Origin: Marivirga tractuosa DSM 4126 | GTDB lineage: Bacteria; Bacteroidota; Bacteroidia; Cytophagales; Cyclobacteriaceae | DNA length: 64,000 nucleotides | Assembly (NCBI RefSeq): GCF_000183425.1 | Contig: NC_014759.1 | Span: 4,269,001-4,333,000 of the forward strand | Direction of reading: 5' to 3' | Shown: positions 1 through 64,000 of the stretch, piece after piece | Layout of the letters: each line of letters begins with the position of its first letter | Position numbering within the stretch: the stretch's first letter is position 1 | The notes under the pieces: generated by a model | Database searches by the model: none | What the model was told of the DNA's origin: nothing | The model's input: the letters and a program-made list of their open reading frames with translations, nothing else | Program-made: the position numbers and the translations under genes

Positions 1-205
1 ATTGGATGTTCATGATGTAGGTAATATTTACCGAAAATTTGAGCCTAATATGGTTTTCACAATTGAGCCGGGTATTTATATTCAAGATGAAGGGATTGGG
101 GTGCGTTTAGAAAATGACGTAGTCATCACGAAAGATGGTCATCATGATATGATGGGAAATATCCCGATCGAAATAGATGAGATTGAAGATCTCATGAATA
201 GCTAA
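1..205 (+). CDS. Xaa-Pro aminopeptidase (M24), C-terminal part only
   Basis: This is the last 67 codons of a gene that enters from the left edge; the frame is open to base 2 and its first codons (TTG GAT GTT CAT GAT) are internal, not a start. The peptide shows the C-terminal signature of M24 aminopeptidase P: an LDVHDVG block (metal/substrate-binding His region), then the TIEPGIYI motif whose Glu is a metal ligand in the family, then GIGVRLENDVVIT with the second conserved Glu, and a tail like other PepP proteins (IEIDEIEDLM). Members remove N-terminal residues preceding proline in the cytoplasm. A strong hairpin terminator follows seven bases after the stop. The family call is firm; the full gene and its exact subtype cannot be seen. 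Confidence 0.88.
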   Translation, partial: LDVHDVGNIYRKFEPNMVFTIEPGIYIQDEGIGVRLENDVVITKDGHHDMMGNIPIEIDEIEDLMNS

Positions 206-211
206 TGATAC

Positions 212-239
212 AAAGCGATGATTGAGAGATCATCGCTTT
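212..239. terminator. Bidirectional intrinsic terminator
   Basis: An 11-bp perfect inverted repeat (arm AAAGCGATGAT at 212-222 and its complement at 229-239) with a 6-base loop is followed by a T run. It sits between the aminopeptidase stop (205) and the stop of the convergent cyclase gene (242), so it can end transcription from both sides. Confidence 0.85.
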
Positions 240-241
240 TT

Positions 242-934
242 TTATTCAAAAACAGCCACAGCCCTAACAGGAGAACCTGTTCCGCCTCTTATTTTCAAAG
301 GAAATGCTATGAACCGGAATCTTCCCCTACCGATTAATTGATGCAGATTGATCATGTTTTCATAATGAGTGAAGCCTAATTCCCCGCAAACAAGATGGAC
401 TTCCTTATTGGAAACCTTTCTAACGCCTGGAGACATGGTTTCCACTCCAAAAGCTGAAATCATTTGCTCTCCTAACCACCTAGCTGTTTCACTAGAAATA
501 CCAGGGCCATTTCCCCAGTCTGCTTTGTTGAAATGCTTTCTATAATGATCAGTATACAGAAGAACTGTGTCACCTTTTTTGATTTCTACATTAGCTTTCT
601 TGCAAGCTAATTCAACTTCATGTGGTTCTATGAGTTCAGCTAGCTTTTTGTGCGAAAAGTCTAAGCAAATCCCTTCTGTGTAAAACATAGACAAAGGCAT
701 TTTATCAATTGACTGCCCTTCATATTGCTGAGCCATGTGGTTTATGGCATCTACATGAGTACCGGTATGTTCGCCAAGTTCTAGTTTATGAACAGCTGGT
801 GTACGCTTTTCACGATTTCGAATTCCAGCCCATTCTTCATGCGAATTATGGATTCTCATTTTGACCTGAGGAAGGTCTTTAAAAACAGGCATTCCTTCAT
901 AAATTTCTTGGCTTAGGTCAATGATTTCGGGCAT
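242..934 (-). CDS. Cyclase family protein (kynurenine formamidase-like)
   Basis: A 230-residue cytosolic protein of the PF04199 cyclase family. The metal-binding signature HTGTHVD is at residues 56-62 (His56, His60, Asp62), followed by a second His at 66; the N-terminal IIDLSQEIYEGMPVF start is typical of the family, whose best-known member KynB hydrolyses N-formylkynurenine. Length fits the family (about 210-260). There is no signal peptide. A DinB/RidA pair lies nearby but on the other strand, and its RidA protein resembles 2-aminomuconate deaminases, so a tryptophan-degradation role is possible; that link is inference. Other metal-dependent amidases or isatin hydrolases share this fold. 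Confidence 0.8.
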   Translation of the reverse strand: MPEIIDLSQEIYEGMPVFKDLPQVKMRIHNSHEEWAGIRNREKRTPAVHKLELGEHTGTHVDAINHMAQQYEGQSIDKMPLSMFYTEGICLDFSHKKLAELIEPHEVELACKKANVEIKKGDTVLLYTDHYRKHFNKADWGNGPGISSETARWLGEQMISAFGVETMSPGVRKVSNKEVHLVCGELGFTHYENMINLHQLIGRGRFRFIAFPLKIRGGTGSPVRAVAVFE

Positions 935-1044
935 AACTTTACTAATTAATTAAAGTGCAAAATATTTGAAAATATTTAAATAAATTTCAATTGAAGTGTT
1001 TATTACCAGATGAATATCAATTTTAACTTAGATGTAATTAAATC

Positions 1045-1869
1045 ATGAATAAATCCCTATTCTTCCTTTTCCTTCCATTAAACCTATTAGCCATTGATCC
1101 TGATAAGGAATACACTATAACTCCCGATTCAATTGGCTGGGAATATGAAGAATTAACTGCGACCACTGAAGACGGATATGATTTGAATACATGGATTTAT
1201 GCGCCTAATCCTGATAATGAGAAAGATGAGGTCCTGGTTTTAGTATATCCAGATGCTGGAAATATGTCCTATTTCGTGTATCATGCTTCTATTATGGCGA
1301 ATTTAGGTTATACAGTCGTCACTTTTGATTATCGGGGCTTTGGTAAAAGTGATGATTTTGATATTAAATCCGATTATTTATTTCATACAGAATTCGCCAC
1401 CGATTTAGAAGCAGTGGTGAATTTTACTGAAAAAAAAATTAAAAATAAAGGTATAGGGGTATGGGGATTATCAATGGGTACGATGGTCACTACTTATGCT
1501 TTCCAGGAGATTAAGAATAAAATAGAATTTCTGATTTATGATGCGTTTGTTTATAATCCTGCTGATCATATTCAGAGAACAAAATCTCTCAAGGGAAAGG
1601 AAACCTATTCTCCCATTGAATCAAATGAATATATCCAAAAATGGAAAGTAATCGATATTCCCCTATTGCTTTTTGCTGGCAAGGAAGATAAAATCACTAC
1701 AGTTCAAGATGCTAAGACAAATAGAGATGTATTTAGTATAAAACCAGAAATAGAATTTTTTGCTGGTGGACATTTAATGGGGTTTCAACACAAGATAGAT
1801 AACAAGGGTTTTGGTGGCTGGTATTCTTCTCAAATGCAAGAATTTATAGAAGTGATTAGCCTAAACTAA
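1045..1869 (+). CDS. Secreted alpha/beta hydrolase
   Basis: A 274-residue protein with a short hydrophobic N-terminus (about residues 4-16) that looks like a signal peptide or anchor. The alpha/beta-hydrolase core is clear: a VVTFDYRGFGKS strand-turn at about 93-104, the nucleophile elbow GLSMG with Ser143, an AGKEDKITT acid loop at about 210, and GGH with His243 as the likely catalytic histidine. Substrate is unknown; serine aminopeptidase-like or esterase activity is typical of this group. It has its own 110-base upstream region shared divergently with the cyclase gene, and the next gene starts 50 bases downstream. Confidence 0.75.
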   Translation: MNKSLFFLFLPLNLLAIDPDKEYTITPDSIGWEYEELTATTEDGYDLNTWIYAPNPDNEKDEVLVLVYPDAGNMSYFVYHASIMANLGYTVVTFDYRGFGKSDDFDIKSDYLFHTEFATDLEAVVNFTEKKIKNKGIGVWGLSMGTMVTTYAFQEIKNKIEFLIYDAFVYNPADHIQRTKSLKGKETYSPIESNEYIQKWKVIDIPLLLFAGKEDKITTVQDAKTNRDVFSIKPEIEFFAGGHLMGFQHKIDNKGFGGWYSSQMQEFIEVISLN

Positions 1870-1919
1870 AGTAGTCTGGCATTTTCCAAACCTTTCCTAC
1901 TCATTTCCGATTAGAACAT

Positions 1920-2480
1920 ATGATTTGGCTAAAAGATGTTATCAAAGATTTAAAAGAAATAGAAGAAACCACTGTTAATGAGTTTCAATATTTAAGCGAA
2001 GAAGAGTTAGTTTGGAAACCTGATCCTGATAAATGGTCTATAGCTGAATGTTTACAACACATCATCATAGCCAATTCTACCTACATAAAAGACATTGAAA
2101 AGCGGTTGCAGAAAGCAGAAGTTAAGACTATAGAATACCCTATCAATTTCTCTATCACAGGGAAATTATTTCTATATGCAGTTGATCCAAAATATAAATG
2201 GAAAGTCCCTGCGCCTAAGATTTTCAAGCCAGTAAAAGAAAATAAAGTAGAGAAAGGTCATGAAACCCTTAAAGAATTTTTAAAATTGCAGGATGAAATC
2301 ATTGGTGTTTCATTGAAAGCTTGTGCTTATGATCATCAGCATGTACATACTTATAGCCCCTTGAGTAAATTATTAAGATTCAATGTGGGCGAACAATTGT
2401 ATATTATGATGCGGCATACTAAGCGTCATATAAATCAGGCAAAAAGAGTGAAAAATCAATTACCAAAAACTGTAGTTTAA
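1920..2480 (+). CDS. DinB family protein
   Basis: A 186-residue soluble protein of the DinB/YfiT four-helix-bundle superfamily (DinB_2 type). The KWSIAECLQHI segment at about residues 38-48 provides the first metal-ligand His, and a C-terminal RHTKRHINQAKRVKNQL segment (about 166-182) supplies the other His pair typical of the family. Members are often thiol-dependent transferases or bind divalent metals; the specific reaction is unknown. Its stop codon overlaps the ATG of the RidA gene (TAATG), so the two are almost certainly co-translated. Confidence 0.8.
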   Translation: MIWLKDVIKDLKEIEETTVNEFQYLSEEELVWKPDPDKWSIAECLQHIIIANSTYIKDIEKRLQKAEVKTIEYPINFSITGKLFLYAVDPKYKWKVPAPKIFKPVKENKVEKGHETLKEFLKLQDEIIGVSLKACAYDHQHVHTYSPLSKLLRFNVGEQLYIMMRHTKRHINQAKRVKNQLPKTVV

Positions 2481-2896
2481 TGGAGGAAATTATTAGAAAT
2501 TCAAATCGTGCACCTTTACCTGTAGGTTTATATCCGCACGCCCGTAAAGTAGGAGATTTATTGTTTTTATCAGGCGTAGGTCCACGTAAAAAAGACAGCA
2601 ACACGATTCCTGGAGTAGAATTAGATGAAAAGGGGGAGATTAAGAGCTATGACATAGAAACCCAATGTAAATCAGTTTTTGAGAATGTTAGAATGATTTT
2701 GGAAGATTGTGGGAGTAGCTGGGATAAGTTAGTTGACGTTCAGGTTTTTCTCACCAACATGAAAGATGATTTTTCTACTTTCAATAAGGTTTATGCTGAA
2801 TGTTTTAAAGATATTCAGCCTTGCAGGACTACAGTGGAAATTAATGCTTTACCAACGCCCATAGCAATTGAATTAAAGTGTGTGGCTGAGTTGTGA
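2480..2896 (+). CDS. RidA-family deaminase, similar to 2-aminomuconate deaminase
   Basis: A 138-residue protein of the RidA/YjgF family, which forms trimers that hydrolyse reactive enamine/imine intermediates. Arg116 in PCRTTVE is the conserved carboxylate-binding arginine of active members. The segment GLYPHARKVGDLLFLSGVG (about 16-34) is more like bacterial 2-aminomuconate deaminase than housekeeping RidA, so a role in kynurenine or 2-aminophenol breakdown is plausible but unproven. The start overlaps the DinB stop, and its stop (2894-2896) directly abuts the stop of the convergent membrane-protein gene. Confidence 0.8.
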   Translation: MEEIIRNSNRAPLPVGLYPHARKVGDLLFLSGVGPRKKDSNTIPGVELDEKGEIKSYDIETQCKSVFENVRMILEDCGSSWDKLVDVQVFLTNMKDDFSTFNKVYAECFKDIQPCRTTVEINALPTPIAIELKCVAEL

Positions 2897-3820
2897 TTAA
2901 GTATCACTGGGAAGTTCAATCTTTTCATAGAAATTATGAATCCATAGAATCAGCACTCCAAATGTGATCGCTGAAACCACCAGAATATCATTTAATATTC
3001 CATCTGTACTAAAGGATATTTTGATCAAAATAGTAGAAATCACAAAGCCTGAATTTCTAATTACGGATCTAAAACTGGATGTGTGAGTGTAGGAAATCAA
3101 GAGCAGCAATACATCGCTTAAAATTAGAATCGTAAAAAACTCATCAAAGAAGATATTGTTGGTGTTTTTAATTGAATCAATTCGATGTGAAGCAGAAAAA
3201 AATACTTCATAGAAATAATCTCCAAAGCTGTAAACAGCTAATCCAAATAAAAAAGGGATTAGAAGAACGGAAAATCTTTTCTTTGTTTCAATAAATCTTT
3301 GAGTTTGTTCTCTTTTTGAAAGCTCCTTTTTTTGAGCTGATGTCCTTTTAGTATTGAGATAGTAGAAAATGAATATTAGTGCGAAAATTATTATAGAAGT
3401 TCCAATGTCGTAAGTGAATTGGAGATCATCTTTACTGCTGAACCAACTACTTTCTAAATCTAATTGAGCTAAATCCTTAAATAGTCTTCTAATTAAGACA
3501 AGCAGAATTATTTCATACTGTTTCCCAATATAAATTGTAATTGATTTGGGAAGAAAATATACTAATAAATAGACCTCATACACTAGAATAAAGGAGAATG
3601 GTGTATAGATAGCTGCAATCGGATTATCTAAAAGACTGCTAGAATTTACTGATTCAAATATATCGAGCTTGTTTAAAATGATTAGGGAGAGATGAATGAA
3701 AAAACCAGCTATAGCAATAATTATGATAACTTTTTCGCTTCTTTCTTTCATTTTTTCTGAAAGTAAACGCTGATAAAGCTGCTCCCAGAATTTAGATATT
3801 GCTTTAGCCATATTAATCAT
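2897..3820 (-). CDS. Hypothetical polytopic membrane protein
   Basis: A 307-residue protein I do not recognise. About seven hydrophobic helices are visible, at roughly 28-47, 68-90, 100-113, 134-154, 183-205, 227-243 and 276-295; a basic stretch around 155-180 (KRTSAQKKELSKREQTQ) should be a cytoplasmic loop, and the N-terminal 27 residues are amphipathic. No catalytic motif stands out. It has no signal peptide and probably sits in the inner membrane. The start Met is one of two near each other (M1 and M4). Its 3' end abuts the RidA gene with no gap and there is no hairpin between them. Confidence 0.6.
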   Translation of the reverse strand: MINMAKAISKFWEQLYQRLLSEKMKERSEKVIIIIAIAGFFIHLSLIILNKLDIFESVNSSSLLDNPIAAIYTPFSFILVYEVYLLVYFLPKSITIYIGKQYEIILLVLIRRLFKDLAQLDLESSWFSSKDDLQFTYDIGTSIIIFALIFIFYYLNTKRTSAQKKELSKREQTQRFIETKKRFSVLLIPFLFGLAVYSFGDYFYEVFFSASHRIDSIKNTNNIFFDEFFTILILSDVLLLLISYTHTSSFRSVIRNSGFVISTILIKISFSTDGILNDILVVSAITFGVLILWIHNFYEKIELPSDT

Positions 3821-3992
3821 TTCATGCAGTAACTATAAAAAAGACAAATCGTTTGAAGTGAAGGGGTTGCTTATTAACTATTGAGTCCTTTTGTGGCTTC
3901 AAATACTTTAAGATTCTGAAGAAAAGTATCTTCCCGTTAAACTTTTACACTTTTAAGCAGTTCACTTTAATGTACCGACATAGAAAAATCTA

Positions 3993-6353
3993 ATGAAGTA
4001 TATCTTAATTTTAGTAGTATCCTTAGTATTTATTAATCCTGTTTTTTGTCAAAATGCAACAGTGGAGGGAATAGTGTCAGATCCCGATTCTGGAAAGGTT
4101 ATTCCCTTTGCGCAAGTCGCTTTCTATCAAGAAAATTCAAGTTCACCAGTAACAGGAGCCACCACGGCCAGTGATGGTAGCTTTAATATTCCTATTGAAG
4201 CGGGTGAATATAGAATGGTGGTGTCCTTTGTTGGGTATCAAGATTTCGAAAAGCAAGTCTCAATACCTACATCTGGTTTGGATATTGGTGAAATTGGTCT
4301 TTCAATAGAAGAAGAAATAATGGAAGAAGTAGTGGTGAAAGGAAATGAGCGAAAGACACCTGTTATGGCCACAATGGAGGGGATGACTATCAAACCTGAT
4401 CAAACCATTGCTAATATAGGAGGAACATTATTAGATATACTAAGAAATACACCTTCTGTAAATGTTTCTGATGATGGTAGCGTTTCCTTGCGAGGCAGTG
4501 GAAGCACAAATGTGCTGATTGATGGAAGAAATTCGGCTTTAGCTACTGATTTAGAGCAAATACCTGCCAGTGCGATAGAAGAAGTTGAAATCATTAATAA
4601 TCCCAATGCCAAATATGACGCATCCTCTGATGGTGGTGTAATCAACATCAAGCTTAAACGAGGCGAAGAATTAGGGACTAACGCTAGAGCTGAAATTACT
4701 ATGGGTACACGAATGCGTACCAATGCTAATGTTAGTGCTTCAAGAAGGACTACAAAATTTGCTTTTTATGGAGGTTATAGCTTTAGACAATGGCCTAGAG
4801 TAGGAAGTAGGGAGACAGAAAGAATAAGTTCATTTGACGGTGACAATGAGTTGTTTAGACAAGAGCAGAATAGCAGGAATGAGGATCAAGAGCATACGAT
4901 TAATTATGGAGGTGATTACTTCTGGGGGCAAAACAAGTTAAGTTTTGAGGGGGTTTTTAATACTGAGGATGAAAATGATTTTCAATCTAGCAGTGCGTTT
5001 GTACAAAACCTTGATACGGAAGAGTTTTTGACTCGGTATGTTAGAAATAATACTGAAACTGAAGAGAATTACACTTATGATAATGCCTTAATTTATGAAA
5101 GGGATTTTGATGATAAAGATAAATTTTTCAGGGCTTTAGCTAGTGTATCTATCAGAGACCAAGTGGAAGATCAAAATATAGCCATTTACAACAACACTCT
5201 TAGCGCAGAAGGTGATGCTGACAGAACCGAAGGTAGCACTACCGATGAGTTTAGAAATACATCAGTAATTCAAGTAGATTATGCAACACCCATTTTAAGT
5301 GGTCTTGTAGAAACGGGATATAAATCTATATTTAGAAAGTTTGATAATGACTACATATATGGGCTAATCGATAATCAAGGGGAAATTAATCCATATGACA
5401 GCATAAGCAACCGATTTGTCTATCAGGATCAGATACATGCACTTTATGCTATTTTTTCAGATAGTATTCCAAATTTCAATTACGCTGTTGGAATAAGAGC
5501 TGAGCAAACTATTTTGGAGAATGAGTTATCCAACGTAAATACATCATTAGTAGATGAAGAGGATTTATCTAATAATCAGCAATATTTAGATTTCTTTCCA
5601 AGCGTGCAATTAGCGTATCATGTAAATGATAATAATACTGTAAAAGCTACTTATTCTAGAAGAATTGATAGACCAAACGGCTGGCGGTTAAATCCATTCC
5701 CAGATTTTGCTGATTCATTAAATGTAAGGGTAGGAGAGCCTAATCTTCAACCTGAGTATATCAATTCTTTTGAGTTGGGGCATATGTTTCAAAAGGGAGG
5801 TTTTACCTTAACGACTAATGGGTTTTATAGAAGGATTAATGGTCAAGTGGATTGGATTGTAAGGGTAGAAGATGGTGTTTCGTATCGTGGACCTCAAAAC
5901 CTAAACACTGGAGATTTTTATGGGTTGGAATTTATTAACACCACTGATATTACAAAATGGTGGAATTTAAATGCCAGCTACTCAATATTTCAGTCGGTTA
6001 TTGATGGTACTAATATTGGTGCGGAAGAACCAAATCGAGGCCTTTCATGGTATGCTAAAGTAACAACTGATATCAACTTACCTTTTGACATTAATTTACA
6101 ATTTACCGGAAATTACATGGCGCCAGAAATTGAGGCTCAGGGGAGAGATTTAGCCCGGTATTATATAGACGGGAGTTTGCAGAGATATTTCTTTGATAAG
6201 CAATTAACCATAAGTGCTAGTTTTAGGGATTTATTTGATACCCGTAATTTTAGGGGAGAGAATTTTGGCCCTGGGTTTGAGCAAACTTTTACGAGAAAAA
6301 GAGAAACCCAAATAGTACTATTTACCGCTTCTTATAATTTTAAGGCTGATTAG
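3993..6353 (+). CDS. Outer-membrane beta-barrel protein with carboxypeptidase-like domain (TonB-receptor-like)
   Basis: A 786-residue outer-membrane protein. Residues 1-19 form a signal peptide ending VFCQ. About 22-110 is a CarboxypepD_reg-like beta-sandwich (ATVEGIVSDPDSGKVIPFAQ), then a plug-like segment with TLLDILRNTPSVNVSDDGSVSLRGSG at about 144-170, and from about 220 an aromatic-rich barrel of the OMP_b-brl_3 (PF14905) kind ending in a beta-strand. This family is common in Bacteroidota next to TonB receptors, and its cargo is unknown. It is a single-gene unit: 170 bases upstream are non-coding and a bidirectional terminator follows the stop. Confidence 0.85.
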   Translation: MKYILILVVSLVFINPVFCQNATVEGIVSDPDSGKVIPFAQVAFYQENSSSPVTGATTASDGSFNIPIEAGEYRMVVSFVGYQDFEKQVSIPTSGLDIGEIGLSIEEEIMEEVVVKGNERKTPVMATMEGMTIKPDQTIANIGGTLLDILRNTPSVNVSDDGSVSLRGSGSTNVLIDGRNSALATDLEQIPASAIEEVEIINNPNAKYDASSDGGVINIKLKRGEELGTNARAEITMGTRMRTNANVSASRRTTKFAFYGGYSFRQWPRVGSRETERISSFDGDNELFRQEQNSRNEDQEHTINYGGDYFWGQNKLSFEGVFNTEDENDFQSSSAFVQNLDTEEFLTRYVRNNTETEENYTYDNALIYERDFDDKDKFFRALASVSIRDQVEDQNIAIYNNTLSAEGDADRTEGSTTDEFRNTSVIQVDYATPILSGLVETGYKSIFRKFDNDYIYGLIDNQGEINPYDSISNRFVYQDQIHALYAIFSDSIPNFNYAVGIRAEQTILENELSNVNTSLVDEEDLSNNQQYLDFFPSVQLAYHVNDNNTVKATYSRRIDRPNGWRLNPFPDFADSLNVRVGEPNLQPEYINSFELGHMFQKGGFTLTTNGFYRRINGQVDWIVRVEDGVSYRGPQNLNTGDFYGLEFINTTDITKWWNLNASYSIFQSVIDGTNIGAEEPNRGLSWYAKVTTDINLPFDINLQFTGNYMAPEIEAQGRDLARYYIDGSLQRYFFDKQLTISASFRDLFDTRNFRGENFGPGFEQTFTRKRETQIVLFTASYNFKAD

Positions 6354-6356
6354 AAA

Positions 6357-6392
6357 AATCAAAAAAGCTCTGAAAAAAGAGCTTTTTTGATT
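6357..6392. terminator. Bidirectional intrinsic terminator
   Basis: A 15-bp perfect inverted repeat (6357-6371 with 6378-6392; inner part AAGCTCT/AGAGCTT) with A-rich and T-rich flanks lies between the convergent barrel gene (stop 6353) and the T9SS propeller gene (stop 6400). Confidence 0.88.
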
Positions 6393-6399
6393 TATATAA

Positions 6400-9300
6400 C
6401 TATTTTTTTAACAATTTGCTATTGCTCGATAACATCCCTTTTTTGGTCTGCGACCAGATAATTATCTGGTAATAGCCATTTGCAAGATCTGAAATATCAA
6501 GTTGGATACTATTTCCACCTTCCATATTTTCCTGTTTAACCGTTTGTCCACTGGTATTTACAAATTGTATAACAGAACTACCTACTTCTTGATCGAAATC
6601 AATAGCGATTTGGTTAGAAGCTGGATTTGGGTATAGTTTAACATTGAATAATTTAGACTCGAATTCTATTTTTACGACAGGTGAATACTCATTCTCTCCG
6701 TCAAAGTCAAATTGTTGCAGTCGGTAGTAGCTAATATTCCCATGTGAAGAGTAATCAGTATAATCATATTCAATAGTTTTAGAACTATTGCCATTTCCTT
6801 CGACCATTCCTATTGTTTCAAAATCTTTACCGTTAGTTGATTTCTGAATTTCAAAATGAGAATTATTTTTTTCTGATGCAGTTGCCCATTTCAATAAAAC
6901 ACCATTCTGCTTTTGCTCGGCCTCAAAATTCAATAGTTGTACAGGTAGTGCCCCTTCTGAAGATGCGCCTATGGCAAAATCACTAAATCCCGTTAAGTTT
7001 GCTCGGCTTACTGTGATGGGGTCAGTAAAACTGCCGCCTTCATTTGTTGAAGAATACTCTCCTAATACAGTCCAACTTTCACTTGCATTCTCCCTCTTAA
7101 GCAAGATGTGATTTCCTGCATCATTCCCATTTACATGCCCTGTAGAAGTTACAGAAATATTGTAATTGTAAACACCAGATGCATTAGTTGGAGTAATGGT
7201 CCAGAATCCATAGTCAAGTACTTGCTCGATGGCATTTCCATTTATTTCAAGATTTAAGCCAGAAATATCGGCAAAGCTGGGGTCTGCATTAGCTTCTGTG
7301 AAATATACATCAATACAGCTACTTGCTGACATACTATTGAAGTTGATATCTACGGATTGCTTATAAGTTGAACTACCAACTGGTAATTCATAGTCAATAC
7401 CTGTGGTAACGCACCTTCTTAAAGTTCCAACTATATAAGCATTTTCAGCTACTATTATGCCGTTTTGAGCTGTATTACTTGCTTGTATAAAGCCATTGGA
7501 ACTTATTAATTTTCCTGCCAATAGTTCTAATTGGGTGCTCACTATCACTGAATTTTCAATTTCAATTTGACCATTGCTTACATTTAAAATTAACTGAGAT
7601 AACTCGTTTTGCGTATTGTCATAAATGATTTTTCCCGCATCATCAGCAGATGAAATGTTAAGTGTAGAGCCTGCTGTCGATGCTAATAGACCATTTGTAC
7701 TTTGAGCATAACCATTGAGTTGTAATGTATTATCAGCGATATTAAATATTCCTGTTGCTAAAATTAAAGTGTCAGCAATTTGTAAACTACCACTAAGAGC
7801 TAACCCACTTCCATTATTCAATCTTAGCTTTCTTAGGTCACTTATTGATGGTGGAACAACAATACCCGCTGTAGTGCCTTCAACATTTAAAGTTGAAGTC
7901 GCATCCATGATTAAGTTATTGGAATTTCCACTAATCGGATTTCTGATGGTTAAGCTGTTATTTCCAACATATAGTTGGCCATTTTGTAGATTAATGGCTC
8001 TGTTGGTTGAAAGATCATTTTCCAGATTCACACCATTGCCATTATTAATAATTAATCCATTGATCCTACCCATAATCCATTGGGTGTTAGTTCCGACCAT
8101 TGTGATATTCCCATTTCCTGTATATTCTGATCCTAAATTGGTTAAATTACCATAAACGTCTAAATTTCTACTAGCATTCACGGTCAGTTTGGCATTTTCA
8201 TTAATGATAAGATTATTCACCTCAGCAGCTCCATTGATTACTGGGTAATTCCCGCCTATAGGATTGCCGGGAATCACAGCAGAAATCATCTCAGATGGTA
8301 CTCCTGCTGACCAGTTATTGGCAGCGTCCCAAACTGTAGTATTTCCTAGCCAAACATTACCCACGAATAATTCAAATGTTTCTGTTGTGCTGCATGTTCC
8401 GTCATCTACTGTAACACTGATAGTTACTAAACCAAATTGCCCATTTTCGGGTGTGATTTGTAGAAATCTATTGGCGTCACCACCATCAACTGTGATATTT
8501 CCATCCTGAACCAAGCTTTGATCCGAACTGCTTGCTACTACAACTAAATCCCCCGCATCAACATTGGCATCATTTACCGTGAAATTAATATTCGGAGATC
8601 CAGTGTTTATATCTAATATAACATCATCAAATTCAGTGATGCTTGGCGCTTCATTATCTTGAACTTCTATATCAACACTACCAGCATTATTGGTGAAATC
8701 GGAGTCGTTTTGATTATAAGACCGTACACTCGCATAGGCTGTAATGGTATTACCATCTTGCACCGCATTTACAGTCCCCATCATTTCTAAGGTTACTGTT
8801 TCACCATTTCCAATAAATGGAATTCTCCAGAAACCACTTTCCTGATTATACGCACCTCTTTGCGCTTCAAAACCGGTAGGAGTGAAGCCTGATGGTAGGG
8901 CAGAAGTGACCACTACATTGGTGGCATTATTTGGACCATTGTTTGAAATTTCAACGGTATAGGTTACCAAACTATTGACACAAGGCGTGTTCGAATCAGA
9001 AGTAAAAGCAACAGATAAATCAGATACTTGTGAGGGAGTTTCCCCAAAGATCATCATTCGGTTCATACCTCTACCATTAATATAAAGCCTTTCATTTAAA
9101 TCGAAATTAATACCGTATGGTAGGCTCATGTTTCTATTTGATGGTTGACCAGTATTTCCATTTCCATCATTGAAATTTACTGATTCAGTAAAATTTCTCT
9201 GGCCTAAAACCACATCAGCGTTGGCACCATTGGTTTCAGGGATTTCATTGAATATTAGTGCTCGGTGGTTATTAAAATCAGCTATTGCCATAACACCTGA

Positions 9301-11532
9301 TGGCGAAACTGTAACCCCAGGGAAACTAAATTTTGACGCACTTACACCGTTTGTTCGAGTATTGAAAGTACCTTGACCTACCACTACGTCTGCATTTGCC
9401 CCATCTGTGGTAGGAATAGAGTTGAAAACTAGAATTCTGTAATTATAATCCTCCGCTATCAATAGTTTGCCATCAGGAGATATAGAGGTGTTCCAAGGAT
9501 CACCAATTCTATTGCGCGCAGTACCTCTTCCTGTATTGTTCCATCCAGTCTGACCAATTAAAACATCTGCTTCTGCATTATTGGAAGTAGGTATTTTATT
9601 ATAAATTAATACTCTATTGTTTTCTCTATCAGTAACAATCATTTTACCACTAGGTGTAATTTGAATATCAGTAGGATATCTTAATCCACTTCTACCTGCA
9701 CCTCGATCTCTTGTGCCGAAACTACTTTGTCCAATAACAACATCTGCTTCAGCATTATTAGTAGTGGGTATTTCATTAAAAATTAATATTCTATTATTCT
9801 CTGAGTCAGCAATTAATAGTTTGTTTCCATCTGGACTGAAAGTCACACCATTAGGATTCCATAATCTATTACTGCTAGTGCCAGATCCAGTGTTAGTGAA
9901 ATTTGATTGACCTACGACAACATCAGCTGGTTCTCCATCGGAAGTAGGAACTGAATTCCATATTAAAACACGGTTAGTTGTTTGAGAACCTACTGCTAAT
10001 ACTCCTTTTACACTTACCGCTGAACTATTAGAACCTGGAGCTATTATATCAGAAGGTGTTGTTAACCCCGTGGTGAAATCAGGCTGACCTACCACGATTT
10101 TTGCGGAGTCAAAATTGTTGAAAATCTGGCGGAATACTTCTACCTCAAAAGTTTTGATGATAGGGCAAGTACCATCCGAAAGCTCGATAGTGACAGTTGT
10201 CGTCCCAAACTGATTTAAAGCTGGTCGTATTGTTAATTCCCTGTTTTCTCCGCTTCCTCCTACTGTTATGTTAGCATTAGGTAAAAGAGTCTGATTAGAG
10301 GAACTTATCGAAATTATTAAATCATCAGCAGCAGTTTCAGTATCTTCTACTGTAAAAGGAATTGGAGCGGATATGCCATTATAAGGAGCGGTTTGATCAG
10401 CAATTGTAGACAATTGAGGGCTTGAATTAGAACCCACAGATAAGCTTACTGAAGCACTGTTGTTGGAAAGATTTGGATCAGAAGCTGATGCACTAAGAAT
10501 TTCGGCATTGGCGTTAATGGTGCTTCCTTCCATGCCAGCATTTACTGACACAATTACCTCCAAAACAGCCGTTTCGTTGGCTGCTAAAGAATTAATAGTA
10601 TAAAGGCCTGTCGTCTCATTGTAAGTTCCATTTGAAGCATTAGCCGATACAAAAGATAGGCCTGACGGCAGATTGAATTCTGCTTCAATGTTAGAGCTGT
10701 TTGATGCAGAGGAATTCACCACTTCTAATGAATAGATAAATTCCTGGTCGGCACAAAGCTCTGCTACATTTGGGAATAAGTTGATGCCTAGGTCGTTTAC
10801 TTGAGGTGTATATGTGAATTTCAATCCATTAGTTGGAACCGAAGTATACCAAAGCTTGACAGTGCTATTTGCGCTGTTACCAAATAGCGTATTGGTAACA
10901 TTCCATTCATCATAATCATCGTAAGATCGATTAGAAAAATTTGAGATATTAGAACCATTAATACCGACATTTGCTGTGAAATCACGGAAAAAATCAAAGA
11001 AATTATAATCTATTTCATTGTTACCATAATGAAATTCAATCGAGCCATTATTTTCATACAATCGAACCTGGAAGTTTAGCTCACTATTTCTAGGCTGAAT
11101 TTTATAATTGTCCCATTGTATTACGAGTACTCTGTTAGGAGCTGAACCAATAACTTGCCTTCTGATGCTGGATCCATTTTGAGCTTCCAAATCAGCTCCC
11201 ATGGGGCTTACCACTAAAGTTCTCTCTGTCAAAGGAGCAATGCTGTTTGATCCTCCTGACCCTAAAACTAAATAACCGTTTATGGAGACACCTATGGTAT
11301 TGTAAGAATTTTCTAGATATTCAAAATCAAATCCAAAGTTAATATTATTGAAAAATTGATTATCATGATTCCTGTTATTTGTAATGACAGTACCCCCCGT
11401 TATTTCTTGGTAGGGTTCAATAGTAGCTTCAAATTCATAATCAGAAATATTCTGAGCGTAGCCTATGTTTTCTGAGTATAATACAAAAAGTGAAAATACA
11501 AGTAGTAGTTTTAGGTACTTCATATTGGGCAA
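6400..11532 (-). CDS. Giant T9SS-exported protein with NHL-type propeller and DUF11 domains
   Basis: A 1,710-residue cell-surface or secreted protein. Order of parts: signal peptide (1-26, ending GYAQ); a beta-rich N-terminal domain with FGFDFEYL and TLVVSPMGADL segments (about 30-240); a DUF11-type domain (about 246-360); a cadherin-like Ig domain (about 370-465); six repeats of about 57 residues (about 470-835) of the form ADVVVGQ...F...GVTFSPDG.LLIADSENNRILIFN, read as a six-bladed NHL-type propeller; a second DUF11 domain (about 836-940); a second cadherin-like domain; a long repetitive beta-helix-like region (about 1045-1400); and a C-terminal type A T9SS sorting domain starting near NVKLYPNPASNQ. 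An adhesive or binding role is inferred. It is followed by a strong terminator and has a 248-base upstream region to ald. Confidence 0.85.
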   Translation of the reverse strand: MPNMKYLKLLLVFSLFVLYSENIGYAQNISDYEFEATIEPYQEITGGTVITNNRNHDNQFFNNINFGFDFEYLENSYNTIGVSINGYLVLGSGGSNSIAPLTERTLVVSPMGADLEAQNGSSIRRQVIGSAPNRVLVIQWDNYKIQPRNSELNFQVRLYENNGSIEFHYGNNEIDYNFFDFFRDFTANVGINGSNISNFSNRSYDDYDEWNVTNTLFGNSANSTVKLWYTSVPTNGLKFTYTPQVNDLGINLFPNVAELCADQEFIYSLEVVNSSASNSSNIEAEFNLPSGLSFVSANASNGTYNETTGLYTINSLAANETAVLEVIVSVNAGMEGSTINANAEILSASASDPNLSNNSASVSLSVGSNSSPQLSTIADQTAPYNGISAPIPFTVEDTETAADDLIISISSSNQTLLPNANITVGGSGENRELTIRPALNQFGTTTVTIELSDGTCPIIKTFEVEVFRQIFNNFDSAKIVVGQPDFTTGLTTPSDIIAPGSNSSAVSVKGVLAVGSQTTNRVLIWNSVPTSDGEPADVVVGQSNFTNTGSGTSSNRLWNPNGVTFSPDGNKLLIADSENNRILIFNEIPTTNNAEADVVIGQSSFGTRDRGAGRSGLRYPTDIQITPSGKMIVTDRENNRVLIYNKIPTSNNAEADVLIGQTGWNNTGRGTARNRIGDPWNTSISPDGKLLIAEDYNYRILVFNSIPTTDGANADVVVGQGTFNTRTNGVSASKFSFPGVTVSPSGVMAIADFNNHRALIFNEIPETNGANADVVLGQRNFTESVNFNDGNGNTGQPSNRNMSLPYGINFDLNERLYINGRGMNRMMIFGETPSQVSDLSVAFTSDSNTPCVNSLVTYTVEISNNGPNNATNVVVTSALPSGFTPTGFEAQRGAYNQESGFWRIPFIGNGETVTLEMMGTVNAVQDGNTITAYASVRSYNQNDSDFTNNAGSVDIEVQDNEAPSITEFDDVILDINTGSPNINFTVNDANVDAGDLVVVASSSDQSLVQDGNITVDGGDANRFLQITPENGQFGLVTISVTVDDGTCSTTETFELFVGNVWLGNTTVWDAANNWSAGVPSEMISAVIPGNPIGGNYPVINGAAEVNNLIINENAKLTVNASRNLDVYGNLTNLGSEYTGNGNITMVGTNTQWIMGRINGLIINNGNGVNLENDLSTNRAINLQNGQLYVGNNSLTIRNPISGNSNNLIMDATSTLNVEGTTAGIVVPPSISDLRKLRLNNGSGLALSGSLQIADTLILATGIFNIADNTLQLNGYAQSTNGLLASTAGSTLNISSADDAGKIIYDNTQNELSQLILNVSNGQIEIENSVIVSTQLELLAGKLISSNGFIQASNTAQNGIIVAENAYIVGTLRRCVTTGIDYELPVGSSTYKQSVDINFNSMSASSCIDVYFTEANADPSFADISGLNLEINGNAIEQVLDYGFWTITPTNASGVYNYNISVTSTGHVNGNDAGNHILLKRENASESWTVLGEYSSTNEGGSFTDPITVSRANLTGFSDFAIGASSEGALPVQLLNFEAEQKQNGVLLKWATASEKNNSHFEIQKSTNGKDFETIGMVEGNGNSSKTIEYDYTDYSSHGNISYYRLQQFDFDGENEYSPVVKIEFESKLFNVKLYPNPASNQIAIDFDQEVGSSVIQFVNTSGQTVKQENMEGGNSIQLDISDLANGYYQIIIWSQTKKGMLSSNSKLLKK

Positions 11533-11721
11533 TTTTATAATAATTTAATAATGCAAAATTACATAATATTATACCTGAAGAAGCTTTTTTTTGACCTATA
11601 GAGTAGATAAATCGATGAGTTAATGAAAATATTCGTTAAAGGTGTGGGTACCGGAATAATACAATTGAATGTTTTAATTGTACGATAATTATTACACCAA
11701 AATACTGAGAGGTATAAATAA

Positions 11722-11757
11722 AAAATCCTGCTTTAGATGTTTTTAAAGCAGGATTTT
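11722..11757. terminator. Intrinsic terminator of ald
   Basis: A 14-bp perfect inverted repeat (AAAATCCTGCTTTA at 11722-11735, its complement at 11744-11757) with an 8-base loop. Read on the minus strand it follows the ald stop codon (11781) by 24 bases and ends in T residues. Confidence 0.85.
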
Positions 11758-11780
11758 AAAAATGAATTATTTAATGTTAC

Positions 11781-12914
11781 TTAAATTTTGTCCCAAACAT
11801 TACCTAAATACTTCTCGAAAGGAACGTGTTCTAAATCATATGCTTCAGCTACTGCATCATAAACCACATCTCCTTTGATCACATTTAATCCTAAAGCTAA
11901 ATCCCTGTTTTCTTGGCAAGCTTTTACCCATCCTTTATCAGCTAATTGGATGGCATAAGGAAGCGTAGCATTGGTTAAAGCCAATGTAGAAGTGTAAGGC
12001 ACAGCTCCTGGCATATTGGCAACACAGTAGTGAACTACATCATCAATGATATAGGTAGGGTCTTGGTGAGTGGTCGGTTTACATGTTTCAATACATCCAC
12101 CTTGATCAACTGCAACATCTACAAGAACAGTTCCTGGTCTCATTTCTTTTAGCATATCACGTGTGATCAAGTGTGGTGCTTTTCCACCTGGGATTAAAAC
12201 CGCTCCAATTATTAAATCAACTCTATGCAACATCTCACGAATGTTGTATTCGTTTGACATAAAAGTGTTGACATTAGCAGGCATTACATCATCCAAATAA
12301 CGTAAACGCTGTAGGTTTACATCCATGATAGTAACATCAGCACCCATACCGGCGGCCATTTTAGCGGCATTTGTTCCCACAACACCACCGCCCATAATCA
12401 TAACTTTAGCTGGACGAACACCAGGAACACCACCTAATAGAATTCCTCTTCCTTTTAATGGCTTTTCTAAGTATTTAGCGCCTTCTTGAATAGACATTCT
12501 TCCGGCTACTTCCGACATAGGTACCAAAAGCGGTAAGCTTCTATCTGGTTTTTCAACTGTTTCATAAGCCAAACAAATTGACTTATTTTTGATCATTGCT
12601 TTTGTCAAATCTTCGTAAGCAGCAAAATGGAAGTAAGTAAATACCAATTGATCTTCCTTAATCAATTCGTATTCCTCTTCAATAGGCTCTTTTACCTTCA
12701 TAATCATCTCAGCTTTCGCATAAGTGCTTTGAATGTCAGGTAAAATTTGAGCACCTGATTCTACATAATCTTCATCCAAAAAACCACTACCTTCTCCGGC
12801 AGTAGCCTGTACAAACACTTGGTGGCCTCTTTTGACCAACTCTTGTGTACCGGCTGGTGTCAAGGCGACACGGTTCTCGTTGTTTTTGATTTCTTTTGGT
12901 ACCCCAATGATCAT
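11781..12914 (-). CDS. ald: Alanine dehydrogenase
   Basis: A 377-residue NAD-dependent enzyme that interconverts L-alanine with pyruvate and ammonia; cytoplasmic, hexameric in the family. The start MIIGVPKEIKNNENRVALTP is diagnostic, with Arg15 for substrate carboxylate, Lys75 (MKVKEP) and His96 (TYFHFA) as the catalytic pair, the Rossmann glycine motif GGGVVGTNAAKMAAGMGADV at about 175-194, and the C-terminal CVANMPGAVPYTST signature. Length matches the family (about 371). It is a single-gene unit on the minus strand with a terminator behind it and a 329-base divergent region shared with the E1 gene. Confidence 0.96.
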   Translation of the reverse strand: MIIGVPKEIKNNENRVALTPAGTQELVKRGHQVFVQATAGEGSGFLDEDYVESGAQILPDIQSTYAKAEMIMKVKEPIEEEYELIKEDQLVFTYFHFAAYEDLTKAMIKNKSICLAYETVEKPDRSLPLLVPMSEVAGRMSIQEGAKYLEKPLKGRGILLGGVPGVRPAKVMIMGGGVVGTNAAKMAAGMGADVTIMDVNLQRLRYLDDVMPANVNTFMSNEYNIREMLHRVDLIIGAVLIPGGKAPHLITRDMLKEMRPGTVLVDVAVDQGGCIETCKPTTHQDPTYIIDDVVHYCVANMPGAVPYTSTLALTNATLPYAIQLADKGWVKACQENRDLALGLNVIKGDVVYDAVAEAYDLEHVPFEKYLGNVWDKI

Positions 12915-13243
12915 AACGCAATAATTTTAATGTTTCCTAATGAGGGCAAATATAAAGCAAACAATAGAATTTTCAGTCTAAGCCACTAGTTTTTTCAGAC
13001 ACTTTATATGATAATTTCAAAATCAAATTAATATTTTATTTTGAATAGGTATAGTTAGTGTTTGTTTGGTGGAATATTATTTTGACAGAATGAAAAAAGC
13101 TAAAAATATAAACTGGCTTATGCTTTCCAAACGCTTGTTAGGCTCAACTGAGTATTTAGGATTTGAAAGCCTCATCATTTTGGTTATTTTTGTTGAACTT
13201 ACTTACTAAAGTGAGCTTGTATTTTCAATAAAACACAAAGCTG
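12915..13243. other. Divergent intergenic region between ald and the fused E1 gene
   Basis: This 329-base AT-rich stretch should hold the promoters of both ald (minus) and the E1 gene (plus). I see no strong hairpin and no confident operator. A 39-codon open frame with its own ATG (13090-13209) encodes a short peptide with one hydrophobic stretch; it has no convincing ribosome-binding site and may be chance. A GTTAGGC heptamer at about 13139 fits the integron core consensus GTTRRRY, but no attC-like folding surrounds it. Confidence 0.5.
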
Positions 13244-15658
13244 ATGACAACCACCAAAAGCAATAAGAAGAATAAAATTAGTATATCTAAAGAAGAAGTT
13301 TTAAACGATTTTCGTTTAGGTTGGGAGAGTAGACATGCTAGTTTGATGGGACGGAAAGAAGTTTTTATGGGTAAAGCCAAATTTGGGATTTTCGGTGACG
13401 GAAAAGAATTGGCTCAATTGGCGATGGCTAAATCCTTTAAGAATGGTGATTTTCGTTCTGGTTATTATCGGGATCAAACGTTTATGTTTGCCATTGGTGA
13501 GCTAGGAATACAAGAATATTTTGCACAGCTTTATGCACATACGGATGTTAATGCAGATCCTGCCTCTGCTGGACGGTTAATGAATGGTCATTTTGCGACT
13601 AGAATGCTGGATGAAGCAGGGAAATACACAAGACTTACCGAAAGCAAAAATAGCTCATCTGATGTGTCGCCAACAGCAGCTCAAATGCCTAGATTGGTGG
13701 GGCTGGCATTTGCTTCTAAATTATTTAGAGAAAATAAGGAGTTAAACAAAAAAGAATTCGAGCAATATTCCATTGATGGAAATGAAGTAGCTTTTGGTAC
13801 TATAGGAAATGCTTCAACTTCTGAAGGAATGTTCTATGAATCAATCAATGCAGCTGGGGTTTTGCAAATTCCTATGTTGATATCAATTTGGGACGATCAT
13901 TATGGCATTAGCGTTCCACAGGAATTCCATACCACAAAAGGTAGCATTTCTGAAGCTTTAGCTGGTTTTCAAAGAACAAAAGATAAAAATGGATATGAAA
14001 TCTTGACTGTTAATGGTTGGGATTATGAAGCTTTGGTTGATACTTACCAAAAAGCGGCAAAAATATCTAGGGAAGAACATGTTCCATCTATGGTGCATGT
14101 TTTAGAAATGACTCAACCTCAAGGTCATTCTACCTCAGGTTCTCATGAGCGTTATAAATCAAAAGAAAGATTGGACTGGGAAGCAGAATATGACTGTTTA
14201 AATCAGTTCAGAAAGTATATTCTTGATCATAAAATTGCTTCCGAAAAGGAATTAGATAAAATAGAAGAGGAAGCTAAAAAGACTGCTAAAGATGCTAAAG
14301 ATGCAGCTTGGAAAGCCTTCATTGGCGAAATTAAGGATCAGCAGAAAGAAGCTCTAGGGTTATTGAATAATCTGGCGGAAGAATCAGGGCAAAATGAGAT
14401 TTCTGAAATTGCATCTGATCTTAAATCAGCCATGAATCCATTAAGATTGGATAATATCAAAGCTGTTAAAAAATCATTACGCTTGGTGATCAACCATGAA
14501 GGCGAAGCTAAGCAAAAACTTATTAATTGGTTAAATGCTGTAAATGAAGAAGGACATGACCGTTACAGCTCTCATTTATACAGCGAATCAGATGAGTCAG
14601 CCTTAAAAGTGGAAGTTATTGAACCCGAATATTCCAATGATCCGAAGAAAGTAGATGGCAGGGAGGTATTACAAGCTTGTTTTGATGCTGCTTTGGCTCG
14701 TGATAAAAGAGTATTTGCTTTTGGAGAAGATGTGGGGAAAATTGGGGATGTAAACCAAGCATTTGCTGGCTTGCAAGAAAAGTATGGTGAACTGAGAGTG
14801 ATGGATACAGGAATTCGCGAATGCACCATCCTTGGTCAAGGAATTGGGTCTGCTTTAAGAGGTTTAAGACCGATAGCTGAAATTCAATATTTGGATTACC
14901 TTCTTTATGCAATTCAGATCATGTCTGATGATTTGGCTTGTCTTCAATATAGAACTAAAGGCGGACAGAAAGCGCCATTGATTATTCGAACGAGAGGACA
15001 TAGGTTAGAAGGAGTTTGGCATTCAGGCTCTCCAATGGGTATGATTTTAAATGCTATCAGAGGTATTTATGTTCTAGTGCCTAGAAATATGACGCAAGCA
15101 GCTGGGTTTTACAATACCATGTTACAGTCCGATGATACTGCATTGATCATAGAATGCTTAAATGGTTATAGGTTAAAAGAATCTTTACCTGAAAATGTTG
15201 GAGAATTTACTGTTCCTTTAGGTCAGCCTGAAGTGATTAGAGAGGGAAGTGATGTGACCATCGTGACTTATGGATCAATGTGTAGAGTGGTAATGGATGC
15301 AGCCAATCAATTAGCTGATCAGGGAATTTCATGTGAGGTAATAGATGTACAGACTTTATTACCATTTGATATTGACCACAGCATAGTGGAATCAGTAAAG
15401 AAAACAAATCGAGTGGTTTTTGCTGATGAGGATGTTCCGGGTGGAGCTACTGGTTTTATGATGCAGAAAGTATTGGAAGAGCAAAAAGCTTATAGATTCT
15501 TAGATGCTCAGCCAATAACGATTACTTCAAACGAGCACAGACCAGCATATGCTTCAGATGGAGATTATTTTAGTAAACCTCAAATAGAAGATGTTTTTGA
15601 AAGGGTTTATGAAATGATGCATGAGTTTGATCCTGAGCAGTTTCCTGCTTTGTATTAA
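13244..15658 (+). CDS. Fused alpha/beta E1 of a 2-oxoacid (branched-chain type) dehydrogenase
   Basis: An 804-residue fusion of E1-alpha (about 20-420) and E1-beta (about 460-804), the thiamine-diphosphate decarboxylase of the 2-oxoisovalerate/pyruvate dehydrogenase class; it feeds acyl groups to a lipoyl E2 encoded elsewhere. The alpha half has TSEGMFYESIN (192-202) and the HERYKSKERLDWE segment of the phosphorylation-loop region; the beta half starts VDGREVLQACFDAAL and carries FGEDVGKIGDVNQAFAGLQ, the RECTILGQGIGSALRGLRPIAEIQY core, and a C-terminal transketolase domain (VTIVTYGSM). Between them is a lysine-rich helical linker (about 310-440). The usual GDG...NN metal motif reads GNA (188-190) ... 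DD (217-218), an Asp/Asn swap. Fused E1 proteins are common in Bacteroidota. Confidence 0.9.
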   Translation: MTTTKSNKKNKISISKEEVLNDFRLGWESRHASLMGRKEVFMGKAKFGIFGDGKELAQLAMAKSFKNGDFRSGYYRDQTFMFAIGELGIQEYFAQLYAHTDVNADPASAGRLMNGHFATRMLDEAGKYTRLTESKNSSSDVSPTAAQMPRLVGLAFASKLFRENKELNKKEFEQYSIDGNEVAFGTIGNASTSEGMFYESINAAGVLQIPMLISIWDDHYGISVPQEFHTTKGSISEALAGFQRTKDKNGYEILTVNGWDYEALVDTYQKAAKISREEHVPSMVHVLEMTQPQGHSTSGSHERYKSKERLDWEAEYDCLNQFRKYILDHKIASEKELDKIEEEAKKTAKDAKDAAWKAFIGEIKDQQKEALGLLNNLAEESGQNEISEIASDLKSAMNPLRLDNIKAVKKSLRLVINHEGEAKQKLINWLNAVNEEGHDRYSSHLYSESDESALKVEVIEPEYSNDPKKVDGREVLQACFDAALARDKRVFAFGEDVGKIGDVNQAFAGLQEKYGELRVMDTGIRECTILGQGIGSALRGLRPIAEIQYLDYLLYAIQIMSDDLACLQYRTKGGQKAPLIIRTRGHRLEGVWHSGSPMGMILNAIRGIYVLVPRNMTQAAGFYNTMLQSDDTALIIECLNGYRLKESLPENVGEFTVPLGQPEVIREGSDVTIVTYGSMCRVVMDAANQLADQGISCEVIDVQTLLPFDIDHSIVESVKKTNRVVFADEDVPGGATGFMMQKVLEEQKAYRFLDAQPITITSNEHRPAYASDGDYFSKPQIEDVFERVYEMMHEFDPEQFPALY

Positions 15659-15696
15659 CTGATTTTTGGTTTATTAACTCTTTTTAATAGATTTGT

Positions 15697-16230
15697 ATGA
15701 AATTGTATCTATTGAAAAGAGTTTTTTCCATATTTTTTATTTTATTGATTTCCACTCAGTGGATTTTGGGGTTAGTTACCATTAAGCTGGTGGAGGAAGT
15801 ATGGGTTGATCAAAAAATCTCAGAGCATAGAACTCAAATATCTAAAGAAGTCGCTACTGGTTTAGGTGTTTCTGATCATATAAAATTTGAACAAGTCAAT
15901 CCTTCTCAATATTTAAGACTTGGTTATGGAGCTCCTTTTATGGTCTCACATGATGTAAAGGGAGAGCAACTTCATTTTAAAGTGGCTCAAGAAAAGTCTT
16001 CCTCCGAATATCAAGTAAAAAGAATAAAACTAAGTGATTTTAATAAAGAGAGTTCTAAAAAAATAGGATATATAATTTCCCATATATTTTTAACTTATTT
16101 TGAATCTCATGAAAGCTATGAATTCTTTTCTATTAGCTTTCCAAATCACCTAAATCAAATGTTTCATGAGAAGTTCTATTCGAATTTTTCATTCGATATT
16201 CCTACCCCACCCCCTCAGATATTTCTTTAA
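15697..16230 (+). CDS. Hypothetical small membrane-anchored or exported protein
   Basis: A 177-residue protein I do not recognise. Residues 7-30 form one hydrophobic helix (FSIFFILLISTQWILGLVTI), either an uncleaved signal anchor or a signal peptide. The rest is polar, and the C-terminus ends in a proline-rich PTPPPQIFL tail, which I have seen in small proteins near metal-linked receptor genes in Bacteroidota; that is a weak impression. It starts 38 bases after the E1 stop but probably belongs functionally with the envelope genes downstream (287 bases away). Confidence 0.5.
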   Translation: MKLYLLKRVFSIFFILLISTQWILGLVTIKLVEEVWVDQKISEHRTQISKEVATGLGVSDHIKFEQVNPSQYLRLGYGAPFMVSHDVKGEQLHFKVAQEKSSSEYQVKRIKLSDFNKESSKKIGYIISHIFLTYFESHESYEFFSISFPNHLNQMFHEKFYSNFSFDIPTPPPQIFL

Positions 16231-16517
16231 TTTTATTTCGATCTAATTATTTATCAACTCTGTAGATCAATCTATAGTGGTAAATATGATTAATACTTTT
16301 TTGAAAATCACTGGGAACATTTTTCAACACGATTTCTATTTGGGAACCTGAATGCTTCAAGGGATTCATACTATTTAGCAGAAAAGTAAGCGGAAGCGTA
16401 TTATTTATTTTAAATACGTATGTATATAAATAAGTACGGTCTGTTTATTTCTTTATGTAGAATGAAAAGAAAGTCCTCACATTGATTTTCTTTTACAAAT
16501 AACAAAACTGAATTAAC
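16231..16517. other. Non-coding stretch before the envelope locus
   Basis: A 287-base AT-rich region. It contains short palindromic pieces (TACGTA near 16418) and a purine-rich stretch, but no hairpin terminator, no riboswitch I can recognise and no convincing open frame. It probably carries the promoter of the three-gene envelope locus at 16518-21831. Confidence 0.4.
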
Positions 16518-17552
16518 ATGAAAAAAATATTACAATTGATACTATCTACACCAGATAGGTGTCTAAAACATATTCAATACATATTATTTTCTAGAATCAA
16601 GAATTGCAGCCTACTAGGTAGAATGTCTGTTTATAGATCTATTTACTTGGTCATAATTGGGTTGTTTTTCACTTCGCATTTGAACGCACAAACACCAAGC
16701 GATGCATTAATGATGAAATCTAACCAATTATGTATTTTATTAGATTATAACTATTCGAGTTTTGATCATTATTGGGAAGGTGAGTTGAGGAGAAATAATG
16801 AAACCATCGCAATGGTTAAACGCAATAGTATTATGCCAATGGTAGCAGTTGGTATTTTGGATGACCTCAATTTTTATGCAGGAGTTCCTTATATAAAAAC
16901 GGAATCCACAGAGCCAAATGGAGGAAAATTTGCAGGTACAAGTGGTTTTCAGGATTTGAACATCGCTATAAAATATAGGTGGCTAAATAAACAATTTGAA
17001 AAAGGAGCATTAGCAGGACTTGCCACTGTTGGTTTTTCAACCCCAATCACTAACTATTTAGCTGATTATATGCCCTATAGTATTGGTTCTGGTGCTCCAG
17101 AATTGTCATATCGGGTTATAGTAGAATATAAAAATAACAATGATTGGTATTTCCGTGGTGCTGGGACTTATTTATGGAGAGGTTATGCGGAAGCCGAAAG
17201 AGCCTACTACTATAATAATGGTAGTTACTATACTCCATGGATGGATGTCCCTAATGCCTTTTCTACAGAGTTTGTAGTGGGTAAATGGTTGTTTTCTAAT
17301 TCATTACAAGTTCAAGTAAGCTACTTTGGCTCTAAGTCATTGAGTGGTGATGATATTCGACCGTACAATCCCGCTCAACCCACTAATAGAGTCAATATGG
17401 ATCGTATAGGCATATTCTCTCATTATTTTTTCTCAAATGTTACAGGCTTGGGTATTGTAGCATATCATAATCGAGTTGTTGCAGGGAGAAATGCAGCTCA
17501 TATGAATACAACAGGCATGGGATTAACCTACTATTTTAATTACCGAAAATAA
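16518..17552 (+). CDS. Outer-membrane beta-barrel protein (transporter/MetA-degradation-like family)
   Basis: A 344-residue frame whose true start is more likely Met36 at 16623, because a normal signal peptide (MSVYRSIYLVIIGLFFTSHL, then NAQ) begins there; the first 35 residues have no equivalent in exported proteins I know. The mature part (about 275 residues) is a chain of aromatic-rich beta-strands (for example GGKFAGTSGFQDLNIAIKYR and VTGLGIVAYHNRVV) ending TGMGLTYYFNYRK, as in PF13557-type barrel proteins of unknown cargo. It is 7 bases upstream of the lipoprotein gene and so part of an operon with it and the FecA-like receptor. Confidence 0.7.
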   Translation: MKKILQLILSTPDRCLKHIQYILFSRIKNCSLLGRMSVYRSIYLVIIGLFFTSHLNAQTPSDALMMKSNQLCILLDYNYSSFDHYWEGELRRNNETIAMVKRNSIMPMVAVGILDDLNFYAGVPYIKTESTEPNGGKFAGTSGFQDLNIAIKYRWLNKQFEKGALAGLATVGFSTPITNYLADYMPYSIGSGAPELSYRVIVEYKNNNDWYFRGAGTYLWRGYAEAERAYYYNNGSYYTPWMDVPNAFSTEFVVGKWLFSNSLQVQVSYFGSKSLSGDDIRPYNPAQPTNRVNMDRIGIFSHYFFSNVTGLGIVAYHNRVVAGRNAAHMNTTGMGLTYYFNYRK

Positions 17553-17559
17553 TTTAAAG

Positions 17560-19101
17560 ATGAAAAACAATACAATAAAACTTATATATAGCGTATTAGC
17601 TCTATTTTTTCTTTCCTCTTGTGAGAAAGAGTTACCTACATATTATAATTTTCAGGGATATGAATTTGCTTCACGGGAACCTGATGGAGGTTCATGGACA
17701 CCTGTTCTAATAGGTAGTGGTGATGAAATTATTATTCCAGCACCTGAACCAGCTACTTCTGCCTCGTATTTGCAAGAGATTGAAGATTTAAAAGTAGAAA
17801 TGGCACAGATGTCTCAAGCAGATGAAAGTGCAGTCGCATACTGGACACAAAATCCTATTATCAGATGGAATGAAATAGCGTTGGAACTTATTGCAAAATA
17901 TAACCTTATACCGGGGCCTAACGATGACGGTACTTACACACTTCCTAGTCCTTCAAATCCAAGTGGCCCCCCGGCATTTCCATTTGCACATCCGCCCTAT
18001 GCTGTTCGTGCACTTGCTTATTTGTCGGTAGCTCAATTTGATGGGTTGATTTCAGCTTGGCATCATAAATTTAATTATAATCGCTCAGCTCCATTTATTC
18101 AGGACGAAAGTATCCAACCTGCATATTCTGATAATATTGAGCTTTCCTATCCTTCGGATGGGGCAGTAGTTGCTACCGTATCTAGACAGATTTTAACAAA
18201 AATGTTTCCACTAGAAGCGGAATACCTTGCAAAAAAGGAAGCAGAACATTTGAGAAGCTTATTGCTTTCCGGAGCCAATGTTCAAAGTGATATTGATGCA
18301 GGCCAGCTTATTGGCGATGCAATTTCTTCAATTGCTTTAGAAAGAGCAGAGAACGATGGGATGAAAAATGCACAAGCACCGAAATCTGTATCCGACTCAC
18401 TTGCAGCAGCAGCACAAGATCGTTTTGGATGGCAATGGATAAATGTAGAAATTCCTCAACGGCCTGTTGGTTTAACTCCACTCTATAGTCAGGTACAAAT
18501 GTGGAGTGTAGATAACGTTGAACAAACTCGACCTATCCCTCCTCCAGCTGTTGGTTCGCCTGAATATCAAGAAGATGTAGCTATTCTTAAAGATTATGCA
18601 AATAACGTAACTGAAGAACGAAGGAGAATTGCCAATTTTTGGCAAGATGGTTTGGGTACTTATACTCCGCCAGGTCATTGGAACGAATTTGCAAAGGAAT
18701 TCATAGTAAAATATCGCCTCAATCCGTTGCGGTCGGCCAGAACATTTGCGTATTTAAATATGGCAATGATGGATGGTGGTATAAGCTGCTGGGATGCCAA
18801 ATATTACTTTCATTATCCTCGTCCTGTTCAAACTATACAAGGGTTTAAAACTATTGCAGGTACACCCAATTTCCCTGCATATACTTCAGGTCATAGTGTC
18901 TTTTCTGCAGCAGGAGCGGAGATCCTTGCCTACATTTTTCCTTCAGAAGCTTCTTTAGTTAGGGGTTGGGCTCAAGAAGCGGCTATTTCAAGAGTGTATG
19001 GTGGGATACATTGGACTTTTGATGCAACTGTTGGAACGGATCAAGGAATAGATGTTGCACAGTATACTCTCACTACTGCTAGAAATGACGGAGCAGATTA
19101 A
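17560..19101 (+). CDS. Lipoprotein of the PAP2 / vanadium-dependent haloperoxidase superfamily, internally duplicated
   Basis: A 513-residue lipoprotein (lipobox LSSC, Cys21) likely facing the periplasm or surface. The C-terminal half has the full phosphatase/vanadate-binding set: Lys414 and Arg421 in KYYFHYPRP, SGH with His445, and SRVYGGIH with Arg478 and His484. Such proteins are acid phosphatases or vanadium haloperoxidases; which one cannot be told from sequence. The N-terminal half (about 92-260) is a degenerate copy: WNEIALELIAKYNL matches WNEFAKEFIVKYRL, and the SGH motif is replaced by PSDG at 198-201. The gene lies between a barrel protein and a FecA-like receptor, suggesting surface release of a phosphate- or metal-containing ligand (inference). 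Confidence 0.8.
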   Translation: MKNNTIKLIYSVLALFFLSSCEKELPTYYNFQGYEFASREPDGGSWTPVLIGSGDEIIIPAPEPATSASYLQEIEDLKVEMAQMSQADESAVAYWTQNPIIRWNEIALELIAKYNLIPGPNDDGTYTLPSPSNPSGPPAFPFAHPPYAVRALAYLSVAQFDGLISAWHHKFNYNRSAPFIQDESIQPAYSDNIELSYPSDGAVVATVSRQILTKMFPLEAEYLAKKEAEHLRSLLLSGANVQSDIDAGQLIGDAISSIALERAENDGMKNAQAPKSVSDSLAAAAQDRFGWQWINVEIPQRPVGLTPLYSQVQMWSVDNVEQTRPIPPPAVGSPEYQEDVAILKDYANNVTEERRRIANFWQDGLGTYTPPGHWNEFAKEFIVKYRLNPLRSARTFAYLNMAMMDGGISCWDAKYYFHYPRPVQTIQGFKTIAGTPNFPAYTSGHSVFSAAGAEILAYIFPSEASLVRGWAQEAAISRVYGGIHWTFDATVGTDQGIDVAQYTLTTARNDGAD

Positions 19102-19188
19102 AACTTATGAAAAAATAATATTGAGAAATTTAATTTCCAGACGAAAATTTATCATATGTCTGTGGTGTTAAAGAAAATAGCAATTGAA

Positions 19189-21831
19189 ATGAAGAAGAAA
19201 CTTGTAGTATTAGTCATTGCTCTACTAGCAATGACTAATATTTCGTATTCACAAAAATCAGTGTCGGGAAAAGTAGTCGACAAAGCTGATGGACAGCCTT
19301 TGATAGGTGCATTAATTCAATTTCAGTCTAATGGAACTGGAACAACTACTGATGATTTGGGCAAGTTTGAAGTGCAAAATACTAATGCTAGTGATGTTTT
19401 ACTTATTAAATATTTGGGATATGAAAATCAGCGTGTTGAAATTAATGAAAACACTTCTGAAATAGGTGTTGTTGAAATGGTCAGGTCAAAGACTACGCTT
19501 AATGAAGTTGTTGTAAGTGCATCGCCCAATAATTATAAGAAAACCTTCAAGGGGAGTAATTTTAGGCTTAGTCCGGTAGCTTTGAAAAACATTAATCCTT
19601 TAAGTACTGAAGAAGTGCTAAGAAATGTGCCTGGAGTAAATATTATTGGAGATATGGGATTGTCAAATCGTCCGAATATTAGCATAAGAGGTTCTTGGGG
19701 GAGGCGCTCAAAGAAGGTGTTACTTTTAGAAGACGGGACACCGTCAGCACCCGCCCCTTATATTGCACCAGGAGCATATTATAATCCCGTTAGTGATAGA
19801 TTAACTTCCATCGAAGTTTACAAAGGTGCAGATATGTTGCGCTTTGGGCCTAATAATATGTACGGTGCAGTGAACTATATTACTGCCTTGCCACCACAAA
19901 AACCAGAACTAAGAGTTAAACTAGTAGGTGGACAGCGAAACTATCAAACAGGACTTTTATCATATGGTGGTACATGGAACAATCTTGGTGCATTGGTGGA
20001 AGGGGTATTTAAAAAATTTGATGGATTTACGAATAATTCTTCTGTAGACTTATTAAACTTGAATGCCAAAATATTCGCAAAACTTTCCGATAAGCAATCT
20101 CTATACTTTAAAATAAGTGGTCAGTCTGAAGATAATCAAGCTTCATTAAGTTCTCAATCCCCTTTTACTTATGATACTGACCCTGTCCAAAACCCATTCG
20201 ATGCAGATCAATTTACAATGCGCAGGTATGGCGTTGATATTATCCATAAATGGTTACCTAAAAGGAATTTAAGTTTTACTTCTAAAATTTATGCCTCAGA
20301 TTTCGAAAGGGATTGGTGGCGTCAGGTAACGGACAAAGTTAAAGCATCAGAGGTAAGAGATTATGTGGGGGAGTCTATTTTTGATGATCGTTATAGTTAT
20401 TTAAAGGGAAAGAATTTTGATGGAGAGGATTACGTAATTGTTGGCAGGATACTAAACGGTCGTGAAAGTACCACTGATAGTAGGTGGACTTACACCGTTG
20501 CAGGTTTTAAAGAAACATTTGACTTCGACTGGAAGGCCTTTGGTGAAGAACAGTATTTGGAAATGAGTTTTAATTTTCATCGTGAAACTTTTAAAGATCG
20601 ATTTTTAGTTGCTGACAGCAGCCGATGGGCAAGAAGCGGTAAAACCACTAAAGACTTATGGTATCAACTTTGGTCTGCCAATGGATTTATTCGGAATGAA
20701 TTTAATATCAGTAAATGGGGTATAACGCCAATCATTAGACTAGAACATGTGAACATGTATAGGCAAGATTTAAAATCCTTGGCTCAAAATCCAAATATAA
20801 CTAGCACAGAAGAAGGTAAGGAACCTAATATTTACACTCAGTTTTTACCGGGGCTCACCGTGGATTACACCATTAACAGTGGTGAGATTTATGGAAGTAT
20901 CTATCAGGGGATGATTGCACCATCTAAAGTATTTGGTTTTTTGGTTGAGAAAGATGGTATTGTAACCAATCCACTTGCTGGTCAAAGCATCAATATTGAT
21001 CCTGAATTAAGTTGGAATAGAGAAGTTGGGTGGAGAGGGTCATTATTGAAAAAGCGCATTGACGGACAATTGGCTTTCTTTAATAATACTAGTAAAAATT
21101 TCTATGCAGGAGGAAGGAATGAAGTATTTGAAGAATTGGGTGAAATCAACGTGCAAGGTATAGAAGTAGCAATTGGTGCTGAAATTTTCAATAAAAATCA
21201 ACATAGTATTCGTTTTTTCGGAAATGTCAATGTGATGAAATCTACTGTATTAAAAGGTGAATTAGTCGATAGTGACCTCTTTTCTCAAGTCATTCATAGC
21301 AATGCCACTCAAAATGAATACATAGAAAAAGTAAATGCCAACAGGAATGCATTTGATATTTATGTTTCAGACGGCTCAGGGGGCGAAGTCCTTTTGACAG
21401 ATGAAACGATTGACCAAACGGATTTTCAGAATATTACAAAAAGTGTGATTCAATTTGGAGGGGATGGATTTCAAAATTCTGAAGTACCTTATACTCCAAA
21501 TTGGAATACAACAATAGGATTGAATTACAATTATCAGAATTTATCCTGTGGTGTCAGTGGAAATTACGTTAGTGATCAATTCACAGAATTTCACAATTTT
21601 AATAATGAGTCAGCTGATGGTGCAATTGGAAAACTACCAGCATATCATTCAATTGACGCCTTTGTGAATTATAGTTTTATCATAGGAAAAAAGCTTAATT
21701 TAAGAGCTTTTATCAACGGTAAAAATATCACCAATGATATTTACAAGGCTTCACGTTTGAATCGTGCCACATCAGGGGTTTTTGGAGGAGGATTTAGGCA
21801 AATAATCTATGGTATTAATATTGAAATTTAA
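19189..21831 (+). CDS. FecA-like TonB-dependent receptor
   Basis: The longest frame starts at 19156, but the ATG at 19189 is preferred because the signal peptide (MKKKLVVLVIALLAMTN...YSQ) starts there; this gives 880 residues. A CarboxypepD_reg-like domain follows (SVSGKVVDKADGQPLIGALI), then the plug (STEEVLRNVPGVNIIGDMG, IRGSWGRRSKKVLLLEDGTP, IEVYKGADMLRFGPNNMYGA) and a long barrel ending in a terminal strand (FRQIIYGINIEI). The plug resembles Fe(III)-dicitrate receptors more than SusC, so a metal chelate or similar small ligand is likely. It is third in the operon with the barrel protein and the vanadium-type lipoprotein, 87 bases after the latter. Confidence 0.85.
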   Translation: MKKKLVVLVIALLAMTNISYSQKSVSGKVVDKADGQPLIGALIQFQSNGTGTTTDDLGKFEVQNTNASDVLLIKYLGYENQRVEINENTSEIGVVEMVRSKTTLNEVVVSASPNNYKKTFKGSNFRLSPVALKNINPLSTEEVLRNVPGVNIIGDMGLSNRPNISIRGSWGRRSKKVLLLEDGTPSAPAPYIAPGAYYNPVSDRLTSIEVYKGADMLRFGPNNMYGAVNYITALPPQKPELRVKLVGGQRNYQTGLLSYGGTWNNLGALVEGVFKKFDGFTNNSSVDLLNLNAKIFAKLSDKQSLYFKISGQSEDNQASLSSQSPFTYDTDPVQNPFDADQFTMRRYGVDIIHKWLPKRNLSFTSKIYASDFERDWWRQVTDKVKASEVRDYVGESIFDDRYSYLKGKNFDGEDYVIVGRILNGRESTTDSRWTYTVAGFKETFDFDWKAFGEEQYLEMSFNFHRETFKDRFLVADSSRWARSGKTTKDLWYQLWSANGFIRNEFNISKWGITPIIRLEHVNMYRQDLKSLAQNPNITSTEEGKEPNIYTQFLPGLTVDYTINSGEIYGSIYQGMIAPSKVFGFLVEKDGIVTNPLAGQSINIDPELSWNREVGWRGSLLKKRIDGQLAFFNNTSKNFYAGGRNEVFEELGEINVQGIEVAIGAEIFNKNQHSIRFFGNVNVMKSTVLKGELVDSDLFSQVIHSNATQNEYIEKVNANRNAFDIYVSDGSGGEVLLTDETIDQTDFQNITKSVIQFGGDGFQNSEVPYTPNWNTTIGLNYNYQNLSCGVSGNYVSDQFTEFHNFNNESADGAIGKLPAYHSIDAFVNYSFIIGKKLNLRAFINGKNITNDIYKASRLNRATSGVFGGGFRQIIYGINIEI

Positions 21832-22019
21832 ATGTCGAATTAATGTAAGCGCCATTATCTCTACTAAAAAACTTTATTAGTACCTGATTGACTTTCACTT
21901 TTTATAGTGTGAACTCCAATGAAAACATATTAGCAGAAAAGTTTTGATTGAGGTTAAAAGAAAATCAATGGGAGATAGATGCTTTATCTATTCAACATAC
22001 AGCAGCAATTATTATCCTG

Positions 22020-22062
22020 AAATCAGCTTTTCCAAAGCTTTGAGCTTTGGAAAAGCTGATTT
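22020..22062. terminator. Terminator of the metH-metF transcription unit
   Basis: A 20-bp perfect inverted repeat (22020-22039 and 22043-22062; inner arm CCAAAGCT) with a 3-base loop, ending one base before the metF stop codon (22064). It also lies about 190 bases beyond the convergent FecA-like receptor gene, so it can serve both directions. Confidence 0.85.
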
Positions 22063-22063
22063 C

Positions 22064-23017
22064 TTAAAATATCCCCTCCGCAATTCTATAAATCGGATCA
22101 GATTTTCCCATAGAATAATAATGCAAGCAAGGAGCTCCAAACTCAATTAGCTTTTTTGATTGTTGAATACACCATTCTATTCCCACTTCTTTAGCAGCAG
22201 CATTATCTTTGCATTTTTCTAGTTCATCCACTAAGGCATCAGGCAGGTCTAGGTAGAAGGTTCTTGGTAATGCTGTCATCTGCTTTAAAGAGGTGATAGG
22301 CTTCAATCCAGGAATTATAGGAACATCAATGCCTTCTGCTCTACATAATTTTACAAATTCAAAATACTTTTGATTATCAAAAAACATCTGTGTCACCACA
22401 TATTCCGCTCCTCTTTCTACTTTCTGTTTTAATATTTTTAAATCAGATTTCATGCTAGGAGCTTCGAAATGCTTTTCTGGATATCCTGCCACGCCAATAC
22501 AAAAATCAGTTGGAGTAGCAGATTGTAATTCTTCGTCTATGTACCGACCATTGTTCATATCTACTACTTGTTCCATTAGATCTATCGCATAAGCATGTCC
22601 ATTAGGATCTGGGACAAATTTATTTTCTGATTTGATGGGGTCCCCACGTAAAACCAGAACAGAATCTATTCCAAGGAAGTCGAGATCTATTAGAGCATTT
22701 TCTGTTTCCTCTTTGCTGAAGCCTCCGCAAATAATATGCGGTACTGTGTCGATATCAAATCTATTCTTAATGGCTGCACAAATCCCGACTGTTCCTGGAC
22801 GCTTTCGAGTAGTTCTTTTTTCTAATAAACCGTTCCCTTTATCTCTGTATACATATTCTTCCCTATGATAAGTGACATCAATAAAAGGTGGCTTAAATTC
22901 CATCAGGGGTTCAATATTCTCAAATAGTGCTTTAATATTTTGCCCTTTCAATGGAGGTAATATCTCAAAAGAGAAGACGGTGCTTTTTGCGTTATTTATG
23001 TGTTCAGTTACTTTCAT
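22064..23017 (-). CDS. metF: Methylenetetrahydrofolate reductase
   Basis: A 317-residue flavoprotein that reduces 5,10-methylene-THF to 5-methyl-THF, the methyl donor used by MetH. The barrel motifs are clear: FSFEILPPLKG at the N-terminus (catalytic Glu), PPFIDVTYHREEY, TVPHIICGGFSKEETENAL, VLVLRGDP (flavin site), and AEYVVTQMFFDNQKYFEF. Length fits the roughly 300-residue bacterial enzyme. It lies 74 bases downstream of metH in the same direction, with a short 10-bp inverted repeat in the gap and a strong terminator after it, so it should share the SAM-riboswitch-controlled transcript. Confidence 0.95.
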   Translation of the reverse strand: MKVTEHINNAKSTVFSFEILPPLKGQNIKALFENIEPLMEFKPPFIDVTYHREEYVYRDKGNGLLEKRTTRKRPGTVGICAAIKNRFDIDTVPHIICGGFSKEETENALIDLDFLGIDSVLVLRGDPIKSENKFVPDPNGHAYAIDLMEQVVDMNNGRYIDEELQSATPTDFCIGVAGYPEKHFEAPSMKSDLKILKQKVERGAEYVVTQMFFDNQKYFEFVKLCRAEGIDVPIIPGLKPITSLKQMTALPRTFYLDLPDALVDELEKCKDNAAAKEVGIEWCIQQSKKLIEFGAPCLHYYSMGKSDPIYRIAEGIF

Positions 23018-23036
23018 ATTCTAGATTTTAGATTCA

Positions 23037-23082
23037 AGAACCTAGAGTCTAGACAAAGTCTATCATCTACAATCTAGGTTCT
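23037..23082. repeat. Inverted repeat between metH and metF
   Basis: A perfect 10-bp inverted repeat (AGAACCTAGA at 23037-23046, TCTAGGTTCT at 23073-23082) with a 26-base loop containing further TCTAGA-like pieces. It could stabilise or attenuate the metH-metF message. Lack of a T run on either side argues against a classical terminator. Confidence 0.5.
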
Positions 23083-23091
23083 ATGTTCTGC

Positions 23092-26000
23092 TTAATAATT
23101 CAAATTAGGCTTTAACCACCTCTCGATTTCCTTGTATTCTTGATTTTTTCGCTTGGCTATGTCTTCTACCTGATCTTTACCGATTTTGCCAAGACCAAAG
23201 TAGCGACTTTCAGGGTGACCGAAATAGAATCCGCTAACTGAGGCTGTTGGCAGCATGGCTAGGTTTTCAGTAAGCATGATGCCTGTGTTCTTTTCTACAT
23301 CCAATAATTCAAATAAAGTAATCTTTTCAGTATGGTCAGGGCAACCAGGATAACCTGGAGCCGGTCTGATTCCTTTATATTGTTCTTTTATCAAGCTTTC
23401 GTTATCTAATGCCTCATCTTTAGCATAACCCCAGTATTCAGTTCTTACCTTTTTGTGCAAGAGTTCTGCAAATGCTTCTGCTAAGCGATCAGCTAATGCC
23501 TTTGCCATGATGCTGTTATAATCATCATGATCGGCTTCGTATTTTGCTGTCAATTTATCCAAGCCAATTCCAGTCGTCACGGCAAAACAGCCCATGTAAT
23601 CGGTGTAATCTGCCTCAGATGGTGCTAGGAAGTCAGAAAAAGCATAATTCGGGTTCTTTTCACCTTTCTTATTTTGCTGACGTAGCGTATGGAATTCAGT
23701 AAGCTTTTGGGTTTTGTCTGTATCACCAAATACTTCTATACTATCATGATTTTTAGTGTGCGCAGGATAAAGTCCGAAGATAGCATTTGCTGTTAGTAGC
23801 TTTTGATCTATGATTTCTTGCAACATCTGTTGCGCATCAGCAAAAAGTTTTCTTGCTTCTTGCCCTTTTTCAGCATCATCCAAAATTTTAGGATAGCGGC
23901 CTTTCATTTCCCAGGTCTGGAAAAAAGGTGTCCAGTCAATGTATTCTGCTATTTCCTTTAAATCATAATCAAGCAAAACCTCACTTCCGATTTTTTGAGG
24001 AGCATGAGGTCGATGGTTATTCCAGTCAATTTGGTATTTATTAGCCCTTGCTTCTTCTATGCTTACATAATTTTTAGCTTCACCTCTTTTGCCATGGCCT
24101 GCTTTTGCTTCTGCATATTCTCTTTCGATTTCTTTATAAAATTCCTCTTTATCTTTTCCTAGTAGCTTACCAGCAACAGTTACAGAGCGAGAGGCATCAT
24201 TCACATGAATCACTGGTCCACTATAATTCGGTTTGATTTTCACAGCTGTATGAATACGCGAGGTAGTAGCACCCCCAATCATCACCGGTGTTTTAAGTCC
24301 TCTTTTTTCCATTTCTTCTACGACATAAATCATCTCATCAAGGGAAGGTGTAATCAGTCCGCTTAAGCCAATGATATCGACTTGATTTTTTTCAGCTTCC
24401 TCCAAGATCTTTTGAAGGGGCACCATCACGCCTAAATCAATAATTTCATAGTTATTACAGGCCAAAACCACAGAAACGATGTTTTTGCCTATATCGTGGA
24501 CATCGCCTTTGACGGTAGCCATTAATATTTTTCCTTTGCCAGATCGCTCTTGTACAGGTTCTTCCGCCCCCAAAGGCCCCCCAGCCCCCAAAGGGGGAGT
24601 GCTGAGTGCTTCTAAGATTTTTTTTAGGACAATATCTAACTGGGTTATTACTTCAGAATTGGTAAAGCGGATTACTTTATAGCCTTGTTCCTCTAGCCAT
24701 TTTGTTCTTTCTTCATCATTGGCTTTATTTTCTGGTAATTGATGGATTAGTCCATCTATTTCAATTATTAGTTTTGCTTTTAAACAAATAAAATCAGTGA
24801 TATAGCCTCCAATTATGTGTTGTCTTCTAAACTTATATCCTTCAAGCTGTTTTCCTTTTAACGCATCCCATAGGACTAATTCGGCATGAGTAGGATGATC
24901 ATGCCTCATTTGTTTTGCAAAATCTTTCATCAAACCGTAAAGTATCGGGTCAGCAGTCTGCCAGTGCTGAGCACTATCAGCCCCCTTTGGGGGATAGGGG
25001 GCTTTTGGGCTGTTTTTTTTCTTTTCTGCTTCAATGTAAGGCAGTAAGATAGCCACAGCCTTCTTCATAACTCTAGCACTTTTCACCACTTGTGGTAGAA
25101 ACATTTTCCCTGATCCAAATAGATCGCCCACTACATTCATGCCGTCCATTAATGGGCCTTCGATTACATCTAGAGGACGTTCGGCTTGGAGTCTGCTTTC
25201 TTCAGTATCCTCTTCTATATATTCTGTAATACCTTTAATTAAGGCATGTTCTAATCTTTTATTGACTGGTAAATTTCTCCATTCTTGAGTAGCCTTCTCT
25301 GCTTTCTCACCTGGCTTTATATTTTCAGCATAGGCCATTAATCTTTCCGTAGCGTCAGCTCTTTTATTGAAGAGCAAATCCTCTACGTAATCCAAAAGTT
25401 CTTTGTCTATTTCATCATAAACCTCCAACATTCCAGGATTGACTATGCCCATATCTAAACCTGCTTTAATGGCATGATAAAGAAAAGCAGAATGCATGGC
25501 TTCTCTGACGGTATTATTCCCACGAAAAGAAAAGGAAATATTGCTGACTCCACCACTGGTTTTGGCGTAAGGAAGATTTTCTTTTATCCACTGAACGGCA
25601 TTGATGAAGTCAACAGCATAATTATTATGCTCTTCCATTCCCGTACCTATTGTCAGGATGTTCGGGTCAAAAATGATGTCCTCAGGAGGGAATTCTGCTT
25701 TATTCACTAATAGATCATAGCATCGTTTGCAGACTGCGATTTTTCTATCAAAAGTATCGGCTTGACCTGTTTCATCAAAAGCCATGACTACCACTGAGGC
25801 ACCATAACTTTTAATCTTTTTGGCTTTGGCTATAAAATCTTCTTCACCTTCCTTTAAACTGATGGAGTTGACAATTCCTTTTCCTTGCAAGCATTTTAAT
25901 CCTGCTTCAATTACTTCCCATTTGGAAGAATCAATCATGAAAGGAAGTCGTGCAATATCCGGTTCTGAGGAAATAAGATTTACAAAGTTAGGTAAAACTT

Positions 26001-27210
26001 TGACAGCATCAAGCATGCCGTCATCCATATTAATATCGATAATCTGTGCTCCACCTTCTACTTGATCAATGGCGATGTCTACAGCTTCTTCAAACTTTTC
26101 TTCACGGATTAGTCTTGCAAATTTCTTAGAGCCCGAAACATTGGTTCTTTCTCCTATATTCACAAAATTGATCTCTGGAGTAACCGATAAAGGCTCTAAG
26201 CCGCTTAATCGCATTATTTTCTTTTGTGCCGCAATTTTATGAGGCTGAGATTTGGCAGCATATTCTGCTATGGCCTTGATGTGTTCTGGTTGAGTACCGC
26301 AGCAGCCGCCTATGATGTTGACCAAGCCTTCATCAAAATAGCTTTTGATAATGCTGCTCATTTCTGAGGGACTTTCATCATATTCCCCAAATTCATTGGG
26401 CAATCCTGCATTTGGATGGCATGAAATGGCCACATCGGAAATTCTGGCCAATTGCTGCAAATACGTTTTGAGCTGATCAGCACCTAAAGCGCAGTTAAAG
26501 CCAACACTTAGCAAAGGGAAATGACGGATACTATTCCAGAATGCTCCAACTGTTTGTCCGGAAAGCGTTCTTCCACTCGCATCTGTTATAGTACCTGAAA
26601 CCATCACAGGGATTTCGATACCTTTCTCTTCTTTTAGTTCTTGAATAGCCATCAATGCAGATTTACAATTCAAGGTATCAAAAACAGTTTCTACCAAAAA
26701 TATATCTACTCCACCTACAGCCAATGCTTCCGCTTGTAGTTTATAGGCTATTTTTAATTCATCAAAAGAAGTGGCTCTGAATCCGGGACGATTTACATCA
26801 GGGGATAAAGAAGCAGTTTTATTGGTGGGACCAATTGAACCTGCTACAAACCTAGGTTTGTCAGCATATTCCTCAGTTACTTCTTTGGCAATTTTGGCTG
26901 ATTGCTCATTTAGTTCCCAAACCAAATCCTGCATGTCATAATCTGCCATTGCAATAGTTGTCCCACTAAAAGTATTGGTTTCAATGATATCAGCACCGGC
27001 ATCAAGATACGCTCTGTGTATATCTTTAATGATTTTAGGCTGGGTTAAGGACAATAAATCATTGTTGCCTTTCAAATCTGATGGATAATCCGCAAAACGA
27101 TCTCCACGGTAATCGGCTTCTGTGAGTTTATAGTTCTGAATCATAGTGCCCATAGCACCATCCAATACTAAAATCCTGTCTTTTAAAATATCTTTTGAAA
27201 ATCGACTCAT
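23092..27210 (-). CDS. metH: Cobalamin-dependent methionine synthase with in-frame DUF559 insert
   Basis: A 1,372-residue enzyme that transfers the methyl group of 5-methyl-THF to homocysteine via cobalamin. Order: homocysteine-binding barrel (about 1-320, with the zinc Cys pair in [10 protein letters not shown]), pterin-binding barrel (about 345-620, [15 protein letters not shown]), cap helices (about 640-733, [21 protein letters not shown]), cobalamin domain with the ligand His905 in DVHDIGKN, and the AdoMet activation domain (about 1040-1372, [12 protein letters not shown]). E. coli MetH has 1,227 residues; removing residues 734 to about 888 leaves about 1,220. The extra block is a DUF559 endonuclease-like domain placed exactly in the linker between cap and cobalamin domains. 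A SAM-I riboswitch lies upstream and metF downstream. Confidence 0.95.
24566..24609. repeat. Terminal inverted repeat, one end of the metH insert
   Basis: GC-rich end of the DUF559 element: a CCCCCAAAGG unit, then a CCCCCAAAGGGGG palindrome, then AGTGCTGAGTGC. Its base composition is very unlike the AT-rich surroundings. The mate is at 24964-25010. Confidence 0.75.
24964..25010. repeat. Terminal inverted repeat, other end of the metH insert
   Basis: Inverted mate of 24566-24609: GTGCTGAGCACT, a CCCCCTTTGGGGG palindrome, then ATAGGGGGC and TTTTGGGC. The two ends align as reverse complements with a few mismatches and a short gap. Confidence 0.75.
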
Positions 27211-27233
27211 TCTGAATAATTCTTTATTTGCAT

Positions 27234-27241
27234 CCAGAAAG
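27234..27241 (-). promoter_or_regulatory. Candidate anti-P1 segment of the SAM riboswitch
   Basis: On the minus strand this reads CTTTCTGG, 24-31 bases before the metH ATG. It is perfectly complementary to CCAGAAAG at 27367-27374, which forms the 5' side of the aptamer just inside P1. Pairing between them would compete with the ligand-bound fold, so it could be the switching element. This is inference from complementarity alone. Confidence 0.4.
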
Positions 27242-27261
27242 TGCCGTGAGAAAGGCTGTTT

Positions 27262-27380
27262 CTTATCTTCTTCCGAGCGTAAATCTCGAAATGGGAGTTA
27301 GCACCGTTTCCTTTTGCAAATGCATTGGAAGGGTTGCTAAGACTTCAAAGGGCCCATTCCCTCAGTCTTTCTGGATAAGT
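27262..27380 (-). ncRNA. SAM-I (S-box) riboswitch controlling metH-metF
   Basis: Read on the minus strand, P1 is formed by CTTATC at the 5' end (27374-27379) and GATAAG at the 3' end (27262-27268). Between them are the conserved S-box pieces in order: AGACTGAGGGAATGGGCCC (kink-turn side and P2), TTTGAAGTCTTAGCAACC, a variable P3 stem (CCTTCC...GGAAACGG), and GGTGCTAACTCCC, followed by a P4-like stem near ATTTCGAGATTTACGCTC. In the family SAM binding lowers expression of methionine genes, matching its place 52 bases upstream of metH. No T-rich terminator hairpin is evident downstream, so translational control is more likely. Confidence 0.92.
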
Positions 27381-27718
27381 TTGTCAAAGTAAAGCATAAA
27401 AACCGAAATGGTAAAATGAAAGTTCAGGAATTTTGTTTTGACAAAAGAAAAATCATTTGTTCTCAGTAAGCCTCGTCATTAAGGTTGATTATTGATCTCA
27501 AACCGCTAGTAAAGTATTGAATAATGAATTTTTGCTTGCTGGTAAACTATAGAAGAAGCTAGCACAAGACTTCTTTTAGGATCCTCTTACAAATAGCTAG
27601 GATTTGCAGCTTTTCTGGAGTCACTTAGAGGGGTATATGTGCTTTTTATTAATTAAAAATTCATTTCTTTTTTTTGATAGATTGTATACTTTTATAGATA
27701 AATTTTTCAATCTGTAAA
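27381..27718. other. Divergent intergenic region, metH leader to TPR-LuxR gene
   Basis: 338 bases without a gene. The minus-strand promoter of metH should lie near 27385-27440 (a TACTTTG that resembles the Bacteroidota -7 element is at 27385-27391 on the minus strand; the -33 part is unclear). At 27551-27589 there is AGAAGAAGCTAGCA followed by TTTAGG and ATCCT, also present at about 35342-35380. A small hairpin (CAAAT...ATTTG, near 27586-27605) follows. Confidence 0.45.
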
Positions 27719-29365
27719 ATGAGATTTTTAATAGCATTAAATATTATACTTTATAGTTTTTCTATGTCTGCTCAGGATCATTCAGCTGAGAAATATCTGT
27801 TGAAGTATTATGAACAAGAGGCTTTTGATAAAGTGGTAGAAAAAGCAGATTCTATCTTAGCAAACAACAATAAAGCAAACCTTTCAAGAATTTATCAAAT
27901 AAAAGCGGATGCCCTTTATTTTTTGAATGATGTAGAAGCCTCATTGCAAAATTACTTGCTCACCATTGAGTACTTGGAGGAATTCCCAGTGGATACCGTT
28001 TATTTAATCGAAAGCTACAGTCATACGGGTTTTTGTTACAAATACCTGGGCAAGTTCACTGAAGCCATACCTTATTACGAGAAAGCTTTGCAGATTTGTC
28101 GGCAAGTCAACGATTCCTTGGAAATTGCCAACCAATTATCTCATTTGGGAGAAATTAAGGTTAAACTAAATGCATTTGCTCAAGCAAAAGCGTACTATGA
28201 AGAAGCCTATGAAATCAATTTTAATTTGAAGGATTCAATTGCTTTTGGCTATGATTTAGTCGATTTGGGAGATTTGAAATTTGCCATGAAGGAATATGAT
28301 AAAGCCATTGAATATTACCAAAAAGGAATTTTGGTTCACGAAACGCGTGCTAATAATCATAATACGCATATTTTACGGATGGGTAAATTGAGTCATGCAT
28401 TTTTACATGTGGGACAATCGGATAGTGCTATGTATTACATTAATCAAGCTTTAAATGAAGCTGAAAAACTAAATGATAGTCTGAGCATGGCTAAGCATTG
28501 GATTATAAAAGCTGAAATTTTAGCCTTTGAAAAGGATTTTGATTCAGCACTTTGGTATGGAAACAGTGCGAAAGACTATTTTCATGAGGATGGGTATAGC
28601 AGTTATAAAACAAATGGCAACATCACTTTAGCTGATATCTATATAGCACAGCGGAATTTAAGGAAAGCAAAAACTATATTAATAACGGAAAAGGAATTTC
28701 TAGAAGAAAATAAAAAATGGGATCGATTATTTGATATTTACACCAAATTGATCATGATTTCAGAGCAGGAAGGAAATTACAAAGCTGCTTTAGATTACTC
28801 AAAGAGCTTTAGGGTCTTAAATGACTCGATTTTGCAGAAAGATAAATTGCAGACTATTTTGTCGCTTGAAACTTCATTCAATACCAAGCAGAAAGAACAG
28901 GAGATAGAACTTCTTAAATCTCAAGAAAAATTAATTCAATTCAAATTAGCGCAAGAACGTAAAAATATCATTGTGTTAGGAGTTATGCTAATTTTGGTGG
29001 TCTTCATTGCTATATTCATTTATTTCTCAATCAGGAAGAAACATCAATTAGAGCGGGAATTACTCAGCGCACAAATCAATGAAATGCGCTCACAATTGAA
29101 AATGTTAATAGATAATAACAGTGCTGAGATTACCATCGATCAAGATGTATTTAACGAAAAATTAGATAACCCACTTTCAACTCGTGAAATTGAGGTTCTA
29201 ACTTATGCATTAAGTGATTTGACCAATCAAGAAATTGCGGATAAAGTTTTCGTATCAGTGAACACCGTTAAATTCCATTTGAAAAATATTTATGAAAAGC
29301 TAGGCGTTTCGAATCGTAAGGAAGTTATAAAATTTGCTTTGTCTTCTTCCAAGTTAAATGAATGA
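27719..29365 (+). CDS. TPR-containing LuxR-type transcription regulator, membrane-anchored
   Basis: A 548-residue one-component regulator. Residues 1-18 are a signal peptide (ends MSAQ). About 25-390 holds six to eight TPR-like helical repeats (for example HTGFCYKYLGKFTEAIPYYEKAL), predicted periplasmic. A coiled-coil-like stretch (about 385-418) leads to one membrane helix (ILVVFIAIFIYFSI, about 424-440), a short coiled coil, then a C-terminal LuxR helix-turn-helix (about 483-545, LSTREIEVLTYALSDLTNQE...VSVNTVKFHLKNIYEKLGVS). The layout suggests an envelope signal passed to DNA. A palindrome at 29386-29403 just after the stop, upstream of the T9SS adhesin, is a candidate target. Confidence 0.88.
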   Translation: MRFLIALNIILYSFSMSAQDHSAEKYLLKYYEQEAFDKVVEKADSILANNNKANLSRIYQIKADALYFLNDVEASLQNYLLTIEYLEEFPVDTVYLIESYSHTGFCYKYLGKFTEAIPYYEKALQICRQVNDSLEIANQLSHLGEIKVKLNAFAQAKAYYEEAYEINFNLKDSIAFGYDLVDLGDLKFAMKEYDKAIEYYQKGILVHETRANNHNTHILRMGKLSHAFLHVGQSDSAMYYINQALNEAEKLNDSLSMAKHWIIKAEILAFEKDFDSALWYGNSAKDYFHEDGYSSYKTNGNITLADIYIAQRNLRKAKTILITEKEFLEENKKWDRLFDIYTKLIMISEQEGNYKAALDYSKSFRVLNDSILQKDKLQTILSLETSFNTKQKEQEIELLKSQEKLIQFKLAQERKNIIVLGVMLILVVFIAIFIYFSIRKKHQLERELLSAQINEMRSQLKMLIDNNSAEITIDQDVFNEKLDNPLSTREIEVLTYALSDLTNQEIADKVFVSVNTVKFHLKNIYEKLGVSNRKEVIKFALSSSKLNE

Positions 29366-29382
29366 TTATCAAAGTGATGTAT

Positions 29383-29416
29383 AAAACTACCCACCCGGGT
29401 AGTACTAAAACTACCC
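29383..29416. promoter_or_regulatory. Candidate operator: ACTACCC palindrome plus direct repeat
   Basis: ACTACCC (29386-29392), four bases, and GGGTAGT (29397-29403) form a perfect 7-bp inverted repeat; the ten bases AAAACTACCC occur twice, at 29383-29392 and 29407-29416, 24 bp apart. The site lies in the region between the TPR-LuxR gene and the BspA-like adhesin gene, about 200 bases before the latter. The regulator that would bind is unknown; the adjacent LuxR protein is a natural candidate. Confidence 0.4.
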
Positions 29417-29609
29417 TTAAAGTATAGTATAATTCCTCGATAAAATTTAAACATTTGAACATAATTCAAATAAAAATAAATTTTATCATGAAATAGTTAC
29501 AAGCACAGCATACCAACCAAAATGAATATAACAGCTTATTGAAGTTTGGTGAACTGGGCTTTTGAACTTTGACTATTCCATGTGGCAACTTTTAAACATT
29601 AATGTACAC

Positions 29610-32600
29610 ATGAAAAACTACCTACTTAAGATTATTTGCTTTTTGCTGATGAATTCAGCTATTGCACAGAACGAATTTATTACAACTTGGGAAACAAGCA
29701 CGGTAAATGAAAGTATTACCATTCCTACTAATAACAATGCATCAAATAATTATGATGTTGATTGGGGAGATGGTACAGTAGAAACCGGAATATCAGGAAA
29801 TGCCACCCACGAATATGCTACAGTTGGAATCCATACTGTTAAAATTTCTGGGGATTTTCAATATATCTTTTTTAACAATACAGGAGATAAAGAAAAAATA
29901 CAAACCATTGAGCAATGGGGAAATATACAATGGACGACCATGACAAAGGCTTTCATGGGTTGTTCCAACCTTGATGTAGTAGCTACTGATGCTCCTGATT
30001 TGTCTGGGGTAACTAACCTTTCTTCTATGTTCCAAGCATCAGGTATTACAGCTGATCTGAATCATTGGGACGTCAGCACCATCACAAATACGCATCAAAC
30101 CTTTGCACAAGCACAGAATTTCAATGGAAATATTACTTCTTGGGATGTAAGCAATGTCACTGATATGTCAGGCATGTTTGCTGAAGCTATAAGCTTTAAT
30201 CAACCTATTGGGAGCTGGGATGTTAGCAGTGTAAGCAATATGCTAGCCATATTTAAGGAATCAAATTTTAACCAAGATATTTCTAATTGGAATGTCAGCG
30301 CTGTCGCCAATATGTCTCAAATGTTTTTTGATGCAAGAGAATTTAACCAACCTATTGGCAATTGGGATGTGAGTATGGTCACAGATATGAGGAGCATGTT
30401 TAATACAGCAAGTGATTTCAACCAGGATATTGGTAGCTGGGATGTTTCTAAGGTAACTGATATGGGCTTTATGTTTGATAATTGCTTAGCTTTTAACCAG
30501 GACCTAAATGATTGGGAAACTGGTATGGTAACTAATATGGAACGAATGTTTTCTAACGCAGCTCAGTTTAATGGTGATATCTCGTCTTGGGATGTTTCAA
30601 ACGTTGAGGAAACGGAATTCATGTTTTTTCAAGCCTTAGCTTTCAATCAAGATATAAGCAGCTGGAATACAGGGAAAATTGCAAGCATGTCAAATATGTT
30701 CAATAGGGCCAGAAGCTTCAACAGTGATATTGGGAATTGGGATGTAAGCTTGGTCACGAATATGGCGGGGATGTTTTATGATGCAGAAGATTTTGACCGA
30801 GATCTTTCAAATTGGGATATTAGTTTAGTTGCCAATATGTCTGAAATGTTTGATGAATCTGGCTTGTCTACCACCAATTATGATAAAATTCTAACAGGCT
30901 GGTCAGCTCAAACAGTACAAAATGGCGTAGCTTTTGGTGTCTCGGGAATAGAGTACTGTCTTGGAGCTGATGGCAGAAATACATTAGAGTCCACTCATTC
31001 ATGGACAATTACTGACGCAGGAGAAAACTGTGTAGTGAATATTCCTGATACTAATTTTAAGGATGCATTATTGGCTGATATTAATATAAATACTGATGAA
31101 GATAGTGAAATAACTTATCAGGAAGCAGAAGCTTATTCAGGCGCCATTAACGTAATAAATTTAGGAATAAATGACCTCACAGGTATAGAAGCATTTGTCA
31201 ATATTACAGGTCTAAACTGTAGTATCAATAATTTAAGCTCAATAGATGTAAGCAAAAATGTCTTTCTTGAATCACTTAGAATAGGGGGAAATAACATTTC
31301 AGAAATTAATGTTTCAAAAAATACAGTGCTCACTGATTTCATAATTTCAGATTGTCCTATTTCTGCTGTAGATATTTCTAATAACACATTATTAACAACA
31401 TTTACAGCAACGAATAATCAATTATCATCCATTAATTTAAGTAATAATACTGAGCTATTAGTTCTTTCCTTAAGTAATAACTCACTTAGTTCAATTGACC
31501 TTTCAAGCAATACCAAGCTTTCAAACTTACGCTTGGAATTTAATGAGTTATCCAGCCTTGATCTGTCTACAAATACCATGATCACGCAATTGAGAGTGGC
31601 AAATAATCCATTGACGGCATTAGAAGTATCTGCTCTTCCTAATTTGACTATACTTTATGCTGATAATACTGAAATAGAGGAGTTAGATGTATCAGCTAAC
31701 TCATCATTACATACTATTTCATTAATTAACGGTTCGTTAACCAGCCTAAATGTTGCTAATGGAAATAATACCAATTTTGTTGGGTTTACTGTACGATTCC
31801 ATCCTGATCTTTCCTGCATTACTGTTGATGATTTTGCTTTTTCGGAATCTAACTGGTCTGACCCAAATAATTCTGCCAATTTCAGTACTGATTGTAATGT
31901 GGTTAATATTCCTGACGCTAATTTCAAGAATGAGCTGCTGGATAATACTGAAATAAATAGCAACGAAGATGCTTTTATTCAGGTAACGGAAGCAAATGAC
32001 TTCACTGGACACATTAATGTAACCACAAGAGGCATAGACGACATGACTGGGTTAGAAGCTTTCATTAACATTACAAATTTGTCTTGTTCGAATAATCAGC
32101 TTGAGAATTTAGATGTCTCCAATAATACTAAGCTGACTACACTTACTTCTACCAATAATGAATTCACGTCTTTAGATGTTTCCAATCTATCGGAATTAGA
32201 AATATTATTTATAGGAAGTAATAATCTTTCTGCTATTGATGTTTCACAAAATCCAGAATTAAGGTTGTTAGAAGTTCAGGATAATCCAATTAGTGTCTTA
32301 GATGTGTCTGCTAATCCAGCATTGACTAGAGTGAGAGCTTATAACACTTCCATCACTTCTCTTGATTTAACAGCTAATACAAACCTTAATGATATTCGTC
32401 TAGAAGATAATAATTTGGAATCACTCAACATTCAAAATGGTAATAATTCAGCATTATCTACTTTTAATATTACCAACAATCCTAATTTAACTTGTGTTAC
32501 GGTTGATGATGTGGCATATGCTGAAGCTAACTTTTCTGAAATAGACGAAACGGCTAATTTTAGTACCAATTGCGCTAACCTCAATAATGATATTACAGCT

Positions 32601-34823
32601 TTTAGTTTTGCCGAACAGGCTGGTGCTGCAACTATTGGTACTGGTACTATTGATATAGAAGTAGTGCTAGGGACAGATTTGAGCGCTTTAACGCCATCAT
32701 TTACAGTTTCTTCTGGAGCAACTGCCGATCCAGCTTCAGGTATTACTCAGGACTTTAGTAGTGCATTTATTTATACTGTTTCTGCTGAAAACCCTACTGC
32801 CATTCAGGAATGGACAATTAATGTAACCGAAGAGAATGTAGCCCCGACCGATATTACGCTCGATAACAACAGCATTGATGAAAACAATGCAGTTCAAGAC
32901 GTCATTGGTGAATTTTCTTCCACCGATGCCAATGCCATTAGTGCACATACTTATTCGCTTGTTGCAGGCGAAGGCGATACAGATAATGCTTCATTCGATA
33001 TCGCTGGAAATCAATTGAGAGCAAATGAAGTTTTCGATTTTGAAACTAAAACAACGTACTCAATCCGCTTACAGACTGATGATGGTAATGGAGGTACTTT
33101 TGAAAAAACATTTACTATTTCTATCAATAACTTAGAAGATGCAATCCAAACCATCACTTTTGAAGAAGTTCCAAATGCTACTTATGGTGATGCTGCATTT
33201 GAATTAACAGCAAGCACTACTTCCGGATTGCCTGTAAGCTTTACATCTTCAAATGATAATGTGGCAACTATCTCAGGGGCAACGGTTACCATTGTTGGGG
33301 CAGGAACTACTGAAATAACGGCATCACAAAGTGGAAATGAAGATTATGCTAAAGCAGAAACCGCTATGCAAATCTTAACAGTTGAAAAAGCTGAACAAAC
33401 CATTACATTTAGCCTTACAGAAACAGTGAGTTACGGATCAGAAGCTATAGTGCTAAGTGCCGTTGCTAGTAGTGATTTAGCTGTCGGCTTTACCAGCTCC
33501 GATGAATCAGTTGCCATAATTAGCGAAGGAAATCTAAATATTGTCGGTGTAGGTACGGTCGAAATTGCAGCAATACAAGCAGGAAATAGGAATTATTTAG
33601 CGGCTGAACAAACTCGTGAATTGAGTGTCAGTCCTGCTAAACTCACAGTGACTGCTGATGATAAATCTATTATTTATGGAAATGAATTTCCTGAATTTAC
33701 CTACTCCATCAGTGGATTTGAAAATGGGGAAGACGAATCAGTATTGGAAACAGCACCAATTGCTGCAACGGATGCAACTAACTTAAGCAATGCTGGGGAA
33801 TACGCTATAACGGTAAGCGGTGGAGAAGCCGCAAACTATAGTTTCGATTATATAAGTGCTGTTCTGACAATTGAAAAATCCGATCAAGAAATCACCCTAG
33901 AAAGCATTTCTGACAAAGATGTGGAAGCAGCAGATTTTGAGGTAGTAGCTTCGACCACAAGCGATTTGGAACTTGTTTACAGAATTCTTTCGGGACCAGC
34001 GACCATTAATGGTAATTTGGTAGCCTTAACTGGTGAAGTAGGAACAGTAGGAATTGAAGTGAGCCAGGCAGGAGATGCTAATTACAATTCAGCTGTAGCC
34101 AGTACCACTTTTGATGTTTTAGAAGATCCATGCCAAGGATTTGAATCTAATGCAACAGTGCTACAAAATGTGAGTTGCAACGGAGATGCTAACGGAAGTT
34201 TTGAAGTTAGCTTAAACAACGGAACAGCACCATTCACTTTCAGCATAGGAAATGAAAGCCAGGATAATGGCTTATTCGAAAACATGAGCGCAGGTAGTTA
34301 TGAAATCACTGTGATTGATGCCAATGGCTGTACTGCGACAACGTCTATTGATATTACAGAGCCGGATGCGATCGAACTAACAGCTGAAATTACAGACAGC
34401 AACAGCATATTTGGAAATGGAAGTATCGCATTGACTGTAACAGGTGGAACGGGAACCTATACTTATGACTGGAGTAATGGTGAAACGACCGCCAACTTAT
34501 CAGATTTGGAAATAGGTGAATACAGTGTAACAGTAACTGATGAAGCAGGATGTAGCATCACAGAAAGCTTTACAGTAGGCGGTGTAACTGCCAATATCGA
34601 AGCCTTTGAAATCAATATTTACCCGAACCCGGTATTCAATGAAGTGGAGGTTGTGCATGGAGAAAAAGTGAATCAAATCACTTTGATAGATGCACAGGGT
34701 AAGATCATAAGAGCGCAGAAAACGGAAGGAAAGCAAACGCTGCTAGATATGAAAGCACTTCCGGCAGGCATGTACTTCATCCGCCTTGATAACGGTCAAA
34801 TGAATAGAATAATTAAACAGTAG
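29610..34823 (+). CDS. Giant T9SS-exported BspA-like / LRR / MBG / SprB repeat protein
   Basis: The ATG at 29610 is preferred over 29562 because the signal peptide (MKNYLLKIICFLLMNSAIAQ) begins there; length is then 1,737 residues. Parts, numbered from 29562: PKD-like start; 11 repeats of about 25 residues (about 165-440) of the form WDVSNVTDMSGMFAEAISFN, the DUF285/BspA surface repeat; two modules each made of an NIPDTNFKDALL segment followed by short leucine-rich repeats (about 490-1010); a cadherin-like domain (APTDITLDNNSIDENN, about 1090); several MBG/Ig-like domains (about 1190-1520); two SprB-type repeats (about 1525-1670); and a C-terminal type A sorting domain (INIYPNPVFNE). It is most likely a surface adhesin or gliding-related protein. 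It follows the LuxR gene in the same direction. Confidence 0.88.
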   Translation: MKNYLLKIICFLLMNSAIAQNEFITTWETSTVNESITIPTNNNASNNYDVDWGDGTVETGISGNATHEYATVGIHTVKISGDFQYIFFNNTGDKEKIQTIEQWGNIQWTTMTKAFMGCSNLDVVATDAPDLSGVTNLSSMFQASGITADLNHWDVSTITNTHQTFAQAQNFNGNITSWDVSNVTDMSGMFAEAISFNQPIGSWDVSSVSNMLAIFKESNFNQDISNWNVSAVANMSQMFFDAREFNQPIGNWDVSMVTDMRSMFNTASDFNQDIGSWDVSKVTDMGFMFDNCLAFNQDLNDWETGMVTNMERMFSNAAQFNGDISSWDVSNVEETEFMFFQALAFNQDISSWNTGKIASMSNMFNRARSFNSDIGNWDVSLVTNMAGMFYDAEDFDRDLSNWDISLVANMSEMFDESGLSTTNYDKILTGWSAQTVQNGVAFGVSGIEYCLGADGRNTLESTHSWTITDAGENCVVNIPDTNFKDALLADININTDEDSEITYQEAEAYSGAINVINLGINDLTGIEAFVNITGLNCSINNLSSIDVSKNVFLESLRIGGNNISEINVSKNTVLTDFIISDCPISAVDISNNTLLTTFTATNNQLSSINLSNNTELLVLSLSNNSLSSIDLSSNTKLSNLRLEFNELSSLDLSTNTMITQLRVANNPLTALEVSALPNLTILYADNTEIEELDVSANSSLHTISLINGSLTSLNVANGNNTNFVGFTVRFHPDLSCITVDDFAFSESNWSDPNNSANFSTDCNVVNIPDANFKNELLDNTEINSNEDAFIQVTEANDFTGHINVTTRGIDDMTGLEAFINITNLSCSNNQLENLDVSNNTKLTTLTSTNNEFTSLDVSNLSELEILFIGSNNLSAIDVSQNPELRLLEVQDNPISVLDVSANPALTRVRAYNTSITSLDLTANTNLNDIRLEDNNLESLNIQNGNNSALSTFNITNNPNLTCVTVDDVAYAEANFSEIDETANFSTNCANLNNDITAFSFAEQAGAATIGTGTIDIEVVLGTDLSALTPSFTVSSGATADPASGITQDFSSAFIYTVSAENPTAIQEWTINVTEENVAPTDITLDNNSIDENNAVQDVIGEFSSTDANAISAHTYSLVAGEGDTDNASFDIAGNQLRANEVFDFETKTTYSIRLQTDDGNGGTFEKTFTISINNLEDAIQTITFEEVPNATYGDAAFELTASTTSGLPVSFTSSNDNVATISGATVTIVGAGTTEITASQSGNEDYAKAETAMQILTVEKAEQTITFSLTETVSYGSEAIVLSAVASSDLAVGFTSSDESVAIISEGNLNIVGVGTVEIAAIQAGNRNYLAAEQTRELSVSPAKLTVTADDKSIIYGNEFPEFTYSISGFENGEDESVLETAPIAATDATNLSNAGEYAITVSGGEAANYSFDYISAVLTIEKSDQEITLESISDKDVEAADFEVVASTTSDLELVYRILSGPATINGNLVALTGEVGTVGIEVSQAGDANYNSAVASTTFDVLEDPCQGFESNATVLQNVSCNGDANGSFEVSLNNGTAPFTFSIGNESQDNGLFENMSAGSYEITVIDANGCTATTSIDITEPDAIELTAEITDSNSIFGNGSIALTVTGGTGTYTYDWSNGETTANLSDLEIGEYSVTVTDEAGCSITESFTVGGVTANIEAFEINIYPNPVFNEVEVVHGEKVNQITLIDAQGKIIRAQKTEGKQTLLDMKALPAGMYFIRLDNGQMNRIIKQ

Positions 34824-34824
34824 T

Positions 34825-34891
34825 CAGTATTGGGTAGTGAGTAGTGAGAAGAAATAGTTATCTCATTACCCATTACTCACTACTGAATACT
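34825..34891. repeat. Intergenic hairpin built of TAGTGAG units
   Basis: The left arm contains GGGTAGTGAGTAGTGAG and the right arm has TCATTACCCATTACTCACTAC, which fold on each other with a loop near 34849-34861 and a shared AGTATT/AATACT outer pair. It lies between the T9SS adhesin stop and the lipoprotein gene and looks like a REP-type element or transcript stabiliser rather than a T-tailed terminator. Confidence 0.5.
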
Positions 34892-34916
34892 CATCAAAAC
34901 TTATAACTCTAAAGAA

Positions 34917-35336
34917 ATGACACATTTAAGATATATAACAGCCATAATTTTAATAGCCATGACTGCAATGATCAGCTGCAAGAATGAAATAAACATAACG
35001 CCCACGGAGCAAGCCCAAAAGGATTTGATTGATGCTCTACAAGGCACTTGGACAGCACAGGAGGTAAGAAAAGAGAACACGGTCATCAGTGACTTTGCTA
35101 ATTTCAGCCTGACCATAAATGATAAAAGCTACAGCACGGAAAACGGAGCTCCGGTATGGCCAAACAGTGGTACATTTGATTTTGAAAATGTAGAAACAGA
35201 AGATGAATTTGTCCGCCAAGATGGAAGGTTATTTACGGCATCGGTCAATAACGGAAATTTAACCATCACCATTGTGTATCAGGAAGAAACAGCAAGAGGG
35301 GAATACGGTACCTATGAATTTTTGATGAGCCAGTAA
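34917..35336 (+). CDS. Small lipoprotein, lipocalin-like
   Basis: A 139-residue lipoprotein. The lipobox is AMISC with Cys21 as the lipidated residue. The mature part begins polar, then shows the sequence LQGTWTAQEVRKENTVISDF and evenly spaced short beta-strands to the end, as in small lipocalin-like or META-like Bacteroidota lipoproteins. Function is unknown. It follows the T9SS adhesin by 93 bases in the same direction, with a repeat hairpin between, so co-transcription is possible. A structured 3' region follows it. Confidence 0.65.
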   Translation: MTHLRYITAIILIAMTAMISCKNEINITPTEQAQKDLIDALQGTWTAQEVRKENTVISDFANFSLTINDKSYSTENGAPVWPNSGTFDFENVETEDEFVRQDGRLFTASVNNGNLTITIVYQEETARGEYGTYEFLMSQ

Positions 35337-35341
35337 AATAA

Positions 35342-35456
35342 AGAAGAAGCTAGCAATAGCCCACGTTTAGGTAGAATCCTGATATTTCTTTTGAAATCGT
35401 CAGGGGAGTGGTTTTTTCATGAGCCTCTGCAGTGAAGCAGGGGCTATTTTAAAGAT
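35342..35456 (+). other. Candidate structured RNA in the 3' region of the lipoprotein gene
   Basis: Two hairpins lie between the stop and the next terminator: CCTGATATTTC with GAAATCGTCAGG (about 35380-35407, mostly paired) and AGCCTCTGC with GCAGGGGCT (about 35430-35454, nine pairs with one G-U). The start, AGAAGAAGCTAGCA, is shared with about 27551. This may be a leader-like or small RNA, or only 3' UTR structure. No known RNA family is recognised. Confidence 0.35.
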
Positions 35457-35460
35457 AAAA

Positions 35461-35488
35461 AAAAGACTGCTATTTATAGCAGTCTTTT
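35461..35488. terminator. Intrinsic terminator, bidirectional
   Basis: A 12-bp perfect inverted repeat (AAAAGACTGCTA at 35461-35472; complement at 35477-35488) with a four-base loop, A-rich before and T-rich after. It lies between the lipoprotein gene and the stop (35513) of the convergent TonB receptor. Confidence 0.85.
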
Positions 35489-35512
35489 AAGTGAAGGTTG
35501 GTTGTAATGATT

Positions 35513-37972
35513 TTAATATTGTTTATTACTACCAATAGGAGGTAAGTTCATTTTAAATTCAAAATTGAATAATCTCCCAATGAAAGGGGAGGCTGTGAAC
35601 TCTCTGATTTCTGCATCAAATAAATTGGTCACCTGACCTGATACAGTGAATTTCTCATTTATTCTATAACCTAAACTCACATCAACGTTCACAAATCCAC
35701 CCAATGGCCCATAATTCCATGAATCAGTACTTCTTGCATCTTCCACGATCGGAGTACCTCGGTAAGTTAAATCCTGTGTTTTAGCTGCAATTTGGAAACT
35801 AGAGAAATAATCAAACTCTTCTACCCACCGTGTAAATACAGTCCCGAAGAATTTACTTCCAGAATAGTTTAGACCAAAACCAGCTCTATTATTAGGTGAA
35901 TTGACCAATACATCAAGTTTGTTGACTACTCCGTCATTATTAAAATCATTTTCCATATTATTTTCATCAACAGAATAATCGAAGTAGGAGTAATTAAAAT
36001 TCAAACTTAAAGTATTTGATAAAGCATAGTTAATTCCTAAATCGAAGCCATAGGTGTCTACTTGACCGAAATTGATGTAGGTAGCAACCAATCCGCCATA
36101 AGCACCATAACCTGATTGTACTTCTTCAATAGGCGTGTCACCTCTTTGAGTGGTCACTCCAACGACTGTCACTGGACTCAAGAAATCTTTGGACATATTG
36201 TAATATGCATTAGCATCCACAAATAATTTTTTGCTAGGTTTTCCTTTGTAACCTACTTCAATGGTTTGGATTTGTTCAACTCTTTGTGGTTCAACCATAC
36301 TTCCATCTGCTAAAGTAAATCCTTCTGCATTTCCTAAAATAAGACCACTGAATAAATCACCATACATATTGAGGATAGTTGGAGCTGCAATTCCTTTGCT
36401 GTAGGTCAATCTTACTGCTCCATTATCAAATGATTTTACTATACCTCCTTTTGGAACAAAATTGAATTCGTAAATCTGGTGGTAATCCCCTCTGGCGGCT
36501 CCTGTTAATTTAATGCCGTTACCTAGTTTGTAATCCAATTGAGTATAGAATCCTATTTGATTGATAGTGATATAGTCATTTTCATCTTCATCTAATAAAT
36601 AAGTGCCATGGCTGTTGGCCATATCTCTTTGAAACTGAGAACCTACTACTATATCCAAATCTCCAATACTGTTGTTGTGCTGAATTTCGGCATTGAATCT
36701 TCTTGAATCATCAATAAATAAAGCACCAGTTTGGTAGGACATTGGACCTCTTGCTTCAGCTTCTGCTACACCCGCATCTATGGCTGCATAGTAAGCTTTA
36801 GTTCTATCATCCAATGAATGAGTGGAATCTGTTTTACTAGTAGTTAAATAAGCTTGAGCAAACCATTTATCAGAAATAAATTTTAGGGTGTAGTGATTAA
36901 TTCTCCAATCTTTGATTTGATTTCTTCCCACGTTAGTTGGTGCTAGGTAAGTACTACTGCTTCCACCCCAGGTTGCTACTAATTCTGCGTTATCAGCCAC
37001 TTCATAAACCATAGAAGCATTACCTCTTAAAAATTCGAAATCATTATCTAGTTCCAATTCTTCATATCCTCTTCTATAAGCGTTTCCTTCATTATCAGTT
37101 CTGGTAATATAAACAGAGTCAGCATATTCAAATTCTGTTCCTCGTGTATATTCGCCTGATACTCTGAAAGCCAATTTATCATTGATTTTTTGTGCGTGTC
37201 TCAACCTCCCTGTAAACATGTTTTGATTTCCGGCTCCCAAAGCAACTGTTGTACCTTCAGAAGTTCTTGGGTCTTTCATAATAGTGTTTACCAAGCCATT
37301 GTGAGCATTAGGTCCATAAAGTGCTGCATTTGGGCCAAGTATTACTTCTACTCTATCAATATCTTCTTTTATGTTGGTTGATAGCGGGCCAAATGGCAAT
37401 CCCGTAGCCACCAAAGTAGCAAATCTACCATCATTTACCTGAAGGTTTTTGGCATTAAAGTTACTGTTAAAACCCCTGATGTTAACGCCAGTTCCAATTA
37501 CACCGGAACGAACAAATTCTACTCCTTTTACCCTAGATAATAATTCACCTGCATTGAAAGAAGGGAGTTCATTGATTTGTCTTGAATCAATTACCTGAAT
37601 CGTTGCGGGAGTCTCTGTGATTTTCTCAGCTCGCCTTGTGCCTGAAACTACTACTTGTTCAGAAAGATATACCAATGATGGCTTCATAGTAATTGTTCCT
37701 AAATCAGTAGTTCCTTTGACTGATTTTGTGATGGTCTCAAAACCGATAAAACTGAAAACCAATGTGAAATCAGTTCTTGAGGTTTTCAACTCAAAAGTTC
37801 CGTTCGTTTTGGTTGAAACACCTTCTTGTGTTCCTTCAATCATGACATTAACACCTGGTAACGGATCGTTCGTGTCTCCATCTAGTACTTTACCAGTGAT
37901 GGTCTGTTGTGCGAACAAGGAATTTGCCCAAAAAAGACAAATACTCATGCAAATTGTAATTATCGTTTTCAT
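35513..37972 (-). CDS. TonB-dependent receptor
   Basis: An 819-residue outer-membrane receptor. Signal peptide 1-21 (ends SLFAQ); CarboxypepD_reg-like domain (about 22-105, TITGKVLDGDTNDPLPGVNV); plug with VVSGTRRAEKITETPATIQV (about 109-128), GELLSRVKGVEFVRSG and RVEVILGPNAALYGPNAHNG (about 205-225); barrel to a C-terminal strand (RLFNFEFKMNLP). Cargo is unknown. It lies 21 bases downstream of an exported alpha/beta hydrolase on the same strand, so the pair is an operon; hydrolase plus receptor suggests uptake of an esterified or conjugated compound. A motif shared with the SDR operon upstream region (39058-39069) precedes this unit. Confidence 0.88.
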   Translation of the reverse strand: MKTIITICMSICLFWANSLFAQQTITGKVLDGDTNDPLPGVNVMIEGTQEGVSTKTNGTFELKTSRTDFTLVFSFIGFETITKSVKGTTDLGTITMKPSLVYLSEQVVVSGTRRAEKITETPATIQVIDSRQINELPSFNAGELLSRVKGVEFVRSGVIGTGVNIRGFNSNFNAKNLQVNDGRFATLVATGLPFGPLSTNIKEDIDRVEVILGPNAALYGPNAHNGLVNTIMKDPRTSEGTTVALGAGNQNMFTGRLRHAQKINDKLAFRVSGEYTRGTEFEYADSVYITRTDNEGNAYRRGYEELELDNDFEFLRGNASMVYEVADNAELVATWGGSSSTYLAPTNVGRNQIKDWRINHYTLKFISDKWFAQAYLTTSKTDSTHSLDDRTKAYYAAIDAGVAEAEARGPMSYQTGALFIDDSRRFNAEIQHNNSIGDLDIVVGSQFQRDMANSHGTYLLDEDENDYITINQIGFYTQLDYKLGNGIKLTGAARGDYHQIYEFNFVPKGGIVKSFDNGAVRLTYSKGIAAPTILNMYGDLFSGLILGNAEGFTLADGSMVEPQRVEQIQTIEVGYKGKPSKKLFVDANAYYNMSKDFLSPVTVVGVTTQRGDTPIEEVQSGYGAYGGLVATYINFGQVDTYGFDLGINYALSNTLSLNFNYSYFDYSVDENNMENDFNNDGVVNKLDVLVNSPNNRAGFGLNYSGSKFFGTVFTRWVEEFDYFSSFQIAAKTQDLTYRGTPIVEDARSTDSWNYGPLGGFVNVDVSLGYRINEKFTVSGQVTNLFDAEIREFTASPFIGRLFNFEFKMNLPPIGSNKQY

Positions 37973-37993
37973 AGTAGTCGTATATTAAGTGGT

Positions 37994-38965
37994 TTAATTG
38001 TTTTTTAAAAAGTTTTTCATGATTTCATTTACTCTATTAGGTTGGTCAAAATGTACAAAATGACCGGCTTGAGGTATCATTTCCAGTTGGCTGTTAGGAA
38101 TTTCTTCTTCTGCTGTTTTCCCAATTAATTCGGTATTTGAATTTTTATGTAAATAGGTATTCGGAATTAACCGATCTTCTTGGCCATAGCAGATCAATGT
38201 AGGCTGTTTGATTTCTCCCAATTGCTCAAATACGGGTTCATTCAACATGCCCATCACTCCTGTTGCTACTACATGGCAATAATCCATGAATTGTCCATCA
38301 GATTTGATTTTCATCCTGTCTGAATACATAAATTCAGCCCTTTCATCCATTTCATAAAAATTCAATGAAAGATTGATGCGGTATTGCTCATCGGAAACCT
38401 GAGCAATGCTTTCGGCTGTAGTGGAATTTTTAAATATTTCTTTTTCCTGTTCGCTGAAAGTTTCAATTCCTGCAGGAGCCATTAGCATTAATGACTTTAC
38501 CTTTTCCGGATGTTTAATAGCCATTTTCAATGCAATTTGTCCTCCCATTGAATGTCCTGCAATATGGAAAGAAGCAATGTCCAATTGTTCCATTAACTCA
38601 AATAGAAATTGAGCATGAAAACTCAGGTCTGCATTATATTTCCCCTTAGAGGATTTCCCATAGCCCATTAAATCAACAGCAATACATCTATAGGATTTAG
38701 ACAGCTCATTGATATTATATTTCCAAGCAGGAGCATAGCTTGCTAATCCATGAATGAATAAAATGGGTTCGCCATCACCTAAATCCGCATAAGCCATGGT
38801 CTTATTCCCTGACAACTTTGCTTCCTTCATTTCAAAAGGATAGTCCAAGGCGTCAAACTGGGCTTGACTATAAGCATCACTAGAGATTAAGCCCATGATT
38901 ATGATTATTAGAAGAATAACACTTAAGGTGAGATTCTTTTTGTTGTAAGAATAATGTACTTTCAT
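37994..38965 (-). CDS. Exported alpha/beta hydrolase
   Basis: A 323-residue protein with an N-terminal hydrophobic segment (about 12-30, VILLIIIIMGLISSDAYS) read as a signal peptide. The core is a classical alpha/beta hydrolase: oxyanion FIHGLASYAPAW (70-81), nucleophile elbow GHSMGG with Ser139, acid loop CYGQEDRLIP, and histidine in IPQAGHFVHFDQP near the C-terminus. Substrate unknown; esterase, lactonase or C-C hydrolase are all possible. It is the first gene of the operon with the TonB receptor. Its upstream region holds a 12-mer (39058-39069) also found twice upstream of the SDR operon. Confidence 0.85.
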   Translation of the reverse strand: MKVHYSYNKKNLTLSVILLIIIIMGLISSDAYSQAQFDALDYPFEMKEAKLSGNKTMAYADLGDGEPILFIHGLASYAPAWKYNINELSKSYRCIAVDLMGYGKSSKGKYNADLSFHAQFLFELMEQLDIASFHIAGHSMGGQIALKMAIKHPEKVKSLMLMAPAGIETFSEQEKEIFKNSTTAESIAQVSDEQYRINLSLNFYEMDERAEFMYSDRMKIKSDGQFMDYCHVVATGVMGMLNEPVFEQLGEIKQPTLICYGQEDRLIPNTYLHKNSNTELIGKTAEEEIPNSQLEMIPQAGHFVHFDQPNRVNEIMKNFLKNN

Positions 38966-39057
38966 TTTCCATTTAAATAAAATTAACTTTGCTCTAAATC
39001 GCTTTTGCTAATCTATGAAAGCTTAATTCAAACCAAATGAAGAATAATATTAAATGA

Positions 39058-39069
39058 GGGTTGACTATT
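39058..39069. promoter_or_regulatory. Copy of the GGGTTGACTATT motif, hydrolase-receptor operon
   Basis: GGGTTGACTATT on the plus strand (AATAGTCAACCC on the coding strand of the operon), 93-104 bases before the hydrolase ATG. See the copy at 45679-45691. Confidence 0.4.
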
Positions 39070-39150
39070 GAAGTGAGAAATGGGTTTAAGTACTAATTGA
39101 AATTAGATAGGGTGTGTTTTTTAGTTATAAAAGGGTGCGACTTTTAGATT

Positions 39151-40548
39151 TTAGAACAGTTCAGGAATTACTTTTTGGGTATCTTTTAATAATTCATTTA
39201 CTGCTTTGCTACGGTTACTGATTTTATCGTAAGTCTTTAGGAAGTTTTTTGAGAATTCCTTGAGTGCAATTAACTCTATTTTTTCACTTTTATAAGATGC
39301 TGCATTATAGTACCATTCCAAAGTGGCTACCGAACTTATTTTTTGTAAATACTTAGCTTCTCTTTCTAGTAATTTGAATTTGTTGATGTACTGCAATATT
39401 TTTCTGTAATGTCCTTTCAGAAATAAAGCTCTGAAATATACAGTGAAGAAAAAATGCCATCTATGCTCTAGTAATTCTTTTTTGTAAGCAGAAAGAAAAA
39501 TTTCTGCATGTGTAATAGCCTTATTCAATTCCTCTGAATCCGTGAGACAGCGAACGTAAGAGGCCACAAAACTAACACGATGATGGAAATTCGGACTTTT
39601 CTTGGCTTGAGGGAAAGCTGCTTTCATGAGGTTAAGCGCTTCTGGGGTTTTGCCTTTTTTTAGTAAAACTGTATTGAGATTATTGACATAATGCAAAAAA
39701 TCACTGTTTTCAACTCTTATGGATAAATAGCCATATTTTTCTGCTAGATCCAATTGATTAGCTTTACTGTGAAAAAGTAATCGATTTCCGTAATAGTTAA
39801 TTAAGATCCTTTTACTATAGAAATTTCCGGATTCTAAAAGGGGTTCAACTTCCTCGAAGAGATTTTCCATTTTCTCCTGTTGGTTGTAATTGTAGTAAAG
39901 AAATATTAGTCGGACTAAAGCGTAATAGCGATTCATTCCATCCATCATGGGGTCGCGAAAGATGGTTAATAGCCAACTTTCCCATTGCTTTGAATCCTTA
40001 TCGTTAAAGGTATATTGATTGGTAATGTCAAAAGTAGCTTCCTGAATTCTTCCGTAAACCAATCGGGATTGGTCATAATTGTTTTTATATCGATTGACAA
40101 AATTAACTGCTTCATTATATTCTTTGTGGCGCATCCTGACCAATAGGTAATTCAATAAATGCATAGCCAATTCGAAGCGCTTCATGAAATAATAATGGGA
40201 AGTATCAGTATTTTTAATAATGGTCAGAAGAATCTGCTCATCTTCGGTGTTGATGGCATCATTCATTAATTTTTTTTCCAATTCAATCAGCTGGTCAAAT
40301 TCTTTATCTACATCCGCATTATTCAAATTTTCGCTGATCCATTGAATCATGCGGGAATATTTTCTTTTGTCGATATGAGTTGAAAAATCGGGTTGTGGAG
40401 TTACTCCCGCCACTTTTTCATGCGTTTGTTTTAGGATTACTAAATTGTCTGGGTCAGCAAATTGCTGTTTATTTAATAGGTAGGTAGTTTCATGGGGTAA
40501 GAGTCCCTGAATGAATTCATTAAATTTTTTAAGTTTTTGTTTTTTCAA
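39151..40548 (-). CDS. Hypothetical helical (TPR-like) cytoplasmic protein
   Basis: A 465-residue protein I do not recognise. It has no signal peptide or membrane helix and is rich in Lys, Leu, Tyr and Asn, with alternating amphipathic helices (for example LALIKLFLYYNYNQQEKMENLFEEVEP-type pairs around 215-245 and ALFLKGHYRKILQYINKFKLL at about 365-385) that look like an alpha-solenoid of TPR kind. A scaffold or regulatory role is typical for such proteins but is not shown. It lies between the hydrolase-receptor operon and the SDR operon, all on the minus strand, with palindromic elements upstream (40685-40764). Confidence 0.55.
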   Translation of the reverse strand: MKKQKLKKFNEFIQGLLPHETTYLLNKQQFADPDNLVILKQTHEKVAGVTPQPDFSTHIDKRKYSRMIQWISENLNNADVDKEFDQLIELEKKLMNDAINTEDEQILLTIIKNTDTSHYYFMKRFELAMHLLNYLLVRMRHKEYNEAVNFVNRYKNNYDQSRLVYGRIQEATFDITNQYTFNDKDSKQWESWLLTIFRDPMMDGMNRYYALVRLIFLYYNYNQQEKMENLFEEVEPLLESGNFYSKRILINYYGNRLLFHSKANQLDLAEKYGYLSIRVENSDFLHYVNNLNTVLLKKGKTPEALNLMKAAFPQAKKSPNFHHRVSFVASYVRCLTDSEELNKAITHAEIFLSAYKKELLEHRWHFFFTVYFRALFLKGHYRKILQYINKFKLLEREAKYLQKISSVATLEWYYNAASYKSEKIELIALKEFSKNFLKTYDKISNRSKAVNELLKDTQKVIPELF

Positions 40549-40684
40549 AAGGGTAGTGAACTATTGTTAAACCTAAATACTACAGCCATGAAAATTAAGT
40601 TATTTTATACGTTAAATCAAATCCTTGATCTGATTAACTTCTTGCTGACTTTTGAAGTTTCTTTTTATGTGGCCCCACTGCCCC

Positions 40685-40764
40685 TTGCAGGTGTTTTCTC
40701 CTGCAAACTTCTGTTATAAATACATAGCCAATTATGCAGTTGTTAAGGTGCAAACACCTTAACA
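40685..40764. promoter_or_regulatory. Pair of AGGTG-type palindromes upstream of the helical-protein gene
   Basis: Two inverted repeats. The first, 40685-40706, has arms TTGCAGG/CCTGCAA around a TTTT centre with one mismatch in the GTG/CTC step; the second, 40741-40764, has a perfect 10-bp arm TGTTAAGGTG with a CAAA centre. Their centres are 57 bp apart. The same pair, same spacing and same strand order occurs at 45791-45866. They lie 140-220 bases upstream of the 39151-40548 gene. A degenerate third copy (CACCT at 40796) follows. Confidence 0.5.
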
Positions 40765-40813
40765 TGGGAAAGGGGGGCGTTTGTTTACCTGAGAACACCT
40801 AAACTGGGAGGGG

Positions 40814-42322
40814 CTAACTTAGCAATTTCCGATTAATCTTCCCCGTATCGTTTTTAGGCAACTCCTCTATCACCTCGAAATGCTTCGGTACTTTATATTT
40901 AGCTAAATGCTTAATACAATAGGCGGTAATATCGGATACTTCTTTTCTTCCATTTTTAAATACCACAAAGGCCTTTCCTACTTCACCCCATTTTTCATGT
41001 GGCACTCCAATTACGCAGACCTCCTTAATTTCAGGATGTTTTAAAATGCATTTCTCCACTTCGGCCGGATATACGTTTTCTCCACCTGAGATATACATAT
41101 TTTTAATTCTGTCCACCACGTACAAATAGCCCTCCTCATCTTTTTTTAAGATGTCGCCTGTTTTAAACCAGCCATCCACTATGGCTTTTTCAGTTTCTTT
41201 AGGGTTTTTCCAATAGCCTGGCGTAACAATCGGGCCTTTTATCCAAAGTTCACCTTTTTCAGTCGGACCTGCTTCCACTCCGTTTTCATCCATTAGTTTT
41301 GTGTCCACATAAAAGTTAGGGAAACCAATAGATCCTCTTTTTCTGATGGCATCTTCTGCTTCCAGAGAGGTGATGTTGGGACCACATTCTGTTAATCCAT
41401 ATCCTTGTCGAATAGGCACGCCTTGTTCGTTCCACTGTTCGATTAATGGAATGGGTAAAGCCTCACCGCCCACTATCATATAGCGCAACTGGCTAAAGTC
41501 AGTCTGTTTAAAATTTTCGCTTTCACTTAACATTCTCACCATAGTGGGAACTAGCATACTGATGCTGATTTCCTCTTTTTCTAATGCCTCTAATACTTTT
41601 TCAGAATCAAATTTTGGCATCATAATCAGTGTACCTCCAAAATGTAAAATAGGGGCAGTGAGCACATTCCATCCACCAGTGTGAAATGGAGGCATGACAT
41701 TTAAATATATATCATCTGAGCTGATTTTCAATCTGATAGCCGTATTGATACTGTTCCACAACATCATGCCATGAGTATAAATGGCACCTTTTGGTTGCCC
41801 AGTTGTGCCGGAAGTATATAGAATAAATGCAGGATGTGTTTCCTCTAAAGGTTTTGACGTATATTCAGCCGTTTGCTCTTTTGATGCAGAAGTTAGCCAG
41901 TTTTCATATTGGGAAAAGGCAATTACTTTTTCTTGCAATAATTTTGGAACCTCATTTAATAAACTTCTGTATTCTTCGGCTACAATAATGAGGCTTGGTT
42001 CTGAATTTTGAACCAAAAAAGCTATTTCACTTGCACTTAATCTATAATTAATCGGAACTAAAATAATCCCCATTTTTTGGGCTACACCCAGCAAGGCCAC
42101 ATATTCAGCATCGAAATCGGCAAGAACCAATAATCGGTCTCCTTTGGTCAAATTATATTCTTTTTCAAATATATTAGCTACTGCATTGGCCCCATGATTA
42201 AGAGATTTATAATCATACCCCAGTCCACTCTCAATATTTTTAACCGCTAGTTTATTGGGGCTGTAAGTACTCCATTTTTCAAACCAATCACATTTCATTT
42301 TTTGCTTGTTTTGGTAATACAA
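40814..42322 (-). CDS. Acyl-CoA synthetase (AMP-binding, ANL superfamily)
   Basis: A 502-residue cytoplasmic ligase activating a carboxylic acid with ATP and CoA. The P-loop ILYTSGTTGQPKGAIYTHG (about 168-186), the A5 motif GYGLTECGPN, the GWFKTGDIL motif, and the hinge/catalytic end YVVDRIKNMYISGGENVYPAEVE with the terminal KNDTGKINRKLL (acyl-adenylate Lys) are all present. Length and motifs match medium/long-chain or aromatic-acid ligases; substrate cannot be told. The frame overlaps the end of the symporter gene by 35 bases; if Met9 (42298) is the start the overlap is 11 bases. It is last in the SDR-KAS III-symporter-ligase operon. Confidence 0.88.
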   Translation of the reverse strand: MYYQNKQKMKCDWFEKWSTYSPNKLAVKNIESGLGYDYKSLNHGANAVANIFEKEYNLTKGDRLLVLADFDAEYVALLGVAQKMGIILVPINYRLSASEIAFLVQNSEPSLIIVAEEYRSLLNEVPKLLQEKVIAFSQYENWLTSASKEQTAEYTSKPLEETHPAFILYTSGTTGQPKGAIYTHGMMLWNSINTAIRLKISSDDIYLNVMPPFHTGGWNVLTAPILHFGGTLIMMPKFDSEKVLEALEKEEISISMLVPTMVRMLSESENFKQTDFSQLRYMIVGGEALPIPLIEQWNEQGVPIRQGYGLTECGPNITSLEAEDAIRKRGSIGFPNFYVDTKLMDENGVEAGPTEKGELWIKGPIVTPGYWKNPKETEKAIVDGWFKTGDILKKDEEGYLYVVDRIKNMYISGGENVYPAEVEKCILKHPEIKEVCVIGVPHEKWGEVGKAFVVFKNGRKEVSDITAYCIKHLAKYKVPKHFEVIEELPKNDTGKINRKLLS

Positions 42323-43823
42323 AATAAAAAATTAATCCGATAGCTGTTGAACTGATAATGGCAATAGCAGAAGATATGGCCGGATTTTTTACATCGCCTT
42401 TCATGTATGGGGTTAAACCTCCGTAATATATGCTAAAATACACAATCAAGGCAGTGAAAGCAGCCAAATAAACTGCTTTTGGATTTGTCCTTTGTAAAAA
42501 CATTCCGAATAAAACGGGTATAAATGCACAAGAGAAATAAGCATAAACTCCATTTTGAGCAAATATAGCCACGCTCATATTCGGATTAATCAATTGCTGA
42601 TAAGAAAATATAAAGGAGACCACTGCCAATAGAATAATCACTAATTTATTCACCAACATTCCGGTTTTAGGTCTAGTTAGTGTTTCCCTTATGCTCATCG
42701 GACTTATTTTCAATAATATATCAGAAGTGATGGTAGTGCTCAAACTTTGGATTAAACCTTCCAAAGTGGACATGCCGGCAGAAATCAACCCGAAAATTAT
42801 CACAATACTGATATAGACTGGAAATTTACTGACTACATAAGTAGAAATGAGTCCATCAGGCGCTATTGGGCTTCCATCAGCCATGAGGTTAGGGAACTCA
42901 ATTCTTGCGTATAGACCAGCAATCACTACCAGGAAAAATAGAAATTGAACGATTGAACCTACAATCAAATATCTGTTTACATCACTTTCCTTTTTCAAAA
43001 GTAAAGATTTAGTCAGGATGTGAGGCTGGCAAACAATGGCAATACCTACCACCATCTGGCAAAAGATAATTTCAAAATAATCTCTGAAAATGGGACTTTC
43101 GGGATTGAGTGGCTTGGTCAGCAATGGATCAATAGTATTCAGCTTTTCCATAAAACCATTGATACCTTCTTCCAAATATTCATAACCGGAACCAATTAAA
43201 ACAATGGCTACTATCAACATGGAAATGGCTTGAATAGCATTGGTGTAAACCATGGAATTGGCACCGCCAAACATCATATAGCCAAAAATAAAGACCACTA
43301 CGCCCGTTAATACCCATACAGCATCCACATCCAAAGCTTTGGATAGCACCTGACTAATGCCCACGCAAATCAGAACTATAAAAGTGATGAGAAGCAAAGA
43401 AAGGAAAGCAAAAAATAAAGAAAGACCTTTGCTTTGATAGCGGTTTCCCATCCATTGTGCCATGGTGAGTGCGGATACTTTACTACCGAATTTTCGAAAT
43501 CCTTTGGTTAATAAAATAAGCGAAAAGACAGCCGCAATGGGTAATGCTAACCCATAGGAGATAAATCCACTAATACCATAAGTTCCTATCAAACCTGGAT
43601 TGATAATAAAAGTAGCGGCACTAGTCATAGAGGCAGCTAAGGATAATCCCACAAAAGCAGGTGAAAAGGATACGCTACCTACAGCATAATCACTCATGTC
43701 TTGGGTTTGCCTAAAGCCTTTAAAAACCAAATAAATAACCGCGATAGCATAGACTGATAACAAAATGACCGTTGCCGTTGCTACAGGAATCATTCCTAAT
43801 AAAAAGTTTATATTCAATACCAT
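42288..43823 (-). CDS. Sodium:solute symporter family transporter
   Basis: A 511-residue inner-membrane protein with about 13 helices, of the SSS family (PutP/monocarboxylate type). Typical signatures are the early SFSPAFVGLSLAASMTSAATF sodium-site region (about 50-70) and YGISGFISYG, later GLISAGMSTLEGLIQSLS (about 340-360), and NPNMSVAIFAQNGVYAYFSC near the end. Substrate is unknown; its place in front of an acyl-CoA ligase suggests a small carboxylic acid (inference). It lies 15 bases after the KAS III-like gene and overlaps the ligase gene, so translational coupling is likely. Confidence 0.85.
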   Translation of the reverse strand: MVLNINFLLGMIPVATATVILLSVYAIAVIYLVFKGFRQTQDMSDYAVGSVSFSPAFVGLSLAASMTSAATFIINPGLIGTYGISGFISYGLALPIAAVFSLILLTKGFRKFGSKVSALTMAQWMGNRYQSKGLSLFFAFLSLLLITFIVLICVGISQVLSKALDVDAVWVLTGVVVFIFGYMMFGGANSMVYTNAIQAISMLIVAIVLIGSGYEYLEEGINGFMEKLNTIDPLLTKPLNPESPIFRDYFEIIFCQMVVGIAIVCQPHILTKSLLLKKESDVNRYLIVGSIVQFLFFLVVIAGLYARIEFPNLMADGSPIAPDGLISTYVVSKFPVYISIVIIFGLISAGMSTLEGLIQSLSTTITSDILLKISPMSIRETLTRPKTGMLVNKLVIILLAVVSFIFSYQQLINPNMSVAIFAQNGVYAYFSCAFIPVLFGMFLQRTNPKAVYLAAFTALIVYFSIYYGGLTPYMKGDVKNPAISSAIAIISSTAIGLIFYFVLPKQAKNEM

Positions 43824-43838
43824 ACCTAAGTTTAAAAA

Positions 43839-44828
43839 TTATAGTCTGAATGCGGCTCCGGCAAAGGATAGTCCCCCGCCTGAACCAATCATAAAAATGA
43901 CATCCCCTTTTTTAATTTCTCCATTTCGGAAAGATTCATCTAATGCCATTGGAATTGCAGCCGAGCCCGTATAGCCATATTTATGCATAATGTATTTAGC
44001 TTTGTCTTTTTCCAAGCCTAAATTATCCAACATTTCGTAAATACTGTTAATATTTATTTGAGTCATAAAAAATTTGGTGACTGCTGTTACGTCAATGCCA
44101 GCTTCTTTTGCCATTCTTTGGCTCATTTCTGTCCACATGCTTGGATTCAGTTCTTTGGGAAATTTTTTCACAAACTGTAGTTGATGTTTTCCGCTTTCCA
44201 CTACATTATGGTTCACTGGACAGCCAGTTCCTCCTGCATAGATTCCCATCCAGTCATGATATTGCCCTTGTGTAAATTGATGTGCATTTAAAAAGCCACT
44301 ATCAGTATTTTCCTCTGCACTTAAAATTACCGCACCAGCACCATCCGCAAAAAGAGTGACGGTTTTTTTGTCTGTTTTATTCAAATATTTACTCATGGCA
44401 TAGGCGCCAATCACAAGAATATTTTGATATTGTTCATCTGCAATAATGTATTTTGATGCGGTGTCAATGGCGGTAACAAATCCAGCGCAGGCAGTATTGA
44501 GATCAAAAGTGCCTGCACCGGTTGCGCCAAGCCTATATTGTAACACTGAGGCAGTAGCAGGGGAAATATATTCGGGAGTATCCGTTGAAATAATGATTTG
44601 ATCTAATTCATCAGCTCTGATTCCTGCACTTTCCAATGCTTTTAGAGCGGCTTGCTCGCATAAGTCAATGGTAGATTCATCATCATCGCACCAATATCTT
44701 TGTTTGATGGTTAAATTTTCACGGAGCCATGTATCTACATCTTCTCCTAAAAGCTCATTGAAATAGTCGTTTTTCAATAACCTTTTCGGGACATAAGATC
44801 CAGTTCCGCTTATCACTGCATTTCTCAT
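43839..44828 (-). CDS. KAS III-like (FabH-fold) protein lacking the catalytic His and Asn
   Basis: A 329-residue thiolase-fold protein of the 3-oxoacyl-ACP synthase III family. The acyl-accepting Cys114 is present in NTACAGF, and GYTGSAAIPMALDES (about 285-299) and the C-terminal GSGGGLSFAGAAFRL align well with FabH. In E. coli FabH the other catalytic residues are His244 (in PHQAN) and Asn274 (in HGNTS). Here the matching positions read TQIN (Thr256) and YGYTG (Tyr286). A decarboxylative condensation is therefore doubtful; a Cys-only acyl transferase or ligase-type role is possible. It sits between an SDR and the symporter, 43 bases after the SDR. Confidence 0.85.
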   Translation of the reverse strand: MRNAVISGTGSYVPKRLLKNDYFNELLGEDVDTWLRENLTIKQRYWCDDDESTIDLCEQAALKALESAGIRADELDQIIISTDTPEYISPATASVLQYRLGATGAGTFDLNTACAGFVTAIDTASKYIIADEQYQNILVIGAYAMSKYLNKTDKKTVTLFADGAGAVILSAEENTDSGFLNAHQFTQGQYHDWMGIYAGGTGCPVNHNVVESGKHQLQFVKKFPKELNPSMWTEMSQRMAKEAGIDVTAVTKFFMTQININSIYEMLDNLGLEKDKAKYIMHKYGYTGSAAIPMALDESFRNGEIKKGDVIFMIGSGGGLSFAGAAFRL

Positions 44829-44871
44829 AGTTTTTTAAAGTCTGGTTAAGATGGTTTTGGAAAAATCAATA

Positions 44872-45606
44872 TTAGATGGTAACTGCCCCGTCAACACTGA
44901 GCGTGGCGCCACTAATGAAAGATGCCTCATCAGATGCTAAAAATGCATAGGCATTAGCAATTTCTTCTGGTTGGCCCAATCTGCCCAAAGGCGTTTTCCC
45001 TTCCAACATATTGATCACTTTTTCCGGTATGCTTTTGACCATTTCGGTAGCTATAAAGCCTGGGGCGATGGCATTTACTGTAATGCCTTTTCTGCCCAAT
45101 TCTCTGGCCCAGGTTTTGGTCATGCCGATTACCCCGGCTTTGGTGGCAACGTAATTAGTTTGTCCAAAATTACCATAGATTCCCACCACGGAGGAAGCAT
45201 TGACAATGCGACCGTAAGCTTGCTCCACCATAAAAGGAGAGATGGCTTTGGTGCAGTAGAAAACTCCGTTTAGATTTACATCCAATACTTTTTGCCATTG
45301 CTCGATACTCATTTTGGCTAAAGTTGCATCTTGGGTAATACCCGCATTGTTAATCAAGATATCTATCTTCCCGAAATCTTGATGAGTTTGCTGAGCGGCT
45401 TTTTCCACTTGGTCAAAAGAGGTAGTATCTACCTGATAGAATTTGGTATTATTGCCAAGCTCTTTAGCAGTCTCTTCGCCTTTTTCTTTTACGATGTCCC
45501 AAATGGCAACTTGAGCACCTTCAGTTATAAATTTTTGAGCAGTAGCTTTTCCAATGCCATTGGCACCACCAGTAATTACCGCTACTTTATCTTTTAGTCT
45601 TTCCAT
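44872..45606 (-). CDS. Short-chain dehydrogenase/reductase, FabG/PhaB-like
   Basis: A 244-residue cytoplasmic oxidoreductase. The Rossmann motif TGGANGIGKA is at about 13-22, NNAG at about 87-90, the catalytic Ser in NASSVVG, and YVATK (Tyr/Lys pair) about 12 residues later. The PGFIATEMV segment and SGATLSVDGA end are typical of 3-oxoacyl-ACP or acetoacetyl-CoA reductases, acting with NADPH or NADH. It is first in the four-gene operon, and its upstream region holds a 12-mer shared with the hydrolase-receptor operon and a palindrome pair (45791-45866). Chain-length preference is unknown. Confidence 0.88.
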   Translation of the reverse strand: MERLKDKVAVITGGANGIGKATAQKFITEGAQVAIWDIVKEKGEETAKELGNNTKFYQVDTTSFDQVEKAAQQTHQDFGKIDILINNAGITQDATLAKMSIEQWQKVLDVNLNGVFYCTKAISPFMVEQAYGRIVNASSVVGIYGNFGQTNYVATKAGVIGMTKTWARELGRKGITVNAIAPGFIATEMVKSIPEKVINMLEGKTPLGRLGQPEEIANAYAFLASDEASFISGATLSVDGAVTI

Positions 45607-45678
45607 AAATGTCGTTTAATTTTGGAAAGCAAATTGGGTAATAAGGGCTTATAGCTCAATATGTAGGTTTAAATTAGA

Positions 45679-45691
45679 GGGGTTGACTATT
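45679..45691. promoter_or_regulatory. Copy of the GGGTTGACTATT motif, SDR operon
   Basis: GGGGTTGACTATT, 73-85 bases upstream of the SDR start codon. The same 12 bases (GGGTTGACTATT) are at 39058-39069, 93-104 bases upstream of the hydrolase start, and at 45917-45928 at the end of the glycosyltransferase gene. All three have the same orientation. A shared operator is inferred. Confidence 0.4.
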
Positions 45692-45790
45692 ATCGATATT
45701 ATTATACAATTAGTGACTGAATTTAATCAGGTTGTTTTGTTCTTCTCCTATTAATGAATTTTTACCTAAATAGCCTCTTTAACCCTCTCA

Positions 45791-45866
45791 TGTTTAGGTG
45801 TTTTCACCTAAACAACTACTATTTTGGCTTAATTTGTCTCACAGATATTTTAAGGTGAAAACACCT
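45791..45866. promoter_or_regulatory. Pair of AGGTG-type palindromes upstream of the SDR operon
   Basis: The first palindrome, 45791-45814, has a perfect 10-bp arm TGTTTAGGTG around TTTT; the second, 45853-45866, is AGGTG-AAAA-CACCT. Their centres are 57 bp apart, exactly as in the pair at 40685-40764. They lie about 185-260 bases before the SDR start, in the 298-base region between it and the glycosyltransferase gene. Confidence 0.5.
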
Positions 45867-45904
45867 GAAGGGGGTAACAAAGATGATATAGCAGCTTAAA
45901 TAAA

Positions 45905-46646
45905 CTATTTAAACAGGGGTTGACTATTTATTTCTTTTGGATGTTTTATCAACTGATGATACTTTTCTTTCAAAATTTGAGGATGAAAACCCTTCATGAA
46001 CATTTTGTAGATCTTTAAATTGGCCATGTTTACTTGCCAATAGCTATTGAGCTCATATTTTCGAGCGGAAACCAAAACAGATTTCGGGATAATGCCAAAC
46101 TTATATTTTTTCCATAGCCTTTTGATCAGCTCAAAATCCTCCATTACTACATATTCCTCATTGAAGCCGTTATTGGATTCAAACACATCTTTTTTGATGA
46201 ATAAAGTTTGATCACCACCTCTACACCAAAGCACCTTGAAACGGGTACAAAAAAGAATTAACTGCCAAGAATGGGTGTTTTGAATCAAATTTGAATCTAT
46301 AACAACCAAAATCAAGCCCTTTATTGATGTATCTGACTAAATCAGTTGCAAAAGATTTTGGTGGCTTTGCGTCTGCATGCACAAAATACAAAATATCTCC
46401 GGTAGCCATTTTTGCTCCTTCATTCATTTGGTGGGCCCTACTGGCTTGCTTGCATTGAATGATTTGCGCTTCATTTTCTTTAACAATTGAAACCGTAGCA
46501 TCTTCACTTCCGGCATCACAAACAATTATTTCAGCTAGGTGTTCTTGTCCACATTGCTTCAAATACTGGATTAATTTACCAATATTATCCGCTTCGTTTA
46601 ATGTCGGAATAATGACAGTTATTTTATTATTCTGGGTTTCGGGCAT
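45905..46646 (-). pseudogene. TIGR04283-like glycosyltransferase split by a frameshift
   Basis: Two overlapping frames together make one family 2 glycosyltransferase. The first (46646 to about 46250) has the nucleotide-sugar start KITVIIPTLNEADNIGKLI, an IIVCDAGSEDATV segment and the metal-binding HADA; the second (about 46255 to 45905) continues with TRFKVLWCRGGDQTLFIKK, FNEEYVVMEDFELIKRLWKK and SVLVSARKYELNSYW. The break is at a run of six T (minus strand, about 46249-46254): deleting one T joins NSF to CTRFKVLWC in frame. It may be a true pseudogene, a sequencing error or a slippage site. TIGR04283 proteins occur with arsenosugar genes; the neighbouring DUF547 gene fits that pattern. Confidence 0.8.
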
Positions 46647-46700
46647 CTGTAATTTAAAATATTGCGTACTTAGATTGAAATCACTTACGAAATAACAATA

Positions 46701-47489
46701 ATGAAAAGATTTAGCCTTACTCTATTTAGTTTTTATTTAGTCTTTTTCTCCTTTTCAAGTCTGGGACAAAGTAAAATCAATAAAGAACCCAATGAGTTCG
46801 TGAGATTGAGCATGAATTTAATATCAGCAGTTAAAAACAGTGGAGATTATCAAAAATATGTTAATGAATACAAAGCATTACCTTTAAAAGAGTTGGCAGA
46901 GTCTCTAGATACGGATCAAAAGATCAAGGCATTCTGGATTAATACTTACAATGCCTATGTACAAATCATTTTAACTGATGACCCTTCACTTTTTGATGAT
47001 AGGGGTGCTTTCTTCAAAGCAGATCAGGTCAATGTAGGAGGAGAGCTGTTAAGCTTGGATTTTATTGAGCATGGAATAATCCGTGGTTCAAAGGTTAAGT
47101 TATCAATGGGCTTTCTAAATGATCCTTTTGCTAGCAAATTGGAGAAGCAATTTAGAGTAGATGATGCCGATGGTAGAATACATTTTGCTTTGAATTGTGG
47201 TGCCACTTCTTGTCCTTATGTGGCAGTTTATAGTGCCTATGAATTAGACAAAGAGCTAGATCAAATTACCCGACAGTTTTTAAAAAGAACTACTGATTAT
47301 AATAAGAGTGAAGATGAGGTATATGTTACCACACTTTTCAGTTGGTTTAAAGGTGATTTCTCCGATGGAGGAGGAGTAATCGGTTTCCTAAAGAAATATG
47401 ACTGTATACCTGAAGATGCTGATCCAAAAGTGAATTATAAAGATTACGATTGGACATTGGATTTAGGTAATTTCATAGAGCTTCAATAG
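46701..47489 (+). CDS. Exported DUF547 protein
   Basis: A 262-residue protein with a signal peptide (1-22, ending SLGQ). The DUF547 core is plain: KIKAFWINTYNAYVQIILTD (about 74-93), DFIEHGIIRG, and RIHFALNCGATSCPYVAVYS (about 155-174) with its conserved Cys pair, then VTTLFSWFKGDFSDGG. The domain's reaction is unknown; its conserved Asn, His and Cys suggest an enzyme. It is divergent from the glycosyltransferase across 54 bases, an arrangement seen in arsenosugar loci, though no radical-SAM ArsS gene is in this window. A terminator follows. Confidence 0.8.
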   Translation: MKRFSLTLFSFYLVFFSFSSLGQSKINKEPNEFVRLSMNLISAVKNSGDYQKYVNEYKALPLKELAESLDTDQKIKAFWINTYNAYVQIILTDDPSLFDDRGAFFKADQVNVGGELLSLDFIEHGIIRGSKVKLSMGFLNDPFASKLEKQFRVDDADGRIHFALNCGATSCPYVAVYSAYELDKELDQITRQFLKRTTDYNKSEDEVYVTTLFSWFKGDFSDGGGVIGFLKKYDCIPEDADPKVNYKDYDWTLDLGNFIELQ

Positions 47490-47534
47490 CGGATTTATTT
47501 AAGATCGTAGTTTAATGGTTTATGGTTTAAAATT

Positions 47535-47564
47535 CCCTCAGTCAGTTTTGGCTGGGGTTTTTTT
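47535..47564 (+). terminator. Intrinsic terminator of the DUF547 gene
   Basis: CCCTCAGTC (47535-47543) pairs with GGCTGGGG (47550-47557), eight pairs with one bulged U, followed by seven T residues. Confidence 0.8.
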
Positions 47565-47719
47565 GTTTAAGTTTATCAATATTTTGGGGTAAGTTCCTAA
47601 AAATCAATGACCTGTTTTATATTTAGTTTAAATTTATTTTATATTTTTAACTTGATCAAGTTACATTGAGCAGATTAGCTTGGGAAGCTAAAGGCGTCTT
47701 TGGGTGGATTTAGCGAATT

Positions 47720-47726
47720 GTTAGGT
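47720..47726 (+). other. Candidate integron core site GTTAGGT (5' boundary of a cassette)
   Basis: GTTAGGT fits the GTTRRRY core of attC/attI sites and lies 12 bases before the preferred start codon of the next gene (47739). The sequence before it (from about 47691, AAGCTAAAGGCGTC...TTTAGCGAATT) resembles the 3' half of the attC-like element at 48913-49048, as expected if a preceding site once joined here. Confidence 0.5.
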
Positions 47727-47738
47727 TTAATTGGATTC

Positions 47739-48908
47739 ATGCAACATAGAATATTAACAATTATTTTATCGATTCTCTTTTTTGGATGCGTGAATTTAAG
47801 TAGACAGAATAAAGATATCAATTCTGACATTTCTGGCGTTTGGATATATGATTATGAAATAAATAATTTATACCTGAATGATACTTCCAGCTTCTTTAAA
47901 ACACCACAACCCATCGTATTTGATTTTAATGAATCAGGAGTATTGAACATTAAAAACTTCGCATTTAAAGACACTATTTTAAATTGGACAACAAAAAAAG
48001 ATTCCTTGCTAGTTTTTGGAGGCAAACAATACAGTATTTTCCGTTTAAATGAATACGATTTAACATTGGTAGACTTTAATAGACCTGATACATTTTGGAC
48101 ATATTTTGAAAGGCCAATTGAAACAAATATAGAATTATCTCAGAATGAAGTTCTTGAACTACTTTTGTCAAAATCATGGTCTATTGAAGAGGAAAATAAA
48201 AGGAGATGGCAAACAGATTTTCAGTTTTATGATAATGGTTTTATGTCTTATAGATATCCAATTCTAGACAGAATGATCAGTGATTCAGCCATTAACATTC
48301 AATTGGAAGGATATGGAGTTGAAAAATATAAAGATTATTATTTTCTATACCAAGCTCCTGATCCATTATCTGGAACAGGCAACAACAGACAAATAAGTCA
48401 ACTGTTAGAAATAGATTCAAACAGTTATTCACTAATAGATTTCGGAATAGGAATAAATGACACTTTAAATTATTTCGGACGCAGTTTTAGTCAACAAAGA
48501 TTAAATGAAATTAAATCGAAGCTTATTGGAAAATGGCATAGCCAAAACACCAGAGATAAGACATACGGTAAATACTTTCCTAACGAACTAATTGAGACTG
48601 ATGAATTTATCCCATTTGAAGGAATCCTGACATATCAATTTCATGAGAATGACAGTGTACAAATATTAATCGATGGAGTTAAGTATTCTAATGCAAGGTG
48701 GATTCTTGGAAACGATGGTAATTTGATTTTATTTGAACAAACTATTAATGATGAATATGGGAAAAGAGTTTATATAGAGCCTATAAACATAATGGAATTA
48801 GAGAATGATATTTTAAAAGTGAGACTTTTCGACTACAATATTTTTCTAGAAGAAACCAGTCCGAGAAGGACTCTTTTAAATATTTTCCAAAAATTCAAGA
48901 AAGAATAA
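47739..48908 (+). CDS. Hypothetical lipoprotein in a putative integron cassette
   Basis: The ATG at 47739 is preferred over 47700 because a lipoprotein signal begins there (MQHRILTIILSILFFGC, lipid Cys in FFGC); this gives 389 residues. The mature part is beta-rich and appears to contain two or three lipocalin-like units, each starting with a GxW motif (SGVWIYDYEI near the N-terminus, KSWSIEEENKRRW in the middle, GKWHSQNTR later). I do not recognise the family and assign no function. The gene is bounded by GTTAGGT 12 bases before the start and by ACCTAAC five bases after the stop, then a long imperfect inverted repeat, which is the layout of a mobile integron cassette. Confidence 0.7.
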   Translation: MQHRILTIILSILFFGCVNLSRQNKDINSDISGVWIYDYEINNLYLNDTSSFFKTPQPIVFDFNESGVLNIKNFAFKDTILNWTTKKDSLLVFGGKQYSIFRLNEYDLTLVDFNRPDTFWTYFERPIETNIELSQNEVLELLLSKSWSIEEENKRRWQTDFQFYDNGFMSYRYPILDRMISDSAINIQLEGYGVEKYKDYYFLYQAPDPLSGTGNNRQISQLLEIDSNSYSLIDFGIGINDTLNYFGRSFSQQRLNEIKSKLIGKWHSQNTRDKTYGKYFPNELIETDEFIPFEGILTYQFHENDSVQILIDGVKYSNARWILGNDGNLILFEQTINDEYGKRVYIEPINIMELENDILKVRLFDYNIFLEETSPRRTLLNIFQKFKKE

Positions 48909-48912
48909 ATAA

Positions 48913-49048
48913 ACCTAACATCAGCTAAAATCAATGGCGGGCTTTCAGTTAATTGATAACTTATTGCTATTTGTTATCTTTTTCTTAGACTGAAAGAAAG
49001 GTGTTTAAACTCGCCACAGTTTTTAGCCATATCGTCATATCGTTATTT
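48913..49048. repeat. attC-like folded site
   Basis: Starts with ACCTAAC (48913-48919, fitting RYYYAAC). The arms pair in order: GCTAAAA (48924-48930) with TTTTAGC (49021-49027); GGCGGG (48936-48941) with CTCGCC (49010-49015), one mismatch; CTTTCAGT (48942-48949) with ACTGAAAG (48989-48996); and an inner GATAAC (48955-48960) with GTTATC (48973-48978). It ends near CGTTATTT (49041-49048), where GTTRRRY would be expected but only GTTA is kept. The stepwise imperfect pairing with a variable terminal loop is how attC sites look. It ends six bases before the stop of the BamA-like gene. Confidence 0.6.
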
Positions 49049-49054
49049 TAAGTC

Positions 49055-50191
49055 TTAAAAAGCCTCATTAAAAGCAATATAAAAACCATTGCTATCTTTC
49101 CCGACAGCATAATCTAGCCTTACATTGATATGCTTTTTGGTATCGAAAGTGAATCGTAAGCCTGCACCTCCTGCATAATTCCATCTGTTCATTCCGTAAT
49201 CGCCCCAGGTTTCGGCTGTTTGTCCAACCGAGCCAAAAGCCGCCAGTCCAATTCGCCAAAACAATTCTTGCCGTACTTCTAACTGGCCTAAAAGGAGATT
49301 GTTGTCTTGAAAGTATCCTTGAAAATACCCTCTCATTTTTTTATTTCCACCTAATTGGGCCAATCGGTTGAAAGGAACGTCCCCAACATTCGACCAAGAA
49401 AATGCATTGGCTGCTAATACAGTTTTGTCAGCTGGAGAATAATAATAAGCATAGTCAAAGGAAATAGCGGTGTAATTGTGCGTACTACCAGTGTATTGGT
49501 GATTAAATTCTATAAAACTTTCTAAATAATGTCCTTCCCTTGGGTAGTATACGGCATCTCTTGTGTCATAAATCATAGCGGGACCTAATCCACTGGTTCT
49601 ATTATAAGTTCCACCGGAGAAATCTTCTTGCTGGAAATCTCCTGAATTATCCCACTCAATAATATCGTAATTCTCAAACCAATAGCGCCCCCCAACAAAT
49701 AAATTAGGAGCTGTTTCTTTTAAAAGAAAAACCCGGACTCTTGGAAAGCTGGCTCTGTAAGTTGAATACACATCTTGTTGACCATTATTACCGATACCAT
49801 AGAAAGGATAAGCGTAATTATAGTACCCAAGTTCCCCTATACTTCGCCATTTGTTCTGATCCCAGAAAATCTGAAAAGGTAAGAATATTAAGGTTTGCTG
49901 TTTGGTGGTATAGCCAGCTGCCAATTGAATCTGGCTAGCATTAATTGGTTTTTTTCTATTCGTAAAAAAATTATACAGAATACTGGCACCGTAAAATAGT
50001 CCTGCTTCAGGTGTATAATAAACTACTGGTAATGGAAATAGGGAATTTTTGTCCGTTTCGTAAAGTGCGGTGTCTAATTCAACTGTTTTCTTGTCGATGT
50101 TATCCTGAGAAAATGCAACTTCTGCAGTAGATATGCTAAGGGTAATAATAGTAAAAAATGAAAATATAAAGTTTTTAAAGGATTGTTCCAT
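49055..50191 (-). CDS. BamA/TamA-family outer-membrane barrel protein
   Basis: A 378-residue protein with a signal peptide (about 1-29, ending AFSQ). The mature part is a 16-strand-type barrel of the surface-antigen (PF01103) family without POTRA domains. Signs are the YDTRDAVYYPREGHYLE motif (about 213-229), LGGNKKMRGYFQGYF (about 277-291, the equivalent of the conserved RGY loop), GAGLRFTFD, and a C-terminal aromatic residue. Such short forms are common in Bacteroidota and their role is unknown, possibly lipid or haemolysin-like export. It is monocistronic on the minus strand. Confidence 0.82.
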   Translation of the reverse strand: MEQSFKNFIFSFFTIITLSISTAEVAFSQDNIDKKTVELDTALYETDKNSLFPLPVVYYTPEAGLFYGASILYNFFTNRKKPINASQIQLAAGYTTKQQTLIFLPFQIFWDQNKWRSIGELGYYNYAYPFYGIGNNGQQDVYSTYRASFPRVRVFLLKETAPNLFVGGRYWFENYDIIEWDNSGDFQQEDFSGGTYNRTSGLGPAMIYDTRDAVYYPREGHYLESFIEFNHQYTGSTHNYTAISFDYAYYYSPADKTVLAANAFSWSNVGDVPFNRLAQLGGNKKMRGYFQGYFQDNNLLLGQLEVRQELFWRIGLAAFGSVGQTAETWGDYGMNRWNYAGGAGLRFTFDTKKHINVRLDYAVGKDSNGFYIAFNEAF

Positions 50192-50341
50192 GAATATTGA
50201 AATAGATAAAATTATATTTTTGTAATCAGTTAATTATAGATTATTTTCAATTCAACTTTGATTTTTATAATCAAGTCGAAATATAATGAGAAATTATGGA
50301 AGGATGTAAAGAGCATCCAATTCAATGATTTTTAAGGCTAA

Positions 50342-52384
50342 ATGAAAAACATCTTATTACTTTCCCTATTGCTTTTGATTGGGTTTCCGCTTTTTGCCCA
50401 GAATTCGGAAGTAGATAGCTTGTTGAATATTGCTAAAACTTCAAATGACAGCACTAAAATTGACATTTATCTTGATTTAGCTATTGGGTATAGGTCGGTG
50501 CAGCCTGATGTAGCACTGAAATACGCTAACGATGCCTTAAAATTGGCAGAACAAAATGATGATTTTACTAATAAGGCCGCTTCCTTACATGTTTTAGGTG
50601 CTATTTATACGGTTTTGGGAGATTATGAAAAGGCAATTTCAAACCTGCTAGAGTCATTGAGGAATTATGAATTACTGGGCAATTCTAAAGGTGTTGCGAA
50701 TTCCTCTAATAGTTTGGGAATCCTATATTTTAATCAGGAAGACTATTCAAATGCGAAGAAGTACTATTCCAAAGCGCTTGATCTCATTGATTCCTCGGAG
50801 TATGCCATGAGTACAGGCGTCTATAAATTAAATATTGGAGAAGTATATCAAGCAACTGGTGAAAATGAAAAAGCTTTAAATTTAGAAAAGCAAGCGTATG
50901 ATATCTTTAATCAGCTAGGGGATATCAATGGGATGGCTTATGCTTTGGGCGTTCAAGGAAAGGTAAATCACCAGCAAGGGAATTACAATAAAGCCATAGA
51001 ACTTACTAAAAGGGCTTTAGAATATTTGATAGAGGATCAAGATTATTTAGGAGCAGTGGAATATTTAAATTTTTTGGTTGAAGTTTATATTGCAACTGAT
51101 AATTTATATTTAGCCGAAGAAAATGCCACAACCGCATTAGAAATTGCAAATCAAATCAATTCCCTAAAATGGAAGATCAAATCATTCGAGAATCTATCAG
51201 AAATTTTCTATCAGAAAGGCCTCTTTCAAATAGCTTACCAATATAAGGATTCCGCTTACATTTATGAAAATAAACTAATGGATGAGGAAAAGCAAAAGCA
51301 GATTGCTAACCTTAGAATTATTTATGAGTCGGAGAAAAAGGAGCAAGAAAACGAAATCCTGAGAATTGATAAAGAGCTAAAACAAAAGCAAATTTTACAA
51401 CAGCGCATACTTAATGTAGCCATAGGAAGTGTGCTAGTGATATTAATTGTTTTTGCAATCATTACATTCAGGGCCAAAAATCAAAAACAAAAAGCTAATA
51501 CCCAACTCAAAATCCAAAATGAGGAAATACGCCAGCAAAGGGAAGAGATTGAAACACAAGCTGAACGACTTAAGTCGATTAATACTGATGTAATTCGAAA
51601 GAATAATTTGATTGAAGAGAAAAACAAGAATATTACGGACAGTATTAATTATGCAAAGCGAATTCAAACTGCTTTGTTGCCCTTTCCTCAAAGAATTGAA
51701 AAAGAATTGGAGGATTTTTTCATTTACTATAATCCTAAAGATATTGTAAGTGGTGATTTTTATTGGTACAGTGATTCAGCAGATAAAGTTGTTATTGCAG
51801 TTGCAGATTGTACTGGCCACGGAATTCCAGGAGCTTTTATGAGTTTTATAGGACATGATATGCTCAACCATATTGTGAATTTTAAAGGTATTACTCAACC
51901 ATCTGAAATTCTAAAACAGCTAAAACTTAGTGTCATTCATATTTTAAGGCAAGAGCAAAGTGATAATCGAGATGGAATGGATATCTCGATCTGCGTTTGG
52001 GATAAAAAGAAAAACACTGTACAGTTTTCAGGAGCAAACCACTCTTTGATTTATATTCAAAATAAACAGCTATATCAACTTAAAGGCAATAAAACGACCA
52101 TGGGTTTTGATGAAGGCAAGAATGTGAAAGATTTTGATGTCCATGAAATTAATTTGGTGGGCGATACTTGCTTTTACTTGTTTTCCGATGGATATGTAGA
52201 TCAATTTGGAGGTGAAAAAGACAAGAAGTTTATGATTAAAAATTTCAGGGAATTGCTGTCCAGCAGTCATATGAAAAAGATGGAGACACAGGGAGTTATT
52301 GTGAAAGAAACTATTGAAGAATGGATGAGGGAAGAAGAACAAGTTGATGATATGTTAGTTTTTGGATTCAGACTTTTTGCTTGA
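50342..52384 (+). CDS. TPR-coiled coil-SpoIIE (PP2C-type) phosphatase
   Basis: A 680-residue signalling protein. Signal peptide 1-19 (ends LFAQ); about 20-330 is TPR repeats (for example ANSSNSLGILYFNQEDYSNAKKYYSKAL); one membrane helix near 357-377 (LNVAIGSVLVILIVFAIITF); a long coiled coil (about 378-440); and a C-terminal SpoIIE-type serine phosphatase (about 440-680) with GDFYWYSDSADKVVIAVADCTGHGIPGAFMS as its metal-binding core and DMLVFGFRL as its end. This class in Bacteroidota is thought to sense envelope state and dephosphorylate anti-sigma or similar factors; its target is not in this window. Confidence 0.9.
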   Translation: MKNILLLSLLLLIGFPLFAQNSEVDSLLNIAKTSNDSTKIDIYLDLAIGYRSVQPDVALKYANDALKLAEQNDDFTNKAASLHVLGAIYTVLGDYEKAISNLLESLRNYELLGNSKGVANSSNSLGILYFNQEDYSNAKKYYSKALDLIDSSEYAMSTGVYKLNIGEVYQATGENEKALNLEKQAYDIFNQLGDINGMAYALGVQGKVNHQQGNYNKAIELTKRALEYLIEDQDYLGAVEYLNFLVEVYIATDNLYLAEENATTALEIANQINSLKWKIKSFENLSEIFYQKGLFQIAYQYKDSAYIYENKLMDEEKQKQIANLRIIYESEKKEQENEILRIDKELKQKQILQQRILNVAIGSVLVILIVFAIITFRAKNQKQKANTQLKIQNEEIRQQREEIETQAERLKSINTDVIRKNNLIEEKNKNITDSINYAKRIQTALLPFPQRIEKELEDFFIYYNPKDIVSGDFYWYSDSADKVVIAVADCTGHGIPGAFMSFIGHDMLNHIVNFKGITQPSEILKQLKLSVIHILRQEQSDNRDGMDISICVWDKKKNTVQFSGANHSLIYIQNKQLYQLKGNKTTMGFDEGKNVKDFDVHEINLVGDTCFYLFSDGYVDQFGGEKDKKFMIKNFRELLSSSHMKKMETQGVIVKETIEEWMREEEQVDDMLVFGFRLFA

Positions 52385-52536
52385 AAATGATGGAATTTAA
52401 ACTTAAATGGACAATTTTAGTCTAAAACTTTGATTATAAGGTCTAAGATTGCATCGTAACAATCTGATTGTAAGTAAATTAAAAGCTATCTCACTTTTTT
52501 CTATGCTTAACTGATTCATCCTATTATTTTTGCACC

Positions 52537-54066
52537 ATGACAGAGCAAATTATTATTCTTGATTTTGGGTCGCAGTACACCCAACTCATTGCCCGAAGAG
52601 TCCGCGAACTCAATGTTTATTGTGAAATTCACCCGTTTTATGATGCCCCAGAACTTACACCTGATGTAAAAGGTGTGATTCTTTCTGGAAGCCCTTGTTC
52701 AGTAAGGGATGAAGATTCTCCAAAAATTGATTTAACGAAGTATAGAGGTAAAGTTCCACTTTTGGGCGTGTGCTATGGCGCACAATATCTTGCCCAAAAT
52801 AACGGAGGAGAGGTTCTGCCTTCAGAGATAAGAGAATATGGTCGGGCTAAATTAACAAGCTTTGATCAGGATCATGATTTGCTGAAAAATTTAACAAAAG
52901 GATCTCAGGTCTGGATGTCTCACGGAGACACTATCAAAACTTTGCCTGAGGGTTTCAAAATTATAGCCAGCACCCCTTCTGTGGAAGTGGCAGCTTTTGA
53001 ACTAGAAAATGAGCCTACTTATGGGATCCAATTTCATCCTGAAGTAACTCACACTTTAGAAGGTAAACAATTATTAGAAAATTTCTTACTAAAAATTTGT
53101 GGTTGTGCTCAAGATTGGACTTCCGAGATTTTTGCCGATATCACAATTGCTGAACTGAAAGAGCAGTTAGGTAATGATAAGGTGGTTTTAGGACTATCAG
53201 GAGGGGTTGATTCCTCAGTTGCAGCTATGCTGATTCATCATGCAATTGGTAAAAATCTATATTGTATTTTTGTGGATAATGGATTGCTGAGAAAGAATGA
53301 ATTCGAGGAGGTATTGGAATCTTACAAACACATGGGATTAAATGTGAAAGGTGTCGATGCTAAAGATCAATTCTATAAAGCATTGGCAGGTATTTCAGAC
53401 CCGGAAGGGAAGAGAAAAGCAATTGGAAGAACTTTTATTGAAGTATTTGACCAGGAAGCCAAAGCTATAAAAGATGTGAAATGGTTGGCACAAGGAACCA
53501 TTTATCCTGATATTATTGAATCTGTTTCAGTAAAAGGACCATCAGCTACAATAAAATCTCACCACAACGTAGGAGGCCTTCCAGAAAAGATGAATTTAAA
53601 AGTAGTGGAGCCGCTTAAAACACTTTTTAAAGACGGAGTACGTTCGGTAGGAAGAGCTCTTGAAATAGATCATAAAATTTTAGGCAGGCATCCATTTCCA
53701 GGACCAGGTTTGGCGATCAGGATTTTGGGTGATGTAACACCAGAAAAAGTTCATATTATTCAAGAAGTTGATGCTATATTCATTGGCATGATGAAAGAAA
53801 GAGGGCTTTATGATCAAGTTTGGCAAGCAGGTTCTATCCTTTTACCTATTCAATCTGTTGGTGTAATGGGAGATGAAAGAACGTATGAAAGAGTTGTAGC
53901 ACTAAGAGCAGTTGCTAGTGTTGATGGAATGACCGCTGATTGGGTGCATTTGCCATATGATTTCTTGAGTGATGTATCAAATGAAATTATTAATAAAGTT
54001 AAGGGCGTAAATAGAGTGGTTTATGACATAAGTTCAAAGCCACCAGCTACTATTGAGTGGGAGTAA
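52537..54066 (+). CDS. guaA: GMP synthase (glutamine-hydrolysing)
   Basis: A 509-residue cytosolic enzyme making GMP from XMP, glutamine and ATP. The N-terminal amidotransferase has the Cys nucleophile in [10 protein letters not shown] (about 78-87) and FHPEVTHT. The ATP-pyrophosphatase loop [11 protein letters not shown] is at about 221-231, and the dimerisation domain has [34 protein letters not shown] and the C-terminal KPPATIEWE. Length matches the family (about 510-525). Genes before and after it are on the same strand but separated by more than 150 bases, so it may be its own unit. Confidence 0.98.
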
Positions 54067-54228
54067 TTTGTAATAGTACTTATTCATACTATACTTTGTT
54101 TGCCTACAACTTATTGACAGAGTTAGGAAAAATAGATAGCTTCGATTTGGGAAGATTCAAATCGAGAATTGATGATTTAAATTGACGAAGCAGAACAAAT
54201 GCTTAATTAATATTTTAATAGATATACC

Positions 54229-56040
54229 ATGCGACTAAAACCAATTGTCATTTTTGGAGTGTTTTTTATTTTAAGTGCTGTCCAGCTTAAAGCACAGTCA
54301 AATTATCAGTCAGATTATTTGTCAGGAAAGAATTATTTCAGAGCAGGGGAATATCAAAGAGCACAAAATCATTTCAAAAAGCTATTGGATATAAATGAAA
54401 ACAATCCTTTTTATCTATATGCCACTTATTTTTATGGGTTGTCTGCTTATGAATCAGGTGATGTTGCATTGGGAATGGAAGCCCTACGAGGAATATTGGC
54501 TACTCATCCTGAATGGGATAATATTGAAGAGGTTAAAGTATGGTATGGGAAAATGCTATTGGAGGAAGGAGATTTATTTAAAGGCATTGAGCTTTTAAAT
54601 GATGTGAAATCAGATGATGTAAAAGCTATTGCAAATGATTTAAAGAAAGGTTTACTGTCCCGATATGACAGTATTCCAGAATTACAAAAAGCGATCGAAC
54701 TTAATCCTTACGATAAAATTTTAGCGCAGCATTTAGCGAATAGAATAAGTAGGCAACCATTAGTAGAGAGAAAAGTGGAGCTGATGGAATTCCTTATTGA
54801 CTCATTTGATTTAAATAAGAGTGGCTTTGACTATATAGATGAAAGCGTATCTCAAAAAAAGGATGTTTATAGAGTAGGCGTTATGCTCCCTTTTATGGCT
54901 GAAGGCTTAAGCACTTCAAAAGGAAATAAAGGCAATCAGTTTATTCTGGATATTTACCAAGGAATATCACAAGCTGTACTAGAATTAAATAAGGAGGAAA
55001 AACGAATTGAGCTTTATGCGTATGACACTCAACAAGACAGTGCTGCAACTGCTGAGCTATTGGCAAGTGGAGATTTGCTTCAAATGGATATGATTATTGG
55101 CCCACTGTATCCCGATCCAGCAAAGTTGGTGAGAGAATATTCTGGTGCTAATCGCATCAATATGGTTAACCCACTTTCAACTAATTCGGTAACTATTGGC
55201 ACTAATCCTTACTCGTTTTTGATGAAATCCACTCCAGAAACGAGGGCTAAAATAGCTGCTCAATATGCGGTAAAACACTATGAAAATAAGAATGCTACCA
55301 TTTTTTATGGTGATAAGGAACAAGATTCTGTATTTGCCTACTCTTATAAAAGTTTACTAGAAGCTGACTCATTCAATATAAGCTGGATGGCAGCATCAAG
55401 ATCACCGATGGCAAGCACTGAAATTCTAAGGTCTTTGACAGAGGTTTTTGAAACAGATACGTTGCCAGATTCCGACAAAGTTTATATAAGTAACACTGTA
55501 AAAGTGAAGGTCGGGGAAGAAGATTCTTTGATTTTAAGTAGAGATACTCTCGGTCATATTATGGTAGCCTCATCAGATAATTTATTAGTGTCCAATGTGT
55601 TGAGTGCCCTTGATACTCGAAGGGACAGTATTCCTGTCATTGCTTTTGATGATTTACTGGAAATGAATCAAATTTCTTTTGATCAATTGCAAAGAATGAA
55701 AGTGGTGATGATAGGTCAAAATTATTTTGATTTTAGCTCTCCTAAGGTGGCCGAGTTTAAGGAGAATTATAGGAAAACTTATAACAAATTACCTTCTCAA
55801 TATAGTTATGATGGATATGAAACTATGAGGTATTTTGGTGAGCAACTAATAGAATATGGTAATTATTTCCAATATGGAATTTATAAAGAAGGCTTTCAGC
55901 CAGGTTATTTATATTTCGGTTTCGATTATACCAATGCAAATGACAATCAGGTAGTGCCAATTACTACTATGGAATCATTGGAATTGAAATTGCTGAATTA
56001 CGAGAACGTTGAAGACAAGCCATCAGAATTTAAAGAATAA
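54229..56040 (+). CDS. TPR plus periplasmic-binding-fold protein (LpoA/ABC substrate-binding-like)
   Basis: A 603-residue exported protein: signal peptide 1-22 (ends LKAQ), TPR-like helices (about 25-190, FRAGEYQRAQNHFKKLLDIN), then a type I periplasmic-binding-fold region from about 215 (YRVGVMLPFMAEGLS, VLELNKEEKRIELYAYDTQQDSAAT, MIIGPLYPDPAKLVREYS, VMIGQNYFDFSSP) to the end. This two-part layout is like LppC/LpoA activators of penicillin-binding proteins and like Bacteroidota proteins called amino-acid ABC substrate-binding. I favour an envelope role; no transporter genes are adjacent. It lies between guaA and hemL. Confidence 0.75.
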   Translation: MRLKPIVIFGVFFILSAVQLKAQSNYQSDYLSGKNYFRAGEYQRAQNHFKKLLDINENNPFYLYATYFYGLSAYESGDVALGMEALRGILATHPEWDNIEEVKVWYGKMLLEEGDLFKGIELLNDVKSDDVKAIANDLKKGLLSRYDSIPELQKAIELNPYDKILAQHLANRISRQPLVERKVELMEFLIDSFDLNKSGFDYIDESVSQKKDVYRVGVMLPFMAEGLSTSKGNKGNQFILDIYQGISQAVLELNKEEKRIELYAYDTQQDSAATAELLASGDLLQMDMIIGPLYPDPAKLVREYSGANRINMVNPLSTNSVTIGTNPYSFLMKSTPETRAKIAAQYAVKHYENKNATIFYGDKEQDSVFAYSYKSLLEADSFNISWMAASRSPMASTEILRSLTEVFETDTLPDSDKVYISNTVKVKVGEEDSLILSRDTLGHIMVASSDNLLVSNVLSALDTRRDSIPVIAFDDLLEMNQISFDQLQRMKVVMIGQNYFDFSSPKVAEFKENYRKTYNKLPSQYSYDGYETMRYFGEQLIEYGNYFQYGIYKEGFQPGYLYFGFDYTNANDNQVVPITTMESLELKLLNYENVEDKPSEFKE

Positions 56041-56151
56041 TTAAAGAGTAGTTAAAAATACCTCATGGTCGATAATGTCACGTTTTGGTTGTAACATTTG
56101 ACAGTAACTTTTTGAGGTAAATAAAATTTAGAATACATAAAAATATATTAG

Positions 56152-57447
56152 ATGTTGGATAAGTCAAGAAGCAAAGAATTATTTAAAAAAGCACAAAATT
56201 TTATCCCAGGTGGAGTTAATTCTCCAGTTCGAGCATTTAAAGCGGTAGGAGGGGATCCGATTTTCATAAAAAGTGCAAAGGGTGCCTATATGTACGATGA
56301 AGATGATAATCGCTATATAGACCTGATCAATTCTTGGGGGCCGATGATTTTAGGACATGGAAATGGAGCAATAGAAGCAGCTGTTGCTGATGCATTAAAG
56401 AGTTCATTGTCGTTTGGCGCACCAACTTCTAAAGAAATAGAGATAGCTGAGTTGATCACGCATATGGTACCATCTATTGAGAAGGTGAGAATGGTGAATT
56501 CAGGCACGGAAGCAACTATGTCTGCTATTAGGCTTGCAAGAGGTTTTACTGGAAGAGATAAGATTTTGAAATTTGAAGGTTGCTACCATGGCCATGGCGA
56601 TAGTTTTTTGATTGCCGCAGGTAGTGGTGCTGCCACTATGGGAACTCCTAATTCCCCGGGAGTAACAAAAGGGACTGCAAAAGATACTTTAACTGCCCCA
56701 TTCAACGATTTGGATGCTGTGAAGAAGATTGCTGAACAGAATAAGGGTCAGATAGCAGCACTGATTGTAGAGCCTGTTGCTGGTAACATGGGCTGTGTAA
56801 TTCCGAAAGAAGGATATTTACAAGGATTAAGAGAGGTTTGTGATAAAGAAGGGATAGTATTGATATTTGATGAAGTGATGACTGGTTTCAGATTGTCAAA
56901 AGCTGGTGCTCAGGGCATATTTGGAGTAAAACCAGATATTACTACACTTGGAAAAATCATAGGAGGAGGTATGCCTGTTGGTGCCTATGGCGGTAAAAAG
57001 GAAATCATGGATTTTGTATCGCCTCAAGGCCCTGTTTATCAAGCAGGAACACTTTCAGGAAATCCTATTGCAATGTCTGCTGGATTGATGATGTTACATT
57101 ATCTAAATGACCATGATGAAGTATATGAGCAAATAGGTGCTTCGGGTCAATATTTAGCAAAAGAAATCGCTAAAGTAAATACTGCACTGGGTAAAAACTA
57201 TACGATTAACCAATTGGGGTCAATGATAAGTCTTTTCTTTAATGAAGAAGCTGTAGAAAACTTTGATGGTACCAAAGCTTGCGATACTGAAATGTTTGGC
57301 AAGTATTTTCAGGGCATGCTAAACGAAGGGGTATATTTGCCTCCTGCACAATATGAATCATGGTTTTTATCTACCTCTTTATCGGCTGAAGATTTAGATC
57401 ACATAGTGAAATCACATGAAAAAGTTTTAAAAAACCTCTTAGCATAA
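56152..57447 (+). CDS. hemL: Glutamate-1-semialdehyde 2,1-aminomutase
   Basis: A 431-residue PLP enzyme of the class III aminotransferase fold that makes 5-aminolevulinate for haem and cobalamin, cytoplasmic. The start SRSKELFKKAQNFIPGGVNS is diagnostic, as are PVRAFKAVGGDP, GTEATMSAIRLARGFTGRDK, KFEGCYHGHGDSFL, FDEVMTGFR (Asp binding the PLP ring) and TLGKIIGGGMPVGAYGG, where the Lys forms the Schiff base. Length matches the family (about 427-435). It is followed by a small hairpin. Its presence implies the C5 route to tetrapyrroles in this organism. Confidence 0.97.
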   Translation: MLDKSRSKELFKKAQNFIPGGVNSPVRAFKAVGGDPIFIKSAKGAYMYDEDDNRYIDLINSWGPMILGHGNGAIEAAVADALKSSLSFGAPTSKEIEIAELITHMVPSIEKVRMVNSGTEATMSAIRLARGFTGRDKILKFEGCYHGHGDSFLIAAGSGAATMGTPNSPGVTKGTAKDTLTAPFNDLDAVKKIAEQNKGQIAALIVEPVAGNMGCVIPKEGYLQGLREVCDKEGIVLIFDEVMTGFRLSKAGAQGIFGVKPDITTLGKIIGGGMPVGAYGGKKEIMDFVSPQGPVYQAGTLSGNPIAMSAGLMMLHYLNDHDEVYEQIGASGQYLAKEIAKVNTALGKNYTINQLGSMISLFFNEEAVENFDGTKACDTEMFGKYFQGMLNEGVYLPPAQYESWFLSTSLSAEDLDHIVKSHEKVLKNLLA

Positions 57448-57508
57448 ATGGTTTCTGAAAAATTATTTGCTATTTTTCATTAATTTATTGAGGTTTTTTC
57501 TCATTTAG

Positions 57509-57529
57509 GGACTACATTTATTGTAGTCC
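57509..57529 (+). terminator. Terminator after hemL
   Basis: GGACTACA (57509-57516) and TGTAGTCC (57522-57529) form an 8-bp perfect stem with a five-base loop, followed by an AT-rich run. It is 62 bases after the hemL stop and 44 before the next start codon. Confidence 0.65.
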
Positions 57530-57572
57530 TAATTTATTATTATATTTACAGCTGTAAAAAAATAAAATTATA

Positions 57573-58634
57573 GTGAAGATAGTAAGACTTGTACTCATCA
57601 TAACAATTTCATATTCTTTTGTATTTTCCTCTCAAGCCCAGTTTAGAAGGAGATCAGAAAATAAAACCGTTACATATGAAGAAATGTATAACGACCCTTA
57701 TGATATAAACAAATTATTCATAGGGATTACCCCAGCTTATGGTGATATTCATGTAACCAACATTACAACTGGTTTTGGTATAGATGCCACTTATTATTTG
57801 AATGATTTCATGCATTTCAAAGCTCATGCCAGAACTCCATATTTCATTGGTAGTGATTTTGCTCGAAATGCTGCTCAAAAAAACGGCTTTGATCCTCAAT
57901 CAAGGGCAAGAACTTATTTTTTTACAGAAGCAAGTGCATCATATCACATTTGGGATAAAGAGCAAGAGTCCGAAAGTAAAATACCGCTTTATTCAAAAAA
58001 TTATGAAGGTGCTGAATGGGCAGCTAAAGTTCCTAAAAGAGCTGATATTCCTAATAAACGAAGAGAAATATTTTTTGCAAGATTAGGCGGTATCTATTAT
58101 GAAACCACATCAGAATTAAGTAGAGCTATTGAAGCTCAAGGTGTGGAAGTACCAGGATCTTTTGGCTCTGGTGATCAAATGGTGATGGATACTATTTCAG
58201 GTGCGCAAGATGAAGCGATATTCGGTAATGTATTAGGTGCTGGTTTAAGTGTTGGCGCTGGCTTTACTTGGATTAAGAATTTCGCAGCTAAGCCTGATAA
58301 AACCTACGAAGAATTAGTGGATGATCACGTGTTTTCAACCTTTATCGACTTATTGATTTTGCCAATGGTAACAGTTGAGGATTTTTATCATCGACCTAGT
58401 AATGCTGATGCCAACGATTTTTATCTTTATGATGGATCTGCCATTAATACCTTTATGTTTGGTGGAAGAATTGGGATTGATGGACATTTTAATAGAACAT
58501 TAGGTTGGGGCTATGGTGCCGAAATCGGGCTTAGACCTGGTCTGGCTCAAAGAGGATTCTATGGTTTGTTAAAAATTACATTCCCTATGTACGGAACCAA
58601 ATTAGATTACAGCGTAGAAGCATTTGGAAGATAA
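57573..58634 (+). CDS. Hypothetical outer-membrane beta-barrel protein
   Basis: A 353-residue frame starting with GTG at 57573; this start is preferred because it gives a proper signal peptide (MKIVRLVLIITISYSFVFSSQAQ). The mature protein starts with a basic stretch (FRRRSENKTV), then alternating strands such as IGITPAYGDIHVTNITTGFGIDATYYLNDFMHFK and GGRIGIDGHFNRTLGWGYGAEIGLRPG, and ends with TKLDYSVEAFGR. No family name comes to mind; a small porin-like or structural barrel is likely. It has a terminator before it and 172 bases of non-coding DNA after it. Confidence 0.6.
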   Translation: MKIVRLVLIITISYSFVFSSQAQFRRRSENKTVTYEEMYNDPYDINKLFIGITPAYGDIHVTNITTGFGIDATYYLNDFMHFKAHARTPYFIGSDFARNAAQKNGFDPQSRARTYFFTEASASYHIWDKEQESESKIPLYSKNYEGAEWAAKVPKRADIPNKRREIFFARLGGIYYETTSELSRAIEAQGVEVPGSFGSGDQMVMDTISGAQDEAIFGNVLGAGLSVGAGFTWIKNFAAKPDKTYEELVDDHVFSTFIDLLILPMVTVEDFYHRPSNADANDFYLYDGSAINTFMFGGRIGIDGHFNRTLGWGYGAEIGLRPGLAQRGFYGLLKITFPMYGTKLDYSVEAFGR

Positions 58635-58805
58635 GCATTCTACTCTGTTGTTTTAAATGCATTTTAGTCATTCAATTCAAATATAGATAAAGTAAGTTTT
58701 TTTTATACTTTTTCGATGAAACCATATTTTTTATAAAGGCATTATTGTTATTAATCGCTATTTTGATGTTTCAAAATTTGTTATTCTATATAATTATAAA
58801 AAATA

Positions 58806-60050
58806 ATGGGAGTATTAGATTTAATCACACTGTTAATTTTTTTGGCAGCTGTCTTTACCTTTATTAATGTCAATTATTTAAAGCTACCTTCCACTATAGG
58901 ATTAATGATAATAGCATTAGTCCTGTCTATCTTAATACTTTTATCTGGTTATGTTTTTCCGGAAATTACTGATTTAGCAATTTCTATAGTCTCAGAGTTT
59001 GATTTTAAAGAAGTGTTGCTTGACGTAATGCTAAGTTTCTTATTGTTTGCAGGCGCATTATCCATCAACGTAAAAGAACTTAAAGAAGAACGTTGGCCGA
59101 TTTTAATCTTTGCTACTGTTGGGGTTCTCATTTCTACTTTTGTGGTAGGCTTTTTAATGTTTTATGTATTCGCTTTTTTCGGGTATGAAATAGATTTAAT
59201 TTACTGTCTACTTTTTGGAGCTTTAATTTCCCCAACTGATCCAATAGCTGTGTTGGCCTTACTATCCGAGGCAAAGGTTTCCAAAAAGCTAGAAATAAAA
59301 ATTGCTGGTGAGTCGCTTTTCAATGATGGTATTGGTGTGGTTACCTTTTTGACCATATTGGGCTTAGCACAAACAGGAGTCGAAAATTTTAGTGTAGGAA
59401 GTACCTTAGGTCTTTTTGGAATTGAAGTAGGAGGTGGAATTCTACTTGGAGCAGTCTTTGGCTTTTTTGGTTTGAAATTGTTGGAGATTATTGATAATGC
59501 ACATGTGGAATTAGAGGTATTAGTGACGCTATCTTTGGTGATGGTTTCCTATCGAGCTGCTGAATTTTTTCATATTTCAGGACCATTAGCTGTTGTAGTT
59601 TTAGGTTTGTTTCTTAGTAAAGAAGGACATGCTGCCGATTCCAAGAAAGCAACTGGCGACTACGTCTACAAATTTTGGCACTTAGTGGATGAGGCTCTTA
59701 ATGCTATTTTGTTCATTTTAATAGGTCTTGAAATTATCGTTATTTCAAAAGAGTATCATCCAGATTATTTCTTAATTGGATTATGCGCCATTGTAGTTGT
59801 TTTATTTGCACGATTGGTTGGCGTTGGAATTCCAGTTAAAATAATGGAAAGGCTTAGGTCTTTTGAGAAAAATACTTTAGCAATTCTAACTTGGGGAGGT
59901 TTGCGAGGAGGTATTTCAGTTGCCTTAGCTCTTTCGATACCAGATGATTTTGAAGCGAAAAATATAATTCTCTCTGCTACTTATTCTGTTGTGGTATTCT
60001 CTATACTAGTTCAGGGATTAACCATAAAGAAATTGGTGCCAAAGAAGTAA
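58806..60050 (+). CDS. Cation:proton antiporter, CPA1/NhaP family
   Basis: A 414-residue inner-membrane protein with about 12 helices. The double-ion signature is GALISPTDPIAVLALL (about 137-152), with the paired Asp in ESLFNDGIGVVTFLTILGLA (about 166-185), and the C-terminal WGGLRGGISVALALSIP (about 361-377) carries the conserved Arg. These motifs identify the NhaP/Na+ (or K+):H+ exchangers used in pH and sodium balance. There is no C-terminal regulatory domain, unlike many NhaP proteins. It lies alone between a barrel protein and the convergent pentapeptide gene. Confidence 0.88.
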   Translation: MGVLDLITLLIFLAAVFTFINVNYLKLPSTIGLMIIALVLSILILLSGYVFPEITDLAISIVSEFDFKEVLLDVMLSFLLFAGALSINVKELKEERWPILIFATVGVLISTFVVGFLMFYVFAFFGYEIDLIYCLLFGALISPTDPIAVLALLSEAKVSKKLEIKIAGESLFNDGIGVVTFLTILGLAQTGVENFSVGSTLGLFGIEVGGGILLGAVFGFFGLKLLEIIDNAHVELEVLVTLSLVMVSYRAAEFFHISGPLAVVVLGLFLSKEGHAADSKKATGDYVYKFWHLVDEALNAILFILIGLEIIVISKEYHPDYFLIGLCAIVVVLFARLVGVGIPVKIMERLRSFEKNTLAILTWGGLRGGISVALALSIPDDFEAKNIILSATYSVVVFSILVQGLTIKKLVPKK

Positions 60051-60090
60051 AGGTATTGATAATTAGAGGCTTAAGTTAGGGTATTAAATT

Positions 60091-60663
60091 CTAATGCTCT
60101 ATTTTTATTTTATACTTAGCCAACAGTCCAGGAAGTCCATCAATAGAAAATTTTGCATTCTTAAGTTTATTCATTTCTGGATCAAAATTGTAATTATTAG
60201 CATTTCTGAAATCTGCGTTTTGTAAATCACAATTTTCAAAAACAGCCCCCGATAAATCTGAATACTGAAATTGTGAATCTCGAAGATCGCATTCGCCAAA
60301 GTCAACATCTATAAGATTTGAGTTGATAAATTTGGTTTTAGGTAGTTGAAGTTGAAAAAATATAGAATGTTTAAGCTGGCAATTTTCAAAATTCAGGGAT
60401 AAGCCAAAGCTACTACATTCATCAAAATGAACGCCTAATATTTTACATTCTTTAAATGCTACTGTTTGTAAAGAGGTATTTTTCATTTTTACTGAACTTA
60501 AATTACACTCCTCAAAATCACAATCTATAAATTTAAAACCTGAAAGATCATAATTTTGAAAGTTACAATTTTTGAATTTACACTCTTCATATTCCGCAAT
60601 TTCTAAGGGAGAGTCTGTAAAATCTAGTGCATTAAAAGTCTCTTCAGCTATTATTTTTTCCAT
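60091..60663 (-). CDS. Pentapeptide-repeat protein, Qnr/McbG-like
   Basis: A 190-residue protein made almost entirely of degenerate A(D/N)LXX-type pentapeptides (CKFKNCNFQNYDLSGFKFID; GAVFENCDLQNADFRNAN), which fold as a right-handed quadrilateral beta-helix. The C-terminal tail NNYNFDPEMNKLKNAKFS followed by GLPGLLAKYKIKIE resembles the Qnr/McbG group, whose members mimic DNA and protect gyrase; whether this protein does so is not known. There is no signal peptide. It is convergent with the antiporter gene and divergent from the YeeE genes across 240 bases. Confidence 0.75.
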   Translation of the reverse strand: MEKIIAEETFNALDFTDSPLEIAEYEECKFKNCNFQNYDLSGFKFIDCDFEECNLSSVKMKNTSLQTVAFKECKILGVHFDECSSFGLSLNFENCQLKHSIFFQLQLPKTKFINSNLIDVDFGECDLRDSQFQYSDLSGAVFENCDLQNADFRNANNYNFDPEMNKLKNAKFSIDGLPGLLAKYKIKIEH

Positions 60664-60747
60664 TTAAGTGAGTTGGTTTTATAAGGAATGCAAATTATGG
60701 ATAAAATATTTTAATGAGGAGAATTACATGTCTTTTTGCAATCCCCC

Positions 60748-60782
60748 TGACATATGTCATTCAATTCGTAACTTTTGTTACG
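60748..60782. promoter_or_regulatory. Two palindromes, CRP/FNR-like, upstream of the sulfur locus
   Basis: TGACATATGTCA (60748-60759) is a perfect 12-base palindrome, and CGTAAC-TTTT-GTTACG (60767-60782) is a perfect 6-bp inverted repeat with a four-base centre, the geometry of CRP/FNR-family sites. They lie about 120-155 bases before the first YeeE/YedE start and just upstream of the pentapeptide gene, so either or both genes could be the target. The protein is not known. Confidence 0.45.
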
Positions 60783-60903
60783 CCTCAATGAATGTTACTA
60801 CACTAATTTTGTTTTATCAATTTGGAAAAATGATTGGATGCATCATTTGAACATTTTATTAAACAAAGTTTTAAAGCAGTAGAAAAATTAAATACGATTA
60901 TTT

Positions 60904-61479
60904 ATGAGTCAATTATTAGATTGGATTAGTCAGCCATGGCCATGGTACGTTGCAGGCCCTTTGATTGCATTGGTCATGTTTTCCATGTTATTTTTCGGTA
61001 AATCATTCGGACTTTCAGCCAATTTAAGAACAATGTGCTCCATTTTGGGTGCTGGGAGGTCTTGTGATTTCTTTGACTTCAATTGGAGAGATCAAATGTG
61101 GAACTTGGTTTTTGCAGCTGGGTTGGTGTTAGGCGGCTTAATATCCTATTTGTACTTGGGGAATGATCAGGCAGCACATATTTCCGAGACTACCATAACT
61201 GAACTTCAGGCCTTTGGAATAGAAAACCCAGGTGAAAATGTTGTCCCAAAAGAAATATTCAACTGGGAAAACTTACTATCTGTGCAAGGTATCATTTTCA
61301 TGGTCGTTGGTGGTTTTTTAGTAGGTTTTGGAACTCGATATGCCGGTGGATGTACCTCTGGCCATGCTATTTCTGGCTTGAGTGATTTGCAACCAGCTTC
61401 ACTTTTAGCAGTAGTAGGCTTCTTTATTGGAGGTCTTGTAATGACCTACTTTATTCTACCGCATTTATTGGTAATGTGA
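60904..61479 (+). CDS. YeeE/YedE-family membrane protein (thiosulfate-transporter type), first half
   Basis: A 191-residue inner-membrane protein with about five helices. The signature GTRYAGGCTSGHAISGLSDL (about 143-162) with its conserved Cys is the YeeE/YedE motif; E. coli YeeE imports thiosulfate through such conserved cysteines. Residues near 43-60 (TMCSILGAGRSCDFF) supply another Cys pair. It is paired with a second, smaller YeeE-like gene 120 bases downstream, a split form common in Bacteroidota. The cytochrome downstream suggests thiosulfate handling. Confidence 0.85.
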   Translation: MSQLLDWISQPWPWYVAGPLIALVMFSMLFFGKSFGLSANLRTMCSILGAGRSCDFFDFNWRDQMWNLVFAAGLVLGGLISYLYLGNDQAAHISETTITELQAFGIENPGENVVPKEIFNWENLLSVQGIIFMVVGGFLVGFGTRYAGGCTSGHAISGLSDLQPASLLAVVGFFIGGLVMTYFILPHLLVM

Positions 61480-61598
61480 TTATTCTTAATTTTTAAAAAG
61501 CAAACGGTCAATGACCCACTTATTATTGAGGCTAAATAGTATAAGTAATAAACTGTAGTCTTAGAATGATAGTAATTTAATTTAATCAAATAGAATAG

Positions 61599-62012
61599 AT
61601 GAAATTTTTAAGATATTTATTAATAGGAACCGTATTTGGGATTACACTTGCGAAAGCAGAAGTTATTTCATGGTTTAGAATCTATGAAATGTTCAAGTTC
61701 CAGTCCTTCCACATGTATGGTGTTATTGGTTCTGCAGTGCTTGTAGGAATTATTGTAATCCAAATTATCAAGAGAAATAAATTGAAGTCAATAGATGGTG
61801 AGAAAATTATTATCGCTCCGAAGCAATTTAGCTGGGCGAGGTATTTAATTGGGGGCTCAATATTTGGTTTAGGTTGGGCTATGACTGGGGCTTGTCCAGG
61901 CCCCATGTTTATTTTGTTGGGAAATGGTGTAGGTGTAATCTTAGTAGTGATAGCATCTGCTGTTTTAGGAACTTATGTTTATGGTAAAATAAGACATAAA
62001 TTACCGCATTAA
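61599..62012 (+). CDS. YeeE/YedE-family membrane protein (DUF6691 type), second half
   Basis: A 137-residue protein with about four helices. GSIFGLGWAMTGACPGPMFILLGNG (about 87-111) is the second-half signature, with Cys in ACPGP. It should work with the preceding gene as a two-part transporter of thiosulfate or related sulfur compounds. The start (61599) follows a 119-base gap with no hairpin, so both halves are probably on one transcript. A large palindromic repeat lies between it and the cytochrome gene. Confidence 0.82.
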   Translation: MKFLRYLLIGTVFGITLAKAEVISWFRIYEMFKFQSFHMYGVIGSAVLVGIIVIQIIKRNKLKSIDGEKIIIAPKQFSWARYLIGGSIFGLGWAMTGACPGPMFILLGNGVGVILVVIASAVLGTYVYGKIRHKLPH

Positions 62013-62019
62013 TATTTTG

Positions 62020-62106
62020 ATGCTTTTAAGTTAAGACATATATCCTTCTCCCCTTAGGAGAAGGATAAAAGGATGAGGCGAAATAAAAAGCTTAACTTAA
62101 AAGCAT
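62020..62106. repeat. Nested palindromic repeat (solo DUF559-associated type)
   Basis: Outer arms ATGCTTTTAAGTTAAG (62020-62035) and its exact complement (62091-62106) form a perfect 16-bp inverted repeat. Inside, TATCCTTCTCC (62041-62051) and its complement (62057-62067) form an 11-bp hairpin, followed by AAAAGGATGAGG. This palindrome-plus-GGATGAGG layout is like the GC-rich ends of the metH DUF559 element and like repeats often found next to DUF559 genes. It lies in the 142-base gap between the second YeeE gene and the cytochrome gene and may also act as a terminator or processing site. Confidence 0.65.
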
Positions 62107-62154
62107 TAGGTCTTCTTTATTAAGCTGACCTTTATTTAACTTAATTCTACGGAA

Positions 62155-63189
62155 ATGGACTTTTTGAAACTGATCAGAATGACCACGGCAGTTATGTCTA
62201 TCATTCTGGCTATTGTTGCTATTCTTTTCGTGGCTTTTATTTTTATAGATGAGGCTCCTCAGTGGTTGGGAATCTCATCTTCAAAAGCTAGTAAAGAATG
62301 GAAATTGCCCAATATTGAAACAGATTTGCCTGATGGTAAGCAAGGAAAGCAAGTGAAATTTGGTTATTTATTGGCCACAGAATCTCCAAAGTGGATGGGG
62401 CCTCAAGTAATCAATAAGGATGAAAGGCTTTATGCTGGAAATAATTTGACTTGCCAAAATTGTCATTTGGAAGGAGGAACAAAACCTGGTTCAGGTTCAT
62501 GGGTAGGAGTGACTAACCGCTTTCCTCAGTTTAGAGGAAGGGAAAATAAGATAGGGTCTATTGAAGAACGCATCAATGGTTGCATGGAACGCAGCATGAA
62601 TGGAAAAGCTTTGCCGGAAGATTCTGAGCAAATGGAAGCATTGGTAGCCTATATGGAATGGCTGAGTGAAGATATTCCTGAAGATACAGCTGCTTGGTAC
62701 AAAGGTTTTGTAAGTGTAAAAATTCCTTCAGTAAAAGCGGATACCATTTTCGGAAAACAAGTTTACATCAATGAATGTCAGGTTTGCCATGGTGAAGATG
62801 GACAAGGAACTAAGTTAGCGGATGAGCGAAAAGGCTACCAATATCCCCCACTTTGGGGAGATGATTCTTTCAATCATGGGGCTGGTATGCACAGGGTTTT
62901 AACTGCGGCTCAATTTATCAAAGCCAATATGCCACATCTTGTTGCTACCAAAGAAAACCCAAAATTAACGGATGAAGAAGCTTTTCATGTAGCAGCTTAT
63001 ATCAATAGCTTTAATAGACCTCAAAAACCAGATACGGACAAAGATTTCCCAGACTTGAAATTGAAACCTGTTTCAACTGCCTACGGGCCATGGGACGATC
63101 CATTTCCAGCGGAACAGCATAAATTCGGGCCATTTCAGCCTATAGTACAGTATTACGACAGTCTATATCAAATCAAGAAAACCAAATAA
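62155..63189 (+). CDS. Diheme cytochrome c, TsdA-like (thiosulfate dehydrogenase)
   Basis: A 344-residue protein held by one N-terminal membrane helix (about 12-34). Two haem sites are clear: Cys100-Gln-Asn-Cys103-His104 and Cys208-Gln-Val-Cys211-His212. Between them, INGCMERSMNGKALP (Cys143) matches the region that in TsdA carries the cysteine axial ligand of haem 1; that assignment is from memory of the family. TsdA oxidises two thiosulfates to tetrathionate (or the reverse) in the periplasm. Place after a YeeE/YedE pair supports a sulfur role. The next gene starts at base 63190, directly after its stop. Confidence 0.8.
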   Translation: MDFLKLIRMTTAVMSIILAIVAILFVAFIFIDEAPQWLGISSSKASKEWKLPNIETDLPDGKQGKQVKFGYLLATESPKWMGPQVINKDERLYAGNNLTCQNCHLEGGTKPGSGSWVGVTNRFPQFRGRENKIGSIEERINGCMERSMNGKALPEDSEQMEALVAYMEWLSEDIPEDTAAWYKGFVSVKIPSVKADTIFGKQVYINECQVCHGEDGQGTKLADERKGYQYPPLWGDDSFNHGAGMHRVLTAAQFIKANMPHLVATKENPKLTDEEAFHVAAYINSFNRPQKPDTDKDFPDLKLKPVSTAYGPWDDPFPAEQHKFGPFQPIVQYYDSLYQIKKTK

Positions 63190-64000
63190 ATGAAGTTTAC
63201 TTCTTTACAAATCATATTTTTTTTATTTCCATTTTTTCTATTTGCCCAAAAGGACGATGCTGAAAAGAAAAAAGGGATTCTAAGTGGCCAGTGGCGTAAT
63301 TATTATATGCATTCCTTTAATGAGGGCGATTTGCAAGATTGGTATGCAGTGGCTACAGGACTAAAAATAAAATACACTTACGATTTTAATAAAAATTGGC
63401 AAATTGGAGGAGCGGTTTATAGTAGTTGGAATACGGGTATAAGTAATGTAGAAAAAAATGATCCGACAACTGGTAGGGAGAGTAGATATGTTTCTGGTAA
63501 TTTTAATGTTCAAGATCTTTCTCAACGATTTATAGGGTATCCAGGCGAACTCTATGTTCAATATAAAAATGGTGATCATCAAGTGAAAGTGGGGCGTCAA
63601 GGCTTCTTTTCTCCTTTTATGAACGGGCAAGATGGTAGGATGATTCCAACGCTTTTTGAAGGTGCTTTTTATAAGTATGAAGAAAAAGATCAGTTAAAGT
63701 TACAATTGGGAGCCATAAACAGAATTGCCCCCAGAAGTTATAATGGCTTTGAAAATATTGGGCAGACTTTGGGCATTTATCCTGTAGGAAGAAATATAGA
63801 CGGGCAAGGTAGCGAATACAGAGAAAACTCCCAATCGGATTATGTTGCACTACTGAATACTGATTACCGATTCAAAGATTTAAAGATTGAACTTTGGGAT
63901 TATTATGTGGATAATATTTTTAATGTATTGTATATAAAGCCAACTTATGATATCAAAAACTATGGTTTATCCGTAGCTTTTGAATGGCTTTTGCAAAATA
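63190..64000 (+). CDS. OprD-like outer-membrane porin, 5' part
   Basis: Starts with ATG at 63190, immediately after the cytochrome stop, and stays open to the window edge (270 codons), so it is cut at the right. The signal peptide is MKFTSLQIIFFLFPFFLFAQ. The mature sequence has strand-rich segments with IGYPGELYVQYKNGDHQVKV (about 115-134) and then GRQGFFSPFMNGQDGRMIPT, close to the GRQ...P...D.RM.P signature of OprD-type substrate-specific porins. Tight coupling to the cytochrome gene suggests it admits the sulfur substrate (inference). Antisense open frames in this region are shadows. Confidence 0.8.
   Translation, partial: MKFTSLQIIFFLFPFFLFAQKDDAEKKKGILSGQWRNYYMHSFNEGDLQDWYAVATGLKIKYTYDFNKNWQIGGAVYSSWNTGISNVEKNDPTTGRESRYVSGNFNVQDLSQRFIGYPGELYVQYKNGDHQVKVGRQGFFSPFMNGQDGRMIPTLFEGAFYKYEEKDQLKLQLGAINRIAPRSYNGFENIGQTLGIYPVGRNIDGQGSEYRENSQSDYVALLNTDYRFKDLKIELWDYYVDNIFNVLYIKPTYDIKNYGLSVAFEWLLQN

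Follow-up and report, generated by a model that had tools for sequence, protein, structure and literature searches.

A nuclease domain inside the methionine synthase of Marivirga tractuosa as a candidate homing-type element that is translated with its host rather than spliced out

How can the methionine synthase (MetH) of Marivirga tractuosa DSM 4126 contain a nuclease domain in an unbroken reading frame? Mobile elements in essential genes are generally thought to require a splicing device. The gene lies in the window analyzed here, a stretch of 64,000 nt (assembly GCF_000183425.1, contig NC_014759.1, positions 4,269,001–4,333,000). Sequence comparisons suggest that the insert is a homing-type nuclease element that dispenses with splicing, is translated through, and is tolerated by its host (probability about 0.73).

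The host gene metH, encoding cobalamin-dependent methionine synthase (23092–27210, minus strand, 1372 aa), has a frame that is open across the insert from 27210 to 23092, as an earlier sequence-only reading had it. The bounds set by that reading for the DUF559 block (residues 734–884; 24559–25011, minus strand) are confirmed, and a profile search with PF04480 matches the block (E 2.9e-35, positions 4–108 of 109, 120.9 bits vs. a cut-off of 20.6). The Vsr-like PD-(D/E)XK nuclease domain itself (residues 762–869; 24604–24927, minus strand) sits in the linker ahead of the cobalamin domain, as had been proposed, between the Pfam domains B12-binding_2 (650–722) and B12-binding (893–982). The match to the metH models TIGR02082 and PRK09490 is split in two, its best piece ending at residues 733–735. 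Glu777, Asp806, Glu817, Asp819, and His823, the presumed catalytic residues of DUF559, were each found at the position named earlier and are invariant in 94/94 aligned in-frame copies.

From outer arm to outer arm, the palindrome-bounded unit spans about 24566–25002 on the minus strand. Its 5′ end in gene sense (24981–25002) consists of an outer arm, GCCCCC (24997–25002), and the hairpin CCCCCAAAGGGGG (24981–24993), and is translated as PYPPKGA; its 3′ end (24566–24597) consists of the hairpin CCCCCTTTGGGGG (24585–24597) followed by GGGGGGCCTTTGGGGGC (24566–24582), and is translated as well. The GC-rich inverted repeats recognized in the sequence-only reading are real: either one is a CCCCC[AAA/TTT]GGGGG hairpin bordered on its outer side by a C-run or G-run arm. 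Folded as single-stranded DNA, the insert stretch scores z −5.8 relative to shuffles (0/100 shuffles as good). Residues 749–762 (24925–24966, minus strand) form an N-terminal extension of a type shared with copies residing in housekeeping genes. No DNA-recognition module was recognized in the insert using Pfam, which returned DUF559, its relative MTES_1575, and nothing else beyond the host domains. The DUF559 profile also matches PDB entry 3r3p, ‘Mobile intron protein’ (E 2.4e-7, profile 53–124), presumably I-Bth0305I.

No MetE was found in the M. tractuosa genome, which leaves MetH as the one methionine synthase detected there and makes it probable that this insert-bearing form is the working enzyme. 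The MetH host is under strong purifying selection.

To see a mobile domain here, as the sequence-only reading did, is to expect an empty site in close relatives, and alignment of ten genomes of the genus gave seven with the MetH insert and three with an empty site. Among 110 matched Flavobacterium genomes, 12 are filled at the MetH linker and one more is filled only at another MetH site, and 21 inspected metH loci are empty; the nearest relatives of one filled strain (G379), with flanks 92% and 89% identical at the DNA level, are empty. By these comparisons, the site has the filled and empty alleles and the apparent horizontal spread by which a homing element is recognized. The MetH proteins of two congeners (G005 and G009) have CCGCCCAGGGGGGC at the empty site, possibly an excision scar. 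Inspection by eye of the junctions in MetH (G379) and in the leucyl-tRNA synthetase LeuRS (G002) revealed no target-site duplication, the linkers being too diverged.

The insert and its host appear to differ in their history. In the 11 filled Flavobacterium MetH compared, insert and host identity are uncorrelated (r 0.14, 55 pairs). Silent sites were compared as well: between G000 and G003, the fraction of identical codons in MetH is 0.92 in the domain and 0.63 elsewhere (p 2e-11), with a maximum of 0.79 among 1004 equal windows outside the domain, and identity is raised for about 90 codons upstream and 60 codons downstream of the insert. RecG of G141 and G344 behaves similarly (0.98 in the domain; maximum elsewhere 0.88), whereas the control pair G000–G002 shows 0.48/0.47. 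In a third pair, G006 and G007, the difference is narrow (0.78 vs. an other-window maximum of 0.74) and the upstream flanks are not raised; of these three pairs, which had been preselected as significant for the window analysis, only G000–G003 has clearly raised flanks. Eight pairs in all reached p < 1e-3, every one upward (7/666 MetH pairs and one RecG pair), in a data set in which most pairs are saturated; no pair of the other host groups reached this threshold. The MetH pairs as a whole lean slightly upward (530/666), pairs with G001 reached only p 0.04, and G002–G006 showed no effect. Ordinary recombination could also generate this pattern of similar tracts.

Nearly thirty protein families of Bacteroidota that are unrelated to one another, including LeuRS, IleRS, ValRS, RecG, UvrA, and restriction-modification proteins, were found to carry DUF559 domains in frame and with like ends. 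The 238 proteins listed contain 261 domain copies, of which 250 are internal, and 22 of the proteins have more than one copy. The domain tree was built with a third of the MetH-linker copies that the protein search had found and without copies <85 aa; in it, copies from different genes of one lineage are neighbors. Loci of the named scan with two copies were excluded from the pair, hairpin, Flavobacterium-identity, start-codon, and stop counts, and among the 60 fetched loci, the custom profile found no domain in L149 and a weak one in L148. The LeuRS count omits G001, whose gene is interrupted by a contig boundary at the site, and a suspected LeuRS insert in G003 was discarded when alignment showed a divergent segment and no insert. 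No close relatives were found in searches of phages and plasmids (best identities 41%, 51%, and 49%, plus one short 56% segment).

These data bear on the view that the block is an ordinary domain fusion, inherited vertically and kept because the enzyme benefits from it or gains a role in DNA repair. The conserved domain and active site, the single linker site of most MetH copies listed, the wide occurrence of DUF559 as free-standing proteins, and close pairs that look vertical, such as Flavobacterium L274–L276 (host identity 0.90, domain identity 0.88), would all be expected under such a fusion. However, the insert is present in only some genomes of a genus, its identities disagree with those of the host, and silent sites differ between the two. 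Copies also occupy several sites of a single protein as well as many proteins that are unrelated, and their two ends have hairpins that match. A fusion is hard to reconcile with these findings, and we regard it as improbable.

Hairpin stems of at least 6 were present on both flanks in 62/124 in-frame copies vs. none in control windows, which were placed only at loci long enough; the other half of the copies do not show both. Stems within one element agree with each other (mismatch 0.172 vs. 0.355 when shuffled, 0/2000). The ends of the MetH insert, for which the sequence-only reading had suggested a genome search, do recur: CCCCCNNNGGGGG occurs at 24 sites, two of them the ends of this insert, compared with 0 for the reversed control pattern. 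Within the genus, the insert-bearing genomes have 24, 24, 28, 11, 11, 8, and 2 palindrome sites vs. 5, 1, and 2 in the empty ones.

Such dispersed solitary palindromes of the same sequence might instead mark a passive palindromic element (of the MITE, REP, or RPE type) moved by another transposase with DUF559 as mere cargo, and it fits this idea that some congeners have inverted pairs 114–144 bp apart, too short for DUF559, and that 9/10 genus genomes have a Y1_Tnp match. Yet the genome with the most Y1_Tnp matches (G004, 8) has only 5 palindrome sites, against 2–28 in insert-bearing and 1–5 in empty genomes. Palindromes also follow the nuclease, with at least two sites in 50/162 DUF559-positive genomes vs. 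14/233 others, and cargo would hardly retain its active site in every aligned in-frame copy; passive transport is thus a doubtful explanation too.

An atypical intein or self-removing RNA intron is the least likely alternative: the conserved blocks on either side, same-site recurrence, and patchy distribution do resemble intein evolution, but no Pfam or NCBIfam intein model matched MetH, insert-bearing IleRS, or insert-bearing LeuRS at E 0.05 while the same search did recognize an intein motif in a phage helicase (positive control L299, matching TIGR01443, and PF14890 in Pfam), no Rfam family matched 24300–25300 at E ≤ 1, which led us to reject group I and group II introns as well, and the used frame avoids stops across the 3′ hairpin (4 of 103 copies vs. 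28 and 42 in the other two frames; copies <160 bases from a locus end were skipped in this and the hairpin count). The empty alleles, the many unrelated hosts with like ends, and these searches favor the first suggestion, a mobile domain that is neither an intein nor an intron.

We also considered whether the nuclease is translated on its own, beginning at an internal start codon, and rejected this, since no ATG lies at a fixed place before the domain. Of the 102 in-frame copies whose hosts are ≥600 aa long, 64 have an ATG between −40 and +15 codons of the domain, 26 have an internal methionine codon six codons into it, and 13 have no ATG, GTG, or TTG from −40 to +15 codons. Shine-Dalgarno motifs were counted in 4/102 in-frame copies, a figure of little weight because short-frame copies score 5/51.

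Under the homing-type reading, the insert would be a mobile element some 0.45 kb long, with a Vsr-like frame between hairpin inverted repeats that have no stop in the used frame. It would sit in the MetH linker and be translated with MetH, with nothing removed and host activity presumably retained. The nuclease, acting while tethered in MetH, would cut an insert-free allele, and repair from an insert-bearing allele would spread the element; we infer this cut-and-repair route from silent-site similarity together with the discordant insert and host identities. More rarely the element may enter a new gene, perhaps via its palindromic ends, a movement that we read from the domain tree. A broader proposal, which we rate somewhat below even odds, is that homing endonucleases have in the hairpin-bounded cassette one more vehicle, in addition to introns, inteins, and free-standing genes, that the cassette has colonized nearly thirty Bacteroidota families (essential ones included), and that its nuclease spreads solitary hairpins in trans, making the dispersed palindromes its non-autonomous offspring. 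Such a cassette would need no splicing because its ends can be translated into linker peptide and loops can accommodate its fold.

Aminoacyl-tRNA synthetases, UvrA, RecG, and MetH, apparently the sole methionine synthase, seem to be permanent carriers of an intact nuclease domain. If so, they would offer a natural system for studying tolerated domain insertion, and homing that needs no splicing could be tested in them. Names such as ‘DUF559 domain-containing protein’ given to MetH or RecG would then be misleading, and the element would be a candidate origin of dispersed GC-rich palindromes.

No description of in-frame DUF559 elements was found in the literature searched, in which the nearest known kinds are the ShiLan and WHO elements. 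ShiLan, an insertion in actinobacteriophage DNA methylase genes, is described as spreading horizontally, leaving the host frame open, and being unidentifiable as intein or intron, with host tolerance proposed; the same account describes a lone, apparently vertical LAGLIDADG insertion in the same phage methylase (PMC11855218). The MetH element resembles ShiLan in that it, too, interrupts a coding gene, seems to spread horizontally, leaves the host frame open, and is not identifiable as an intein or intron. As described there, however, ShiLan has an HNH endonuclease that is out of frame in a phage methylase, whereas the MetH element is Vsr-like, in frame, hairpin-bounded, and present in many bacterial genes. 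Of the WHO elements and HO of yeasts, the WHO elements are reported to replace the 3′ end of FBA1 (PMC7282813), whereas the MetH insert is internal and read through. The EDxHD homing endonucleases, e.g., I-Bth0305I (PMC3943268), are related to the MetH insert in sequence through the 3r3p match, but the insert holds little besides the nuclease domain.

Rickettsia palindromic elements (RPEs) are likewise palindromic and in frame in unrelated protein genes (PMC10969869, PMC3733652). RPEs are described as about 150 bp long with a short conserved peptide, and the portions of these accounts that deal with them mention no nuclease, whereas the MetH unit encodes a full nuclease domain; we therefore do not identify it as an RPE. 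VsrA of Caulobacter is also a DUF559 protein, but a free-standing chromosomal one, with no mobility described in the relevant part of the report, according to which a DNA-damage response needs VsrA in vivo when a cytosine methyltransferase is missing (PMC12907096).

Our first tree had suggested an exclusively in-frame DUF559 subfamily. This idea was abandoned when the named scan placed 19/82 copies in short frames, 17 of them in records named Prevotellaceae, Prevotella, Hallella, or Bacteroidaceae and two in other Bacteroidales.

The metH gene of the window (27210-23092, minus strand) is an open frame of 1372 aa, along which Pfam places S-methyl_trans, Pterin_bind, B12-binding_2 (650-722), DUF559 (PF04480, 762-869; E 2.9e-35), B12-binding (893-982), and Met_synt_B12 in that order, confirming the sequence-only reading of a DUF559 domain in frame within MetH. 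The metH models cover the protein in two pieces, the best of which stops at residue 733-735. In gene sense, a hairpin CCCCC-AAA-GGGGG (24981-24993) lies left of the domain and CCCCC-TTT-GGGGG (24585-24597) right of it, with outer arms GCCCCC (left) and GGGGGGC (right). These hairpins and arms make each end an inverted repeat of the other, and the proposal of GC-rich inverted repeats as the ends of the insert therefore holds on both sides. The fold of its gene-strand DNA has a z of -5.8, and none of 100 shuffles was equally good. Among the matches listed, the closest named relatives of the insert come from Marivirga. Directly after metH, on the same strand, lies a 317-aa methylenetetrahydrofolate reductase-like gene (22064-23017; identified by eye).

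An intein or intron was rejected, since no intein model matched at E 0.05 and no Rfam family was found in 24300-25300 of the window at E 1; the absence of a splicing motif noted in the sequence-only reading thus stands, given that a Vibrio phage helicase in the same scan matched an intein C-terminal model (and also the Pfam intein splicing domain). This protein, a RadD-like 'DNA helicase' of Vibrio phage 159E43-1b (OZ196825.1, locus L299:2085-4613; PF14890 135-423, TIGR01443 402-424), has a 209-aa ORF inside its intein (L299:2701-3330; other frame, same strand) that codes for a distant DUF559/Vsr-like nuclease (31% identity) and is, as predicted from its sequence, a hidden out-of-frame endonuclease. 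The simplest inference for the MetH of the window is that the insert-bearing enzyme works, because MetE (TIGR01371) was not found in its genome (G000), this genome has one MetH match, and the MetH flanks show a dN/dS of 0.02-0.04 between the filled alleles of G000 and its congener G003. The insert itself has a dN/dS of 0.24 in this pair and 0.04-0.14 in the other pairs with an estimate. MetE was found in only one of the ten genomes of the genus (G007, a fragmented assembly).

Empty sites, as predicted for a mobile domain, were found in close relatives, both within the genus and near a filled Flavobacterium genome (G379). Two motifs (either of two alternatives serving as the second) are 176-190 residues apart in the seven of ten genus genomes that carry the insert, and 32-42 residues apart in the three empty ones; the ten MetH examined from outside the genus are all empty (33-46 residues). 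The empty linker of two congeners (G005, G009; L042, L043) contains CCGCCCAGGGGGGC, which could be the scar of a lost insert. In Flavobacterium, a MetH match was present in 110 of 121 genomes (E<=1e-150): eleven have a complete insert at the same linker site, a twelfth filled MetH (G546) has the domain on a locus that starts at a contig end, 21 inspected loci are empty, and the rest were judged only from pieces of their match or were not listed. The filled G379 allele, which reads IDAQKRPPAPEGGV...APPSGAGGAGKILIATV, has DNA flanks 92% and 89% identical to those of its empty relatives, and comparison of the filled and empty linkers indicates that about eight linker codons were replaced by the insert. 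In Flavobacterium G508 the linker is empty and the insert lies in the MetH activation domain after GIFPANQINDDDIE, a position without insert in G492. Of the nine genus genomes in which a single contig spans the LeuRS site, G002 alone carries an insert there, between AELDFEVVKN and NDLKIKVFTTR. The LeuRS of G003 (L171; pieces L162, L172) has a divergent segment just before KMSKS compared to eight congeners; this was rejected as a DUF559 insert, not being DUF559, and is perhaps recombinant.

Silent sites suggest, for some pairs, an insert younger than its host. Identical codons between G000 and G003 amount to 102/111 in the domain versus 650/1034 elsewhere in MetH (p 2e-11), and the domain is also more alike at silent sites in G000-G006, G000-G007, G003-G006, and G006-G007 (p<1e-3); the three pairs with G001 show an excess only at p 0.04. 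Since no such excess exists in G000-G002 (0.48 in the domain vs 0.47) or G002-G006 (0.52 vs 0.47), codon use in the domain is not just frozen. Equal-length windows elsewhere reach at most 0.79 in G000-G003, where identity is raised for ~90 codons upstream and ~60 downstream; such flanks are clear only in this pair, compared to RecG of G141-G344 (domain 0.98, maximum elsewhere 0.88) and G006-G007 (0.78, maximum 0.74). Across 13 host-site groups, in which most pairs are saturated, eight pairs were significantly up and none down (p<1e-3), with no such pair in 11 groups; MetH pairs overall lean slightly upward (530/666). Host and insert identity are uncorrelated among the 11 filled Flavobacterium MetH (r 0.14, 55 pairs), one of which pairs (L274-L276; host 0.90, insert 0.88) looks vertical.

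The domain occurs in many other proteins. A search restricted to residues 745-890 of the window's MetH, with candidates of MetH-like length, returned 955 proteins; 118 of the 120 listed have MetH domains and two MetRS domains (Pfam), and these MetH hold one, two, or three copies placed in the linker, in the N-terminal part, and at two C-terminal positions. A second search (1110 proteins; 120 listed, partly overlapping the first) included RecG in many entries, and its Pfam accessions correspond to MiaB, CCA-adding enzyme, LplA/biotin ligase, UDP-glucose dehydrogenase, Ham1, and IspG. Together, the 238 listed proteins contain 261 copies (more than one in 22 proteins), 250 of them internal (>90 residues before, >60 after) and 247 with the DF...ExDGxxH motif. 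DUF559 was detected in 162 of 395 Bacteroidota genomes (E<=1e-15), with at least 49 of the matches listed lying in frames 300 aa or longer. From 60 fetched loci, with proteins of most kinds scanned by Pfam, hosts include LeuRS (three or more places), an IcmF-like mutase, UvrD (two places), RecG, an M23 peptidase, N6/N4 methylases, an MmeI-like methylase, HsdM, HsdR, and restriction-modification proteins of type ISP and of the Eco57I type; DUF559 forms a tail in coproporphyrinogen oxidase, HemD, HisA, QueG, RNase H, N-formylglutamate amidohydrolase, and a GATase_5 protein. In one HsdR frame (L112:3675-7691), a second kind of nuclease, a GIY-YIG domain (251-316), accompanies the insert (443-547).

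Named genomes, scanned with 21 in-frame domains as queries, yielded at least 578 relatives. Of the 82 copies on the best 80 loci, 63 lie in frames of 250 aa or more (29 MetH, 6 MetRS, 2 LeuRS, 26 others) and the other 19 in short frames. Fifteen of the 26 others, scanned by Pfam, comprise IleRS, ValRS (2), UvrA (two places), chorismate synthase, an Aldedh-MaoC protein, adenine deaminase, UDP-GlcNAc 2-epimerase, DegT aminotransferase (2), NAD epimerase, an IspF (YgbB) tail, and a frame with DUF559 as its sole Pfam domain (L245); in the other 11, outside the Pfam scan, the motif before the domain is by eye the same as in IleRS L246. A Flavobacterium-like filled MetH is also present on a contig labelled Candidatus Nitrotoga (L204), which may be a binning error.

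In a domain tree (158 sequences, few columns, many forks unresolved), most in-frame housekeeping-gene copies separate (100/98) from copies that stand free and from most of the restriction-modification and tail copies, the exceptions on the housekeeping side being a free-standing copy (L006) and a type ISP copy (L143); in the named-genome scan, close relatives are also free-standing in gut Bacteroidales. Neighbouring copies that sit in different genes of a single lineage point to putative jumps between genes: LeuRS and IcmF (99/85), UvrD within a LeuRS group (98/80), the MetH linker and MetH activation-domain copies of P0002 and P0111 (100/95), and UvrD and the GATase_5 frame from one genome (100/70). 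The active-site residues E777, D806, E817, D819, and H823 are kept in 94/94 in-frame copies and in 62 to 64 of 64 others.

An outer arm (e.g., GCCTCACCCC), a short spacer, a hairpin (e.g., CCCCTCTCC[AAA]GGAGAGGGG), the nuclease, and then the mirror image make up the layout common to many in-frame copies. Hairpins with stems of at least 6 bp, a test that misses five-base stems such as those of the window's insert, were present in both 160-base flanks of 62/124 in-frame copies and in one flank of 24/124 (control windows 1.1 kb away: 0); in frames below 250 aa the numbers are 21/48 and 17/48 (control: 1). Stems vary among elements and agree within one (mismatch 0.172 vs 0.355 shuffled; 0/2000 as low, 62 elements). 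All three reading phases are in use at both ends, and a stop over the 3' end (103 copies) occurs four times in the used frame versus 28 and 42 times in the other two. Short peptide repeats (VPEGGGGLNKNQ; EWTAKQDGVEKM) stand directly before the domain in L144:3282-7364 and L146:3519-5555, as if end sequences had multiplied.

The domain profile matches PDB chain 3r3p ('Mobile intron protein', E 2.4e-7), which we take to be I-Bth0305I. The EDxHD homing endonucleases have I-Bth0305I as their type member (PMC3943268), and VsrA, a Caulobacter DUF559 protein, is required for the DNA-damage response in cells without a cytosine methylase (PMC12907096). Homing without splicing, as proposed here for the DUF559 insert, has two precedents: the ShiLan domain (PMC11855218), whose HNH endonuclease is hidden out of frame, and the WHO elements of yeast (PMC7282813). 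The Rickettsia palindromic elements (PMC10969869, PMC3733652) are a known case of in-frame palindromes. No description of in-frame DUF559 elements was found in the literature searched by title and start of abstract, which covered few subscription papers. Sequence comparison brings out an in-frame anatomy, palindromic ends, and an intact active site, together with alleles both filled and empty, multiple host genes and insertion sites, and insert-host discordance; we rate the insert as a homing-type element that has palindromic ends and is tolerated in a new way. The nuclease would be produced only as part of the host protein, because a conserved start was not seen; it would cut or nick insert-free alleles, repair would then copy the insert in, and the palindromic ends may allow occasional jumps into new genes.

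The ends of the insert also turned up elsewhere in the window's genome (4.52 Mb, two contigs), where CCCCCNNNGGGGG has 24 sites (control pattern: 0), so hairpins like those of the insert also occur alone. No frame of at least 120 aa crosses the site at 13 of 15 solitary loci examined, and at two (L177, L181) a frame ends in residues encoded by the hairpin. By eye, hairpins like TTCCCCCTTTGGGGGTTAGGGGGCT (L173-L187, G000:C2) are apparently close to gene ends. Counting the insert's own ends, filled genus genomes have 24, 24, 28, 11, 11, 8, and 2 sites, and empty ones 5, 1, and 2. Two or more occurrences of a longer pattern were counted in 50/162 DUF559-positive versus 14/233 DUF559-negative genomes (Fisher 6e-11, relatedness ignored). 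The same hairpin also occurs as inverted pairs with a spacing of 114-144 bp, which leaves no room for DUF559 (G009:C1:1588806/1588928, G003:C11:213509/213653, G001:C338:1682/1817, G007:C88:52048/52184, G007:C100:18784/18898); these pairs are candidate non-autonomous (MITE-like) derivatives.
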